Assembly (NCBI GenBank): GCA_964019415.1
Contig: OZ025874.1
Coordinates: 2,377,512 to 2,441,511 of the forward strand
Direction: 5' to 3'
Length of the DNA stretch: 64,000 nucleotides
DNA from: Ianthella basta
Taxonomy: Eukaryota; Porifera; Demospongiae; Verongiida; Ianthellidae
This document shows, one piece after another, positions 1 through 64,000 of this stretch. The notes below the pieces were generated by a model. The model had not been told where the DNA came from. It did not search any database and worked only from the letters and a program-made list of their open reading frames with translations. Each line of letters begins with the position of its first letter. The stretch's first letter is position 1. The translations under genes and the position numbers were made by a program.

Positions 1-40
1 CTAAGTGTGTAATTGGACAAGACATCATGTGCATATTCAT
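1..40. repeat. 40-bp direct repeat, left copy (partner 203-242)
   Basis: Positions 1-40 and 203-242 are identical and in the same orientation. The right copy abuts the point where the RNase H reading frame of the neighbouring Gypsy fragment breaks off. The left copy may extend beyond the window. The 162 bp between them have no recognisable content. A deletion or slippage scar at the truncated end of the retroelement is the simplest reading. Confidence 0.85.
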
Positions 41-240
41 GCATGCATTCAATATCATTGTATGCTCATGTATTCAATATCTGTACATACCTACCCCTGC
101 CACTGGGAGAAGAGCTAGATAGAGGTACAGTCTGGCTGACATGGACGTGTCTAGGCGAGGTACGCCTAGGGGTAGGCTGTCTGGAGGTGACCAGAGTAGT
201 CCCTAAGTGTGTAATTGGACAAGACATCATGTGCATATTC

Positions 241-1660
241 ATCATCCGAGTGGATGATGAAGTGGCGTCCATAGAGGTATTGGTGAAATCTCTTAACCCC
301 AAATATGATGGCTAGGGCTTCCTTATCTAGCTGGGAGTACCTCTTCTCAGGTGGAGCTAAGGTGCGTGAGGCAAAGGCGATGGGTTTCTCAGTGCCATCT
401 TCCATGACATGAGATAGAACTGCCCCTAACCCATAAGGTGACGCGTCACAAGCCAACACCAGCTGTTTCCGGGGATCAAAATGTACTAACAGGTCTGCCG
501 ACTGAAGCAATTTCTTCACCTCCTCGAAAGCAGAACTCTGGTCCTTCCCCCAAACCCAGTGGGCCTTCTTTTGGAGCAGACGATACAGTGGGGCCGCTGT
601 GGAAGCCAGGCTGGGCAAGAACTTGCCGTAATAATTTACCAAGCCAAGGAAAGATCTCAGTTCATCCACTTGCTGGGGCTCCGGGGCTTCTGCCACAGCC
701 CGTACCTTGGCCTCAGTGGGTTGAAGGCCTTCCTTGCTGATCGGTGACCTAAGTACTCCACCTCCTGCATCAGAAAGGAGCACTTTGTAATAACTTGGGT
801 TCCAGTCGAGACGTCAAAACAACTTCCCCGCACTCAAACTCAATCAATGAATCAGCGGTACAACAGTACACAAGCACTCTAGACTCTAGACTGACGAAAG
901 TTACGGAAACATGCCAGCTTGTACACAACTGAGCAATTACAGATTCACACCAAAAACCAATTACAGGCAAGCACACCAGATAAATCAATTACAAGCTAAG
1001 CATATACAAATACAATAAGCACATGCAAATCAAGTACACCACACACTTCTCTTTCTTCAGTCTCAGCCCTGCTTCTTCCAGTCTTTTGAGGACCTCCTCA
1101 AGGTTCACCAGGTGCTCCTGCATTGACCTGCCTGAAACGAGTATATCATCCAGGTACACACATACGTTAGTGAGACCTTGTAGCACCGACTCCATGGTTC
1201 GTTGAAAGATGGCGGGAGCTGAGGCAACTCCAAACGGCAATCGTTGGTAGCGGTACAGCCCCTTGTGCGTGTTCACCGTCACGACTGGTTGTGACTCCTT
1301 GGCCAGGGGTAGCTGTAAATAGGCATGTGACAGATCTAACTTGGAAAACATCTTGCCCCCGGCCAGGGAGGCAAACAGGTCCTCAATCCGTGGCAAGGGA
1401 TACACCTCAGTATTGGTTGCCTTGTTTGCGGTTAACTTGAAATCTCCACAAATTCTAACCATCCCATTGCTCTTTAGCACAGGTACTATTGGAGCTGCCC
1501 ATTCAGAGTGTTGTACTGGAACTATCACACCCTCACTTTCCAGCTTGTTGAGTTCCTCCTCTACCTTCGACCGTAGTGCGTAGGGTACAGAGCGTGCCTT
1601 GAGGAATCGTGGCTGGACATTAGGGTCCACGTGAAGCCTTGCCTCCACACCTTGAATCAA
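241..1660 (-). pseudogene. Reverse transcriptase-RNase H pseudogene of Gypsy copy A
   Basis: The RT part (1044-1660) has the motifs WAAPIVPVLK, VYPLPRIEDL, KLDLSHAYLQLPL, LPFGVASAPAIFQ and the catalytic YLDDILVSG box. It is cut after a KKEKC sequence by a 258-bp solo LTR. The thumb and RNase H resume at 785 with EYLGH in one frame, shift by one base near 741, and continue through FLGLVNYY and the RNase H motifs CDASPYGLGAVLSH and PIAFASRTL to HSD near 248. The normal continuation into the connection and integrase is missing. Alternative: none plausible; these are hallmark Gypsy sequences. Confidence 0.92.
786..1043 (-). mobile_element. Solo LTR (258 bp) inside the Gypsy RT
   Basis: On the minus strand the segment starts TGTGG and ends TTACA, the TG...CA ends expected of an LTR. 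It is flanked by a 5-bp duplication, CACTT on the plus strand at 781-785 and 1044-1048. Removing it and one TSD rejoins the RT codons for lysine-cysteine exactly. It has no coding capacity. It is best read as a solo LTR left after recombination of a second LTR element. Its ends resemble the Gmr1-type LTRs at 43.7 and 48.6 kb, but the body does not obviously match them. Confidence 0.8.
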
Positions 1661-2897
1661 GCCCAGCCTGGACTGAAGACCATTTCATACCTATCCAAGA
1701 CACTCTGCAGTTCTTTCTCAGCTCGTACTGCAAGGATGGTACTCCAATCTAGCTTTAGCTTGGCCAGCCAGTCCCTCCCCAAAAGGCTCGGGCCATCACC
1801 TGCGACAACAACCAGGGGTAGTTGTTCCACCTGCCCCTGGCACTGTACCTTCACAGAAAGTTCCCCTACCACTGGAATTTCCTCTCCCGTGTAAGTCCTC
1901 AGCTTCACCATGGAAGGATGTAATTGTGGGAGTGAGCTCACACCACCAACCTGATTGAATGTGGCCTCACTGATCACCGTGACAGCGGCGCCTGTGTCCA
2001 CTTCCATGACTAGGTTATGATCCTCCACTGAAATTGGGGTCTGCCAAAGCTTGGCATTTGGGCCTGTAACAGGGTACATTGTATACTCCGCTGGAAGGTC
2101 TAGGACATCCTGTTGAGCTATGTGGATGGGCTGCTTAGGACCTGGGGTTCTGCCATCTGTAGGTCTGCTGCGCCACACCCTTTTGAGGTGCCCCCTTTTC
2201 CCGCAGGCATGACATTCCACATCCCGGAACCGACACTGTGTGTGGTCATGCTGACCACCACACCTGAAGCAGGGCTTCCTGTCAGCTGGGGGCTTTGCTG
2301 TCCCTCCATTCACCTTATGGACTGGCTCAACCGGGTGAGTCTCCACCTGCAGCAGCTCCTTGGCATCGCGCTCAGCCACTTCCATGGCCTGTGCTATTTT
2401 CATAGCCTTGTCCAAGGTCAAGTCCACCTCAGCCTGGAGACGCTGTTGGATTCTGGCCTGGGCCAGCCCACAAACTAGACGATCTCGAAGCATGTCATCT
2501 AGACTCTGTCCAAACCCACAATGTTCAGAGAGTCGGCGGAGTTCAGCAACATAGCTAGCAATGCTCTCACCTGCTTGCTGTGTCCTCGAGTTGAACTTGA
2601 ACCGCTGAACGATCTGAGATGGTCTGGGGTTGTAGTGAGCCTGAGCTAATTTCACCAAGTCATCGTATGGAACCTCCGTCGGCTTTCTTGGTGCCACCAG
2701 ACTACATATTGTGCTGTGACGTCGCCACAATAAGCGAGGAGAATTGCTCTCCGTTTCTCGTCGGTGGCGACGTCATTGGCGGTGAAATAACACTCCAGCC
2801 TCTCGATGTACTCCGTCCACCCCTCTGGGTGGCCCTGGAACTCACCAATGCTTCCGTGAGTGGCCATTGTCCGTTCCTGCTTTACCTTCGTCGCCAA
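1657..2897 (-). pseudogene. Gag-protease pseudogene of Gypsy copy A
   Basis: The reading starts with an ATG at 2864 (MATHGSIGEF) or slightly upstream and runs through a gag core to a frameshift near 2710, then continues in frame 1657-2730. Two CCHC-type zinc knuckles are seen (CFRCGGQHDHTQC and a second starting CHACGKRGH), followed by an aspartic protease with the DTGA catalytic motif (MEVDTGAAVTVIS) and the LLGRDWL signature that closes retropepsin domains. The frame stops just before the RT region, where related elements continue without a break. Gag would package element RNA and the protease would mature the polyprotein; here the frameshifts remove function. Confidence 0.88.
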
Positions 2898-3133
2898 TAT
2901 CGAGGTCGGGCACTATCCAAGCACAAACAACTGCGGACGCTAATGGTCACTAGCATGTGGTTCCACACCAATTACACCAGAACAAGGCACACGTGCTCCA
3001 TGCCAGTCACATGATACATAACCAATCAAAACTACATCCATGCAGAAACAGGCAAAACCAAATAATAATACAAGACCCCAGGAAACCACACAGCACTACA
3101 GGTAACACAACACAGCAACCATACAGTCACTAC
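2898..3133. other. A-rich non-coding stretch between Gypsy copy A and exon 8 of the KDZ-associated gene
   Basis: It contains CAA/ACA-rich sequence without a convincing reading frame or LTR boundary. It probably combines the 5' untranslated part of the retroelement with host intron. Confidence 0.4.
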
Positions 3134-4720
3134 ATGCTCCACATGCGAAGGCGGCATTTGTCCCCAGTGTCCTTGTTGCATACTGTCATTAGTGCCTCAT
3201 CCTCATCACCATCAGCAATGCTGGGATGACCTCTGAGAAGTCCAGCAGTACCTTTGTAAAAGAGAGTGAACAGAATAGGGATTGTTGAAAATGTGTACAC
3301 AGAAAGATTTATATAGTTATATGAAATTATAGTATATAGTTTTTTGGCATGTGTATAATCCTGAGTGATGCATGCTGTGTCACCTTCCTTTTCAGCATCA
3401 GTTTCTATGGAGTCCATACATTGTTCAGGACAGAGTATCATTCCTTATACAGTCATGTGTCTCTATATAGTTACTTGTTTTCTGGAAAATGCGTCACATC
3501 CTTTTATAGTACTTAGTCTACTAAAACTGGTACTCATGCAACCATGCATACTTGACTTAATAATGTAAGCATATAAAATCATATAGGGGCTCCTACCTTG
3601 GGAATGAGCAGAAGATGGCACACTGACTTCCACTGCACCCGCCCTCAACTTGTCATTCACCATCTTGTCTTCTGAGGCTGACACATGAGAGGATGGATCT
3701 TCTATAGCTGCTACATTATCTGTATAGCATTATAGAGACAACACTCTGAAAGTTCAAGCTATAAAGCTTGCATACACAATTCAAACCCAGACTATAGGAA
3801 GCAGTTTATATATTATATATATTCATCCACCTATTATTGTCTTCATAGGATTAATTCACATCTATGCAGTATGTAGCAAGATTCATTGGAATTATCACTT
3901 TGCAGCTGAAAGAAGACTTGTATCAACATCTATAGCCTTAAGTCAGGCAACCTGTACTAATCCTGGCCCACCTCTGATCCCCCAATCTCACCCCTCAATC
4001 CACAAAACTTGAGAAAGTCTTTCAGCTTGGTTGGAATTCCTCTTTCTTCTGCCACTCGACAGTGCTCCTCGCAGAAAGCCATAACGCCCTTAGGCTCTTC
4101 CGGGCAAACATTAGGGCAGGAAACCTTGAGTTTGTCGACAGTACATTCCACTGCAAACATGCAGTGAGCAAAGGCCAGCTTCCAGTTTCCATCCACCACC
4201 CACAAATCGCCACAACCTACATTCAATATTCAAATATGAATGCAACTTCAAGGAGTTCAACAATTGCATGCATGCACTACGAGGTTATATGTCCCTATAC
4301 ATGCATATATACACTGTGTGCTTCCCATACGCACCTCTTTCCAACCCAGATTCTGAGCATTGCCCATGTAAATACAGTTCAGTAACTCTTCTCTCCTCGC
4401 AACTCCTCATGTACAGCTCACGGTCACTGTTTGCAGTGAATCGCCATGAATCAATCAGTGCATTCTCTCTGATGTCCTTCTCCGCCTCAGCATTGAAAAA
4501 TGCATCTGATATCACCTTCCTTGACAAACTTCCTATAGAAAATAAAAATGCAAAAACATAATTTTATATTGATACATATACAATATGTGAACATGATCAA
4601 TATCAGTCAGCTGCATACATAATACTTAACTTACTTGCACTATGGTCCATATTTGCTTCAGACAAGAACACATCATTGAATGCTTCTGCCAAGCCTTGGA
4701 AAGAGGTCCAACAATGGTTA
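3134..4720 (-). CDS. KDZ-associated cysteine-cluster gene, exons 3-8 (3' part, continues left)
   Basis: Six exons with GT-AG boundaries and matching phases: 4720-4635, 4532-4335, 4216-3992, 3719-3597, 3404-3384 (a 21-nt microexon) and 3251-3134. Exon 3 opens with a NHCWTSF motif; exon 5 contains WVVDGNWKLAFAHCMF and the cysteine cluster CPNVCPEEP...FCEEHC; exon 8 contains CNKDTGDKCRLRMWS. From memory of the family, these strings resemble the cysteine clusters flanking KDZ (Kyakuja-Dileera-Zisupton) transposase domains in invertebrate proteins; that match is not verified. Exon 6 is an acidic, Ser-rich linker. The last exon either ends at the stop at 3130 or splices at a GTAGTG donor to exons outside the window, beyond Gypsy copy A. 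Exon 3 needs a two-base overhang, which exon 2 at 13686 supplies (see 13686-14614). Function unknown; domesticated transposase relative or zinc-binding nuclear protein. Confidence 0.65.
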
Positions 4721-5404
4721 CTATAAGGGCATAATTAGCAATAGACAACTATATATAATGGTTGCACAGGAAGGTTGTGACAACCATTAATCAATTCCTA
4801 GCTGTAACAGGTTATTTTCCAAATTGTCCAATTCTAAAATAGCTACAATTGACTGATTATTGACCTTATTTTGTTATAAATTTACTTATAAGTATGTTTT
4901 TGCTGTCATAAGCTCTATAATTGAACTTTAGTATTTTACAACAAGATGAAATAGAGTGATATGTGAGTACAGTCCAAAGTATAGTGACAAAATGTTGCTA
5001 TATACTGAACATTGTTGGTAAAGGAATCATAAATGATAATATAATGAGTAATAACAGTGAATATTTGTGTCTGTAGCTATTTGCATCTGTTACGCATCGA
5101 TTACTTGATCTGCTAGAACTTGCATCTGCATTTCTGCAAGATGCTCTTCATCTCTATACAATGTTACATTGTTCCTTCCACAGGACATAGAAAGTCTAGC
5201 AATGGTACCTGCAAAGGAAATACAGGAATACAATTATATGGAGGCATGGAATTCAACCAGGATACCTTTGTGACAGCAGGCCTAGTCGGGGGGTTCAAGC
5301 TTGCAACCCTGGTTTCTGTATGCTTGTGCTATGACTGATATCAATTATAACTGCATGATGACTGTTATAACATAATCATTGATAATCTGAAATTAGCTAT
5401 ACAA

Positions 5405-5960
5405 ATCCGCGGATACAACCTTGCACCCCAGGATGTTTGATAAGCGCGGGATAGGCGTTTATAGAACAGCTCGGGTTCGTCCGATTCGCAGCGTAACTTG
5501 CGTAACAACGACGCACGGTAGCCCGACTGCCGAGAACTGCCTATTAGTAGGAACGATGCGCAAACTGATTTTGCTCCAATGTTTTGACGTCTACAGCCCC
5601 GAAAGTTGACTTACCCCGCATACCGAATATCGTAGGAAATCGTAAAGTGGGGAATCGGACCGGATTTCCTGTGACACGTGACTCAAGACTTCGGAAAACA
5701 GCTGCTAGACGTGTCACATGGCTCAGTGCTGAGAGTAGAAGCCCTCTGCCTTCGAAGATCTACCACAGGCGCTCATGGCATTTCCAGTCCGCAGGCTCAG
5801 AGGAAGTAGCTAACAGGATAGCACCCAAGTCTGAGGCAGTCAGCGACTTGTTTCCCACATCATCTGTCCGCCCGCCTCGAAGACCCACGCTCTGCTGCCT
5901 AAGACAAATCAGAGATCCATGGACAAATGGCAGGAGCAACGTAAAACTTGGTGAGCGCCA
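5405..5960. promoter_or_regulatory. CpG-rich, possible promoter
   Basis: Local CpG enrichment stands out from flanking AT-rich DNA. Downstream on the plus strand a short ATG reading at 5920 (MDKWQEQRKT) reaches a good GTGAGC donor at 5952, and a possible terminal exon after an ACAG acceptor at 6434 reads DNDIIGLESLYGRES and stops before an AATAAA. The exons between them could not be joined. This may be the start of a small plus-strand gene, or a fossil promoter. Confidence 0.3.
5764..5898 (-). CDS. Possible single exon, death-fold-like
   Basis: A 135-nt minus-strand interval has a TCTTAG acceptor and a GTAGAT donor and stays open in one frame, phase 2 in and out. It reads KSLTASDLGAILLAT followed by SSEPADWK. 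The LT..DL..ILL pattern with a later tryptophan resembles the first helices of death domains in sponge and cnidarian proteins. Its phase does not fit the last exon of the ParB-like gene, so it cannot simply be appended to it. It may be a fossil exon. Confidence 0.25.
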
Positions 5961-6666
5961 TAAATTAATAGTAGCTACTCTTTGATTCCCCAACCGTCTT
6001 GAAGGCTTAGCTATAAACACGCTCAGTTGTCCTACTATATAATATATGGAATGTACATGAGTTTAAGAAATCTAACGCCATTAGTAGCGCTCATACTTGT
6101 AGTGTGCTCAAGCAAACACCCTATACCTTCACAGAACACTAGCTACCGTGGTGACTGTGAGTTTCTGCGTTCTTCATGTATCTGTACATACATGTGTGTG
6201 TACCTGATCTGTAAGAACTTCGTGTATTTTAGCTGGCCGGGGCCCTCTCTCCCTCACTGTGTGCTGGTGTGTGGCTTTCTTGTCTGTGTGGTGTGCTTAG
6301 GACATTGTGTGTACTATGCGTGTGGTACAGTAATGTGTGCTTTATGTAGGTATGCATATGTGTGTTCACCTGTAGTGTGCTCACACGTGGTTTGCTAACC
6401 TGTAGTATGTTGCATGCTGTGTGCTACTTACACAGGACAATGATATCATTGGCCTTGAATCGCTGTATGGCCGTGAGAGTGTGATTGACTTCATTTAATT
6501 CTAAAATGCTTTCGAAACCAGTTTATAATTGGTCATGTGGTATCTCGCTATAATGATACGATCACAATAAAGGCTCGTTCGCATCTATTCTGCAGGATTA
6601 GGGTTACGATCATGCACTTTTTGAATGCCGCCCCTTTAGGTGTAGTCTGGCTTGCGATTACATACA

Positions 6667-9600
6667 TTAGTGAGGTACAAACATAGTTAGTATGCATTGT
6701 CTACGATTATACTGATGGTGCTCAAAATTGGTGCTCAATTTACGGCAATCTAGCTCACCTGGATCAGCTGTATCCTGAAGCACGAGCACAGTTTCGCCCA
6801 CTTCAGAACATTTGTCAATTATTATCTGCCAAATTTCTGCGTCGCTGGTGCAGGTGATAAAGTTTCTCTTGAAATGGCCAGAAGTAATGACGCTCCTTGC
6901 GACAATCAGCAAGGACACACACTCCTGCACTTTAGGGTTCCTATCATCTGTAATGTGGTAGAAGATGCAAAGGCATTCTTAATTATTTTTAATGCTTGTA
7001 CAGTTTGCACTCAGGGTCTAGCAGTATACACGACTCACAAATTACCTGTTGTACTGCAGTAATGATCAGCAGCGCTCAATTGTAATTATTTGTGTCCACA
7101 TGACTGCATGGCACATGGACTTTTGACCAATATTTACTTACCTGAAGGAGCTCCATCTTGCACTTGAATTCCTCCATTGCAGCCATAAATGAGGTCAACA
7201 AATTGAAAGTGTTTTTTCAATTTGGTCATGGCTCTCTCTAGATGTTCCTGTTTGCAGTGCATCACAAATGTGAACCGATCAGGCATCAACGAATTGATCT
7301 CTTTGGATGCGAGAACCATTGTCTGCACTTCTTCATCTGTCATTTCCTGAAATTGCAAGATTATGGATTTTTATTTTATTCAGTTGCAAGTATTTATGCA
7401 CTTCTGTTCAGTGACAATGTCATGCAGTAACTCACTGTGCTGCTGCCATCAAAAACCACTAGCCCTGCTCCTTCAAAAGTTGGTAGTTGTTGCTTAATGG
7501 CCCCTTTTGTGATGGTGTCATACTGGCTCTTGACGAATAAACAGTGTGAGCCATCCTTTGTGATGGTGTTAGATGACTGTCCTGTTTGTGCCTCGGCATG
7601 CCTGATTGCTGCCTGGCAATACTCCCTGAGTGGAAGGGGTATTGTGGATTTACTTTGGCAGTCCTTGAGCCTACTGAAAGCTTGCAGTTTGCTCTCCAGT
7701 GCAAAGTTTGGGTGCTTTCTTTGGGCGTCTGCCCAGGTTCCAGAATTTGTAGCCCTACAGCAGGTATAAATCAACCATTGACTACTTGGCATGACCGTGG
7801 TACTACGATATATAAACAAGTATTAATAGCTGCTCAACACTTTGATGCACCTCAGTTCTGTGGATTTCACTTTGCACTCCTAAATCTCTAGGCCTTAATT
7901 GCCCTTGGCTATATCTCTTGGGTTCAAATGCAAGGGACCCGAGCATCAAGAGTGCAATCCACAGATATGAGGTGTATTAAAGTGTTAAGCAGCTTTTACA
8001 GTAATGCTGATATAATATGATGCAAGTAGATTGTACTGCATTTATATTGCAATGTATAAGGCAAAGTATTCCATGTAGGGAATGTGGTGACCATTTTTGG
8101 CCTTTTATTACAGTAGCCATTATTGGGGTCATTCTTAAATGGGCGTCACGAGCATGATGTCTGATTACTGTACGAATGTATGACCATGTTATGCACATGC
8201 ATGCAACTTCTTCCATACCTGACAAACATTTGTTTGAGATTGTTCATTGTCCTCATTTCTTTCACTTGTTTCATCATATCAATGACTGATACATTTCCCT
8301 GGAGAACCTGTAGCAGACAGGCTATCTGCTCTTCAACTGTCAAGGCTCCCAGCGACTCGAAGTAATGGCTCTTGAATAGTATGGGCTTGTGGATGAGGTT
8401 GGCACTGCCTACAGTGACATGAGTACAGAATAGGCATGATTCTGCTATGTGCACACATATAATGAATGCATGTCTCTTGCTGCTTACTGGGAGGTTTCTG
8501 GCCCTTGGTTTCCCCGTTTACAAACTTAAGGGCCACGGCTTTGGCCAGCCGATACACCTCCTCGTGCAGTGATGCCTGTTTCAAGATGTGTTCCACCTTT
8601 GTGCCACTGAATGCCTGGCAAAATTGGATAAATCAAAGTGTTCGTGGTGGCTAATTGTATACTTCTAATATGCTGACAGTGACACCATGTTCATGTGTTG
8701 TGTTTGGTTTTTCTATAGCATGAATGTACATTAGGTACGATTGTGTAGCAGATCAATCAGTCAACTGTTTGCAGGACATTTTGGCCAATAAGGCCTTCGT
8801 CAGCTGCATACAAAACTGAGTTTTGTACTGTATATTATTAGACATTACCTGTGGAAGGATGCACAATTTGCATGCCTTCTTCCACTCTGCTGTTGGTGCA
8901 GGTGTAGGTCTGGTAGGCTCGGTGCCGCTGTTTGAGTACAGCAGTGTCCTGCAAGCATCCACCTGTGCACGTAATTAGTTATTAATTGCATTCTCAGAGT
9001 CTGTGTGAATGCTTGTGTCAGTCAACTTACATAGTCCCAGAATGTCACCTCATGGTTGAAGTGGCTGTTACTGTTGTGGCGGGTGGCAAGTCGAAGGCAT
9101 TCCTCATTAGTTAATCCACAGTACACTACTGCCAGTGCCTCCGTGTAGTGTACTTGATCTGCATGTGAACAATGCATAGAGGGAGTTGTAAACATTTGGA
9201 CTGACAGGTTACCTTATTGAGTTCATGTGTCATTTTAATTCTTGGTTTATGCACCTGGCATCTCCTCCATTAGCTCCTTCTTAGCCGTGATGGAGTGAAG
9301 CCCTCCCAGCACTTCGTAGCTGTACTGGTTTTTGAGGTGCAGCTTGAACTGGTGTTTGTCTTGCACGTCTGTGCACAAGACTGCAATTGGCGCAACTCCA
9401 GGTGCGGCAGCATCCTGTAGCATGTGCTCCTTCAGGGCCTTTACAAACTTGCTGTCCACCTGCCTAATTTGACGACTTGCACTTGCAGGTGCACTGCATG
9501 TTGCTGTGTTGATCGTAATTGGCCCATCTGAAATTGAATGCATTACATGTGTGTCATTTAGCCACTCAATTGCCTACTTGTTTTATGGTCTTCCTTGTTC

Positions 9601-10248
9601 TCTACAGATCATGTTCCTAAAAGAATAAGTAGGGGACTTACCTAGCTTCTTCTTCTCAATTGCCTCATCTAGAGGATGGAGGAGCTGGTTTGGAACGGAC
9701 TTCTTCTGTGATGGACCACCAGCTGTAGTGCCACTGTCAGATGGCGTTCTCTTCCTCACTACAGGAGACATCACAGGTGTGGGCGAGGAGGGCATGGAAT
9801 CCAATGGTGTGGATACATCTTCACAGTCTGAATTCTCCTGGATGAACCTATTACGTACTTCCTTCAACGTACAGTAAAGAAGTCCTGTAACAAAGGTAAT
9901 GCAGAATGCAAGTTAGTGAAAAATGCATGCTATCTGCTATGTCCTACCTAATAAAATTTAAGCATATGTATTAGTTATCACATGGCCTCGAAGGCTAATT
10001 TATCACACTCAGGCATGGAGCGCCCAAGTGCAATAAATGAGCTAAGCACCCAAGAGGCCACTTGTTACAGTTCAAACAGTAACGATATGCATTTCAACTC
10101 CTTTGCCATCAATTTGCAAAATGAAGTAGCTGACTTTACTGTAGTACCTGCCGAAAATGCTCTTCTCAGTGAAGAAATGTGAAAGGAGTAATCGTCTTAC
10201 ACGCAGTGAACGCTACCAGTGACTGCTTGCTTTAAATAGGTGTCAGTG

Positions 10249-10279
<31 letters not shown>

Positions 10280-11264
10280 CGATTACTGTGTCACATTTGT
10301 CCCATTCTTATACCAAGTTCAGTCAGCATGTGTGGTGGACACCAAGGGAGCCATGTGGTCCCGTCCACATACACAGGCTGGCTGTGCATGGTGATATGGG
10401 CAGGATCTGCTATCAAGTGCATCTGTGTAGTGTCTGTGTCTAAGTCTGGTGGCAAAAGTGCACAAGTTGATGAATTTCAAAGGTGTTTGCTACAACAGTT
10501 TTAAAAACGTTTGTATAAGGCTGCAAAGTGATTGGGTTAGCCAAAGACAGTCAAGAAGTACAAAGTGGGAGTGTTGACTATGGGGTGGCACAGTCACTGT
10601 CAACTTTTGTGCGTAATTGTATTTACATGCTGTCTGTTATGCTTGCTGCCATGCTGTCATGCTACATAGATGTACTAAATTGTGTGGATATTTCATTCAC
10701 CTGTATGAAAGCCAGTTTTCAATTCCCATATTTCAAGGAAGTCCTCAGCAGTGGAGATGTTCTTGAAGGAGAGGCTGAAGGTGCTTCCTTTACAGTAGAG
10801 GTTGTGTATGTCCAGGATGGAGAGGGTGTCAGTATCCTTGTACTTCACCTACATTGTTTGGAAGTGCACACAGGGTTTTAGTTTCAGCCCCTTACCATGA
10901 CGTATTGATACAGTTGTATAATACTCAGTTTTGAACTCTCTCTCTTGTTGACTAAATTTTATTTATGTATGTATATTACTGTCTATCTTTGTTTAAACAT
11001 GGTAAATATGCCCTAGAGTTTGCATAACTAATACTCGGCTGCATGCTGCATATTAATAGTACTCACAGATAAGAGGCAGAGTTTTACACTCTCAGGCGTT
11101 CCTGTTTTGGCTAGTTCCGCTCCGGAACTAATCCGTGTAATAGGGCCGCAAGATTTCCCCCCTCCACTTTTGGCTTCCTGGGGCTGCTTATCGCCATTTG
11201 AATACATAACTCGAATGGAGTTGTCCTCGTGAATTTCGAAAAACCAAGGCTTGGGAGCTGGCAT
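6667..11264 (-). CDS. Eleven-exon gene with a ParB-like fold region
   Basis: Exons (minus strand): 11264-11067, 10848-10701, 9884-9642, 9527-9255, 9158-9031, 8962-8849, 8614-8488, 8408-8219, 7754-7436, 7346-7142 and 6947-6759. Every junction is GT-AG and every phase agrees. Reading on through the last donor reaches a stop at 6667, giving about 741 residues. It starts MPAPKPWFFEIHEDNS. Exon 3 is Ser/Pro-rich with a basic RKRTPSD patch (possible nuclear signal). Exons 4-5 (about residues 215-330) contain VAPIAVLCTDVQ, YEVLGGLHSITAKKEL and LAVVYCGLTNEECLRLATRHN. This order resembles ParB/sulfiredoxin-type nuclease folds (I-V...YEVLGGxHRxxAxxEL, then a ls-eeA-la...N helix), although the usual GxHR arginine is serine here. 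The rest is helical without a recognised motif. It lies wholly inside the large intron of the KDZ-associated gene, same strand. The exon model is firm; the function is not known. Confidence 0.75.
10249..10275. repeat. (GT)n microsatellite
   Basis: Pure GT dinucleotide tract of about 27 bp within intron 2 of the ParB-like gene, next to the duplicated exon cassette. Confidence 0.95.
10354..10465 (-). repeat. Inverted identical copy of an exon cassette (partner 12303-12415)
   Basis: About 112 bp on the minus strand are the same as plus-strand 12303-12415, including the CCACCAG acceptor and exon 3 of the plus-strand gene. The copy sits in intron 2 of the ParB-like gene in coding sense for that gene. 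I see no mismatch over the shared stretch. Beyond the shared stretch the flanks differ. Confidence 0.85.
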
Positions 11265-11465
11265 CTTGCTGCTTCGTGTCCCTGCAGGAGCTAGAGCTAC
11301 GTATAGCAACTGTTCTTACCACGCGCGCGAATTCCCTACGTTGCAATTGCATGCATTTTACGGCGCGTATAAGTAAGTAATTTGCGCGCCGTATGCTCGG
11401 CTGCATTTAGCTTTTGAGTACTTCATGAAAGATATTCAGGCTATTTCACTGAACTTTCTGTGGCT
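11265..11465. promoter_or_regulatory. Bidirectional CpG-rich promoter
   Basis: Only 201 bp separate the start codons of two divergent genes (ATG at 11264 on minus, 11466 on plus). The interval has several GCGCGC-type runs (near 11322-11332 and 11360-11390), rare elsewhere in the neighbourhood, and no clear TATA box. A shared promoter for the pair is inferred from geometry and base composition. Confidence 0.6.
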
Positions 11466-13080
11466 ATGAGTAGCTGTGACCGGTCCCATGAGTCAGCCAG
11501 CAAGCGTCCGAAGTACGAGTATGATGAAAGCGAAGAGGGTAAGACCTAACTGTAATCATGCATACTTCCGGGCATGCCCGCGTGCAACACAAGAGTTACA
11601 AATTACAGCTACAATGAACATACTGGTAAATTTGTTAAATTACACAATAAGACACAATTAGTAGTCTCTGCATATGTCCTGCTCCTATATACTGCCTTGC
11701 AAGTGCTGGTGCATGTGGCTGTAAAAATAGAAAGGGAACAATACCATTACTTCACTACAAAGAAACCTGACATAAATACGGAACATTAAAATTTGCTGAC
11801 AGGGAACAGATTACTCTTATCTTGCTTGCTTTTTTGCTATGCAGACATTATGTATCAGTTAAAGTATGTACAACAAAATAATATACAGTGCCCCCATAAC
11901 CACAGACCTTGATACATACAATTATACACGTACAGCTGCTTACACAATGTGCATGGGTTATGTAGCACTGATGTTAAACAAACACAGATGAATCTGACAC
12001 ATCTGGTGAAGAAGAATTACATGAGTATCAATGGGACACAAACACATTGGGAGACAATTGCAATGTGGAGGTTGAAGATGAATTTGAATTGAGCCAGGAC
12101 GACAGTCACAGCCCCAACATATCACACGAGTATGACATTGAGCAGACCAGTACACAGAAGACTGTGACGGATGGCACAATAGCTGGCACACCGTGTGAGT
12201 TCTGTCTTAGTAGCATACCTGTATGAATCAGTAAGAAAATTACGACATTAAACAGCTGAGGTACTGAATTACATACCATATGCACTGATCATATGCATTA
12301 GTGACTTGTGCACTTTTGCCACCAGACTTAGACACAGACACTACACAGATGCACTTGATAGCAGATCCTGCCCATATCACCATGCACAGCCAGCCTGTGT
12401 ATGTGGACGGGACCACGCCATTCTTTAGTAGTTGATCTACAAGCAGCTGGAACAACAGAACACAAGCGCGCTGGCCATTATTGCGCGTTTAATGACGTCA
12501 CCATACGGAGGTAACAAGATTGCAGCCGTGGTTACAATATTTAGCTATGTATATAACATTCGATATAGCTATCCACACAAGGAGGACGAAGGATGCAATC
12601 TTGCAACCCTAGTTAGCCTGATGCCATTGTTTCAACAAGGGCTGCAATCTTGAACCCCTGGACATATACATATCAGCAATAAATAACAGTTCATTTCTAC
12701 TTTCATGTGCACAGGTATACATTGGTCCCTATCAAAGCCGGCAGGTGGAGGTGAAGACAGTGAGAAGTCTAGATTCCCTCAAAGAAGGTCATCTTGTCGC
12801 AGTACTTTGCGAAGAAACCACCACAGAGCCTTCAATCGGGGAAGTCAGGAGCCTCGCAGAAGACAAAATTGAGATTGCCTGGCTGAAAGGAAGCTACACC
12901 ACAGCCTGGACAACTTGGGTTCTGTATGAGGGGAGGAAAAAGGTGGAGTGGAGAGACAGTATACCCAAAACATCAGTAATTTTGTATGACTTTGAGCTGA
13001 CGAAGACAAAGCATTTGAGGAAAGCAACAATCACTCACTTGAAGAGGGCATATGAACAGCTTCGCACTCAAAGCTCATGA
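11466..13080 (+). CDS. Four-exon gene, acidic N-terminus plus C-terminal domain of unknown type
   Basis: Exons: 11466-11538, 11988-12194, 12326-12402 and 12715-13080; phases 1, 1, 0 agree, giving 240 residues. Exon 1 starts MSSCDRSHESASKRPKYEYD. Residues 1-95 are Asp/Glu/Ser-rich and look disordered. The last exon (residues about 120-240) is a compact region with VEVKTVRSLDSLKEG, IAWLKGSYTTAW and VEWRDSIPKTSVILYDF; its Trp/Tyr pattern suggests a small beta-barrel (Tudor- or BAH-like), but this is inference. The donor of exon 3 is ambiguous between 12396 and 12402, both in phase. A cassette identical to exon 3 occurs inverted at 10354-10465. It is divergently transcribed from the ParB-like gene, which hints at co-regulation. 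Confidence 0.65.
12303..12415 (+). repeat. Exon cassette identical to 10354-10465 (inverted)
   Basis: See the partner entry. It covers the acceptor, exon 3 and the first bases after its donor, so it looks like a unit moved by duplication or gene conversion. Confidence 0.85.
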
Positions 13081-13685
13081 ATTAAGTACCTTTTTCCTAT
13101 GCACAAATTATCTACTTCATCTTATTGCTTCTATCTACTGTCAAAGCATGTCATTCATTTTTTACCAAGGACTATTTACAGGTGTTACAAGCATTTTGGA
13201 AATGCTCCCAAATGTAGTAATTATTGCAAATCTTGACAATTATGCATGCATATATTGAATCGCACTGAATTGCTAATAAAATATGCTCTGCAATACAATT
13301 ATTTGACCCAATTAGCCTGAAAAGCGAGGTTTAGAATTGGACGGCTTGGAATAGAACCTGTTATGTATATAGTATTTCATTACACCACACCCACTTTAGA
13401 TGTGACAAGTGATAGTTAAAAACTGTTGCCATGTTGCCATGGTAGCTGCCAACAGCTATGTGATAGTGTAGCTATTTAAATTGATTACAAAGGCAACCAG
13501 TTCTAATGATACCATAATACGTATAGTTAGGCTTCTATATGGTATCCCATGCAAGCTGGTTGCAATACACATTATGGTGTTGTGAAATGCATGAGCATGA
13601 AGCATCCACTGGATCTTTGATAGGGTGCAGTAGCAATCTGACTTAGATAATGCCACTTCACATGGTCTACCATGCACCTACTTAC
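13081..13685. other. Non-coding, AT-rich
   Basis: 3' flank of the plus-strand gene with an AATAAA at 13275 that could be its polyadenylation signal. Nothing else recognised. Confidence 0.4.
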
Positions 13686-14614
13686 CACAGTGACAGAAAG
13701 AGCTGATGAAGCTGACGGTCCATGTATGCCACATCTGAGCCTTCCACTGCATCCCTGGGCTGGTCGTAGTACCGCTCTCCTCTACCCAACTTGTTACCAA
13801 ACTTGTCGTAATTGTAAGCAGTCTTGTATGCGCCACAGCGAAGAGAAAGCTTGGTGCAGTTCTGAATGCCTCCTAGGCTATAGTGAACCACAGGCACTGG
13901 CTTGTGGTGAATGGAGAGCTGGTCTTGCAACCCAAACTTTGTACATTCAGGCTCATGGCAAGCACTTGTTGGTGGGGAAAGGAAGTGTTTATGTGACAAT
14001 CCAGTACTCTGTATTGGGGCAACAAGCAAGTGTGCGAGCTTGATCATACAGTCCAAACTAAAATAGCTACAAGATTCAGGTGTATCTGAGTGACGTTAAA
14101 TGACGCAATGTATACTAAAGGGTCAAGGTACACTGTTAGTTACATGGTATATTGCCATTTCCAACCGTTTGAATGTTGACTGGTAGTTAGCATCGGCACA
14201 GCCTCGCACCGTGGTCATGTAGCGTCCAAGCTTCTGGTTCATTGCCTGATAGGCCACTAGGCAGTCCCCTTCACTTATCTCGGGCAGATTGCAATGCTCC
14301 AAGACGATACGGCTAATAATTGCATAGCGCTCGCCGACGAACTCTGCAGGGACAAGGTCACTGGCCATTCGCAGAGTGTCCACGCCATCTAGAGTGAGAA
14401 CGCTCGCAAGATACAAAGAGACGTGTACACTGTCCATACGGCCGAGGATGTCCAGTTGCGAGGAGGGCGGCAACTTCTTCAGGGCTTGTGAGGCTGCTGT
14501 GAGCAGGTTAGCGGCCTTGTGAAACTGTGCACAAGCTGAGGAGAGTTCCTCAGCCTCAGCTAGGATATTGCTGAGACTGAAGTCAATCTTGGCATTTTTC
14601 GCTTTCCCTGCCAT
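13686..14614 (-). CDS. KDZ-associated cysteine-cluster gene, exons 1-2 (5' part)
   Basis: Exon 1 (14614-14144) encodes 157 residues from MAGKAKNAKIDFSLS, helical with no known motif; it could read on to a stop at 14123, but a GTAACT donor at 14143 leads in phase to exon 2. Exon 2 (14008-13686) carries two cysteine pairs (CHEPEC and CTKLSLRC) and the string YNYDKFGNKLGRGERYYDQP, then AYMDRQLHQLFLSL. This resembles cysteine clusters linked to KDZ transposases (from memory, not searched). Exon 2 ends on two bases (TG) and exon 3, 9 kb downstream at 4720, begins with the single base T, completing a codon and joining ...LFLSLC to NHCWTSF. The upstream ATG at 14614 has no in-frame ATG before it, and the 5' flank is open for a promoter. 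Confidence 0.65.
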
Positions 14615-15135
14615 GTTGAACTTCTACAGGACCTAACTGATACGCGTGCAAATATCACCTATTTTCTTAGTAGCAATCACTGTTTCTTAGCAACAGACAA
14701 ACAGTAACAATCAAACAGTACAAGTGCAAATCTTCGTGCAAATATAAACGGTTAGCAGTATGATCCTCAGAAAGGATGTAGCGTGATCTGCAGGATGGGA
14801 CAGATGAAATACAGCGCAATTAATACTGAAGATACCAGTCTGTTATGTATTAAATGTATGTACTGCAATGTATACTCTGTGTACATAATACTATGATGCA
14901 ACTTCTGTATTGTGCGAAGTATGCGTGGTACCGTGGTACCGAGGTACTCTTTAACACACGGTACCACGCTAACACTCTGGAGCATATCGTGCCACACATG
15001 CATAAAATTGTTTATGCAACATCAAAGTGGCTGCCTCACACAGTGGTACGGTAAACAGCATCATTCTAGAGTAACAGCAGCAACAACGTCAGCAGTAGCT
15101 CTAACTCATCCTTTAGCACAGCTCAGCATTGGTTG
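14615..15135. other. 5' flank with a small GGTACC-rich palindromic patch
   Basis: Near 14926-14968 repeated GGTACC and GTGGTACC words form a short imperfect palindrome. A dispersed repeat begins near 15023. No coding support. Confidence 0.4.
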
Positions 15136-15200
15136 TCAGAATTCTCTGATAGGGGTTTCCTGAATCACTCGGAAATCCCATTCCCTAAGTCCCAGAATGT
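15023..15200. repeat. Dispersed repeat, copy 1 (copy 2 at 62968-63155)
   Basis: Several blocks match 62968-63155 in the same orientation, including TGGCTGCCTCA, CATCCTTTA(G/A)CACAGCTCAGCA and GGGGTTTCCTGAA. The overall match is diverged with small indels. No TIR or TSD seen. A shorter match to the first block lies near 61560. Confidence 0.6.
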
Positions 15201-15432
15201 GTGTGTGTACTTGTGTGAGTGCCCCTACATTAAGGCTATATACATGTACTGCACAACCCGAGCACCTAGATTGCACAATAGCCTGGTGTTCTCCGCAGGG
15301 GCTCACGACAACAAAACGCTCTACTTGGCCACTATTGGCCACAAAACACTCCACGTCATTGCTGCACCCTGCGTTCAGATTGTTGTTAACGTCGCCCAAT
15401 GCTTCAGCGAGGGCTACACGCCTGTTGGCCAT
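15136..15432 (-). CDS. Possible first exon or small ORF, 98 codons
   Basis: It begins MANRRVALAEALGDVNNN. A consensus CRE (TGACGTCA) lies about 15 bp upstream of the ATG in a locally CpG-rich stretch, which favours a real 5' end. The C-terminal third overlaps the dispersed repeat, so the natural end may be an internal donor such as the GTAGAG after GGCCAA. No domain recognised. Confidence 0.3.
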   Translation of the reverse strand: MANRRVALAEALGDVNNNLNAGCSNDVECFVANSGQVERFVVVSPCGEHQAIVQSRCSGCAVHVYSLNVGALTQVHTHILGLREWDFRVIQETPIREF

Positions 15433-15902
15433 TCCGCCATATTGGCTGACGTCATTTGCCCCGCGTGGCCGGGAACACTTTCACTGTTCACTCGGGCGAA
15501 GCGATAATGCGCACTGTGTTAGCACAGCACGGACAGGCTTCCCTGCTTCCCTGCACAGCTCCAAATAGGTAGGTGTTGATTGCTCAGCTGCCATCCAGTG
15601 CTTCGTCTGGCTTGCTATCCCTTCTTTCTGACAGCCAGTGAAAGCAGATTACAATTCTATTGCCCAAAATGTACTTGCCCTGGCCGAGTTATGCTCATAG
15701 ACTGTACTTTATTGAAATACGTAGCTAGCTATATACATTCAAGCGAGGCTGGTTGCATTTTAATGTATGCCCTATTTGTACATACGTAATAACCCTACAC
15801 TGCTTTAAGGGGGAGGGGGAGGGGGGCTATAGTGCATGTAAACACCAATAGGGTTGGAGGATTCATGATGTATACCACGGTGTCTCCTCTACGGCCATCT
15901 TG

Positions 15903-17400
15903 TGCCTACCACTACTAACTACAGGATGTCATCCAGGTAGGTACACACTCCAGGCAAGCCTTGCAGTAGTGTCTCCGTTAACCGCTGGAAGATAGCAGGA
16001 GTGGAGGTAACGCTGAGAAGAGTAAACACTGGTAATGGATAAGGCCTCTATCTGTGTTCACAATGATGTACTGCTGAGATGTTTCCTCCAGGCGCACCTG
16101 AAAGTACGTGTTAGACAGATCAAGCTTAGTGAAGGATTTCCCTCCAGACAGGGATGCGAGAAGGTCTTCGATGCGTGGTAATGGATACACCTCAAGTCTT
16201 GCTGCTTTGTTCACCGTCAACTTGTAAGCCACAAATTCTGACTGTCCCGTCCTTCTTGGCTACTGGTACAATTGGTGCAGCCCACTCAGAGAACTGGACT
16301 GGTGTGATGTCTCCTTGCTTCTCCAACCTGTCTAGCTCTGCTTCAGAATCTACCTTCTGCCGCAATGCAAAAGGTACGGAACGAGCTTTGAAGAATGCTA
16401 GCTGGGCTTGTACATCGACAAAGAGCTTGGCTTCTACTCCCTTGAGCATCCCAAGACCTGGCTCGAACACATTCTCATGTTGTTGCAAAATGAATGCCAA
16501 TGTATTCTGCACACTCGGATGGAAAAGATCGATCTCCTTCCAGTCAAGGCACAATTTTGTGAGCCAGTCGCGACCCAGGAGACTTGGACCGCTTCCTGCA
16601 ATCACAAGGAGTGGCAGACGAGCTTGTTGACCATTGGTTCCTACAGTAACCAGTATGGACCCAAGCACTGCAATCTCCTCTCCAGTGTAGCTACGAAGCT
16701 TGACTGTACCCTCTTGGAGTGCGGGGCAGCACTGGCATTCCACAGGGACTTGAATGTGGCTTCACTGATCAAGAACAAGGATCAACCTCCATGTCTAACA
16801 CTATCCCCTCTAATGTCACAGCAGCCTTCAGTGGCGTGGATGGAGCATCCTGGTACACCACTGGGTACAGGGTGTACTCCTTGGGGGGAGAAACTTCCTC
16901 CACCTTGTGGGTTGACTGACCCCGGCTCTTCCCTGTTGGGTTATCCTGCTTGGGCCTACTCCGGGTCACAAACCCTTGCACCGCTCAGTCATGAAACGGC
17001 AGTTTGCAACGGTATGCTTTCCACCACAGCGGTAGCAAGGTGGATGGGGCTTGAAAGAATTTAAGTGGGGGTGGGGTTGGCTTGATGCCCATGTAGCTTG
17101 TGGACTGGGGTGAAGCTGGCTGTCTCAGATTGCAGATCCTTCAAATCTAAGGTTGCCAACTCCATGGCTTGAGCTATCTTCAAAGCCTTCGCGAAGGTCA
17201 AGGAGCTTTTAGCAAGCAACCGGTGCTGAACATGATTCCCCACATTAAACGGCCCCTCAACATTTAGTCTAGCGCCCCCCCCCCCCCCCCCCAAACTCAC
17301 AAAACTCTGACAACTTTTTCAGCTCCGCTACGTAGACGGCCACCGTTTCTCCAGACTATCCCAGCCTACGGTAGAGACTAAGTGACCTAGCCTCAACCTA
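15903..17400 (-). mobile_element. Truncated Ty3/Gypsy retrotransposon, copy B
   Basis: Same family as copy A. On the minus strand: gag piece with YVAELKKLSEF (near 17330), gag with AKALKIAQAMELATLDL (17061-17290), gag end and degraded protease around 16800 (MEVD without the following TGA motif), then LLGRDWLTKL, SEWAAPIVPVAK (16192-16743), YPLPRIEDLLASL and KLDLSNTYFQV (15978-16232), and a last YLDDIL followed by a stop near 15905. At least four frame breaks are visible, and the zinc-knuckle part is damaged. Integrase, RNase H and LTRs are missing. An 18-base C run at 17275-17292 interrupts gag. Confidence 0.88.
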
Positions 17401-18001
17401 GTGATTTCATTTTTACTTGACCTTTAGTATACCTAATTCTGTTGGCGGACACTGTGGAGGAGATTCAGGGTATGTGGCTAAGGCGGGCGACTTGAATCAT
17501 CGACTGGTCGTGGTCTGAAACGCAGGTAACAGAAAATGTCTATGGTTTCATGTCCCGGGTGCCCCTAGAGCGTTGCGCAAGAGTTGTGCAATCCTTATAG
17601 CTAGCCCCCCTCACATGATTTTCCATTATTCGGCTTGCGGTAGTCTCGTTCCCAGCCCCCCAAAAGGTGGTCTGGCGCATTTGCTCGATGTTCTGATTAA
17701 TTGAAAACTTTCGGTATGTGCGTCACATGTATGCAAGAAGCACAAGATTGGGGCGCTTGCCAGAATCGCCTCAAGGGGCGGTAACGGACATTAAGAAACT
17801 GTGTCCAGAACATCTTTTGAAATTGCGGAAGCGGTCAACTTGGATGCAGCTTGGTCTTATTTGATAGAAAACTAGAATATGACTCACGTAGGTGAGCGAA
17901 TGAAGCCGCTACATTGCGTGACGCAAGACATGGAGGCGCTTGCCAAGATATTGGCAAGCACCCCAAGGGCGGTATCAAAATATCGAGCAAATGTGCCAGG
18001 C
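17401..18001. other. Unassigned sequence before the TIR elements
   Basis: No gene seen. It contains repeated words such as TTGCGCAA and CCCCCC(C)A, also found around the two TIR elements, so it may be an older, degraded relative. Confidence 0.35.
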
Positions 18002-18761
18002 CAGGGGGGGTCGGACAAGATAGTGAGATTGCGCAATACCAGCACCCCAATAATTGCATTCCTGACATTCCAATCGCGTCTCCATATGCTAGCAGACTGT
18101 GCTCCAAGGCCGAATGTGCATACCCTGAGCTATGGCAGGGCCTTGTACTGCATTCGCTCCCCTGGTATGACCCGTACGTACGTAGCCAAGGAGCCATACG
18201 GTGGATTGGGCTTAATTATCTGACCGCTTTCACGATTTAGTTTTGCAAGTTATTGCAGCGTTTCTTGAGGATTGCTAGCTCGCTTAAGCCATTTCTAGCA
18301 TCCCTGCTATCGAATGTGACAAATCGTGTACAGAGCCAAGACGATTGCAAGGACGTGGCTGCCGATTGCACTCCCATTGCAGAAGCAGTCAACCTATCAG
18401 TCTTGCAATCCTGAAGTGATCAATGAGGACTCGCTACCAGCTTCTAAGGAGTCACTTCCACGGGAGCACTTGCTCAGTACTCCAGATTAGGCCCCATCTG
18501 CCTCGTAGCCAGCATCAGCGAACACTCATACACCGGTGTTGGAAAATGCTCGCAAAACCTACCTAGATGCTGGGGAAGGGCAGGGAAGGGTCCATTTTCT
18601 GATAGCCCTTGTCCAACTGTGTGTTCAGAAGCAAAGAAACAAGCGATGCGACGTGTTTCTCGAAGTATGTCTGCTCTTAGCTAGTATAGGTAAAATACAC
18701 AGTAAAGAGCAGCCATGTCGGCCATTTTGCGGACACACGTGACCTTGACCGACCCCCCCTG
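18002..18761. mobile_element. Non-autonomous TIR transposon, copy 1 (760 bp)
   Basis: Left end CAGGGGGGGTCGG-ACAAG; the reverse complement of the right end reads CAGGGGGGGTCGG-TCAAG, an inverted terminal repeat with one mismatch over about 18 bp. Flanks GTGCCAGGC (17993-18001) and GTGCCAGAC (18762-18770) form a 9-bp target duplication with one mismatch. No transposase is encoded; short ORFs inside are not conserved between copies. Nine-base duplications point to MULE/Mutator-like transposases, whereas the CAGGG ends recall hAT, so the superfamily is left open. Confidence 0.82.
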
Positions 18762-18850
18762 GTGCCAGACCACTTTTCGGCCATTGCAAAATGGCGGCCG
18801 GAAGTGGGCAAGAGTTGCGCAATTCTAGCCGGCCTGCGGTACATGAAACC

Positions 18851-19611
18851 CAGGGGGGGTCGGACAAGGTCCTGGGATTGCGCAATACCAGCACCTCAAT
18901 AATTGCATTCCTGACGTTACAATCGCGTCTCCATGTTAGCTGACTGTGCTCCAAGGCCGAATCAATGTGCATACCCTGAGCCATGGCAGGGCCTTGTACT
19001 GCATTCGCTCCCCTGGTATGACCCGTACGTACGTAGCCAAGGAGCCATACGGTGGATTGGGCTTAATTGTCTGACCGCTTTCACGATTTAGTTTTGCAAG
19101 TTATCGCAGCGTTTCTTGAGGATTGCCAGCACACTTGAGCCATTTCTAGCATCCCTGCTATCGAATGTGACAAATCGTGTACAGAACCAAGACGATTGAA
19201 AGGACGTGGGTGCCGATTGCACTCCCATTGCAGAAGCAGTCAATCTATCAGTCTTGCAGTCCTGAAGTGATCAATGAGGACTCGCTACCAGCTTCTAAGG
19301 AGTCACTTCCACAGCAGCACTTGCTCAGTACTCCAGATTAGGCTCCATCTGCCTCGTAGTCAGCATCAGAGAACACTCATACACCGGTGTTGGAAAATGC
19401 TCTCAATACCTACCTAGATGCTGGGGAAGGGCGAGGAAGGGTCTATTTTCTGATAGCCCTTGTCCAACTGTGTGCTCAGAAGCAAAGAAACAAGCGATGC
19501 GACGTTTTTCTCGAAATATGCCTGCTCTTAGCTAGTATAGGTAAAATACACAGTAAAGAGCAGCCGCGTCGGCCATTTTGCGGACACACGTGACCTTGAC
19601 CGACCCCCCTG
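18851..19611. mobile_element. Non-autonomous TIR transposon, copy 2 (761 bp)
   Basis: Roughly 95 percent alike to copy 1 in the same orientation. The 9-bp target duplication CATGAAACC is perfect (18842-18850 and 19612-19620). Only 89 bp lie between the copies; separate duplications show that they are two insertions rather than a tandem duplication. Confidence 0.88.
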
Positions 19612-19691
19612 CATGAAACCAGAGCCCAGAAAATTGTTGCGTTCGGTACGAAACGGTTTAGCAACTGCGGCGGCGAGACTGCGCTGTCTGT

Positions 19692-19826
19692 TCACTTATC
19701 GTTGAGGCGTTTTCCTCTTGGCACAGAAACGTCCCCACCATTCTTGGCCTTAATCGTCCGAATACGCTTTACTCCAGTTTTCCTCGTTCCAAACGCCGCT
19801 GCTTCAACTAGATTTGTAGCCGCCAT
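19692..19826 (-). CDS. Possible short first exon or micro-ORF, 44 residues
   Basis: It reads MAATNLVEAAAFGTRK then a basic stretch to LNDK and stop. Its ATG is 149 bp from the CARD gene ATG in divergent orientation. High lysine/arginine content; no domain. Could be a chance ORF. Confidence 0.25.
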   Translation of the reverse strand: MAATNLVEAAAFGTRKTGVKRIRTIKAKNGGDVSVPRGKRLNDK

Positions 19827-19939
19827 AAAGACGTCACCAAGTCGATAACTGATAACCGGTCGGGGCGGGGGACCCCGACCCAAAAACTGTAGCTATATAT
19901 GCCTGCCATTGAAATTTGAATACCGAAATTTTAGAGCTG

Positions 19940-19964
19940 ATACGGTATATATATATATAAAGGC
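19940..19964 (+). promoter_or_regulatory. TATA-like element of the CARD gene
   Basis: A TATATATATATAAAGG tract ends about 12 bases before the CARD gene ATG at 19975, so it would require a very short leader; transcription could start further upstream instead. Inferred from position only. Confidence 0.35.
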
Positions 19965-19974
19965 ACCACCCAAG

Positions 19975-20260
19975 ATGGCAGCGAAGTTGGAAGTGTCTCG
20001 CGAGGCGTGGAAAGCTTCCGTCAGAGAGCATCACAACGCACTAAGAACTGGCATCATTGTTGCCAACATCTTGCCTGCTCTTCGTACTGTGTTAACAGAC
20101 GTGGAGTATCGATGTATTGAGGCCAAAGAAGGTGATGTCGCCCGTGTTGATGAATTGGTCAAGATTCTGCTCACCAAAGATTACTCGACTTTTGAAAGAT
20201 TTTGCTTTGCTCTTCAGACGAATGGGTACGATCACTGGGCAAGCAAGCTGAGAGATGGAG
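19975..20260 (+). CDS. CARD-domain gene, exon 1
   Basis: Ninety-five codons starting MAAKLEVSREAWKASVREH. The whole exon is one helical death-fold domain: HHNALRTGI, IVANILPALRTVLTD, YRCIEAKEGDVARVDELV, ILLTKDYSTFERFCFALQ and YDHWASKLRDG match the CARD pattern of six helices, including the FxxFCxAL and HxxLAxxL-like end. CARDs mediate homotypic assembly in innate immune and death signalling. The exon ends on one base (phase 1) at a GTACTG donor and is continued by exon 2 at 23609. A 3.18-kb hammerhead array sits in the intron between them. Start chosen as the first ATG after the TATA-like tract. Confidence 0.8.
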
Positions 20261-20478
20261 GTACTGTTTGTGACAGTGACTGTATTCTAGAATGCATGTT
20301 TCGGTATTGTTGAGAGGTCGGTTCATTGCAGTAAGCCACTGCAACGGCCAGGCCGGGCTAGGTTGAACAAAGGCTAATCACTGGATATTACGCCTACCAG
20401 CCTTCTACACCGAAGTGTTTCAGGAGGCTGGGGGGCCGGAGCCCTATCGATGGCAACCAGTGATCGCCCTCCCCCATT

Positions 20479-20576
20479 ACTAGTCATCCTACAAAGATGG
20501 AAGAGCCACAGACAGCTGTTTCGCCCTGATTGGGGCTCATCAGTGTGGCGTACTGATGGAATGCAGGATGACTAGT
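20479..20576 (-). ncRNA. Hammerhead ribozyme, copy 1 (minus)
   Basis: Reverse complement of the motif described at 21453-21550; the CTGATGA and GAAA boxes read on the minus strand. Confidence 0.9.
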
Positions 20577-20843
20577 CACTCTTGTATCCCCCACCAGTGA
20601 AACACTTGTGGTTTCAACAAGAGCGAATATTAATGGGGGAAGGCTAAGTCATGAGCGTGACTTGCGCGGGATTGTTGAGAGGTCGGTTCATTGCAGTAAG
20701 CCACTGCAACGGCCAGGCCGGGCTAGGTTGAACAAAGGCTAATCACTGGATATTACGCCTACCAGCCTTCTACACCGAAGTGTTTCAGGAGGCTGGGGGG
20801 CCGGAGCCCTATCGATGGCAACCAGTGATCGCCCTCCCCCATT

Positions 20844-20941
20844 ACTAGTCATCCTACAAAGATGGAAGAGCCACAGACAGCTGTTTCGCCCTGATTGGGG
20901 CTCATCAGTGTGGCGTACTGATGGAATGCAGGATGACTAGT
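20844..20941 (-). ncRNA. Hammerhead ribozyme, copy 2 (minus)
   Basis: Identical to copy 1, one period (365 bp) away. The third minus-strand unit is cut at 21213 within the outer stem and lacks a ribozyme. Confidence 0.9.
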
Positions 20942-21452
20942 CACTCTTGTATCCCCCACCAGTGAAACACTTGTGGTTTCAACAAGAGCGAATATTAATG
21001 GGGGAAGGCTAAGTCATGAGCGTGACTTGCGCGGGATTGTTGAGAGGTCGGTTCATTGCAGTAAGCCACTGCAACGGCCAGGCCGGGCTAGGTTGAACAA
21101 AGGCTAATCACTGGATATTACGCCTACCAGCCTTCTACACCGAAGTGTTTCAGGAGGCTGGGGGGCCGGAGCCCTATCGATGGCAACCAGTGATCGCCCT
21201 CCCCCATTACTAGTCGATAGGGCTCCGGCCCCCCAGCCTCCTGAAACACTTCGGTGTAGAAGGCTGGTAGGCGTAATATCCAGTGATTAGCCTTTGTTCA
21301 ACCTAGCCCAGCCTGGCCGTTGCAGTGGCTTACTGCAATGAACCGACCTCTCAACAATCCCGCGCAAGTCACGCTCATGACTTAGCCTTCCCCCATTAAT
21401 ATTCGCTCTTGTTGAAACCACAAGTGTTTCACTGGTGGGGGATACAAGAGTG

Positions 21453-21550
21453 ACTAGTCATCCTGCATTCCATCAGTACGCCACACTGATGAGCCCCAAT
21501 CAGGGCGAAACAGCTGTCTGTGGCTCTTCCATCTTTGTAGGATGACTAGT
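21453..21550 (+). ncRNA. Type I hammerhead ribozyme, copy 3 (plus)
   Basis: Outer stem I ACTAGTCATCCT (21453-21464) pairs perfectly with AGGATGACTAGT (21539-21550). Inner stem I GCCACA (21480-21485) pairs with TGTGGC (21529-21534). Core CTGATGA is at 21486-21492; stem II is GCCC/GGGC around a six-base loop; GAAA is at 21517-21520. Stem III is minimal, ACAG against CTGT with no loop bases, and predicted cleavage follows the GTC at 21526-21528. A tiny stem III is known from metazoan hammerheads that act best as dimers, which a tandem array provides. The unpaired strands between the two halves of stem I could hold the tertiary loop contacts. Confidence 0.92.
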
Positions 21551-21817
21551 AATGGGGGAGGGCGATCACTGGTTGCCATCGATAGGGCTCCGGCCCCCCA
21601 GCCTCCTGAAACACTTCGGTGTAGAAGGCTGGTAGGCGTAATATCCAGTGATTAGCCTTTGTTCAACCTAGCCCGGCCTGGCCGTTGCAGTGGCTTACTG
21701 CAATGAACCGACCTCTCAACAATCCCGCGCAAGTCACGCTCATGACTTAGCCTTCCCCCATTAATATTCGCTCTTGTTGAAACCACAAGTGTTTCACTGG
21801 TGGGGGATACAAGAGTG

Positions 21818-21915
21818 ACTAGTCATCCTGCATTCCATCAGTACGCCACACTGATGAGCCCCAATCAGGGCGAAACAGCTGTCTGTGGCTCTTCCATCTT
21901 TGTAGGATGACTAGT
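21818..21915 (+). ncRNA. Hammerhead ribozyme, copy 4 (plus)
   Basis: Same sequence as copy 3, 365 bp downstream; all core bases intact. Confidence 0.91.
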
Positions 21916-22182
21916 AATGGGGGAGGGCGATCACTGGTTGCCATCGATAGGGCTCCGGCCCCCCAGCCTCCTGAAACACTTCGGTGTAGAAGGCTGGTAG
22001 GCGTAATATCCAGTGATTAGCCTTTGTTCAACCTAGCCCGGCCTGGCCGTTGCAGTGGCTTACTGCAATGAACCGACCTCTCAACAATCCCGCGCAAGTC
22101 ACGCTCATGACTTAGCCTTCCCCCATTAATATTCGCTCTTGTTGAAACCACAAGTGTTTCACTGGTGGGGGATACAAGAGTG

Positions 22183-22280
22183 ACTAGTCATCCTGCATTC
22201 CATCAGTACGCCACACTGATGAGCCCCAATCAGGGCGAAACAGCTGTCTGTGGCTCTTCCATCTTTGTAGGATGACTAGT
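22183..22280 (+). ncRNA. Hammerhead ribozyme, copy 5 (plus)
   Basis: Same sequence as copy 3; core and all stems intact. Confidence 0.91.
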
Positions 22281-22547
22281 AATGGGGGAGGGCGATCACT
22301 GGTTGCCATCGATAGGGCTCCGGCCCCCCAGCCTCCTGAAACACTTCGGTGTAGAAGGCTGGTAGGCGTAATATCCAGTGATTAGCCTTTGTTCAACCTA
22401 GCCCGGCCTGGCCGTTGCAGTGGCTTACTGCAATGAACCGACCTCTCAACAATCCCGCGCAAGTCACGCTCATGACTTAGCCTTCCCCCATTAATATTCG
22501 CTCTTGTTGAAACCACAAGTGTTTCACTGGTGGGGGATACAAGAGTG

Positions 22548-22645
22548 ACTAGTCATCCTGCATTCCATCAGTACGCCACACTGATGAGCCCCAATCAGGG
22601 CGAAACAGCTGTCTGTGGCTCTTCCATCTTTGTAGGATGACTAGT
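22548..22645 (+). ncRNA. Hammerhead ribozyme, copy 6 (plus)
   Basis: Same sequence as copy 3; core and all stems intact. Confidence 0.91.
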
Positions 22646-22912
22646 AATGGGGGAGGGCGATCACTGGTTGCCATCGATAGGGCTCCGGCCCCCCAGCCTC
22701 CTGAAACACTTCGGTGTAGAAGGCTGGTAGGCGTAATATCCAGTGATTAGCCTTTGTTCAACCTAGCCCGGCCTGGCCGTTGCAGTGGCTTACTGCAATG
22801 AACCGACCTCTCAACAATCCCGCGCAAGTCACGCTCATGACTTAGCCTTCCCCCATTAATATTCGCTCTTGTTGAAACCACAAGTGTTTCACTGGTGGGG
22901 GATACAAGAGTG

Positions 22913-23010
22913 ACTAGTCATCCTGCATTCCATCAGTACGCCACACTGATGAGCCCCAATCAGGGCGAAACAGCTGTCTGTGGCTCTTCCATCTTTGTAG
23001 GATGACTAGT
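22913..23010 (+). ncRNA. Hammerhead ribozyme, copy 7 (plus)
   Basis: Same sequence as copy 3; core and all stems intact. Confidence 0.91.
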
Positions 23011-23277
23011 AATGGGGGAGGGCGATCACTGGTTGCCATCGATAGGGCTCCGGCCCCCCAGCCTCCTGAAACACTTCGGTGTAGAAGGCTGGTAGGCGTA
23101 ATATCCAGTGATTAGCCTTTGTTCAACCTAGCCCGGCCTGGCCGTTGCAGTGGCTTACTGCAATGAACCGACCTCTCAACAATCCCGCGCAAGTCACGCT
23201 CATGACTTAGCCTTCCCCCATTAATATTCGCTCTTGTTGAAACCACAAGTGTTTCACTGGTGGGGGATACAAGAGTG

Positions 23278-23375
23278 ACTAGTCATCCTGCATTCCATCA
23301 GTACGCCACACTGATGAGCCCCAATCAGGGCGAAACAGCTGTCTGTGGCTCTTCCATCTTTGTAGGATGACTAGT
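23278..23375 (+). ncRNA. Hammerhead ribozyme, copy 8 (plus)
   Basis: Same sequence as copy 3. It is the last ribozyme before the array ends in a partial unit at 23490. Confidence 0.91.
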
Positions 23376-23608
23376 AATGGGGGAGGGCGATCACTGGTTG
23401 CCATCGATAGGGCTCCGGCCCCCCAGCCTCCTGAAACACTTCGGTGTAGAAGGCTGGTAGGCGTAATATCCAGTGATTAGCCTTTGTTCATGTTTCGGTA
23501 TGCGTACTTATTATTAAGTGGAGCTCTTGTCACTATTAGCTAGCTAGCTAGCATCTTTAAGTAAGTAAGTGTCTATCGTTTGTGTACACTTGGCCATTCT
23601 ATGTGTAG

Positions 23609-24818
23609 GAATATCTCCCAGTGTACCTGACGTCCAAGTGCCGATACAATTTCCTATCATTGACAAACTTTCAGATGAGTTTTCCTTGCTGGCGGCCGCA
23701 ATTGACATGGCTGTCCACGAGCTAAATCAGAACCGTCTTTCAGGATTGAAGTCATGCATTGCAGCGAAATTGAAGGCAAAATATCTAACAAGTCAGGGGC
23801 CCCTTCACAACACAGCAGATGAACTGATGAATACCCTTCAAAAGTGTTGGGACTATCTCAACTTTGAGTTTGCACAGTTAGTTGTGCAATATCTTGGGGA
23901 TGAACAGCTACAGAAGAAGATGAGAACCTATGAGGAAAAAGTGCCACAGGAGGTACGGAAGACCATAGAAGAATGCAAGCAGAGAGCGGTCCAGCCTAAA
24001 CCACCTCCCAATTATGTATCCATGTCTGTAACAGTCCATGTGGATCCGCACAGCTACTCCTTGCACCACATTCTAAGGATGAAAAACTTCCTTGTGCACG
24101 AGATTGGGATTGATGAGGCCTTATTCAAAGGGTGGAGTGAAGGAAGCATCACACTCCACTTCTACATCAATGTAGATGACGTGGAAACTGCACAGATTGG
24201 GTTGAAAGCCCACCTTAATGAGCTACAAGATTTGCAAGTGACTAGATTGGAGGTATCAGGTCAATTTTGTCTGAATGTACCCTATAGCAGTTCAGAGGTG
24301 AGTATACTAGGACCATGAGTAAGCTGCATGAATTCTTAAATGGACAAGTGTATATTCATGGAACACGGACACTGCATGCACAGGAATTACATAGTACACA
24401 GATATTCTAAATGGCATTTGCATGACAGTGCAGCCAAGTATAATGAACACTATAATTATAGCCGATATTCCATCATGCATGATACTTGCAGAGTTGACAC
24501 TGTTAAAATAGGGTAACTGCATTTCTAGAAGAACTGTGTTGCCACAAATATCTTCTATTTAAGGATGCATATTCTTTCCCTATGCACTCCATTCCTACAT
24601 TTGTTACCTGCTCTGCTTATCTGTGAAATGTATGTGTAGCATTGCTGATGGGAATGCAACAGCAAAATAGCAAGAGCAATCATGTGTATACAATCTACAA
24701 CTGCATTCAAGGAATTATCTTTATATGCAGGCCATTCATAGAAGCAGTGCAGCTGAAGGCAGTGGTAAGATGCTGTGGAAGTCACATGAACGAGAAGATT
24801 TGTGTACACCAGAACCAG
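23609..24818 (+). CDS. CARD-domain gene, exons 2-3
   Basis: Exon 2 (23609-24297) follows a TGTGTAG acceptor and continues exon 1 in phase; exon 3 (24731-24818) follows an ATGCAG acceptor. Exon 2 encodes a helical region (IIDKLSDEFSLLAAAIDMAV ... YLNFEFAQLVVQYLGDEQ ... EVRKTIEECKQRA) and then, after a Pro-rich PKPPP linker, an alpha/beta stretch (MSVTVHVDPHSYSLHHIL ... SITLHFYINVDDVETA ... VTRLEVSGQFCLNV). I do not recognise either as a named family. Exon 3 is a short polar linker. Exon 3 ends in phase 1 and fits the exon at 33309. Combined with exon 1 this would be an intracellular adaptor-like part preceding the predicted membrane segment. Confidence 0.72.
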
Positions 24819-25001
24819 GTATGTTAACTTATCTAGTAGTTAATGTACTCAATAGTTTAAAGTACCCTTGGGCACGTTCCAGTATTACCTCAATATACTC
24901 CAAGATCACTGAAACATAGTACTCGTTTTGGCCTACTAAATGTATAGTTCTTTTTGGCATGCACAGACATCATGAGCCCAATAAAAATAGCTAGTCCTAT
25001 C

Positions 25002-26350
25002 TTAAAGGTCCACGTCGCATTTTTCTTAATTTTTATATTGATAGTGCTTTGTGAAAGATCTTCAATGATACCCAGTTCAGTGTGCTCTGCCTCCCGATGG
25101 GGGAGTTACGAGGGCGCAAAGTTGCAAAAAAGACCAATTATGCGTGGGCATTTTCGGTTTTCCGGTGGCAGCAATGCCTAAAATGTCGTGACGTCATAGT
25201 AGGCTCTGGAATGTTTGCACAAGTATGGAGGAGAGTAGGCCAGGCAACAGACTGAACAAGAAATCGTTATTTCCTGCGAGTCTTTATCTTAAGATGAAGG
25301 TGAAACTTCTTGAGACAATGAAGGAGATGCCCCTGCTGATTTTGAAATAGATCTGGGCATGCGGGTTGCGCAGCTGTACGGCACGACATCAATTTTGCGA
25401 CACGACCAATCATAGGGTGACGCCCGTTCTCAGTCCTACAAACGCCGATTCGCACCATTCTTGGACTGTTACAAGAGCATACGAAACAGAGATGGTATGC
25501 TAGCCTAGAGCTGATTTGTCACCTCCTACAAGGCGTAACAGCTGAAATATGAAGTGTGCCGAAAACATATTTTGGAGCACTCGGCACGTATTTCAGGTCA
25601 CTGGCTCGCACGTCACGAGACGTAAGCATCTCTCCACTCTTACTTGCTAGGTTGTAGGGCACACACAAGCTTTTTTCGCCTTTTTCGTCATTCTAAAGCT
25701 ACTACTCACCCTTTCGTCCTTTGTAGCGATCTGTCATCTTCTCGATTGGCTTTCTCTGTGCTAGGAAGGACTCTCCTATAAGTTAAAGCGGCATTCGGAT
25801 TCTGACGGATGTACTAGAGTGAGCAAAGTGGTTGTTGCTAGAATATTTACACCAAGAAACAGCGAAATGGCAGGTAGGGCATCAGTCGCAATCCGAAAGG
25901 CGCTCTAACGTACGGGAAAGTCTTGCCAAGCACAGAAAGACCCTGCCAACAGCTGCTGGCCACCGCTTCTTCAGACTATCGCTCTTTGTGAAATGAAGCA
26001 GCGACCGTTGCCTCCACCATAGATCTATGCCTCCACTGGCCCTACTACATCCTCCAGCAACGCATTTGTGATGCATCGGGGCGAGTTCATCAGCAAGAGG
26101 GACATGAATAGCCAGTCAGCGATTGTCTTCCCTCACAGCGTGTGACACGTTCAAGCATAGACACAAGTGTACGGCAAGCCTACTGTGACGTCACAGCAAT
26201 ATGGCGGATTTCTTCGGCCGATTTTCTGGAAGTGAGCCATTATCGCTCTACCAGGGAATTTCGAAGCGCTCTAACAGCAATTTTCGGTGGTTTTAGATGA
26301 TAATCTATCATATAAAGGCAATTTGTATAACCGTGACAGTGGACCTTTAA
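25002..26350. mobile_element. TTAA-type DNA transposon remnant
   Basis: Ends read TTAA-AGGTCCAC at the left (25002) and, inverted, TTAA-AGGTCCAC at the right (26350). TTAA target duplications and short TIRs fit the piggyBac or Kolobok groups. It lies in intron 3 of the CARD gene, 184 bp after exon 3. The interior is 1.34 kb with a THAP-like fragment on the minus strand. Kolobok-type elements are known to carry THAP fingers, so that group is favoured. No intact transposase. Confidence 0.65.
25882..26076 (-). pseudogene. THAP-type zinc-finger fragment
   Basis: Reads MHHKCVAGGCSRASGG, then LLHFTKSDSLKKRWPAAVGR. The N-terminal C-x4-C pair, the aromatic LHF, the KKRW and the A-x-x-R match the first half of a THAP DNA-binding finger. 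The C-x2-H half is damaged by a stop (LSDCD then end). It is too short for function. It could be the N-terminus of the lost transposase. Confidence 0.4.
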
Positions 26351-26987
26351 TGTTTTAGTGCACTACAATTAAAGTAGCCAAATGGCGGCGGTGAAGAACA
26401 ATTGAAGGACATTGATAGGCTTGTTTCAACGTGTTGACGATAACAGCTCAGCCAAAGCCATGCAACCTGGCGTATACGTAAGAGAAAAGTGCTATTGCCT
26501 GCTCGTACCCCATTTATTCTTTCCTATCTGCTCCTTCCCACTGAAGTTTTGCGCACTTCCAGTACATGGCGCAAGGCACTTATGGACCCACGTTGTGCAG
26601 TAGGACTCAAATACGGACATGAAAGGCTAGGGTCTGAGCTCTGCGTGACAACGTAATTGTCACAGCACAGTAACGAATTTGAAGTTTGTGTTCCTGTGTA
26701 TTAAGATATTCCAATATCGCTATTTTGTTGTGTTTGCATATGGTATGGCCTAGTCTATCAAGCTAAACTCCTTTTGCGTTTTCACGTAACCGGAAGTAAT
26801 GGGCAGGGAAAGGCGAAAGAGGGTCTAGCAAAGGTCATTAATATTCATAATAAGGTATTTCACACTTCGCAAGGAACACATACCATAGTTTGGCTTGCTA
26901 GACCGTCCCACTGGTAAACCAGCTACGATTGCTCTGCGGTGTAGCAAGTCTGTGCAACCAGTCAGTTAGCGCAGTTAGGAACTGAGG

Positions 26988-27436
26988 ATGGCCAAACCAC
27001 TGAGCTCTGTATGCGCTGTCTGCAAATTGGCCATTCCCAAGAGCAAGCCCAAGTATCGCAGTGCGAGTTGTAGCGAGGAGGCGGCCTGACTGAGTTGAAC
27101 CATCAGCTGAGAGGAGTGGCTGGTGCTGAGTTGTCTGCAAGTCTGGGATCCCACTTCTTGTGCTTATCATGCCTGGGTAAGCTTCTAACGGTTGCGAATC
27201 AGAAGAAACGCTATGAAGAGTCAAGGAGTGAACTTCTTCGCAAGCTGCACAATGCCTCTGCTCCCTCTCCGATGAGAATAAGCCCTCAGAGATTGACTAG
27301 TCGGTCACAGAAACGACCTCTGCTGTCTCCAGCTAAAACTGGAGTCTCCCCTTTTGCCAAAAGGCAAGCTTCTGGTTCAGGGAGCACTGAAGAGCCATCA
27401 GCAATGCCTGTTTACCACCGCAAGTTCACAGGGTAG
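26988..27436 (+). pseudogene. Zinc-binding protein fragment carried in the long-TIR element
   Basis: Starts MAKPLSSVCAVCKLAIPKSK in one frame, shifts near 27080, and continues in the frame that reads LGSHFLCLSCLGKLLTVANQ and KKRYEESRSELLRKL. Two C-x2-C pairs (CAVC, CLSC) suggest a treble-clef or ribbon. A Ser/Pro/Arg-rich linker follows to MPVYHRKFTG, where the nested element begins. It resembles no family I can name. The antisense reading 26898-27224 is a shadow. Confidence 0.4.
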
Positions 27437-27518
27437 TTATAACATGAAACCTCCACTTTGGGTGAAAGGTGTAGATAACCACTAAATTTTGATCGTTAGC
27501 ACATTTTGAGGAAGAAGT

Positions 27519-27565
27519 GTGATGTCATCAGTGACATCACCGGTGATGTCATATGATGTCATCAT
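27519..27565. promoter_or_regulatory. Cluster of CRE/ATF-like GATGTCAT words
   Basis: GTGATGTCATCA, GTGACATCAC, GGTGATGTCAT and ATGATGTCATC follow one another within 47 bp, partly palindromic. Such TGATGTCA words are half-CRE/ATF-type sites. Binding is inference. Confidence 0.4.
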
Positions 27566-27824
27566 GTACATACACCAACCTCACACAATCACTGAAGCAG
27601 CAGGGCTACCCACATTCACATTTTGCAGTAGCAGTATTACAGGAAAGGAAGAAGGATGAGAAGAAGACTAGCACTCAGTTAGAGTGCTTACACACAGACC
27701 AGCACTCCACTAGAGTGCTTACACAACAGACAAGCACTTGGCTACAGTGCTCACACAACAGTCTTTGCCTAATGAAGTTATTCTCTGTATTCCAGTTTTT
27801 ATCTACAGCAATTATTGAGTTGGT

Positions 27825-28110
27825 ACTAAGTACGCGTGGAGCGAGACAGCGTGTGGAATGAGAAAATGTTTGTAGATTGAAGGAGCGCGTCGAATGAGAC
27901 TGCGTGTTGAGTTACGTACGAAGCGCGTAGAGTGAGACAGCGCGTGGAGAGAGGCCGCGCGTAGTCAGACGTATCTGTTAGGCAGCGCGTGGAGTGAGAC
28001 AGCGCGTGGAGAGAGGCCATGCGCAGACTGAGGCTGCGTGTGGAGTTAGGCAGCGCGTGGAGTGAGACAGAGCGTGGATTGAGGCTGTGTGATGAGTTAG
28101 GGAGCGTGTA
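27825..28110. repeat. Minisatellite, GCGCGTGGAGTGAGACA-type
   Basis: Irregular tandem units of about 17-24 bp built from GCGCGTGGAG(T/A)GAG and variants run for roughly 280 bp. The antisense open frame (Leu/Ser/His/Thr-rich) arises from the repeat and is not taken as a gene. Confidence 0.8.
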
Positions 28111-29189
28111 GTGCGGCACACATGGATGCACCCCAACGTACCTTCATTAAATCATACTCTTCCAGTTCTGTGGGCCTGACAACAATAACAGATACTGTCC
28201 TCGATCTGCTGCACTTCGGTTGACAAGCCGCGTCCTGACATCCCTTTAACACATTGCTATTCGATAACTTATAGTGACGTTTGTTGACGTCATCACAATG
28301 GCCGGCTTGTTGCTCAGGGAATTTTGTATAAAAAACGGCATACCTAGAGCTCCTTCTCGGTGAGTGTGCTGCGCATCATCGTGTTTAGTAGTAAATGTAC
28401 CTTCATATTCGACTGAAAACAGAAGTGTACCGTAGTCTGTTTCAGAGAAAATTGCATTCGAACGTGTGAATTGTGGCAAATTTTCTACCAAAAAGGTGTT
28501 TTTCTTTATATTCTCTGCAAATAGACGCGTATATCCCCAGTTCTCAGTCGATTCTGAAGCTTTACATTCCCCTACACCTAACCAGCGCAACTACGCGTGT
28601 TTCAGGCGTCATCTAGATAAGCTGGTTTTGCTCTGAATGTCAGCGAGTATACCATTTTCAACACTATCAAACATCGTCATCCAAGCTTTTGCCGGTGCGC
28701 TGATTGACTTTTCCGATAAAGCTAAGATCATACTTTATTATCTTGCCAATCTTTATCCTTAGAGTCATTCAGAGAGTGAAAATATAACGTTTCAAAAAGG
28801 TGCAAAGTTAGCAGCTATATTAGCGGTTTCATGTTATAACTACCCTGTGTTATTTCCAGGAGCTTCAATAATTGCGGGGTATCCCAGCTTGTGTAGGCCT
28901 TTGTCAACAGCACCACGAAGAAGCATTGGGTCACTTGAGATAGCGTCCATCCACACAGTCAAGAGCGCCGCCATTACTGCTCGCACTGCAACAAAACCGT
29001 CCCTGTTTAATTAACGTGGAGGTGTCGACGAGGTGCAACTACTAGTTGGATCTAGCTTGTTGATCTGATTGGTCAATCAGCTATGAATATTAATGATCTC
29101 TGCTAGACTCTCTTTCGCCTTTCCCTGCCCGTTACTTCCAGTTACACGAAAACACAAAAGAGGTCTAGCTCGATAGACTAGGTATGGCC

Positions 29190-30990
29190 TTATAGCCAGC
29201 TCAAGAAGAAATTGATGTACGCTTGTAGGACATGTCTATTTTGTTCACATAGGCTGAACCCAGTTTATATAACACCTAAGGGTGTCCAATTCCTGTGTTG
29301 CCACGGCTATGCATGTGATGTCATGTGATGTGCACGTGTTTTAGGGAGTCTGGATCAAAATCGCCATGAAATGTCATTTACGGACCGTACACAGGGAGGC
29401 GAATTAAACTATGACAGTATAGTGGTGGAACTGTTAGACTACTTGGCTAACAAGATCAAGCACAATGTGACACCCAAGGGGGCCCATAGGTAGTCACGTG
29501 GGGAGAAGCAGTCTGAAGCATCTAGTATATAAGTCTATTATACATCATGTGATACGCCTAGCAAAACGGTTATTTCACCATTGCTTTCACTAAACGGCTT
29601 CACCCTATTCATTGAGAAGGGGTTTTCGCGGGATGAAGACAAAAATGGTTAGTCAACTGAATTCTCTAGCTTCTCCATGTGGGCAAATGCTATGCAAAGT
29701 TCCTGTCTGGAGTTACATGACCCTAAATATTTCTAACCAGCAAGTAGACACAGTTTTCCTATCATAGCTTCACAGCGGAATGGCTTAACAAATTTGCCCA
29801 TATGGAAAAGTTAGATAGCACAATCGAATGATGCCATTTTCTTTAGTCTGTGACTTTCCCTTCAACATGGCAACGGCATTTACCACTATTTTAGTGCCTT
29901 CGCTATCATCGATATAACTCGATGTAGTAAAGTTCTATTAGCAAAGGTCATGTGCTGAGTTACAAAGTTTTTTTGTCTCTTCCACCATACTTGTCTTGTT
30001 CTGATCCAGCTGCGCCTGTAGGAGATATAAGTGAAAATGTGAAGGTCAAAATTGACTGCGGCAGAAGCCGCATTGTTTACATAAGACATGTCCCACATGC
30101 GTAGCATGTTTTTTGGAAATGCATAAAGTGTTCAAAATAGTATAATATAAATTCTTTCAAAATTAAAGGGAATATAGGAATGGCCAGCAGAAAAGCATTT
30201 ATAAGTTACTAACTATAATGTACCTCATTTCTGTGGAGTTCCTTCAACATTCCTATTTTCTTTCTACATGGTGGAAGTGGCAGAAACAGCAGAAATGGTG
30301 GAAATGACAGAAACCCTCCAAAATGAAGTCCCCTTCATAATCATAACTAGGCATACGCTAAGCGCATAAGAATTGCCTCGCAGCATGAATATTACGTGGC
30401 CAGTAGACAAGTGTATTGTGATGTTACAGACTGGAGCTGTCTTAGCAGCCAAGCACCTTGTTTGTTACTGCCAAAGCTCCCCAAGCCTGGACTGCCACTG
30501 CTTGTCCGTCGCTGACGTCAGTAGCCTTGCGCCATTCTGCCGCATTCACTTCTAGTCTAGCCTATTTTTGCCCCGCTCTCTTCGTATCAAGTCCCGCACA
30601 GCGTCTTGCAGTGTGGCCCCCTCAGCGTGCTGCGTCGTTTCCATTCCCATCTGTGCCTTCCCTCTCCTTCTGTGCCCCTGATCTGCGGGAGCATACCAGC
30701 AAAGATGAGCAGCCGAGCAGGAGCAGAAGCACCCTCTGAAAAGACGAGCCGTCACGTGGCGGAGTCACATGCGCAGTCACATGTCGTGCGATACAAATAT
30801 CGGATATATATCGCCGAGGCTCGAATAGACAGTGATCATTAGCCTCGCTTACGCTCGCCGCTCGGCAATAAACTCCACCCTTGTAATATGCCCCACCCAC
30901 TTAGTAAACCCCTTTCAATACATTCACCCTATAGCAAAGAACATACTGAAATTCACACACAATGCGTCAGCCAAGCGGGATTTGAACATG
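29190..30990. other. Intron 3 interior, no gene recognised
   Basis: Mostly AT-rich. A 46-codon plus-strand ORF at 30703-30840 (MSSRAGAEAPSEKTSRH) sits in a GC-richer patch but has no support. Nothing else stands out. Confidence 0.4.
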
Positions 30991-30999
30991 ACGCAGTAA

Positions 31000-32073
31000 C
31001 CCAAATTGTCATACTGCCAAACAAAGCTGATCATTGGTCTGGGAATACCCTGAATGAGGCAGGAAGTGCCCAGTTATGCACTGCGAGAAGGGAAGCAGTG
31101 ATGGTTTAGGGAATTAGCAAGTGGTGCTATGGCCGTGGGTCAAACTGTGAACAGACAGACCAAAATTGAGTGCATGGGAAATGCTGTTGGCATGCATTGC
31201 TCAACCATGGCTGGGAGCTGGACTGCATGGCTGCATGACCATCCTCCACTCCCAGTGCATGGCACGTACCGTATTTGTCTGAATAGAGGCCCGGGCCTCT
31301 ATTTCTTTCCCGGGGTTTTGACCAGGCCTCTATTCGAGCTTGGCTTCTATTAAAATTGTTATATATTTTTCCTAATACTTTGCCTTGTTTCCAATATAAA
31401 ATTAGTGGTGTATAGTATTGTGTCTCTGTGCATGGAGGAGAATGACTGCAAGTCAAGATTCACATGCAACTAGTTCTGTCGTGAAAGAGAGCATTGTTAG
31501 AGGCCACCACATGTATAAGGTGGCAGTGGCTTCCTTGGTCGTCTTCTCTGCGCACTCAACAGCTTTCAACTTGAAGGAGACATCGTACAACTTTTTCTTA
31601 GACATCGCTCTTGCAACTTTGGTGATCCTTGGCAACTGTGAAGTGTGACAAGCGACTTGCAGTTGCTAGGAGCACAAAAGCATCGATCGAGAGGCATTCC
31701 ATGTAGATTGCAGGAAACCCAGCAACTATTCAGGACCCGGCCACTATTCGGACCCAGCCTCTATTCAAGCCCGGCCTCTATACGGACAAATACGGTAGGT
31801 CACCAGGGGGATTGTTTGGCTGTTGGTAATGCTGTTTGTATCCACTTCCTTTTACTGATGCAATACATGCTATGTGCCATCAACATTTCCCATGCATTCA
31901 AGTTTGGTCTGCATGTCTGGTCACAGTTTGACCCACGGCCACAGCAGCAGTTGCTCATCCCCTAAACCATCACTGCTTCCCTTCTCCCAGTACATAACTG
32001 GGCACTTACTGCCTCATTCAGGGTATTCCTAAACCAATGAATAGCTTTGTGCAGCTGGATGACAATTTTGTGT
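31000..32073. mobile_element. Long inverted-repeat element (about 1.07 kb)
   Basis: About 195 bp at the left (through GGAATACCCTGAATGAGGCA, GCAGTGATGGTTTA, GGCCGTGGGTCAAACTGTGA) recur inverted at 31860-32073. The unique centre holds a nested MITE. Target duplication not resolved. Non-autonomous and non-coding. Confidence 0.7.
31267..31797. mobile_element. TA-type MITE (TACCGTATTTGTC ends), 531 bp
   Basis: The left end TACCGTATTTGTCTGAATAG and the right end, inverted, TACCGTATTTGTCCGTATAG match at 18 of 20 bases and start with TA, as for Tc1/mariner-like targets. GGCCTCTATTC words repeat near both ends. It lies between the arms of the larger inverted-repeat element. Confidence 0.7.
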
Positions 32074-32305
32074 TGCTGTATCGTATTTGAATTCAGCTTG
32101 TGCTGTGTTTGAGTTTGAGTTTGTTCTGTGTTGAGGTACTCAGTGTGATTCACTAAGTGAGTAGGACATATTATGTGGATGAGGCTTATTATTGGGCTTG
32201 ATTTTAAATGGGACTTCATTTCTGAGTGTTTCCGCCATTCTGCCGTTTCTCCTTGCCCATCTTTCACAAGTACAAATTGAACTATAGTAACATGATCATT
32301 ACGGA

Positions 32306-32985
32306 TACTGTATGGCCAGAAATATTGGCGGGAATTTATTTTGGCGGATTGATGAAATTGTTGCATTTGGCAGAATTTACTTTGGCAGTTAGGCAAGCTT
32401 TATGCCATAATAATATTCATAGCAAATGGCTAATCCAGAATGGGCAAGAGCTACATTACAATGATGAACTGTGGCTGCGGAGTACACATGCTGTTGTTTG
32501 ACAATTTCTGAACTATTTTTGTTCCAATCCTTAGCCTTGCCCACGAATTCTTCAATGTACAAAGGAGAATCCAAGCCTTCTTTTGGTATATCTATTGACG
32601 CTTACTTGCTGCCTCTTGCTTCGCACTCCAATGCAGAAACAGAGAACAGGATGCCGAAAACTTCCACAGTAGTTACCGACAATGATATCAATGTCAGACG
32701 CCATTTGGATTCTCTTCAGCTTTCATGCGCTGACAAGTCTAGACAGCTCCTCTCCTAGCTCCGGTGTCAAACTCTTTGGAAGCGTAGTGTCCTCATGCAC
32801 AGCTGTCGGTTATGAACTCCATGCCGACAATTAACCTATAGGCCTGATGCATCCAGCTACAAGCCTAGTATATATGGGAAACTGTTTGCGCAATTGTGCT
32901 GACACAAATTTTGGTGGATTGCTCTCACAATCACCAATCCACCAACATAAATTCCTCGCCAAAATTTCCGGTCATTTATACGGTA
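32306..32985. mobile_element. TA-type MITE (TAC(T/C)GTA ends), 680 bp
   Basis: The left end reads TACTGTATGGCCAGAAATAT then TGGCGGGAATTTAT; the right end inverted reads TACCGTATAAATGACCGGAA then the same TTGGCG(A)GGAATTTAT core. Diverged TIRs of about 50 bp. Non-coding. Confidence 0.65.
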
Positions 32986-33308
32986 TTTCCCTGTTCAAGT
33001 ATTCATACAATGCCATACTGTGAATCTAGCTATCAAGAACATTATTTCAATTTACTCCAACTTTTTAGGTATTTATCAGTTGCATGAAATTGACCTATTA
33101 ACATAACTTAGCCAGGGTATTATGTTTATATTGCCACTATTTAATAAAATTTTACTTGTTTGTACTAGTGTTTGTTTTGTGTTCATGTATTTTGCCTTTC
33201 TTTTCTGGGTGCCATTTACAGTAGCCATTGGCTAACGGTTCCCCAGGTAAAATAAGAATACCTGATGCCTGATACCTGATGTACAATTTCTGCCCTCTCC
33301 TTTGGTAG

Positions 33309-36300
33309 GGACATATGCCTCAACTGATGGTCTGGGTCCACTGGGGATCAATGCTCCTGCCCTGCCCTCTGTCCAACCCACGGAACTAGGTGAGTGGCAT
33401 CAGCTGTAAGACAGTGAAGAAAATAGCTCACTGCATGTATCCAAAGGGAATAGTTTGATCACACTCTTTCTCCACTCTACAACATGAGAGAACATCATTA
33501 TGTCTGCCTTCTCCTCCCATGCATCCATGTATGAAGTGGTCCCTAAAAGCTTGCTGTGTTGTTATGATTGTCTTGCAGCATGTACGTACATGTGCAATAA
33601 GACTCAATTTACATGTCAGTCTATATAGCCTGAGTAGGCTCATTGGCGACATGTGACTTCCTGGCATGTAGTACAAACAGCATTGGTGTATGCATTCCTG
33701 TGTAGCATGTGGAATGAGTTGTGCCCTTCAGTCTTCAACACAACTGACACGCACCACTTAGCTGCTTCCCTGTTCTTCCTCACCAACGTGTCTATTGCTA
33801 GGAGTGGGCCTCAAGTCTTCGTCTGCGGGTCACAGCATTGTCTCCTGCCTCACCCTGCCCTCCTCCACTGAGTCAGCCCACACTAGGTCCCATTACTGCA
33901 AATGGGTACAAGTTACATTTGCTTGCTGCATGATGCTCTCCAATGGTGCCCGTGCTGCTCCTGGCCCTGTGCAATTTGCGCTGGTTTTCAAGGTGCAGAT
34001 GGTGCAAACAGTCTATGTCGGCCTTTAGTCCTTCACTCCTGTAACTTGCAGTGCTGTTGGTTGCTGTGACCAACAAGCCCAAATACTCTACTGGAACGTA
34101 TGGTGGGTACCATCAGCAACATGCACTGGTGGTGGTGGTCTTTCGACAATGTCCCCAACTACTCTACATGCACTGGTAGTGGTGCCCCTGTGTAACTTGT
34201 ACTGGTGGTGTTTTTCCTAGTACAGTATATTCTGCCGCATATACTGGCTACAGCGATTGTAACCTGGACTGTATGGTGGTGCGTGGTGGTGGCAGTGGTA
34301 CTGGTGGTGGAGGTGTAGTCTCGCGTGCCAGCCGTTCCTGTGGGGAAGGAATGTCTAGTGACTTTCGCCAGGTACTTGTGGCACGTTGGAATGCAATTAT
34401 CGCATGATGTCATAGCGCATACTGTAAGAATAATGCCTCACTTATGTGCTTTGAAGAAGGGATAGTTTGTAGTTGTGTCGACTTAGAATGGATGTTTGTT
34501 CGCTCTGTCAGTGTACGCTGAAGAAAGACCAGTGCAGATCTGATCAACTGTGATATCGTCGCCTGCGTCTCCAACATAAACTGCATTATCTTTCATTCGT
34601 GTCACCATGGTACATAGACCATCTTAATAAGTAAACTGCGTGGATGTTCCTTTCAGTCATGGCTCTCACCTGATCTCTCATTCGCGCTACGAGAGGGCTC
34701 ACCACGATTGCGACGAATAAGCTTGGCAGGCGGTGTACCTCATCGAACACCCCTGGCAGTAGGCTGTAACAAAGGGACTTGCAGCCCCCTGTTGACTTAC
34801 GAAAACATCACTCCCACGTAGGAAGTCCAAGATCCTCTTCCTGCTTCGGCCGAAGCTCCGCGTAGCCCATCTGACTGGCTACCTTCGCAAGCACTGTCTT
34901 CAGCTCCATTGCAACAACCATAGATTCGTCAATACTGCGTAGTCGGAACACGCAAGACTATTCTAATCGATCCCCGATTGCAGGTGTGATGTAATGTGCT
35001 AATTGGTTGCTGCGCAATCTGATTGGCTCTGCCAAGATTTTGGCATGGCCACGAGTACCTGGCGAAAGTCACCAGACCCTATTTCTCTGCAATTGCACAA
35101 TAATATGGGAAACCTGGCACGCGAGACTAGTGAAGGTGGTGGCAGTGACTGCACTGGTGGGTATTGTCCTTGTAGCACTGGCACATATACTGGAGACGCA
35201 TTTTGTAACTTGTACTGTGTGGTGGTGGTGGTGGTGGTGGCAGTGGTTGTCTTCCAACAATGAGTGCAACTATGCTATCCTTAGTATATTTGATCTTTTC
35301 CAGTCTGTGCGTTCGTTTGTTCGTTTGCTTGTGATTGGCATTAATAACAGACATTTGATTGAATGACGCAATGACTTAACCACAAACATGGCCACTCTGG
35401 CAGTGTGCATGTGACTCCCAGCCAGCCGTCTCTTAGACACTCCGCGCTCCTCAGTTTGGGTCTCCCAGATGTGACATGCACTTGTGCAGAAGTTTACTGT
35501 TATTGTCTGGTGCGAGGGAATTGCTCTGGCTATTTTTGTTTCGCTATTTGGGTACTTTAGCTGTCATTTCTTCCCATGCATCCTCAATTCAATGGCATAC
35601 CCTTAGGCAAGCTTAACATTGCTTGCTGTAGCATGCACTCCAATGGCGGAGGTGCAGGTTCTAACCGGTTGTAACTTGCACTGGTGGTCTTTTTAGGGGC
35701 TGCCTGTGGCAGCCCCTATATTGTTTTCAAATTGACATTTTCATATGGCTTCATGTTACAGATAATATAGATATATATACAGTGCAAGTAACAATATATT
35801 GCAGTAATCTAAATAAATAATTAAATAATTCAGGGACGTTAATGGAGGCTGCAGAGGACAAGTATTCAGCATAACTATGAACTAGGAGGAAATTAACGGA
35901 TTTTAAATCTGACAGATTTTTTAATTAGTCTTTCGTCCTCATACAAATTGACGCCAAATTTCTAATGTAAATTCCCATAGGATAACGCGTAATGTGTGAG
36001 ACATTTGTATAGGTAGATGGTGTGGTATCAATTGTAAAAAGCTATGTAGTAGTATTATACCACATGCAGCAGTGGAGTAAAAGCCGTATGTAGTTGGAGG
36101 TAGAAAAGACCACCAGTGCAAGTAACAGCAACCACCACCACCACCACACAGTGCAAGTAACAATGGGACCACCACATGTGGCAGTAGAGTAAATGCGGTA
36201 GTTGGAGGCAGAAACACCAGTGCAAGTAACAGAGGGTCAGAACCACATGTGCCACAAGAGTAAATGCACTAGTTGGTGGCAGAAAAGGCCACCAACACAA

Positions 36301-39300
36301 GTAACAGAGGGTCAGGACCACATGTGCCCTTAGAGTAAACAAATTGAAATTGGACTTGGAATCAGAAATGCTACTAGCATGCATGTGGGGAATCCTCTTG
36401 AACCTTGTACCTTGCACTCTAGCCCACCAGCACCCCAAACCCCACCCAATTAGTTGGTGGTGGAAACGACTACCAGCGCAAGCTACAGAGAGTCAGGACT
36501 AGCACAAGCACCATTGGAGTGCCTGATGCAGCAAGCAATTGTTACTTGCACAAGGGCAGCCGTAATTGGTACTTCTTGTATAATTATAGACATTAATGGG
36601 CTGCCCTTGTGCAAGTACAATTGCTTGCTGCATCGGGCACTCCAATGGTGCTCGTGCTTGTCCTGACCCTCTGTAGCTTGCGCTGGTAGTCGTTTCCGCC
36701 ACCAACTAATTGGGTGGGGTCTGGGGTGCTGGTGGGCTAGAGTGCAAGGTACAAGGTTCAAGGTTCAGGAGCCAGAGATTATGGGATGTCAATGGATCAT
36801 GCCCAGGCCATGGCGGCAAGATTTTCAGTGACTGCACCCCCTAACAACAAACATTGCCCACTGAACACAAACCGATTTACTCTGACTTACTGAATTGCTT
36901 GTGTAAGTCTGTATGTATTGTGGGCTGCTGGTAGAGTAGCCTTGTAGCTAAAAGGAATCCCCACATGCATGCTAATAGCATTTCTGATTCCAAGTCCAAT
37001 TCCAATTTGTTTACTATAAGGGCACATGTGGTCCTGACCCTCTGTTACTTGTGTTGGTGGTCTTTTCTGCCACCAACTAGTGCATTTACTCTAGTGGCAC
37101 ATGTTGTTCTATATATCACTGCACCAACTGTGTTAGTTACCAGAGTTGTGAAAGATCTTGCAATTGTTACTTTGGGCACATGACATTATAGGTGTATGGT
37201 GATGTTGGCTGTACATGTATTTGTATGTGGCAGTCATTGCTGGCAGTTGTGCACTTGCGCGCTAGCTTGCCTTTGGCAGGATTCTGTACAAATACCCTAT
37301 CACCATTTGTCTCACCATATGTGAATGTGGAAGTCAGTGGTGGTGATGGAGCACTTGTAAGAAGGCTTGCCTTCAGTGGTGGGTGTGCCAGTGGGTAAGT
37401 GAAGAAATGCAAGGTGCACACACACTGGAAGTGTGTGGTGTCAATGCATATGGCTATATTTATGCATGTGAAATGCCACCATAGCTAAAGTCTATGGTGC
37501 AATACACGCTATGGAAAGCTGTAGTGTACAGGCACATACACAATGAGCCACATGGGAGTTTATTTCTTTCACTGAATCAGGCAAGCACAGCACAGCCTTA
37601 ATCCAGAAGAGCCTTCATCCAGTCGAGCGCATTGACTTGCGGCAGGCCAGCTTGTGCACGAGCGCTCTCCTGCTTACCGTATACGTGTCCGGGTGGAAAC
37701 GTCCCACGTTTGACTAATGGTTGAAGAGTACGTTGTTGGCACTACGGCAGTGTTTCTCGGAACACTTCCTCAAGGCTGTGCCTCCACAAAGGTCGTGTGT
37801 CTTCCTAGTACCCATTGATTTGCTGTCTTCATGCAGTAGAATCGTCTGGAAACTCTCTCACGCTCGCGTAACCCCCAAATTCTGATGCGCCGTTGGCTCT
37901 TGCACACAGTTCCTGGCAATAGGTGCCGAAGAGAAGCATGTGCGGCGGCCCTTTCTTCCTGCCAGCCGCTTCAAGGGGGTCTTTGAGGTGCGAAAGGTGA
38001 CGTCACGAAGCGAACTCTATATTTTGGATCGACTAGGGTGTGGCGTTTGCGTGATGTCAGAATAAAACGTCACCATTCCATGATGTCACACTAAATTGTC
38101 ATCCTTCTAATTGAACAGCAGAGTCTTTAATTACTAATCCCTGCTGAGTGCACAGCCTTATCGGCCACTTGCACTTGCCTACAAAGTTTCGTGAGCATTT
38201 GTCGGATTTTCATATTAAATTATTACAACATCCACTATCAGTATAAATGTGCTATAGCAATGATATGGGGCTGTGGCATTTTATATTTGCCATTTGGCGC
38301 CACCTTGCACATAAACAAAGACTGTCATATTTAAAATCATTAAATTTCCCTTAAGTTTGCCATCTTACCAATGGTCTGTGCCACAGGGTGCCCAAAGTCC
38401 CCAAACATTATATGTTACTTAAAGTGGGCTAGGAGTGCTTTACGCGATTTATGGCTCGAGGTGTGGGGGTCGAGTTGCTGATAAAGCACGAGGCGAAGCC
38501 GAGTGCTTTATCACGCAACGAGACCCCCACACCGAGTGCCATAAATCGCGTAAAGCACTCCTAGCCCACTGTAAATGATATAGAGTGACTTGCGCGGGCG
38601 GACGGTTGGCCTTCAGTCTTCCATTTTCCGATTGCATCATCTGCAAGCCATATTTGGCTGATTCCATTGCGTCATCTGTAATCCGATTGGTTGACTCCAT
38701 TCAAACTTACCTCGCATTCTGGTCAGAAGGAAGGTAGAGTGAAGCGAGTAGCTGTAGCTAAAGGTGGGCGGTATTGACTTTTTTCAATACCGAATAACTA
38801 TTCCAACAAATACCTCGGTATTACTAAAAACCGACTAAATAGGCCATTTAGCTTTCGTTGACTTACTGCATCTGTATTTGAAAGTGTTTCAACCGTTCTC
38901 TTGCAGAAAGCATCGATTTGCAAACCAATATTGCAAAAATACTCGCGAAGTTAGGATGCCTCCGGATATTGTATTGCAAAATCTGTATATTGTGAATGAA
39001 AACATGGCCAATTGCAAGCGACGCTCAGATTCGAAGCAGACTTCTTTACCGAGCCGACGGATGCCAGCGGGTACTTGGAAACTTCGCCATCATTAAGAAG
39101 TTTCACTCCAGAGATGAAGGGTGGCGCTTCAAGAAGAACGAAAAAGCGACGAAGCGCGACAAGTGAGGACACGTTCTACGTACTTAAACGTCGAAACGGC
39201 CTCTTACTGTAGACCTAATTCCTGCTTGTCCTGCCTGCTGCTGTGGACTACCACTCCTAAGTATGGAAGTATTAGTTACAAATGTAGCTCATACCAAGTA

Positions 39301-41340
39301 AAACCGAAAAGAATCGGTATCTCGGTATCCCTATTCAATCCACCGATAATATTCGGTATTCAGTAAACACCGAAGTTAACTAAATATACCGAAATACCGC
39401 CCACCCCTAGCTGTAGCAGTAATGGACGAAAACGGTCCTTCGCTGGCAAGAAGACTCTCAATGCGTCTTAATGGAACAAGTCTGTGCTGCGCTATGTTCT
39501 TAGCATCGCAGAAGAACAACTATTTGCTGCCGTTGTTACTATCCGTTTGGCTAGCTAGCTAGTGCGCAGATGCCCGCTCGGACTGCCAGTTCAAGAACCG
39601 CAAAAAGGACTAGCAAAGCACCCTTCCTCTGCCATTAGAGCACTCGTTGCCGCCTTTCAGAAGCGAAGGATGGGTAGTAGGCTAGGCTTTAACTTACGGA
39701 GCGGCGAGGTCACACTTCGGCAGAAATGAAAAGTAACTTTTGTAATTGGCGATCTCAGTCAGACCACACTGGATAGAATCCACCCTTAAAAGCGTAAGGA
39801 GGAAGTTTGAGCGTAATTTCTTGCTAGAGTTCTTTATGGCTCACCTAGCGTTCTTTAACTTCCATAAAGAACGGCCATAAAGCACGCTGCAAGATTACGC
39901 AATATAAAGTACTCAAAATTCCTTTGATCCGCCCACGCAAGTCACTCTATATTATATTATATTATATTATATTATATTACATTATTTTATGGCTTCAATA
40001 CCCTTGTATTTTGCAACTTGAACTGTATATATTATATTATTTACATTAGATTAGTGGTGTATATTAAACTTGCACAATATATGTACGAACATGAAGCCAT
40101 ACTAATACCTAAAAGTAAAAACAATATAGGCAACTTGGCCAATGGTTGCATTCAAGAATTCAGAACTGCAGTGGCTCACACGTCCACCTATATCACTGCC
40201 CGAGGATGAAGCAAGCACAGGTGATTGAGGATTGCTTCATGCATCATAGCATACTTACATATAGCATCGCATTCCATGCAGTACAATGGTGTTAGCACCA
40301 TGCACATGGGCAGGTGTTAAAATTGTTACATTGGACACCAGTGCAATGTCAAAGTATAAAGTATTTGTGTATATGTGTGTGTGGGGGGGGGGGGGGGGTG
40401 GCTGATAAAACCATGCATAAATTGATGATCAATAGAAGAATCTATAATATAGGGAAAGTATTCTACTTTAAGGCAAGCAAAAAGGAGTTAGGCCACTTTT
40501 AATTTTACTCTATGTATGCTCTGTTACTCCAGATAATAGCAGTGGAAGAGCATTTTTGTTCTTAGCTTCCTTACTTTCAAAGCCACGATGTGCAGGTGTT
40601 CTGCTTGCTTCTGCTGTGATCATTGCTATTGCAATCAACGGATCAACCAACATCTGGGAAGGTATGTCATGGAAAATTCCACTCTACACTTCAGGTACAT
40701 TTATGTTTGCAGCCACTACCATCGTAGATTTTTAGGCTTAGCTATATGTTAAGAATGATGGGTTTTATGAAGCCTGCAGCTGGAAAGCATCTGTATATAA
40801 AGGAAATATAGTTGTCTGGGAACGAGAGCCCCTAAATGCTATGGACAATTGCAAGTAATATGCTGTTGCTAAAGATTTCCCCTTGAAGGCACCATTCATG
40901 ATGCCGTGACTGGAAGAACACAACACTCTGTCGACCTACCTGTAGTGCTGGTAAGGCCTGCTCTTCTAGTTCACACTGTGTGTAGCCTGGAATTCTTTGT
41001 TCACTTTTGCAATAGTCCATGAAAGAACGCAGACAGACGCTAGTGAGCTGTGTGCATGCATGGGTCTGGAAGCCCATCTTTCTAGATGTGCTGTACATAC
41101 CTCAGAAGAGCCATCCCTCACATTTCCCATCAACAAAAGTGCCCAATTCATATGCAAACTGTCATTCTCGTGTGATATATAGACAGTTAGATGTATGTCA
41201 TATAGTTATGTCCTGATTTACTCCATGCAAAAATTATTATAATGCAACATGCAAGGGTTTTATCTGTGTTGCAGAGTAGTGTGGATTCTTCTTCTATGGG
41301 AAGAAACGTACTGCTCTGCAGTGAAGTGTCATACTTTTGA
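33309..41340 (+). CDS. CARD-domain gene, exons 4-7 with a membrane segment
   Basis: Exons: 33309-33389, 40533-40661, 40889-40950 and 41275-41340; phases (1, 1, 0) agree with exon 3 and with each other. The reading is GTYASTDGLGPLGINAPALP, then FLFLASLLSKPRCAGVLLAS followed by AVIIAIAI (a plausible single membrane helix), then IHDAVTGRTQHSVDLP and a tail ending LLCSEVSYF and stop. Total for seven exons: 466 residues. The tail after the helix is about 50 residues. The 33309 exon is short and the 7-kb intron is full of transposons, so linkage to the CARD exons is an inference from phase. Alternatively exons 5-7 belong to a separate gene whose 5' end I cannot see. Confidence 0.45.
33390..34210. 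other. Intron 4, first part
   Basis: Contains a diverged copy (near 33895-34080) of the sequence found in the foldback at 36.4-36.8 kb: GCTTGCTGCAT..., CTCCAATGGTGCCCGTGCT. Otherwise unassigned. Confidence 0.4.
34313..35136. mobile_element. Inverted-repeat element carrying a RecQ fragment
   Basis: Plus-strand 34313-34393 (TAGTCTCGCGTGCCAG ... GACTTTCGCCAGGTAC) recurs inverted at 35048-35136. GGTGGT-rich tracts extend both arms outward to about 34250 and 35230. The interior encodes a broken helicase on the minus strand. The outer boundaries and superfamily are unclear. Confidence 0.55.
34485..34909 (-). pseudogene. RecQ-like helicase fragment
   Basis: Starts MELKTVLAKVASQMGYAELR then PKQEE, the N-terminal F/Y-x-x-LRPxQxE helicase motif of RecQ proteins. 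After a frame break it reads GCKSLCYSLLPGVFDE (Walker A region, with GKS changed to CKS) and IVVSPLVARMRDQV (the SPLxxLMxDQV motif Ia), then AVYVGDAGDD. At least two frameshifts; the DEAH box and everything after it are absent. RecQ genes unwind DNA; sponges and cnidarians have many element-borne relatives. Confidence 0.65.
35137..36242. other. Intron 4, GGTGGT-rich and CAC-rich repeats
   Basis: (GGT)n around 35217-35240 and its complement around 36128-36155 plus repeated GTAACTTGCACTGGTGG words. These look like diverged pieces of the foldback family. The valine-, histidine- or proline-rich ORFs here are products of the triplet repeats. Confidence 0.5.
36243..37108. repeat. Large two-tier foldback structure
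   Basis: Inner arms 36400-36562 and 36599-36765 are almost perfectly complementary around a 36-bp centre. Outer arms 36243-36395 and about 36958-37108 continue the inversion (for example CACATGCATGCTA, TTTCTGATTCCAAGTCCAAT). A 190-bp insertion (36766-36957) breaks the right side only. The RNA would form a hairpin of over 300 bp. Confidence 0.85.
37109..38424. other. Intron 4, unassigned
   Basis: An open plus-strand stretch 37192-37394 with an ATAG acceptor and a GTAAGT donor reads VYGDVGCTCICMWQSLLAVV, but its phase (0 to 2) does not fit the flanking exons. 37600-38100 is GC-richer without a gene. Confidence 0.35.
38425..38572. repeat. Long hairpin (about 66-bp arms)
   Basis: AGTGGGCTAGGAGTGCTTTA and onward pairs with the segment ending in CTCCTAGCCCACT, with a few mismatches and a GC-rich tip. 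It abuts the TA-type element at 38581. Confidence 0.8.
38581..39949. mobile_element. TA-type TIR element (1,369 bp) with a nested hAT MITE
   Basis: Left end TAGAGTGACTTGCGCGGGCG, right end inverted TAGAGTGACTTGCGTGGGCG; TA flanks both sides. About 650 bp of it is the nested hAT MITE. No coding. Confidence 0.7.
38759..39409. mobile_element. hAT-type MITE (651 bp) with perfect 8-bp duplication
   Basis: Ends TAAAGGTGGGCGGTATT and, inverted, TAGGGGTGGGCGGTATT. GCTGTAGC flanks both ends (38751-38758 and 39410-39417). Eight-base duplications and TAG(A/G)GG ends fit hAT. Same family as the element at 43571-49270. Confidence 0.88.
39950..39985. repeat. (ATTAT)n microsatellite
   Basis: Pentanucleotide ATTAT repeats directly at the right end of the TA-type element. 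Confidence 0.9.
40383..40398. repeat. G16 homopolymer
   Basis: Sixteen consecutive G after a short GT tract, 135 bp before exon 5 of the CARD gene. Confidence 0.9.
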
Positions 41341-41518
41341 GGTCAGACCTAGGCCTGCATATGTATGCCAGACTAACTGTCATACATTTGATCCTCCTTG
41401 GGATCATGACATGCAAAATAGTTGTTTCAGCAAATGTGGCTTACTATATCAATCACCAACTGATACGGTAGTCATAGGCACTGCTGATTGATGCCTGCAA
41501 AATGGGTAAATTCGATAA

Positions 41519-41900
41519 GCATGGCTGTTTTACACCACATATATTATGGCCACTTAGTTTTGGTTTGGGAACCAGGAATATTCAGCAAGGCTTATCCTCA
41601 AGCTCTTATGTAGACAGAAGTGTAGGCTTTTTCTCCGCGGATATTGAATCGATGCAGAATTAACGCCGTAGTGCAGCAGAAATGACAGTTGGCAAGTGAG
41701 TTTTAGCCTTTTAAGTGTGTGATGTACTTTCGCCATGGCGAAATTGCAGCCAGAACTTGCGTATATTAATCTTCTCCTAGCTCTCTTCTGCCAGTTTTCA
41801 TGCTATCATGCTATACCTTGACTGAAACCCCAATATGTCTATAACATGGCAATGAAGGGCTTGTTCTACAGCGCATCACAGATTTTGCACTATGAGCACA
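41519..41900. repeat. Inverted dispersed repeat, left copy (partner 49978-50347)
   Basis: About 370 bp recur inverted at 49978-50347 with moderate divergence. Shared words include CATGGCTGTTT, AGAATTAACGCCGTAGTGCA, ATTAATCTTCTCCTAG and GTCTATAACATGGCAAT. Together they bracket the 8-kb transposon nest. Two insertions of one element in opposite orientation, or ends of a huge foldback, are both possible. Confidence 0.75.
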
Positions 41901-42003
41901 CACCAACACAGTACATCTTGATACGCAGTGCGGGCACTGCGGTCACTACATGATATACGTACCATCTGCTCATGACTCTCAAAGGGTCACTACAGTGCGA
42001 TTA

Positions 42004-42961
42004 TTAAGGTGGTAGGTGTGGCTCAAGCAACCTGTTTTGATTGCATTCATTCTTGGTCCACTTGTAGACTAGTTAGACCCCTTTCAAATTATGCCTTTAC
42101 TTTTCAAAAGCGCTCCATACTTTTAGAGTTATAAAAGGTATAAGAATCGTTAGTAATTACTAGATCGTTCCCGCAATGTTATCATAGCAACTTGTCACCT
42201 CGCGGCACCCTATCCTTAACCACTGAGGTTGTGGTCACTTGTTTACATAACACCTAATACTGCTATGAGGTGTGAACCACGAACGTAATGGCTGTACTTG
42301 TTTTTTACCAAGAAAACGGAGGCGCTGAGATCTTTGATGCTTGTTCAGGCGGACCAAACGTTGTAGAGGTGCTTCATAGATGGTGCTGACGATAAATACG
42401 AGCAATCGCCTTTCTAAAGTGTTGCGCTGGCGAGATCTCGCCCCCTCATGATCATCGTCGAGGTGTTGCAACTGAAACCAATCTGTCGCAGTACTAACGA
42501 TTTGTACGCGGTTTGCTTGTACAGGCAGGATATCGTATGTATTACAATTGCACGGGAACAATTAGTGATAAACGCTTTGGATAAGAAAATATGGCGCTTT
42601 CCGTTCAAGTGTTGCTGACAGCGCTCTCACATGGCCAGGATAAACACCATCTTCAAACGCTCCCGTAGGAGTGTAGGTATACGCCTTGTCTTGCTTTGTA
42701 CCGAGTTTGGTAGCTTCAGCATTATCTAGTCAGAAATGGTTTCACTTTTACTGGGGTTAACCAGGACTACAGTGCTTTTAATTAATTGATTGTTCAATCA
42801 TAATAGATTGCGCAATCATGTAAATTGAAACAAGGGATTGCATAGAGAAGTCATGTCTATGAAATATGAAAAAATGAACTTCATAGGATAAGTGGTTAGG
42901 CAGTCACGGGCATTCAAACTTGCCCTTCTGGTTTAGAAAATGGCCACACCTACCACCTTAA
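42004..42961. mobile_element. TTAA-type MITE (958 bp)
   Basis: TTAA-GGTGGTAGGTGTGGC at the left is mirrored at the right (GCCACACCTACCACC-TTAA). Fits piggyBac/Kolobok-type non-autonomous elements. Different TIR from the element at 25002. No coding. Confidence 0.8.
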
Positions 42962-43562
42962 GCACACTGACTTAACTGTGACTATGCTGTTCAGTGAAAT
43001 CTATCTATTACTTTATGCAGTTGAGCTATATAGAATGCATAGCTACGTGCAAGTGCCCTAATTTGGTGCTATTATTTTTGGCATTAAACTAAGTGCATGT
43101 TAAGCTCAGTTCTATAGTTTATACTTTTCGTAGCCACCATTTAGCCATAAGATAAAACAAAATATGCTAATTAAAGACTTTGCCACCTTACATAAAAAGA
43201 AATATTACTTAAAAAATTACTTAATGCGTGAAAGATGAGATAGAAAAATAAACAGCTAATCATTTGTTTAGGAAATTGGCTTGGTACAGTGTGATAGGCT
43301 GTAAAAATGGGCAAGAAATTGATAGTCCAGCTCCTGCATTATGCATGCAGCTGATCAAGTGTAAATGACATTTATTATGTTCTATGACATTACGTTCTCT
43401 GCTACATTTTCATTCTGTTGATTACAGTTGGGTTTAGCTGAGCTGTACGTGTGCATGGTAAGACTTGCAGTCAGAAGGGGGCAGGTGTACCTGTAAAATA
43501 AAACAGAAACCACAAGTGCTGTGTGCATGAACATTGGACTGTGACAGCTATTATACAGGAGT
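42962..43562. other. AT-rich spacer
   Basis: No gene or repeat recognised. Confidence 0.4.
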
Positions 43563-43702
43563 TAGTAATTTAGGGGTGGGCGGTATTGGCAAATATAGTA
43601 CCTCAGTATTCTTGATACAATTATTGCGGTATAACTACATACCTACTATTTTGAGCAAAATTAATTGCTGACATGCAAATCGCTGTTACTTGCATATATA
43701 TG

Positions 43703-43972
43703 TGTGGTGGAGCACGTTGTTGACCATAGCTATGGACTGTTCTAGAGCTAGGCGTGGCGTGACCATGGCTGTAACTATTAGATTGTTAGCGCTGCTAGCT
43801 GTGTATTTGTGATTAGTAGTTCCCGAACATTTGAAGACTCTAACTATATCTGTATGCTTTTTGTATGCTAAGTCAGTCCTTTGTTTAATGATCTGTGTTG
43901 GCTCCAGCGCTGAATCAGTGTTTGCGTGCGTCTCGGTGTCCCGAATGAGTTCAGTCTAGATTGTTCGCTACA
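43703..43972 (+). repeat. 5' LTR of the Gmr1-like element
   Basis: Starts TGTGGTGGAGCACG, ends TTCGCTACA. It differs from the 3' LTR at a handful of sites (for example GCGCTGCTAG versus GTGCTGCTAG and ATTTGAAGAC versus ATTCGGAGAC). Confidence 0.95.
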
Positions 43973-43995
43973 TTTGGTGGCAGCGGTGGGATCTC
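43973..43995 (+). promoter_or_regulatory. Putative primer-binding site
   Basis: TTTGGTGGCAGCGGTGGGAT directly after the LTR begins (after two bases) with TGG, complementary to a tRNA 3' CCA. The tRNA species was not determined. Confidence 0.6.
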
Positions 43996-44075
43996 TCCGT
44001 CGGTGGAAGGTGAGACTCGATTCAGCGAGCGCTAAAGGACCGAACATTGGCAACTGCCGTCAGAGGTGACTGGAG

Positions 44076-45701
44076 ATGCCGAGGAGAGGTGGGAAAAACA
44101 CCAAGGACGACGCAAGCGAAGCAGGAGCTGTGACGGAGACGGCTGCGTCCCTGGCGATGATTGACCTGCTACGTGAACAACAGCGTGTGATGACGGAACA
44201 GCAGCAGGAACAACAGCGCGCAATGATGGAGCAACAAAGGGCTCAGCAAGAGTTGTTACGGGCTGTTATCGACCAGCAGAAGCAGGAAATGACGGCGCAC
44301 CGGGAGGAGATGACCGCGATCCTCCAGAAAGTCACGGTGGTTGAGGAATGGCCTAAGGTGAGGGTGCCCAAGCCTACTCTACAGAAACTTTCCGTAGATG
44401 ATGACATTGAGGATTTCCTGAGTACCTTTGAGAGGGTGGCAGCCCAGCAAGAGTGGCCACAGGATGTGTGGGCGGTACAGCTGGCAGGCCTCTTATCAGG
44501 AAAAGCAATGGCAGCCTACACTAACCTAGCCAGAAAGGAGTCAGGAGACTATGCAAAGGTGAAAGCTGCTATCCTCCTGTGATATGAAGTAAATGAGGAG
44601 ACACATCGGAGGAGGTTTCGACAAGACAAGAAGCGTGGCAACGAGTCATACCGCAAGTATGTCAGCAGATTGCAGGATAGGCTGCACAGGTGGGCCAAAT
44701 CTCAGGACCTGCTGTGGGAGCAGATGATCCTACTTGAGTAGGTCTACAATAGCGTCCCTCAGGAGCTGGCTGTGTGGCTGCGTGAGAGGAAGCCACAGTC
44801 TGCACAACAGCTGGCTGAGCTTGCGGACGACTACTCCTTAGCAAGGCATGGCACAGGGGAGACTACATCCGTGAAGGATGTGGTGAGCAGCCCAGGGAGC
44901 AGCAAATCCAGAGAGTCGTTCAAGGGGCCAACCCAGAGCAAGCCACCATCCAAGTCACACCTGGACTCAGGGAGAAGTCAGACCAACTCGCGGGGAGAGA
45001 AGCAGTGTTTCCAGTGCGGCAAGTGGGGTCACCTTATGTACAGCTGCCCCAACAAGAAAGAGTTGAGGGTGAGGGCTGATCCCAAACCAGCCCTGCAGGC
45101 CTGTACGGATGTCGCCTGGAACACTGAAGGCAGCAAGTACTTGCGACGCGGGACAGTGGACGGTCGGAGGGTTCAAGTTCTGATTGACACAGGATGCGAC
45201 CAGACCATGGTTTCTGCCAGACGGGTACAACCAGAGAGGGTGAGTCTGGGTGATGGAGTGCCAGTATTGTGTGTGCATGGTGATACAGTGCAGTATCCCA
45301 CCACAGAGGTGGAGATTAGGATCGGGCCTTGGAGTAAGAGGGCCAAAGTGGCTGTAGCACCCAGTTTGCCAGTAGATGTCCTGTTGGGGAGGGATCTTTA
45401 CTGTCCAGGGGTGGAGCTGCAGCCAGGGTTAGGCCTAGCAGTGGTGACCAGGAGCCAGGCTAGGAGGGGCTTTGCACAGGGGGTAGCTCAGCCACAAGTA
45501 GATAAGGGCCCGGAGGATATAGAGGCAAGGGGAGAGGAGCTCCCCTGTGAACTGTCAGGGGATGGCTCAGATGACGTGGAGACAAGGGGGGAGGAACCCC
45601 CCAGTGACCAGTCGCTGGGCATGGATGGCAGCCTGGTAGACGGGTTGGAGACAGAGGAGGATGCCTGGGTGAGCAGTTGGCTGAGGATTCTGATGTGCTA
45701 G
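44076..45701 (+). pseudogene. Gag-protease pseudogene of the Gmr1-like element
   Basis: Starts MPRRGGKNTKDDASEAG, then a Gln-rich coiled coil (44180-44340), a gag core, and nonsense codons at 44580 (TGA) and near 44739 (TAG), both consistent with C-to-T changes. The open frame 44772-45701 has a CCHC knuckle (CFQCGKWGHLMYSC) and a retropepsin DTG (VLIDTGCDQTMVS) with DVLLGRDLYC. An acidic linker follows and the frame shifts near 45670 into the integrase part. Confidence 0.9.
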
Positions 45702-47142
45702 AGGGCTCGCCTGGGGGGACACCTGTCAGCCCCAGGGAGATATCCACGGTACCTAGTTGTAGTGATAGGGATGGTCCTTTGGCATGGGTGTCCAAGGAGG
45801 AGCTGCAGGAGTGGCAGAAACAGGATCCCACACTACAACACGCACGAGCAGTAGCCTCCCCAGAAGGGGAAGATGAGCCAGGAGAGGAACGGGTTGGGTT
45901 TTTGTACAGAGAGGGATTGCTGTATCGCAGATGGAGGCCAAAGGGAATGGAGTTGGGAGATGTCCGTGGGTGTGAGCAGCTCGTTCTCCCACGGAGGTGC
46001 CGAGACATGGTGCTAAGGATAGCTCATGACATTCCATTTGCTGGACATCTTGGGGTTACTAAGACCAAGGACCGAATCCTGCAGAGGTATTACTGGCCAG
46101 GAGTCTTCACGGACATTGCTACAAGTACTGCCGGACATGTCAGGTTTGTCAGCGGAGTGGGTCACGTCATGTGCCACGTGCCCGAATGATCCCAATGCCT
46201 GTGATTGAGAAGCCATTTCAGCGCATAGCGATGGACATTGTTGGACCACTACCCAAGACAAGCCGGGGTAACAGGTACATTCTGGTTATTTGTGATTACA
46301 CAACCCGCTATCCAGAAGTGGTAGCCCTACCCACAGTTGTAGCTCCGAGAGTGGCGAAGGAGTTGATCCAACTGTTTGCCCGGGTTGGCATCCCGGAGGA
46401 AATTCTCACTGACCAAGGTACCAACTTCATGTCAACACTATTAGAAGAGCTGTATCATCTGCTGCAGATTCGAAGAATTAGAACCAGCCCTTACCATCCA
46501 CAGACCGATGGATTAGTGGAGAGGTTCAATGGGACCTTGAAGAGTATGTTGAGGAAATTTGTTGGAAACAACCAGAAGGACTGGGATTCTTATCTACCAT
46601 ACGTTCTGTTCGCCTAACGTGAGGTGCCTCAGGAGTCTACAGGATTTTCCCCGTTCAAGCTTCTTTACGGGAGACGAGTCAGGGGCCCTCTAGATGTCCT
46701 GCGGGAGTGTTGGACTGGAGAAGAGCAGAAAGGGGAGACAGTTGAACAGCTGTTAGACGTGCAGGAAAGGATGCATGAGGTGACAGGACTTGTCAGGGAA
46801 AACTTGCAGAAAGCCCAGCAAAGGCAGAAGCGACACTATGATAGGGGTGCCCAGGAGCAGAAAATTGCAGTCGGCGATGAGGTGCTAGTCTTGCTACCGC
46901 ATCCACAGAACCAGTTGAAACTGGAGTGGATGGGGCCGTTCGAGGTGACCAAGCAAGTTGGCGATGTTGACTACGAGGTAGCTACACATGGTAGGAGGAA
47001 TGCAAGGAAGATATATCACGTGAACCTGATGAAGAAGTGGCACCGACCTGCTGAAACTGAAGCAGCCACAGTATTCTTAGCCCTAACTAAGGTTGGAGCT
47101 GGAGGGCGAAGTGAGAGTGACCATGTGAAGATGTTGGGGTAG
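45677..47142 (+). pseudogene. Integrase pseudogene of the Gmr1-like element
   Basis: H2C2 zinc domain (IAHDIPFAGHLGVTKTKD, YYWPG, then CRTCQVCQ after a frameshift near 46125). Catalytic core with MDIVGPLPKT (first Asp), ILTDQGTNF (second Asp) and YHPQTDGLVERFNGTLK (Glu). One stop (TAA) at 46615, then a GPY/F-like module (WMGPFEVTKQVGDVDYEV ... IYHVNLMKKWH). It lies upstream of the RT, the feature that defines the order of this element. Confidence 0.92.
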
Positions 47143-47225
47143 CAGACGGTCTCGATTTACTTGGGGAATCAGAAGAGGAGACCCCAAGCAACATATCCAC
47201 ACTGACTGAAGACCAGTGTGAGGAG

Positions 47226-48640
47226 TTGGAGCGGATCCTACAGGAGTTTCCAAAACTCTTCAGTGAGAAGCCAGGGAGGACGTCTATGGTTACCCATTCC
47301 ATCTATGTGGAGGAGGCAGTGCCAATCAGGCAGAGGGCCTACCGTGTACCTTACTCACAGAGGGATCTAGTCCAGAAAGAGATTGCTGGGATGTTGGCAG
47401 ATGGGGTGATCCGTCCATCTAAGAGCCCTTGGGCTTCTCCAATAGTGTTTGTCCCCAAGAAAGATGGAGGAGTCCGACTGTGTGGACTATCGCAAGCTGA
47501 ACCAGTTGACCAGATTTGATGCATACCCAATGCCACGGACTGAGGAGGTCCTGGATAGGATTGATCCTGCCACTGTGATCACTACCCTGGACTTAGTGAA
47601 GGGCTACTGGCAGATTCCGCTGGCCCCAGAGTCGAAGGAGATGACAGCATTTACAACCCCTTTTGGATTATTTGAGTTTGAGGTAATGCCGTTTGGACTG
47701 CACAATGCACCAGCAACTTTTCAGCGGCTGATGAATTACATCCTCCAAGGTTGCGAGGGGTTTGCAGGTGCTTATTTGGATGATGTGATTATCTACAGCC
47801 GGTCTTGGGATGAACACCTGGACCACCTTCGGGAGGTGTTCCAAAGGCTGCAGGAGGCCGGGCTAACTCTGAAGGTGGCTAAGTGTCAGTTCACAAAGAA
47901 GGAGGTTCACTACCTAGGTCATGTGGTTGGGGGTGGAGTTGTGAACCCAGATCCAAGCAAGATCCACTGTGTGCGGGAGCACTCCTGACCGAAGACTAAG
48001 ACGGATGTCAAATCCTTCCTTGGCTTGGCAGGCTATTATCGACGCTTTGTCCCTAAATACTCCACCATTGCAGCTCCTTTGTCAGACCTAACCAGAAAAG
48101 GGAAACTGGAGCAGATCCTTTGGACTCAGCAGTGTGAGGCTGCTTTCATGGCTTTGAAGAAGCTACTTGTGAGTGCTCCAGTACTACAGATCGGTGATCC
48201 GAACAAGCCTTACACATTGCAAACTGATGCATCTGGCCGGGGACTGGGAGCAGTCCTGAGTCAAATTGGAGCAGATGGGGAAGAACACCCAATCGCATAT
48301 GCCAGCCGAAAGCTACTCCCCAGGGAGGAGAACTATGCAGTTATCGAGAAGGAGTGTTTGGCCATTGTGTGGGCATTGCAAGTGTTCCACACCTAACTGT
48401 TTGGGGCCACATTTGAGGTCCAAACTGACCATCAACCACTGTCATGGCTGCATAGGATGAAGGCCAACAATGCCCAGTTGATGAGGTGGGCACTGTTCTT
48501 GCAGCCCTATTGCTTCCGGCTGACATACAGAAAGGGAGCACTGAATGGCAATGCTGATGCCTTATCTCGTACACCAGATGATACCGGCGAGAGGAAGAAC
48601 CCTCACCACTATCATGAAGGGGAGAGGAGATGTGGTGGAG
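47226..48640 (+). pseudogene. Reverse transcriptase-RNase H pseudogene of the Gmr1-like element
   Basis: RT motifs: SPWASPIVFVPKKDG, then a frameshift near 47466, DYRKLNQLTRFDAYPMPR, LDLVKGYWQIPLAPE, MPFGLHNAPATFQRLM, AYLDDVIIYS, HYLGHVV. A TGA at 47986 and a TAA at 48394 interrupt. RNase H: LQTDASGRGLGAVLSQ, PIAYASRKLL, VIEKECLAIVWAL and TDHQPLSWLH. The reading ends just before the polypurine tract, with nothing after RNase H. Confidence 0.92.
48616..48630 (+). promoter_or_regulatory. Polypurine tract
   Basis: GAAGGGGAGAGGAGA immediately before the 3' LTR, the expected plus-strand primer site. Confidence 0.85.
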
Positions 48641-48900
48641 CACGTTGTTGACCATAGCTATGGACTGTTCTAGAGCTAGGCGTGGCGTGACCATGGCTGT
48701 AACTATTAGATTGTTAGTGCTGCTAGCTGTGTATTTGTGATTAGTAGTTCCCAAACATTCGGAGACTCTAACTATATCTGTATGCCTTTTGTATGCTGAG
48801 TCAGTCCTTTGTTTAATGATCTGTGTTGGCTCCAACGCTGAATCAGTGTTTGCGTGCGTCTCGGTGTCCCGAACGAGTTCAGTCTAGATTGTTCGCTACA
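48631..48900 (+). repeat. 3' LTR of the Gmr1-like element
   Basis: Same length as the 5' LTR (270 bp), with the same TGTGG start and CTACA end. Confidence 0.95.
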
Positions 48901-49278
48901 ATATGGAAGATTACACCTTCTAAGGCTAGCCCAGATGTTGATTTGTACTTCGTAGCTTCATTTGTGTACGCAGTATAGACAAGGTCCGCGCGATAGTTGT
49001 AGTAGCGTGACGTCACAAAAATGGCTGCCGCGCGCAAAGGTAAAAAAAAATAAGTAGCTTAGAATGATACAAATAAGCATTAGAAACGTTTGAGAGGCGA
49101 ACGAATCTTAGCAGAATCAATAATATACCTAATCCATGACATTTACAAGGGAATACTGTGTAACTAACCGGTATTTCGGTATCCGTTTTTTATAAGATGC
49201 AAATATATACCTTCACGGTATTGAAACAATACCGCAGTATAACTACATACCGGTATACCGCCCACCTCTATAGTAATT

Positions 49279-49977
49279 AGTGATCAGTACTCCCACACAA
49301 GCATTTGAATGTGTATAAATCCAAAACAATAAGATTTATGGGCTGTCACACTACATCGTGCGTTGTCAAAGATCTTGGAATCCAACAGAGAACATTTAAT
49401 TTAGGCCAAATGGAGAGAACTAAGAAGGTGGTATTAGTAAGCTAGAAATACACTTTTGCTCCACATGAAAGGACCACCAGTCATGTAGCGAAGGCCATTA
49501 TTCTCACATAGCCAGACTGCCATTTGTACACGAGGTATTAGTGTTTGCATGCATTACCCATTGTGCTTTACAAAGAAAGATAACATCCTCTCACACATGC
49601 AGCATCTAACCATTCACCATAGCTGCTCCAAGACTAATGGTCAGTGCATTCTTTGTAAACTATACTCTAAGGAGAACACTGGAGAAAGGCAAACAGCATA
49701 CAAATATACACACACATGTACAAAAACTTCACAGCTAGCTACGTACTGTGACAAGGGAATGACCCAGCAAATCAAAAGCGAGTGCAAGATGGATGAGTGT
49801 GTAATCTGAATGCATAATTATAAATAAGGTACAGTACACACATATAGGCATTCTGCCATGCACCAAGAACATTTCTATCCTGCGGAGATTGGTTGGCTAA
49901 CATAACACTATCCACTCTGACTCAGTGACTGTGCAGCTCTACATTTAGCTATATGTGAGTAGGATGTACCATGTTAC
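49279..49977. other. AT-rich spacer
   Basis: An 86-codon plus-strand ORF (49549-49809) has no domain or conserved feature. Otherwise nothing seen. Confidence 0.4.
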
Positions 49978-50347
49978 TAGCGCTCATAATGCAAAATCTG
50001 CGGTGCACCATAGAACAAGCCCCTTATTGCCATGTTATAGACACATTGGCTTTCAGTCAAGGTATAGCACTATAGCATGAAAACTGGCAGAAGAGCGCTA
50101 GGAGAAGATTAATATACACAAGCTTTGACTATAATTTCGAAATGGCAGCAGTATATCACACGCTTTAAAGGCTAAAACTCACTTACCAGCTGTCATTTCT
50201 GTTGCACTACGGCGTTAATTCTGCATTGATTCAGTATCCGCAGAGAAATAGCAGATGAAATCTGGCCTCCTTCAAAGGAGGGTAGATCCTGGTTCCTATT
50301 CCCAATTTGCGGCTACAAACTAAGTTGCCACTGCGAAACAGCCATGT
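49978..50347. repeat. Inverted dispersed repeat, right copy (partner 41519-41900)
   Basis: See partner. Divergence of roughly 15 percent suggests that the two copies are older than the LTR element between them. Confidence 0.75.
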
Positions 50348-51370
50348 AAGCTAGGCAACAATCCATATACCCTGTTACCATGGCAACCGTCACAGGGAAT
50401 CATACGCCAGAATACCGTATCATCTAGCATACCGTCATACCATGAATACTGTGCGAAGACAGGGTTCGTATTCTCACAAAGACTGTTCCCATCTTACCTA
50501 CATCTCTTGCACATACACGAGATGTGTGTGGCAGACGGGAAGATATCGTTGCTGTCTGTCAATTCATCCTCTCACACCATGTCCACGGTCTGCTCCTTTG
50601 TCCCATCTTCTGTTGTATTCGGGCGTCATTCCAGTACCAGTAAAAATGATGACATAAATAGGTAGAGCGCTGTGACTTTCACAGTTCAGATTTCATTACA
50701 GAATGAATAGAAAATACAGCACACAATAAAGAGTCTTGTCAAAATTGTTAGAAAACCTTCGAGTTCTTAGCAAAGGACTGGTTCTTGTAGCTGCAGTTGT
50801 GCCTCTATCTGGATCATCTCTTTGTAGCTAGCCGTATAGCTGTTAAAAGAAGGAAGAAGGAACAAATACAAACTCTTTTAACACGGGATAGGGACAGTTA
50901 CAATGTCTCAACTAGTTAATGCTCACTAACTATTCACTGCATCCAAGAGAACTGATTCCCAACATGATAGCTACAGTCCTTGTAGACAAGTGGTTAGTGA
51001 GGTGAGGTAGAACAAAATGGAAGTGAACTGTGACAAAGAGCAATGGTTACATGCATGTGTGTACCTCAAAGAACAGTGTAGCCCCTTCATACCATTCTGG
51101 CACATGAGGACAGACCAGAACTCTGTAGTAAAGATATCCAAGAGGGACAGTTTAGCAAGGTTACCATTTACAACAGGTATGAGTGCATACATGCATGCAA
51201 GAAACCTTAACAAAGGGATACCTTAGCATATCTCCCTGTGAGACGAAGTATCAGTGGCAAGTATCACTTTCAGATAGAAGAACAGAGGTTGCAATAATAT
51301 AAAACTAGAAATAATGAAAAAAGTCTACAAAAATAGCAAGGATGTAGGGATGGTACAAAAAGTGCAGTAA
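50348..51370. other. Unassigned spacer
   Basis: No supported gene. A plus-strand AATAAAG occurs at 50727. Mixed composition. Confidence 0.4.
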
Positions 51371-51500
51371 CAAGTAAAGGCTGTTACACAGTGGAGCATT
51401 AACCATGGTCCCTACATGCAAGATTGTCGCAGCTTATAGTTCTACACCCTTGAATGTAGGGACGATGGTTAATGCTCCACTGTGTAACAGCCTTTACTTG
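51371..51500. repeat. Near-perfect 47-bp hairpin at the 3' end of retroelement A
   Basis: CAAGTAAAGGCTGTTACACA and onward to 51417 pairs with 51454-51500 with a single mismatch around a 36-base loop. The right arm includes the last codons of the minus-strand RT frame. Confidence 0.85.
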
Positions 51501-53104
51501 TTTCTGTACCCATCCCAAGCCCGTTGCTTCATGGCATCACAGCCAGACGGAGGCTCTTCTGTGTGGTCCTGAGACCACAAGGAGAGAGCTTCTGCTCTGG
51601 AGGGGCAAACTGCATTTGCAAATGTTGGTGGCAAAATCATCCCCGTCAGGGAAGAAGAACCAGCGGCTGATGCGAGAAATGCAGGGGTAGCCAGCATGGT
51701 AAACTTCCTAATGCCAAGACATCCTGCCCGGGTAGGCAGGGAGGCTTGAGACAAGGCCACATCACTCAAGGTAACATTGCAGATAGCCTCCAAAAAAGAT
51801 CTCTGAAGCCTGTCTAGCTCGGCCAAGATGGAACAAGAGAAGCATGGGGCAAAGCGAAGGACATAAAAATCTTGGGGAGAGCTAATGCAATCTTCAAGAG
51901 GCATAGGGCATCATGGGAATGGAGGAGCTTCAACCACTCTCCCATTAGCTCCAATGACTGTTTCTTGGAAGAGAGCACTTTGGTGATGTTCTGCGGGCCC
52001 CCAATGGGTGACCCAAGAAGGCAAGCATCTGCTTGGTCCATGCATTCAAGGTAGGGAGATACAGGCAAGATAGATTGTTGACTGTGTTCATCCGCACGGA
52101 TCACCTCAGACTTGGAGTGGTTGAGAACAAGACCTAACTCCCTACCCATTTGCTCAATCGTCTTGAGGTAACATGCGACGTCTTCAAGTTCCCCCCCCCC
52201 CCCCCCCCATAGCGCCGTCATCAAGATAGAAATTCCTGATCTCAGACTTCAGCGTCTTCAGAATGGGGTGAACAGTGAGACTAAGAAGGAGGGGGCCCAG
52301 TGGATCTCCCTGCTGCACCCCTTCAGCTGACTCAATAATGTTATCCTTGAAGAACAGTAGGGACGGCTGACTGTAGGCAGAATGGACAAAATCGTAGATT
52401 CCCGGGGATTGCTCCCGCACGGCATGTAACATTTTGTCTCTCCTAATGCAATTAAAAGAGTTTCTGAAGTCCATCTTGAGGAGCAAGTGGCCCGGCTGGA
52501 TGTGATGGAGGTATGTCCGGGCCGCGTGCACCCAGTGGCGTACCATAGCCCAGCTGGAGAGGGGCCCATCTCATCCCACACTGCCAGACTTGCGCATTTA
52601 GCCGCCAGTCTTCTCAAGGTGCAGCCCACTGCAATCAGACGGATTCCTCCACAGCTCTTGTTGAGCGCAGCCAGTGAGGCTCCAAAAAGGTAAGGCCTTG
52701 CATCCTACAAAATCTCCCCAGACAGGGCAAAGTTAACAAATCGGGTGACGGAGTCCAATACGAGGCTAGAGCCCAGGCCCAAGCAGCTGAAGACTAGGTC
52801 CTTTAGGTGCTGAGGGCATAGTCCATAGGGCTACCAGCTGACCCAGTTGGGAGGACTGGATGGCTATCCAGGCCTGGGATAGGGACACTTCCAGAAAACC
52901 GTTGAGATGTCCCAAGGGTGGAGGATTGCTGGAAAGGGGATGGCAGGATGGGTGCTTCTCCTTCAGCAGGTCCAAGGTGGCAGCATTCACTGGAGCAAAA
53001 GACTCTTCTGCGATCTTTACGGCACCTCTGAAATCTCCCATCCCCAGGCAGAAGACCGATTCAGCCTTGACACCAGTTGATGCATTTTTGACAGCAGTTG
53101 ACAC
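51494..53104 (-). pseudogene. Retroelement A: reverse transcriptase remnant
   Basis: Minus-strand pieces in several frames: SVFCLGMGDFRGAVKIAEES (52766-53104), VGCTLRRLAAKC (near 52610), LLLKMDFRNSFNCIRRDK, SAEGVQQGDPLGPLLLSL and the active-site box FYLDDGA (52184-52546), then LGLVLNHSKSEV and SPIGGPQNITKVLSSK (51814-52224) and a C-terminal part to 51494. An 18-base C run (52191-52208) falls just after the YLDD codons and breaks the frame. The motif wording is of the non-LTR RT type seen with R2/NeSL-like elements; no endonuclease part remains visible. No target duplication found. Confidence 0.82.
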
Positions 53105-53109
53105 CAGTT

Positions 53110-53950
53110 GATGAATTTTTATTATTTCTAGTTTCTGTACTTTTTATGGTGTGCAAGCTGCACATGCTAAGTGCCACTAGAGGACATCCATGCAGGTTAC
53201 AGTATAGGACCTTATTTCTGTAATCCAGGAGCTCGAGGTGTCCGCTATCTCCTAGCTTCCGTGCCAGCCCACCTACAAGCTTAGAAACAGTGACCTGGAA
53301 GTTAGCCAAGTACTAAATAAAAATGGTGGGTTACGCATGTCCATGGATGACCTTTTGAAACGATGCGCAAGCTAACTTTGGCCTAAGCCCTTGTCTCGTA
53401 TACACCTCAATCGGCCTCCTGACGGCCTTGGCTGGCTTTTGGACAGAAACTGAAGAAACAGTAGGCAGAAAACTGCTGTTCTTCAACGTCATCATAAAAT
53501 GGCGTCTTGCATGTAGCAACGTCTCCCAAAAGACTTGGTAACCCCAATGTGTGAACAATACGCTTTCGGAGCGTATACTTTGAAAGAATACTGTATGGTT
53601 AATTTGCAGTAGTTTTGTCTTCGAATTAATTCAATAGCCAATTCTGTTCGTCAGTTACAGCTAGCGAAGAAGAATATGAAGAATATGAAGATGAAAATGG
53701 ATGTTTTCGAGTGTCATTTTCTCGCTGACAGAACACGTTCGCTTGCCTTCCAGGTCAGTTTAGCGTATGAATATTTTGTATTTAGCCCTACAAAGCCTCC
53801 TTTTTTCTTTTTTCTTTTCTTTTTTCTCAAATTCACAATACATTATATAAAAATGGCAATGCACAAACAAGGGCAGGAAACAATGAGTAATGAGTAACAG
53901 TGAGGATAGACAATAATGGTACAGATGTAACATGGTAGAATAGTACCTCA
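53110..53950. other. Spacer between the two retroelements
   Basis: A short repeat GACACCAGTTGATG occurs at 53069 and 53099. T-rich near 53797-53828. No gene. Confidence 0.4.
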
Positions 53951-54032
53951 CACGTATTAGCAAGTATATCGCAGTTGAGAGTTAGGCAATCCCCCGAGGG
54001 ATGCGACCTTCGGAGCTTGCAAGATGTCTGTG

Positions 54033-57000
54033 TCACAGATGGGGCGGTGGGAAGAGGATCAGCTGCCACAAACGCAAAGGATAGAGGATCAGAGACAGGC
54101 GAATGAAAGCCAACATCTGAGCCATCCCATCACTGCTGCATATTGCTGCTGTCTCTTCTGGGAGAGTAGGTCTGCCAGTCTCTTGTAAAACGTGTCTGCT
54201 TCCTTGCCCATGGCGCCATTGGTGGATAGAACTAGTGGAGTGAAGACTCCACGCTTCACTTTGCGAATACACTCTCTATATTCATGTTCTTGTCCTGTTC
54301 GTGCTTTCTGTAGGCAGATGCTAGGTTGCTGGAGAAGTTCGAGGATGCGTTTGGGTGGAAGACCCTCACATCAAAAAATGCATCCTGCGATCTATTCCAA
54401 AACCCTCTGGCACGTATGTCAACACGAGCTCCGTCATCTGAGTTGGCTAAACGAGCTGTCAGAGTTTCTCCATTAAGGGGTTGAAGAACTGGTTCTGTAG
54501 CAATGCTGCAGCAAACCTCGGTAAGGAGTGAGGCTGTAATGTCATGGATCTCGTTGTGACGTATGGTGGGGAAGCCTCCCATGTGACAAATCATGGCATG
54601 ATTGAAGGAAAAAGGTACTCCACAATTGAAAGACTGAGGTGTGTTGCTCAGATTCCAGCCATATCAAAGGGCAAGAGCATCTCTGAACTCTCCCTTGTGA
54701 AGATGGAAGCCATGTTCGTCAAAAGGGAGCCCTGATAGCCATGCGGATGATCCTTTCTCCTTTGAAAGGTCCGTGCATCGTTTCAGCTGTGGTATGAGCC
54801 GGTCACTGACGCTGTGAGCTTGTTCATCTTGCTTCTGGTGGTTCATCTTCTTTATGTCGTTCTTGGGCGTTTTGGTGATGTTGTGATCAACGGTCTCAGT
54901 GGGATTTTGCGAAACTATCAGTGCTACAAGCTGTGCTTTAACTCTCTCTGAGGAGTGAAAACTATCCCAGGCCTGAGTTGTAGGGTTGCAAATTCTAAGT
55001 CCTCCGAGACTGACTGGAAGAGCAAGTAGATCCCTCTCAATGTCAGAACAGGGTAGGTGCCCAGTGAGTGCAGGGATGAAGTGATGGTGTAGCGCTTCTT
55101 CCAATGGCTGTAGTAAATCACCAATCTCATGGACAGTTCTGAGTAAGTAGGACTAACAACTGGACAGACCATGCACATAAGCGGCATAGGCAGCATGAGG
55201 TTGTGACTTGGCCACTTTTGCAAGATCCATGATGTCTTTTGTCCATCCCTTTACTTTGTCTCGAACATACTCTTCAGTGAAGGTTCTGGATCCCAAAGCT
55301 GCACCAAGATGTCGCTTACCATTGGTGGTGATATGCCCATCCTTCTTGGCAAAAGCTGATTCCGCTGACTCCAAAATCTCTTCCTTGACAACAAGGTAGG
55401 TTTTGGAGGCGTTGGAATAGTAGCCAAATGATGGACCGCGATCAGCTAGCTCATCCCACAACTGGCAAAGCTTTGTGCACGAGGAAGCTCCTGTGGCTCC
55501 GTCAGCATACCAGGCTTGGCATACTTCTGGGCAACTATCTTTCAGCTGTCTAATGAACGGGGCAATGGCCAGGGCATATAGCCATGGCCAAGGGGTCACC
55601 TTGAGTGGTCCCCCCTGAGGACGCAATTTCGCCACTGCCTGTGATGAAAAGACGAGTTGGTGCTCTGTGAGTGTTGGCCCAAAGATGGGCAGCTAATGTT
55701 GATGTTGTGGATAGCTGCTTTGCGGTTCAATGAATTGAACACATTACTAGCATCCACTAGGAGAGCAGCTTCTGTGCCAGCTGATTGGTAGATGGTGCGC
55801 ATTGCATGTATGACAGCCTCACAGCCTCCTTCTTGGCCTGCGCACAGTTAAAGAGGTCCAACTGTCTCCTCCACATCATTGCCGATGGTTTTCAAGATGG
55901 CTTTGGCAATAATTCTTCTGGGGACTTCCCCCACTCCAATAGGTCTAACACCTGGACACTTGTCCAGTGGTATTAGACGACAGGCAACAAATGCAACAAG
56001 CCCTTCAGGATCGACATATGTGGAGGCAATGCGACGGCCTACACTGGCAAGCACGGTACACAGATTGTTGAAGGCAGATTTGAATGAGCAACACAGCCTT
56101 TTCCATGCGAGTGCATCTAGCCCAGATGGACCTGTAGCGCCGTTGGTGCACAGAGATGCTTGTCTAATTGCATCACCATCCATTCTCAAAGATGATGGGA
56201 TTGACATGATCAGAATCACCTTCAACTAGAGTCCGAGGATCTGCATCCTTGCCTTTGGGGGCGTTTTTCTTCTAGGATGTCTCTGGTGGACCTCATGCTA
56301 GTTTCTCCATCCTTAGTTTCAGGGGTCAGATCATCCAGCTTGAGGACACCACCACTGGTATTACGTGACAAATATCTCAAGGCACTTTGGACTTTGCCCT
56401 GTAGTACCAGATCTCGGTAAATCCTGCCAACTGTCTCATCACTCGAGGCCTGAGTTACGTTGCCAAGACGATTTTGAATGCATTTGCCTTCATCAAGTAG
56501 CGTCTCTAGACCTCCTTGCAGCCACAGATCCAGCCGTCTTTGGAGGTGTTTGGTGTGATCTTTACTCTTACTGGTTCTGCTCAGTTTCTGCAGCAAGACA
56601 ATGTGGATGACAGCGATTGCTTTCATGGCTACGCACTTAAGAGATGAGCTATCTGCATATGCCTGAAAAAGACAAGCCAACTCAGAGACAAAAGCTTTCC
56701 CTGAGGAACCACTTCTTCGTAGGCGGAATTGATTTTCTCATGAAAACCCTCACCACTGCATGAGCCCCATGTGAAGTTGGGTGGTTGCAGGGCATCAAAA
56801 GGTAAGTTCATTGGGATCAACAGGATCAGCAGGACTGTCGTTGAGAGATGGAGGATTTTGAGATAGATCTTTGGATGAAATTGGTGATCGGGGGTTGCGG
56901 GCTGACGATGATACTGATGTGGAAGGAGCATCGGGCTCGATGGTGTAGTGACGAAGCCTCCTTTTGGTGGTTTTTGACAATTTTCGCAATTTTATCCCTA

Positions 57001-57069
57001 TGCCAATGTATTGTGAATTCGAAACACCCTGTACCATCCCTACATAGAGAGTACTATCGTACTTGCTGA
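54033..57069 (-). pseudogene. Retroelement B: RT with C-terminal restriction-like endonuclease region
   Basis: Minus-strand pieces in order: basic and Ser/Pro-rich N-terminus (57069-56800), FTWGSCSGEGFHEKINSAYE (near 56740), HLQRRLDLWLQGGLETLL and YRDLVLQGKVQSALRYLS (56222-56680), GATGPSGLDALAWKRLC and VRPIGVGEVPRRIIAKAI (55848-56225), [45 protein letters not shown] (active site, see finding), KTYLVV (55153-55802), SLGGLRI (54664-55104), then CHMGGFPTIRHNEIHDI and DDGARVDIRARGFW with AFFDVRVF (54256-54594). The last block fits a C/H cluster followed by a PD-(D/E)XK-like core. At least four frame breaks. Would prime on nicked DNA if intact; this copy is dead. Confidence 0.82.
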
Positions 57070-57337
<268 letters not shown>

Positions 57338-58928
57338 AATTGTATGCTGCCTCCATAAACGTGCTGGAAATGCCCAGTCTGTAAAGCATAAAAGTAGATT
57401 AAAACTGTGTACAAGCAAGAAGTAAACACAGCTAGCTGCTGTCGTTACACAGGATCACAGTACTACTAATACTGCAGTGGCTCTGTACAGCCATTGGTTC
57501 CATTGGGTGCTATCTTTCTGTTCCAGTAAAGATTACTGGAAAGCCTCTCAGATCACCAAGATGAAACAGAGGAAACAGTAGCTAACTACATAGCTATTTA
57601 TACACAGTTAAAGCGATAGAAACAACAAAAAACACCACTTGAGCTTACCTCTGTGCTTTAGTCTTCTCCATTGGAGCAAGAAACCTTAGATAATGTAGTA
57701 AAGACGTTCAGGCTCGCCCATCTGCGTTTGAACTAGCTGGCATTGTCTTCCACACTTAACTTACACACCGTCTATCCTATGCAGTTGGGGTGACAGACAC
57801 ATAGTCAATTAAGGTAATGATGTCAACATTGGCCAATGAATATTATTATTCTGACGGTCTATTGTCCAGTCTGCCCATGGTCTGTCGTACACCCTGTCTT
57901 GCACATGTGTGCAGCCCGTCTTCTTGGGCAGACGGCATTTGGTCTTCCCACGTCTTCCAGGATTGAATCTCCTGTGCATGGGTTGAGAAATCTCATCACC
58001 TAAAAGCCCAGGGCTGGTAGTTTGACCTTTGCGATATTATCAATATTGCACAGGTCAGATTCTCATATCACAGGTCAACCAAGAGAGCTGCAGTTGTCAG
58101 TACAAGACAGGAGCTGTTTAAATGAGATCTAGACCAAAGAAAACTGAAGCTGTCCTTGAAGACATGTAGTACATGTCAGCAAGCAACAGAGAACAAGAAA
58201 CATGGAAAGGGCATCAAGCAGTGGAATTAATACAAAGGCAAATGAGCACACACATGCTTGAAATACTACATACTCACTCCTAGGTTATCAACTTTCAATA
58301 GGGCGCACTACACGGACGGTCTGGGAACCCACCTTGAAGGACAGGATTAATGCAATCCTGTTGCCAGTGTGTTCACTCGACTTCCTCAAGCCTGTGGAGC
58401 TCAAAACCTTCCCCTTTCGGCTACGAACACTGACCAGCCGAGGTCAGTCGTTGCACATGTTCCAGTGAGTTGTCCGTAATCTTCCGCAAGCTTTCCTTCA
58501 GTCGGCGTGCGCTGCATGGTAAAGTAGAATAAGGGGATTCCAAAGAAGATGGATTTCTGAACAGGGCACCGCATTTCACCTGCACACAGTAGAACAGCTT
58601 CCTGTTCTATCATTCAGTTAGAACAGGAGTTGATATGACAGCCAACACAGTGAGAAGCTGTTCCTTCAAATACAAGCGAAACACGGCACCGTGTTCAGAA
58701 ACCCCATCTTGTTCGGAAACCCATACTATACCTTACCATTCTCTTCCATCATGGCAGCTTGTTGGGATATCTGAGCAGGAATGCTGGAACTCTCGCCAAA
58801 GTGGCCACTCAGTGACACAACACAAGCAAAGAAGGTCGACGCTAAAGAACTCCAGCACATACTCTTACTAAGTAGGGAGAAGAGCGCTTATTTGAGTGAC
58901 ACGCTGGGCATATAAAAGTTATAGACCT
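57338..58928. other. Unassigned spacer
   Basis: No supported gene on either strand; ORFs of 70-78 codons at 58401-58613 and 58635-58871 have no features. A CAGACGG-type word recurs around 57860-57950. Confidence 0.4.
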
Positions 58929-59084
58929 CTTAGTGTGCAATACAACGCATATACAGCACTCACCCTCTGGTGCTTCACACCCTCGGGCCTTGTCTCATTG
59001 CCAGCCCTACCTCCCCTATGGTAGGGTCTGGGACGAGACTACTCAGGCCTCACGGACTGTGTATGCATCGTATTGCACTCTAAG
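58929..59084. mobile_element. Short palindromic MITE (156 bp)
   Basis: The 28-bp ends CTTAGTGTGCAATAC... and, inverted, CTTAGAGTGCAATAC... match at about 23 positions. A second small hairpin around CCCTACC/GGTAGGG sits in the centre. No duplication resolved. Confidence 0.6.
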
Positions 59085-59863
59085 CGATCGATAACTATAC
59101 ATGTACAATCATGCCAGCTAGAGCCCCTTTGCTGACGCTTACTTTGCAGAGATGAGGAGGTTCATTATGTTTGCTTTGCTAATTAATTATATTAATTGCT
59201 AATTCACGCATGCCATGTGCATTTCTTGTCAATGATAAATTGGCAATGCTACGATGTGTGCCTACTTGCTAAGCCATGTACTATATATCTACTCTATCGA
59301 TCATGCATAGATCATCGGGCCTTTTGTGCTTATGCTTATTATCCTTTCCTTCTCAACCATTTCTACGCAGCAATTATCCTTTAATCTAGCATAGATCAAG
59401 CATGTAATGCATTTTTATATGACTGGACTTACACCCCTTTGGGGGACAAGTATAATCCAGACCAATATAGACCAACAAAATCAAAGAGCATATGTCCTGC
59501 CCTCCAGGGCTCACGCTCACTAGATAGGGACATATACAGTCAACATTCACCAGTACTCAAATACACTACAGATGTGTCTTCTGAGTTGGTCACCTATAGC
59601 TGCTTGTTTGTAAATTATAGGATTATTTAGCTAGTCTTGCTTTCATCATGTACTGCAAGTAACAGGCCTAGGACATTATGTCAGGCTGTATATGAAAATA
59701 TGTCAGTGTTTGCTTCATTCTGTTCGTATGTGCATGCAGAGAAACCAGACAGGTATTATGATTCATGCCATTCTTGCTTTCGTCTGTATATAACATTGGC
59801 TAATGTGAATGGATCATGGACCTTTGTTAGCACTCTGTTCATTCTGCTCCTGGATACATACAG

Positions 59864-61194
59864 ATGTACTGGTGCAGAAACCAGACGGGAAGCTTACAAC
59901 AGAAGAGCTCTCTTCCCTTTGGAATACTAGCAAATATGATCTTATAGTTGTACTGTTTGGCCTGACAGGAATGGGATCAAGCACATTAGGGAACTTTCTC
60001 CTTGGAAAGCATGTGTTTGAGGTCAGGGATTCTTCTGTTTCTGTGACTGATAAAGCTCAAGCGGACTGCTCTGTGCTGGACGGACAACGCATGTGCATCG
60101 TGGATACTCCTGGCTTTGCCAACACCCATCACATCAAAACACAGAATACTGAAGCAAAGAACCTGGCCAATACTGCAGCCTATTTCATTGTGGAGCTCAG
60201 CAAGACCATGCTGATGGCAAGGCATGGTGTTCATGTTTTCTGTATGGTTGTTCAAGCTGACAAGGTAGAATGGTTTAGCACCACAAAGCTGTTGGACCTG
60301 CTTGATATTCTAGGCAACAACTATTGGAACCACACCATTCTGGTACTCACCCACGGAAATATGTTTGACAAGACAAGTGAGGATAGGCAGTATGAGAAAT
60401 TTGAGGCTATGTTAAACAGCCCCAATTGTCCAGAAGTTTGGAAGACTCTCATTGAGAAGGTTAACAAGCGATATGTGATTGTAGAGTCAGAGGATCGAAA
60501 AGATCCCAGAGCATATCATGCAAGAAAGGTTAAGGAGCTTAAAGAGCACTCCTCTGCCATTGTGGCTGCTCATGGTCCATACAACGACACATTACATCCC
60601 TTTTTAAAAGAATGCATTGAGACTGCCAAACGTGAGTTGCGCAATGAGTTTGAAGATATGAACAGCCCAGAGGCCCAGGTTGCTGCACTGCAGGTTGCCT
60701 TTCAGAACATCTCAGCCATGTTGCACAAGAAATTTTGTATCAAGCTTGCAGGGGGAGTTGACACTGAGCTGTTGCAAGAGAAGGCTAAAGCAAAAGAAGA
60801 ACTTCCAAAAATGCTCAAGCAAATAGAACAGTTATATCAGCAGTTATCCAAAGAGCAGGAAGAAGAGCACAGGGCTCAGGAAGCAGAAGACAGAGCAAAG
60901 GATGCACAAAGAGCGGCCGAGGAACAAGCAAGGGTGGCACGTGAGGCAGAAGATAAAGTTAGAAGGGAATTGGAGGAGTACCTAAAGAAGCCTATATTTG
61001 CAGAAAGGGTTGTAGAGACACGTGTCTCAAGTGGCAACTTCTACTGGTGGGCGTGGGTATATTCTGCTGAAGCTGTAGATGTGGCTACAAGGATAACGGC
61101 TAAGGCTGATAACTACTTGACCAAAAGACGTGCCAAGAAACATGCAAGACTTAATCTCAGCGCCATCCTATTGGAAAGAGGAATCATTGATTGA
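59864..61194 (+). CDS. AIG1/GIMAP-like GTPase, last exon
   Basis: A single 443-codon exon after a CATACAG acceptor at 59863; it reads DVLVQKPDGKLTTEELSSLW and ends LLERGIID. The frame is open upstream to 59809, but that stretch looks like intron, so one or more small 5' exons are missing from the model. AIG1 signature: G1 region LIVVLFGLTGMGSSTLGNFL, G3 IVDTPGFANTHHI, a middle ILVLTHGNMFDKTSE (the conserved-box position), then a helical tail with an Ala/Glu/Arg-rich coiled coil (about 60840-60990). GIMAPs are membrane-associated immune GTPases. The P-loop lysine is replaced by serine (GMGSST). A Trp-rich FYWWAWVYS follows the coiled coil. Family call is firm; activity is doubtful. Confidence 0.85.
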
Positions 61195-62967
61195 GTAGTC
61201 TCGTTCAACTAGATAAGTTGGCTGTGCATTGTAAGCTGTTTACATGCCCTATAGGGATAATTGTTGCTCGCAAATCACCTGCTCATTGTGAATGATCTAC
61301 GATTATGTATGTAATGGTGAGGTCATTTTGTCTTTTAAGTATGTTGTTATATTTGATTCAGGGAGTGATAATTATTATTAGATGGCTGGGTGACTCTTTG
61401 CGTTGCAAGTGTGCATGCTGCATGTTGCATTATATATAGGTGGACAACTTTGATGCAAATATGGTATAGATTAAGTGTTTAATTGAAATTTACTACTGTA
61501 ACAACATCTGTATGCAAGATGCATAATTATAATTTATGCATGTATATACACAATGCTACCTCACACAGTGACACAGTAAATTAAATTAAACAAATTAAGT
61601 AACATTAATACTTAGCTAACTGATGAGAATCTAGATAGCTATATAGCTGTATATAATATATACCTCACAGCACTCAAAGCCATATCCTTTAGCAGAACTC
61701 AGCTGATGATGCATGAATGTGAATCAAAACCTTTGGAAATATTCCCAAATCCCTGAAATATATAATATAATACAATACACCTGAACAAACCCATGGCCAC
61801 ACCCCAAATAATTACATACTATAACTATGTATAGGCAGAATCTGATGCATAATTATTGTGGAGGTGCATGAGCCTGGGCAAGCGCCTCCCAATTATAAAA
61901 TGGCAGATAGAATGGGTCTGGGTTCGAGACTATAGTGTCTATATGGCTGGTCTTACAGTACGTGTCTGCCTGATGGCGTGGGCTGGCTTTGCCTGGCCTT
62001 AGCTATATTATATATAGCCCAGAAGCTGTGCCTGCGCGTGCATGCTCAGCAGTTTGGCCTTTGCACTGCCAATGGCTCAACAGCATCACTCATGGTAGAC
62101 GGACAAATCATTCATTCCAAGACTCTAATGCAAATACAGTGTGTGCTAACGTTGTGTGTATAAAATGTCTGATTGCAACGGCAAAGCTTGTACAATAATA
62201 CCATATAATTACAGTACATACTGTGACTATCCTATTTGTGTAGTGTTCACTTTCCCTGTGTCGTATATATGGCAGCCAAATTGTTTTAGTTGGCACTGGC
62301 TGTAGTGGGGAGAATGGAGAGAGAGGGTTGGAAGTGAAGCTTGATCCTGTACAAGGGGGGCAAGCACAGCACTTTCTTGTCCTTCCCCAGTCACAGGCAT
62401 CACGTGTGAGCCATGGAAGGAGGACAACCACTGGCAGGTAGAGCTTGGCTGATGGATACTCTGCACTGGAGTGGGGTACTCTGCAGTGCATTCTGCTGCT
62501 TCCAAAATTCACCTAGAAGGAAAGGGAGACAGAATGAACCCCAACCTGGTCATCTTCCTACTCACCTAATTCATCTATCTTCATTACTCAAGGGCCATGG
62601 AGCAATAATATAATATTCTCAACATTTCAAGTACCATGTTCAGGGTAGCATAAACAGGGTCATGGAAGTGGCTCCTGTTTCATTTTACAACAGTCGATTT
62701 CAGAATGGTTGCCCAAAATTAATGACAAATGGTGAATCATAAAAATATAGGGTATATAAATGGCAAATGGTGTGCCACCATTGTACAACTTCATAAACCG
62801 TGACGTCCAGTGCACAGTTTTTGCATCCACATGTCGCTCAGGAGGATCGCGCTAGGCGTCATACTAATTGCCATTTGTTGGGATTTACCATTTGCCAATT
62901 GGACAGCCATTTAAATTACACATCACAGAGAATATAGGCCTACAAACTTAACATTATGCCATTATTA
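61195..62967. other. 3' flank and AT-rich spacer
   Basis: TATATA-rich and CATG-rich sequence with no supported gene. A fragment of the dispersed repeat lies near 61560. Minus-strand ORFs in 62108-62512 overlap each other and lack domains. Confidence 0.4.
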
Positions 62968-63155
62968 CATCAAATGGCTGCCTCATACAGTGACACAGTA
63001 AACAAAATAACTAAGAATCTTTCTAGTGCAACAGTCTATAGCACAACATAGTAACTTTAAGTCATCCTTTAACACAGCTCAGCAGTAGTTGTCAGTTTCC
63101 CTCTAAAAGGGGTTTCCTGAACCCTTGGAAATCCCCTTCCCCAAGTCTCTGAATT
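62968..63155. repeat. Dispersed repeat, copy 2 (copy 1 at 15023-15200)
   Basis: Same orientation as copy 1. See that entry for shared blocks. Confidence 0.6.
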
Positions 63156-63887
63156 ACAACACCCACACAAACATATAATTATACTGCATAGTGTTGAAAT
63201 GTGCAGCGTGACTTGTGTGTGTGTGTGTCACTGTATTGTGCGGTTACACATACTGATTTGCTCATTTCACTCTGATTTGTCTGGAGATGTTTGTCATGCA
63301 ACTCTGCAGGAAATTAAAGATGGCATGTGGTCAGCAGCAGTGTATAATGTGCACCAATATACAGGCATGAACAACATCAAAACACAAAACACAGGACAAC
63401 ACAGAGCAGAGAGTGTCCCAAGGTGTAGGGTATTAGCTACTCTCCACAACACATGATGGAACTAGACTTGTGGTTTTATGTCAGTGTAAAAACTGCAAGT
63501 GAACAGTCTCCATATGGCAATGTGTCTCTAAAACATGTGCACAATAGCTGGCCATGTCTTGTCATCCCTTCAGTCCTGACATTCACTGTACATTTAAATC
63601 CTATATCTTTACAGGATTGGAGCGAGAGTAAAAGTACTATAATCATGGATAACTCTATAATCTATGCTAGAATGTAATACATACAATACAATTGGACAAT
63701 AATAAGTACACTATGGAGTTTCTTCTATGGCTGGCCTGTGACAACAACTACTGCTAAAGCTGTCATCAATCCCTTCATTCTTTGAGAGGAACCTCATAGT
63801 TAAAATGGTGGACATATGGAGCACCCTAGCTATATGCATGCGTATAAAAGAGCATTACCTTGAAAATTTATTACAGCTGGAATTTAC
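63156..63887. other. Non-coding, short (GT)n at 63213-63227
   Basis: No supported gene; ORFs here are short and featureless. Confidence 0.4.
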
Positions 63888-64000
63888 CCAGAATGCTGAG
63901 AAAATCTTGGAATCCTTGTACACCAGTGACAGTGATGGCGTTCTTCACACACTGCAGTAAACGGGACTTCTTCGCTTCCTTGACTTCCTGGAAGTTCCTC
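63888..64000 (-). CDS. Partial exon, possible death-fold domain (runs off the window)
   Basis: Minus-strand frame reads RNFQEVKEAKKSRLLQCVKN, AITVTGVQGF and QDFLSILG, then a GGTAAAT donor at 63887. The SRLLQCVKNA...GFQDFLSIL pattern resembles helices 4-6 of CARDs, where a leucine-rich helix is followed by a G-F/Y-x-x-FL-x-x-L turn. Only 37 codons are visible and the 5' end is outside the window. Confidence 0.45.

Follow-up and report, generated by a model that had tools for sequence, protein, structure and literature searches.

The window, a 64,000-nucleotide stretch of the Ianthella basta genome, carries an array of hammerhead ribozymes in an intron of a CARD-domain gene, inserted just after the CARD exon (Table 1). 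The initial annotation had placed the array in an intron of an immune-type gene, which this host bears out. Elsewhere in the window, ORFs at 166-2772 (minus strand) and 44742-45701 (plus strand) resemble, by eye, Gypsy-type retrotransposon pol and gag. An AIG1/GIMAP-like GTPase ORF, of which close copies exist, lies at 59809-61194 (plus strand), and PF04548 is listed for it and its relatives.

Table 1 Features of the host gene and of the ribozyme array in the window
Feature	Positions	Strand	Source or remark
CARD-domain exon 5' of the insertion	19975..20260	+	Exon end by eye
Intron with the insertion	20261..23608	+	About 150 bp without it; GT/AG by eye
Target-site duplication, left copy	20295..20307	.	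13 bp, CATGTTTCGGTAT
Left arm, about 2.5 units, ribozyme sense minus	20308..21215	-	Outer end at site B (u ~240-244), carrying the 53-nt tail
Type I hammerhead	20505..20549	-	Rfam
Type I hammerhead	20870..20914	-	Rfam
Inner arm junction	21213..21216	.	TC shared; unit coordinates differ on the two sides
Right arm, about 6.2 units, ribozyme sense plus	21214..23488	+	Outer end at site A (u186), without tail
Type I hammerhead	21480..21524	+	Rfam
Type I hammerhead	21845..21889	+	Rfam
Type I hammerhead	22210..22254	+	Rfam; 22210 is u1 of the unit numbering
Tail domain, u187-239 in one unit	22396..22448	+	Between candidate start sites A and B; hairpin GTTGCAGTGGCTTACTGCAAT, then GAACC..CTCTCA
Type I hammerhead	22575..22619	+	Rfam
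Type I hammerhead	22940..22984	+	Rfam
Type I hammerhead	23305..23349	+	Rfam
Target-site duplication, right copy	23489..23501	.

A covariance-model check with Rfam recovered all eight of the type I hammerheads that had been proposed, as Hammerhead_1 (RF00163) matches within 20505-23349 of 38.7 bits each (gathering score 34), two on the minus and six on the plus strand. The Rfam alignments contain the core elements previously described from the letters alone, namely CTGATGA, a 4-bp stem II, GAAA, a short stem III (CAGCTG), GTC and a 6-bp inner stem I, and a 12-bp outer stem I (ACTAGTCATCCT / AGGATGACTAGT) is apparent on visual inspection. The repeat period confirmed units of 365 bp, with a GC content of 52.9%. 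The units had also been called almost identical, and across both arms only position 21310 deviates from the unit, the five full units of the right arm all being identical. The insertion is young.

The eight ribozymes do not form a single head-to-tail row. The insertion (20308-23488) is bounded by two copies of its target sequence and consists of two head-to-head arms, with an inversion point at about 21214 where 2 bp are common to both. The initial annotation did not recognise this inverted two-arm layout, nor did it note the target duplication, the fixed position of both ends or a connection with Penelope-like elements (PLEs). Two paralogous genes provide empty sites: the insertion is absent from both, with one copy of CATGTTTCGGTAT in the first (C2:11695850-11696080) and one target copy, CATGTTTCAGTAT, in the second (C3:1071380-1071640).

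No LTR was seen in the sequence of the insertion, and the listing of ORFs of at least 200 aa has none inside 20308-23488, where a PLE would have an ORF for reverse transcriptase (RT) and GIY-YIG endonuclease. Together with the type I hammerhead, the 365-bp units, the dispersed copies and the target duplication, this supports the proposed identity as a retrozyme. Its RNA is predicted to pair with itself. In the CARD-gene transcript, the two arms could pair almost perfectly over about 900 bp; this hairpin, with the six sense hammerheads in the intron, might give rise to dsRNA or to cleavage of the intron.

Two fixed outer ends in dispersed copies

An Rfam search of the genome itself listed 18 hammerheads, none of them from the window array, and we therefore used pattern searches. 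In the 209-Mb genome, the ribozyme core gave 743 matches (402 + 341) at up to three mismatches and its reversed control gave none at the same threshold, so the core is not a chance pattern. A second unit motif gave 246 + 209 matches genome-wide, and its control 0. The matches listed (about 100 per pattern), with places derived from alignments, formed 124 clusters; sequences were fetched for 60 of these, all on C1 to C7. Among the places listed, 36 clusters had both strands, and 35 of them ran minus then plus. The remaining cluster (C4:3407037, L081) ran minus-plus-minus-plus and comprises two insertions in a palindrome. This 2.65-kb palindrome (L081:667-3320) is near-perfect (99.1%), carries two mirrored insertions of a second, 374-bp hammerhead family (family 2), and may be real or an assembly fold-back.

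Unit coordinates (u1-365) were counted from window position 22210. The family of the window (family 1) yielded 24 two-arm insertions with a minus arm on the left and a plus arm on the right, the window included; L053, L063, L064 and L081, which belong to family 2, and L087, an amplified satellite, are excluded from this count although each of them has copies on both strands. One outer end lay at site A (u ~186) and the other at site B (u ~240) in 22 of the 24. Equal outer ends (A+A or B+B) occurred in none of the 24, and the other two, L079 and L082, each had one non-canonical outer end. The tabulated ends were one of each in 21/21 insertions, with L097 as the 22nd A/B locus; by our arithmetic, independent and equal use of the two ends would give 22/22 with a probability of 2^-22. 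Target duplications of 10-15 bp, all different, accompanied 21 of the 22 A/B insertions, the exception being L069.

Among the 21 insertions scanned, B ends fell at u239-244 in 20 and A ends at u184-190 in 17. The A end of L100 is 181, the value of 230 from the microhomology scan being an artefact. Target and element shared at least 2 nt at 17/21 B ends (chance estimated at about 16%) and at 12/21 A ends, where the scan halts at subfamily mismatches (mean 0.71 against 0.67 by chance). Beyond the fetched loci, only clear alignment ends were scored, with divergent C14 copies and others left out. On these alignment ends, ten further loci agreed: C7:4583926, C9:3510189 (183), C9:3529246, C11:3212543, C11:4244765, C13:3589521, C13:5993195 (178), C18:3573848, C18:3585168 (190) and C21:3037056 (237/191).

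About half of the family-1 loci examined (24) had a single arm, and seven of these 24 had a duplication of at least 11 bp. The shortest family-1 insertions measure 30, 38 and 81 bp (L089:888-917, L080:866-903 and L062:951-1031); each has one end at or near A or B and a target duplication of 11-14 bp, and they are extreme early stops.

Other hammerhead families gave the same picture, in counts that are biased because the loci were chosen where self-alignment or earlier scans suggested two arms. In family 2, an A-type and a B-type end with a duplication were found at L012, L053, L072, L088 and L102, the duplication of L053 being absent in the scan and found by eye. In family 3, one-of-each ends with a duplication occurred at three independent loci, L010, L011 and L014 (L015 duplicates L014; the ends of L011 and L014 were read by eye). 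Of 13 candidate loci, seven fitted (L010, L011, L012, L014, L072, L088 and L102); in the same set, L009 and L099 had no duplication, and L060 and L063 had only internal repeats. For families 1 and 3, folding predictions place a hairpin of the TGCAG/CTGCA type between sites A and B; family 2 has such a motif, yet its predicted fold differs.

Inner junctions and the RNA template

At the inner junction, the two arms met at unequal unit coordinates in 20 of 21 insertions. The sole symmetric junction among the 21 (L065:991-1140, u141/u141) was possibly formed by a different route. The ribozyme cut site was crossed by 30 of 42 arms, none of the 42 ended within u37-43, and 13 were longer than one unit. 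These results indicate a template joined across the cut site, as it would be in a circle or in a multimer left uncleaved, but not in linear monomers produced by cleavage.

The arms of one insertion differed at 92 of 4144 positions (2.2%), and those of different insertions at 3029 of 80592 (3.8%); random re-pairing of arms reached the observed mean in none of 20000 permutations. Arms of the same insertion were sometimes unlike, with up to 11 differences in 90 positions in L051, which we count against a PLE-based model; age may or may not explain such differences.

Of the two templates, the circle is the likeliest. It is rather unlikely that insertion, otherwise by the PLE route, used an uncleaved multimeric transcript of an existing array, with no circle. 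Existing arrays could yield such RNA, and hammerhead cleavage is dispensable for PLE insertion in vitro (PMC11167929), but the five identical full units in one arm stand against the 3.8% divergence between loci, and monomer circles are abundant among the published RNAs of animal retrozymes (PMC7229834).

Another route to an inverted repeat is self-priming, in which one cDNA, or one antisense RNA, doubles back and acts as its own template. Arkhipova 2013 offered this for PLE palindromes and inverted pLTRs in Adineta (PMC3846280), and it would suit the equal inner coordinates of L065 and the near-identical arms of two resident PLE copies, L107 and L108. The unequal inner coordinates of the other 20 insertions argue against a hairpin or snap-back origin, however, and the outer ends are two distinct fixed sites, not mirror images. 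We consider such an origin quite improbable for the retrozyme insertions.

Resident Penelope-like elements and a proposed mechanism

The same anatomy recurs in the PLEs of this genome, where GIY-YIG matches are often paired minus then plus. We counted 13 such pairs and examined six, four of them read from fetched ends. L107 and L108 are PLE copies in head-to-head arms; GIY-YIG scored above the Pfam cut-off in both, and RVT_1 was found in L107 only, below the cut-off. In five of the six PLE insertions a single arm bore a tail, of about 35-39 nt, and 9-15 bp of target were duplicated (ATTGAATGT, CAAGAATATCACATG, TTGAACAGTTAA, TTCTACGTAGAT and TTAACGATTAAATG). The pair L113/L114 is off the rule, its right arm diverging upstream of the 3' end. 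The PLE tails have GCAATGAACC or GTAATGAACC, and GCAATGAACC is common to one PLE tail and the retrozyme tail. Because the tails are alike only over a short stretch, we assign no particular PLE family as the driver. Window-family insertions show inverted copies, a target duplication and a one-arm tail, as expected of a PLE-type integration product.

Rfam, at E up to 0.5, gave no hammerhead in L107 or L108. A putative minimal hammerhead (CTGATGA..GAAACGTC), with a palindromic ACGT instead of stem III, was seen by eye in the PLE 3' region at about 2601-2640 of L107 and 2293-2332 of L108.

Twin priming is known for LINE-1, in which both target strands prime on one RNA and produce an inversion with a target duplication, as here. 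In LINE-1, however, one of the two points is at the 3' end of the RNA, and inversions arise only now and then, whereas here both points are fixed and internal and the form is common. A LINE instead of a PLE as the mover seems very improbable: LINEs are the alternative listed by the authors who regard PLEs as a strong candidate driver of animal retrozymes (PMC7229834), and both are named as candidate movers in PMC7229834 and PMC11722881, but the resident PLEs, the elements that our comparison covered, have similar outer ends and a similar one-sided tail. An ordinary satellite, grown by unequal crossing-over or DNA rolling circles and then inverted, is scarcely credible, since the empty paralogues and the target duplication argue against it at the window locus, and the target duplications and two fixed ends do so at dispersed loci, even though some copies are amplified within larger repeats (C21:3037056-3060000, in tandem units of about 2.2 kb, and L087:1-1960, in units of 386 bp). 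Those copies are retrozymes turned satellite DNA.

We therefore favour, on sequence comparisons, the reading that the window insertion is probably a non-autonomous hammerhead retrozyme inserted by PLE machinery, through twin-primed reverse transcription on circular or multimeric RNA. As in published animal retrozymes, a genomic unit would be transcribed and would cleave itself, and a host ligase would circularise the product. A PLE RT and GIY-YIG endonuclease, probably as a dimer, would then bind the 53-nt domain. A staggered double cut would follow, each freed 3' end pairing with the RNA over 2-3 nt, as the target duplications of 10-15 bp and the microhomology suggest. The two target strands would prime at different sites flanking the 53-nt domain, one at A and one at B, and each cDNA would copy part of a unit or several units. 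Finally, the two cDNAs would be joined internally at a few shared or added bases, giving an array of two inverted arms, head to head, of which only one has a tail, with a target duplication around it. The DNA sequence itself shows the two-arm insertion with its target duplication and empty sites, the use of each fixed end once, copying across the cut site and the matching anatomy of the resident PLEs; the enzyme is inferred. The PLE enzyme would be the driver, RNA circles the template, and a dimer would assign each target strand its own start site.

Published biochemistry bears on this scheme in both directions. The Anolis PLE enzyme cleaves the two strands of its target and extends each of them, and its RT starts at two adjacent internal RNA sites, the interval between which is the genomic tail (PMC11167929). 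Against the PLE-based model, Frangieh 2024 observed in vitro start sites that did not differ between the strands, and reported that priming is non-homologous, with a preference for ATT (PMC11167929), whereas the B end of the retrozyme has 2-3 nt of homology. The near-chance homology at A ends, the short extent of the match between PLE and retrozyme tails, the many single-arm loci, the symmetric junction of L065 and the PLE pair L113/L114 weigh against it too.

Relation to known elements

Metazoan non-LTR retrozymes are established (Cervera and de la Pena 2020, PMC7229834). The element described here resembles them in its canonical type I hammerhead per unit, a tandem unit within about 170-400 bp, dispersed copies, a target duplication of more than 4 bp, the lack of LTR and protein, and self-paired RNA (predicted here). 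It differs in its head-to-head arms, two fixed ends and one-sided tail, and in a GC content above the <50% reported as typical, which we take as non-defining. It shares with PLEs (PMC3846280; PMC11167929) the head-to-head inverted repeats, target duplications of similar size, the one-arm tail and two adjacent RT start sites. Arkhipova 2013 reports pLTRs in inverted orientation, one of them with a tail, and duplications of 8-10 bp (PMC3846280). Unlike PLEs, the retrozyme has no protein, mostly asymmetric junctions, a canonical instead of a minimal hammerhead, and a tail of 53 nt against 30-40 bp.

The main text of PMC7229834 uses none of the words inverted, opposite and head-to-head. In the literature searched, mostly open papers in their main texts without supplements, there was no earlier description of two-arm retrozymes; the accessible parts of PMC7761336 and PMC11722881 give no such account, and those of PMC8490949 and PMC12910113 no such anatomy. 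The same literature contained no paper on hammerhead ribozymes in sponges (Porifera). Retrozymes and PLEs are known, and two-arm retrozymes appear to be new.

We lean, if only slightly, towards a broader reading of the comparisons. Hammerhead retrozymes may be satellites of PLEs that carry a two-site priming domain, with a PLE RT dimer priming both strands on one circle; the same one-of-each rule would build PLE insertions and would explain their one-sided tail, a long-standing puzzle, without self-priming.

The genome of I. basta preserves numerous retrozyme and PLE insertions that have two fixed ends, and this ties the parasite to its likely helper. It yields a prediction for PLE biochemistry, that the two strands of any one target are primed at different RNA sites, and a simple mark by which PLE-driven non-autonomous elements could be recognised elsewhere among genomes.
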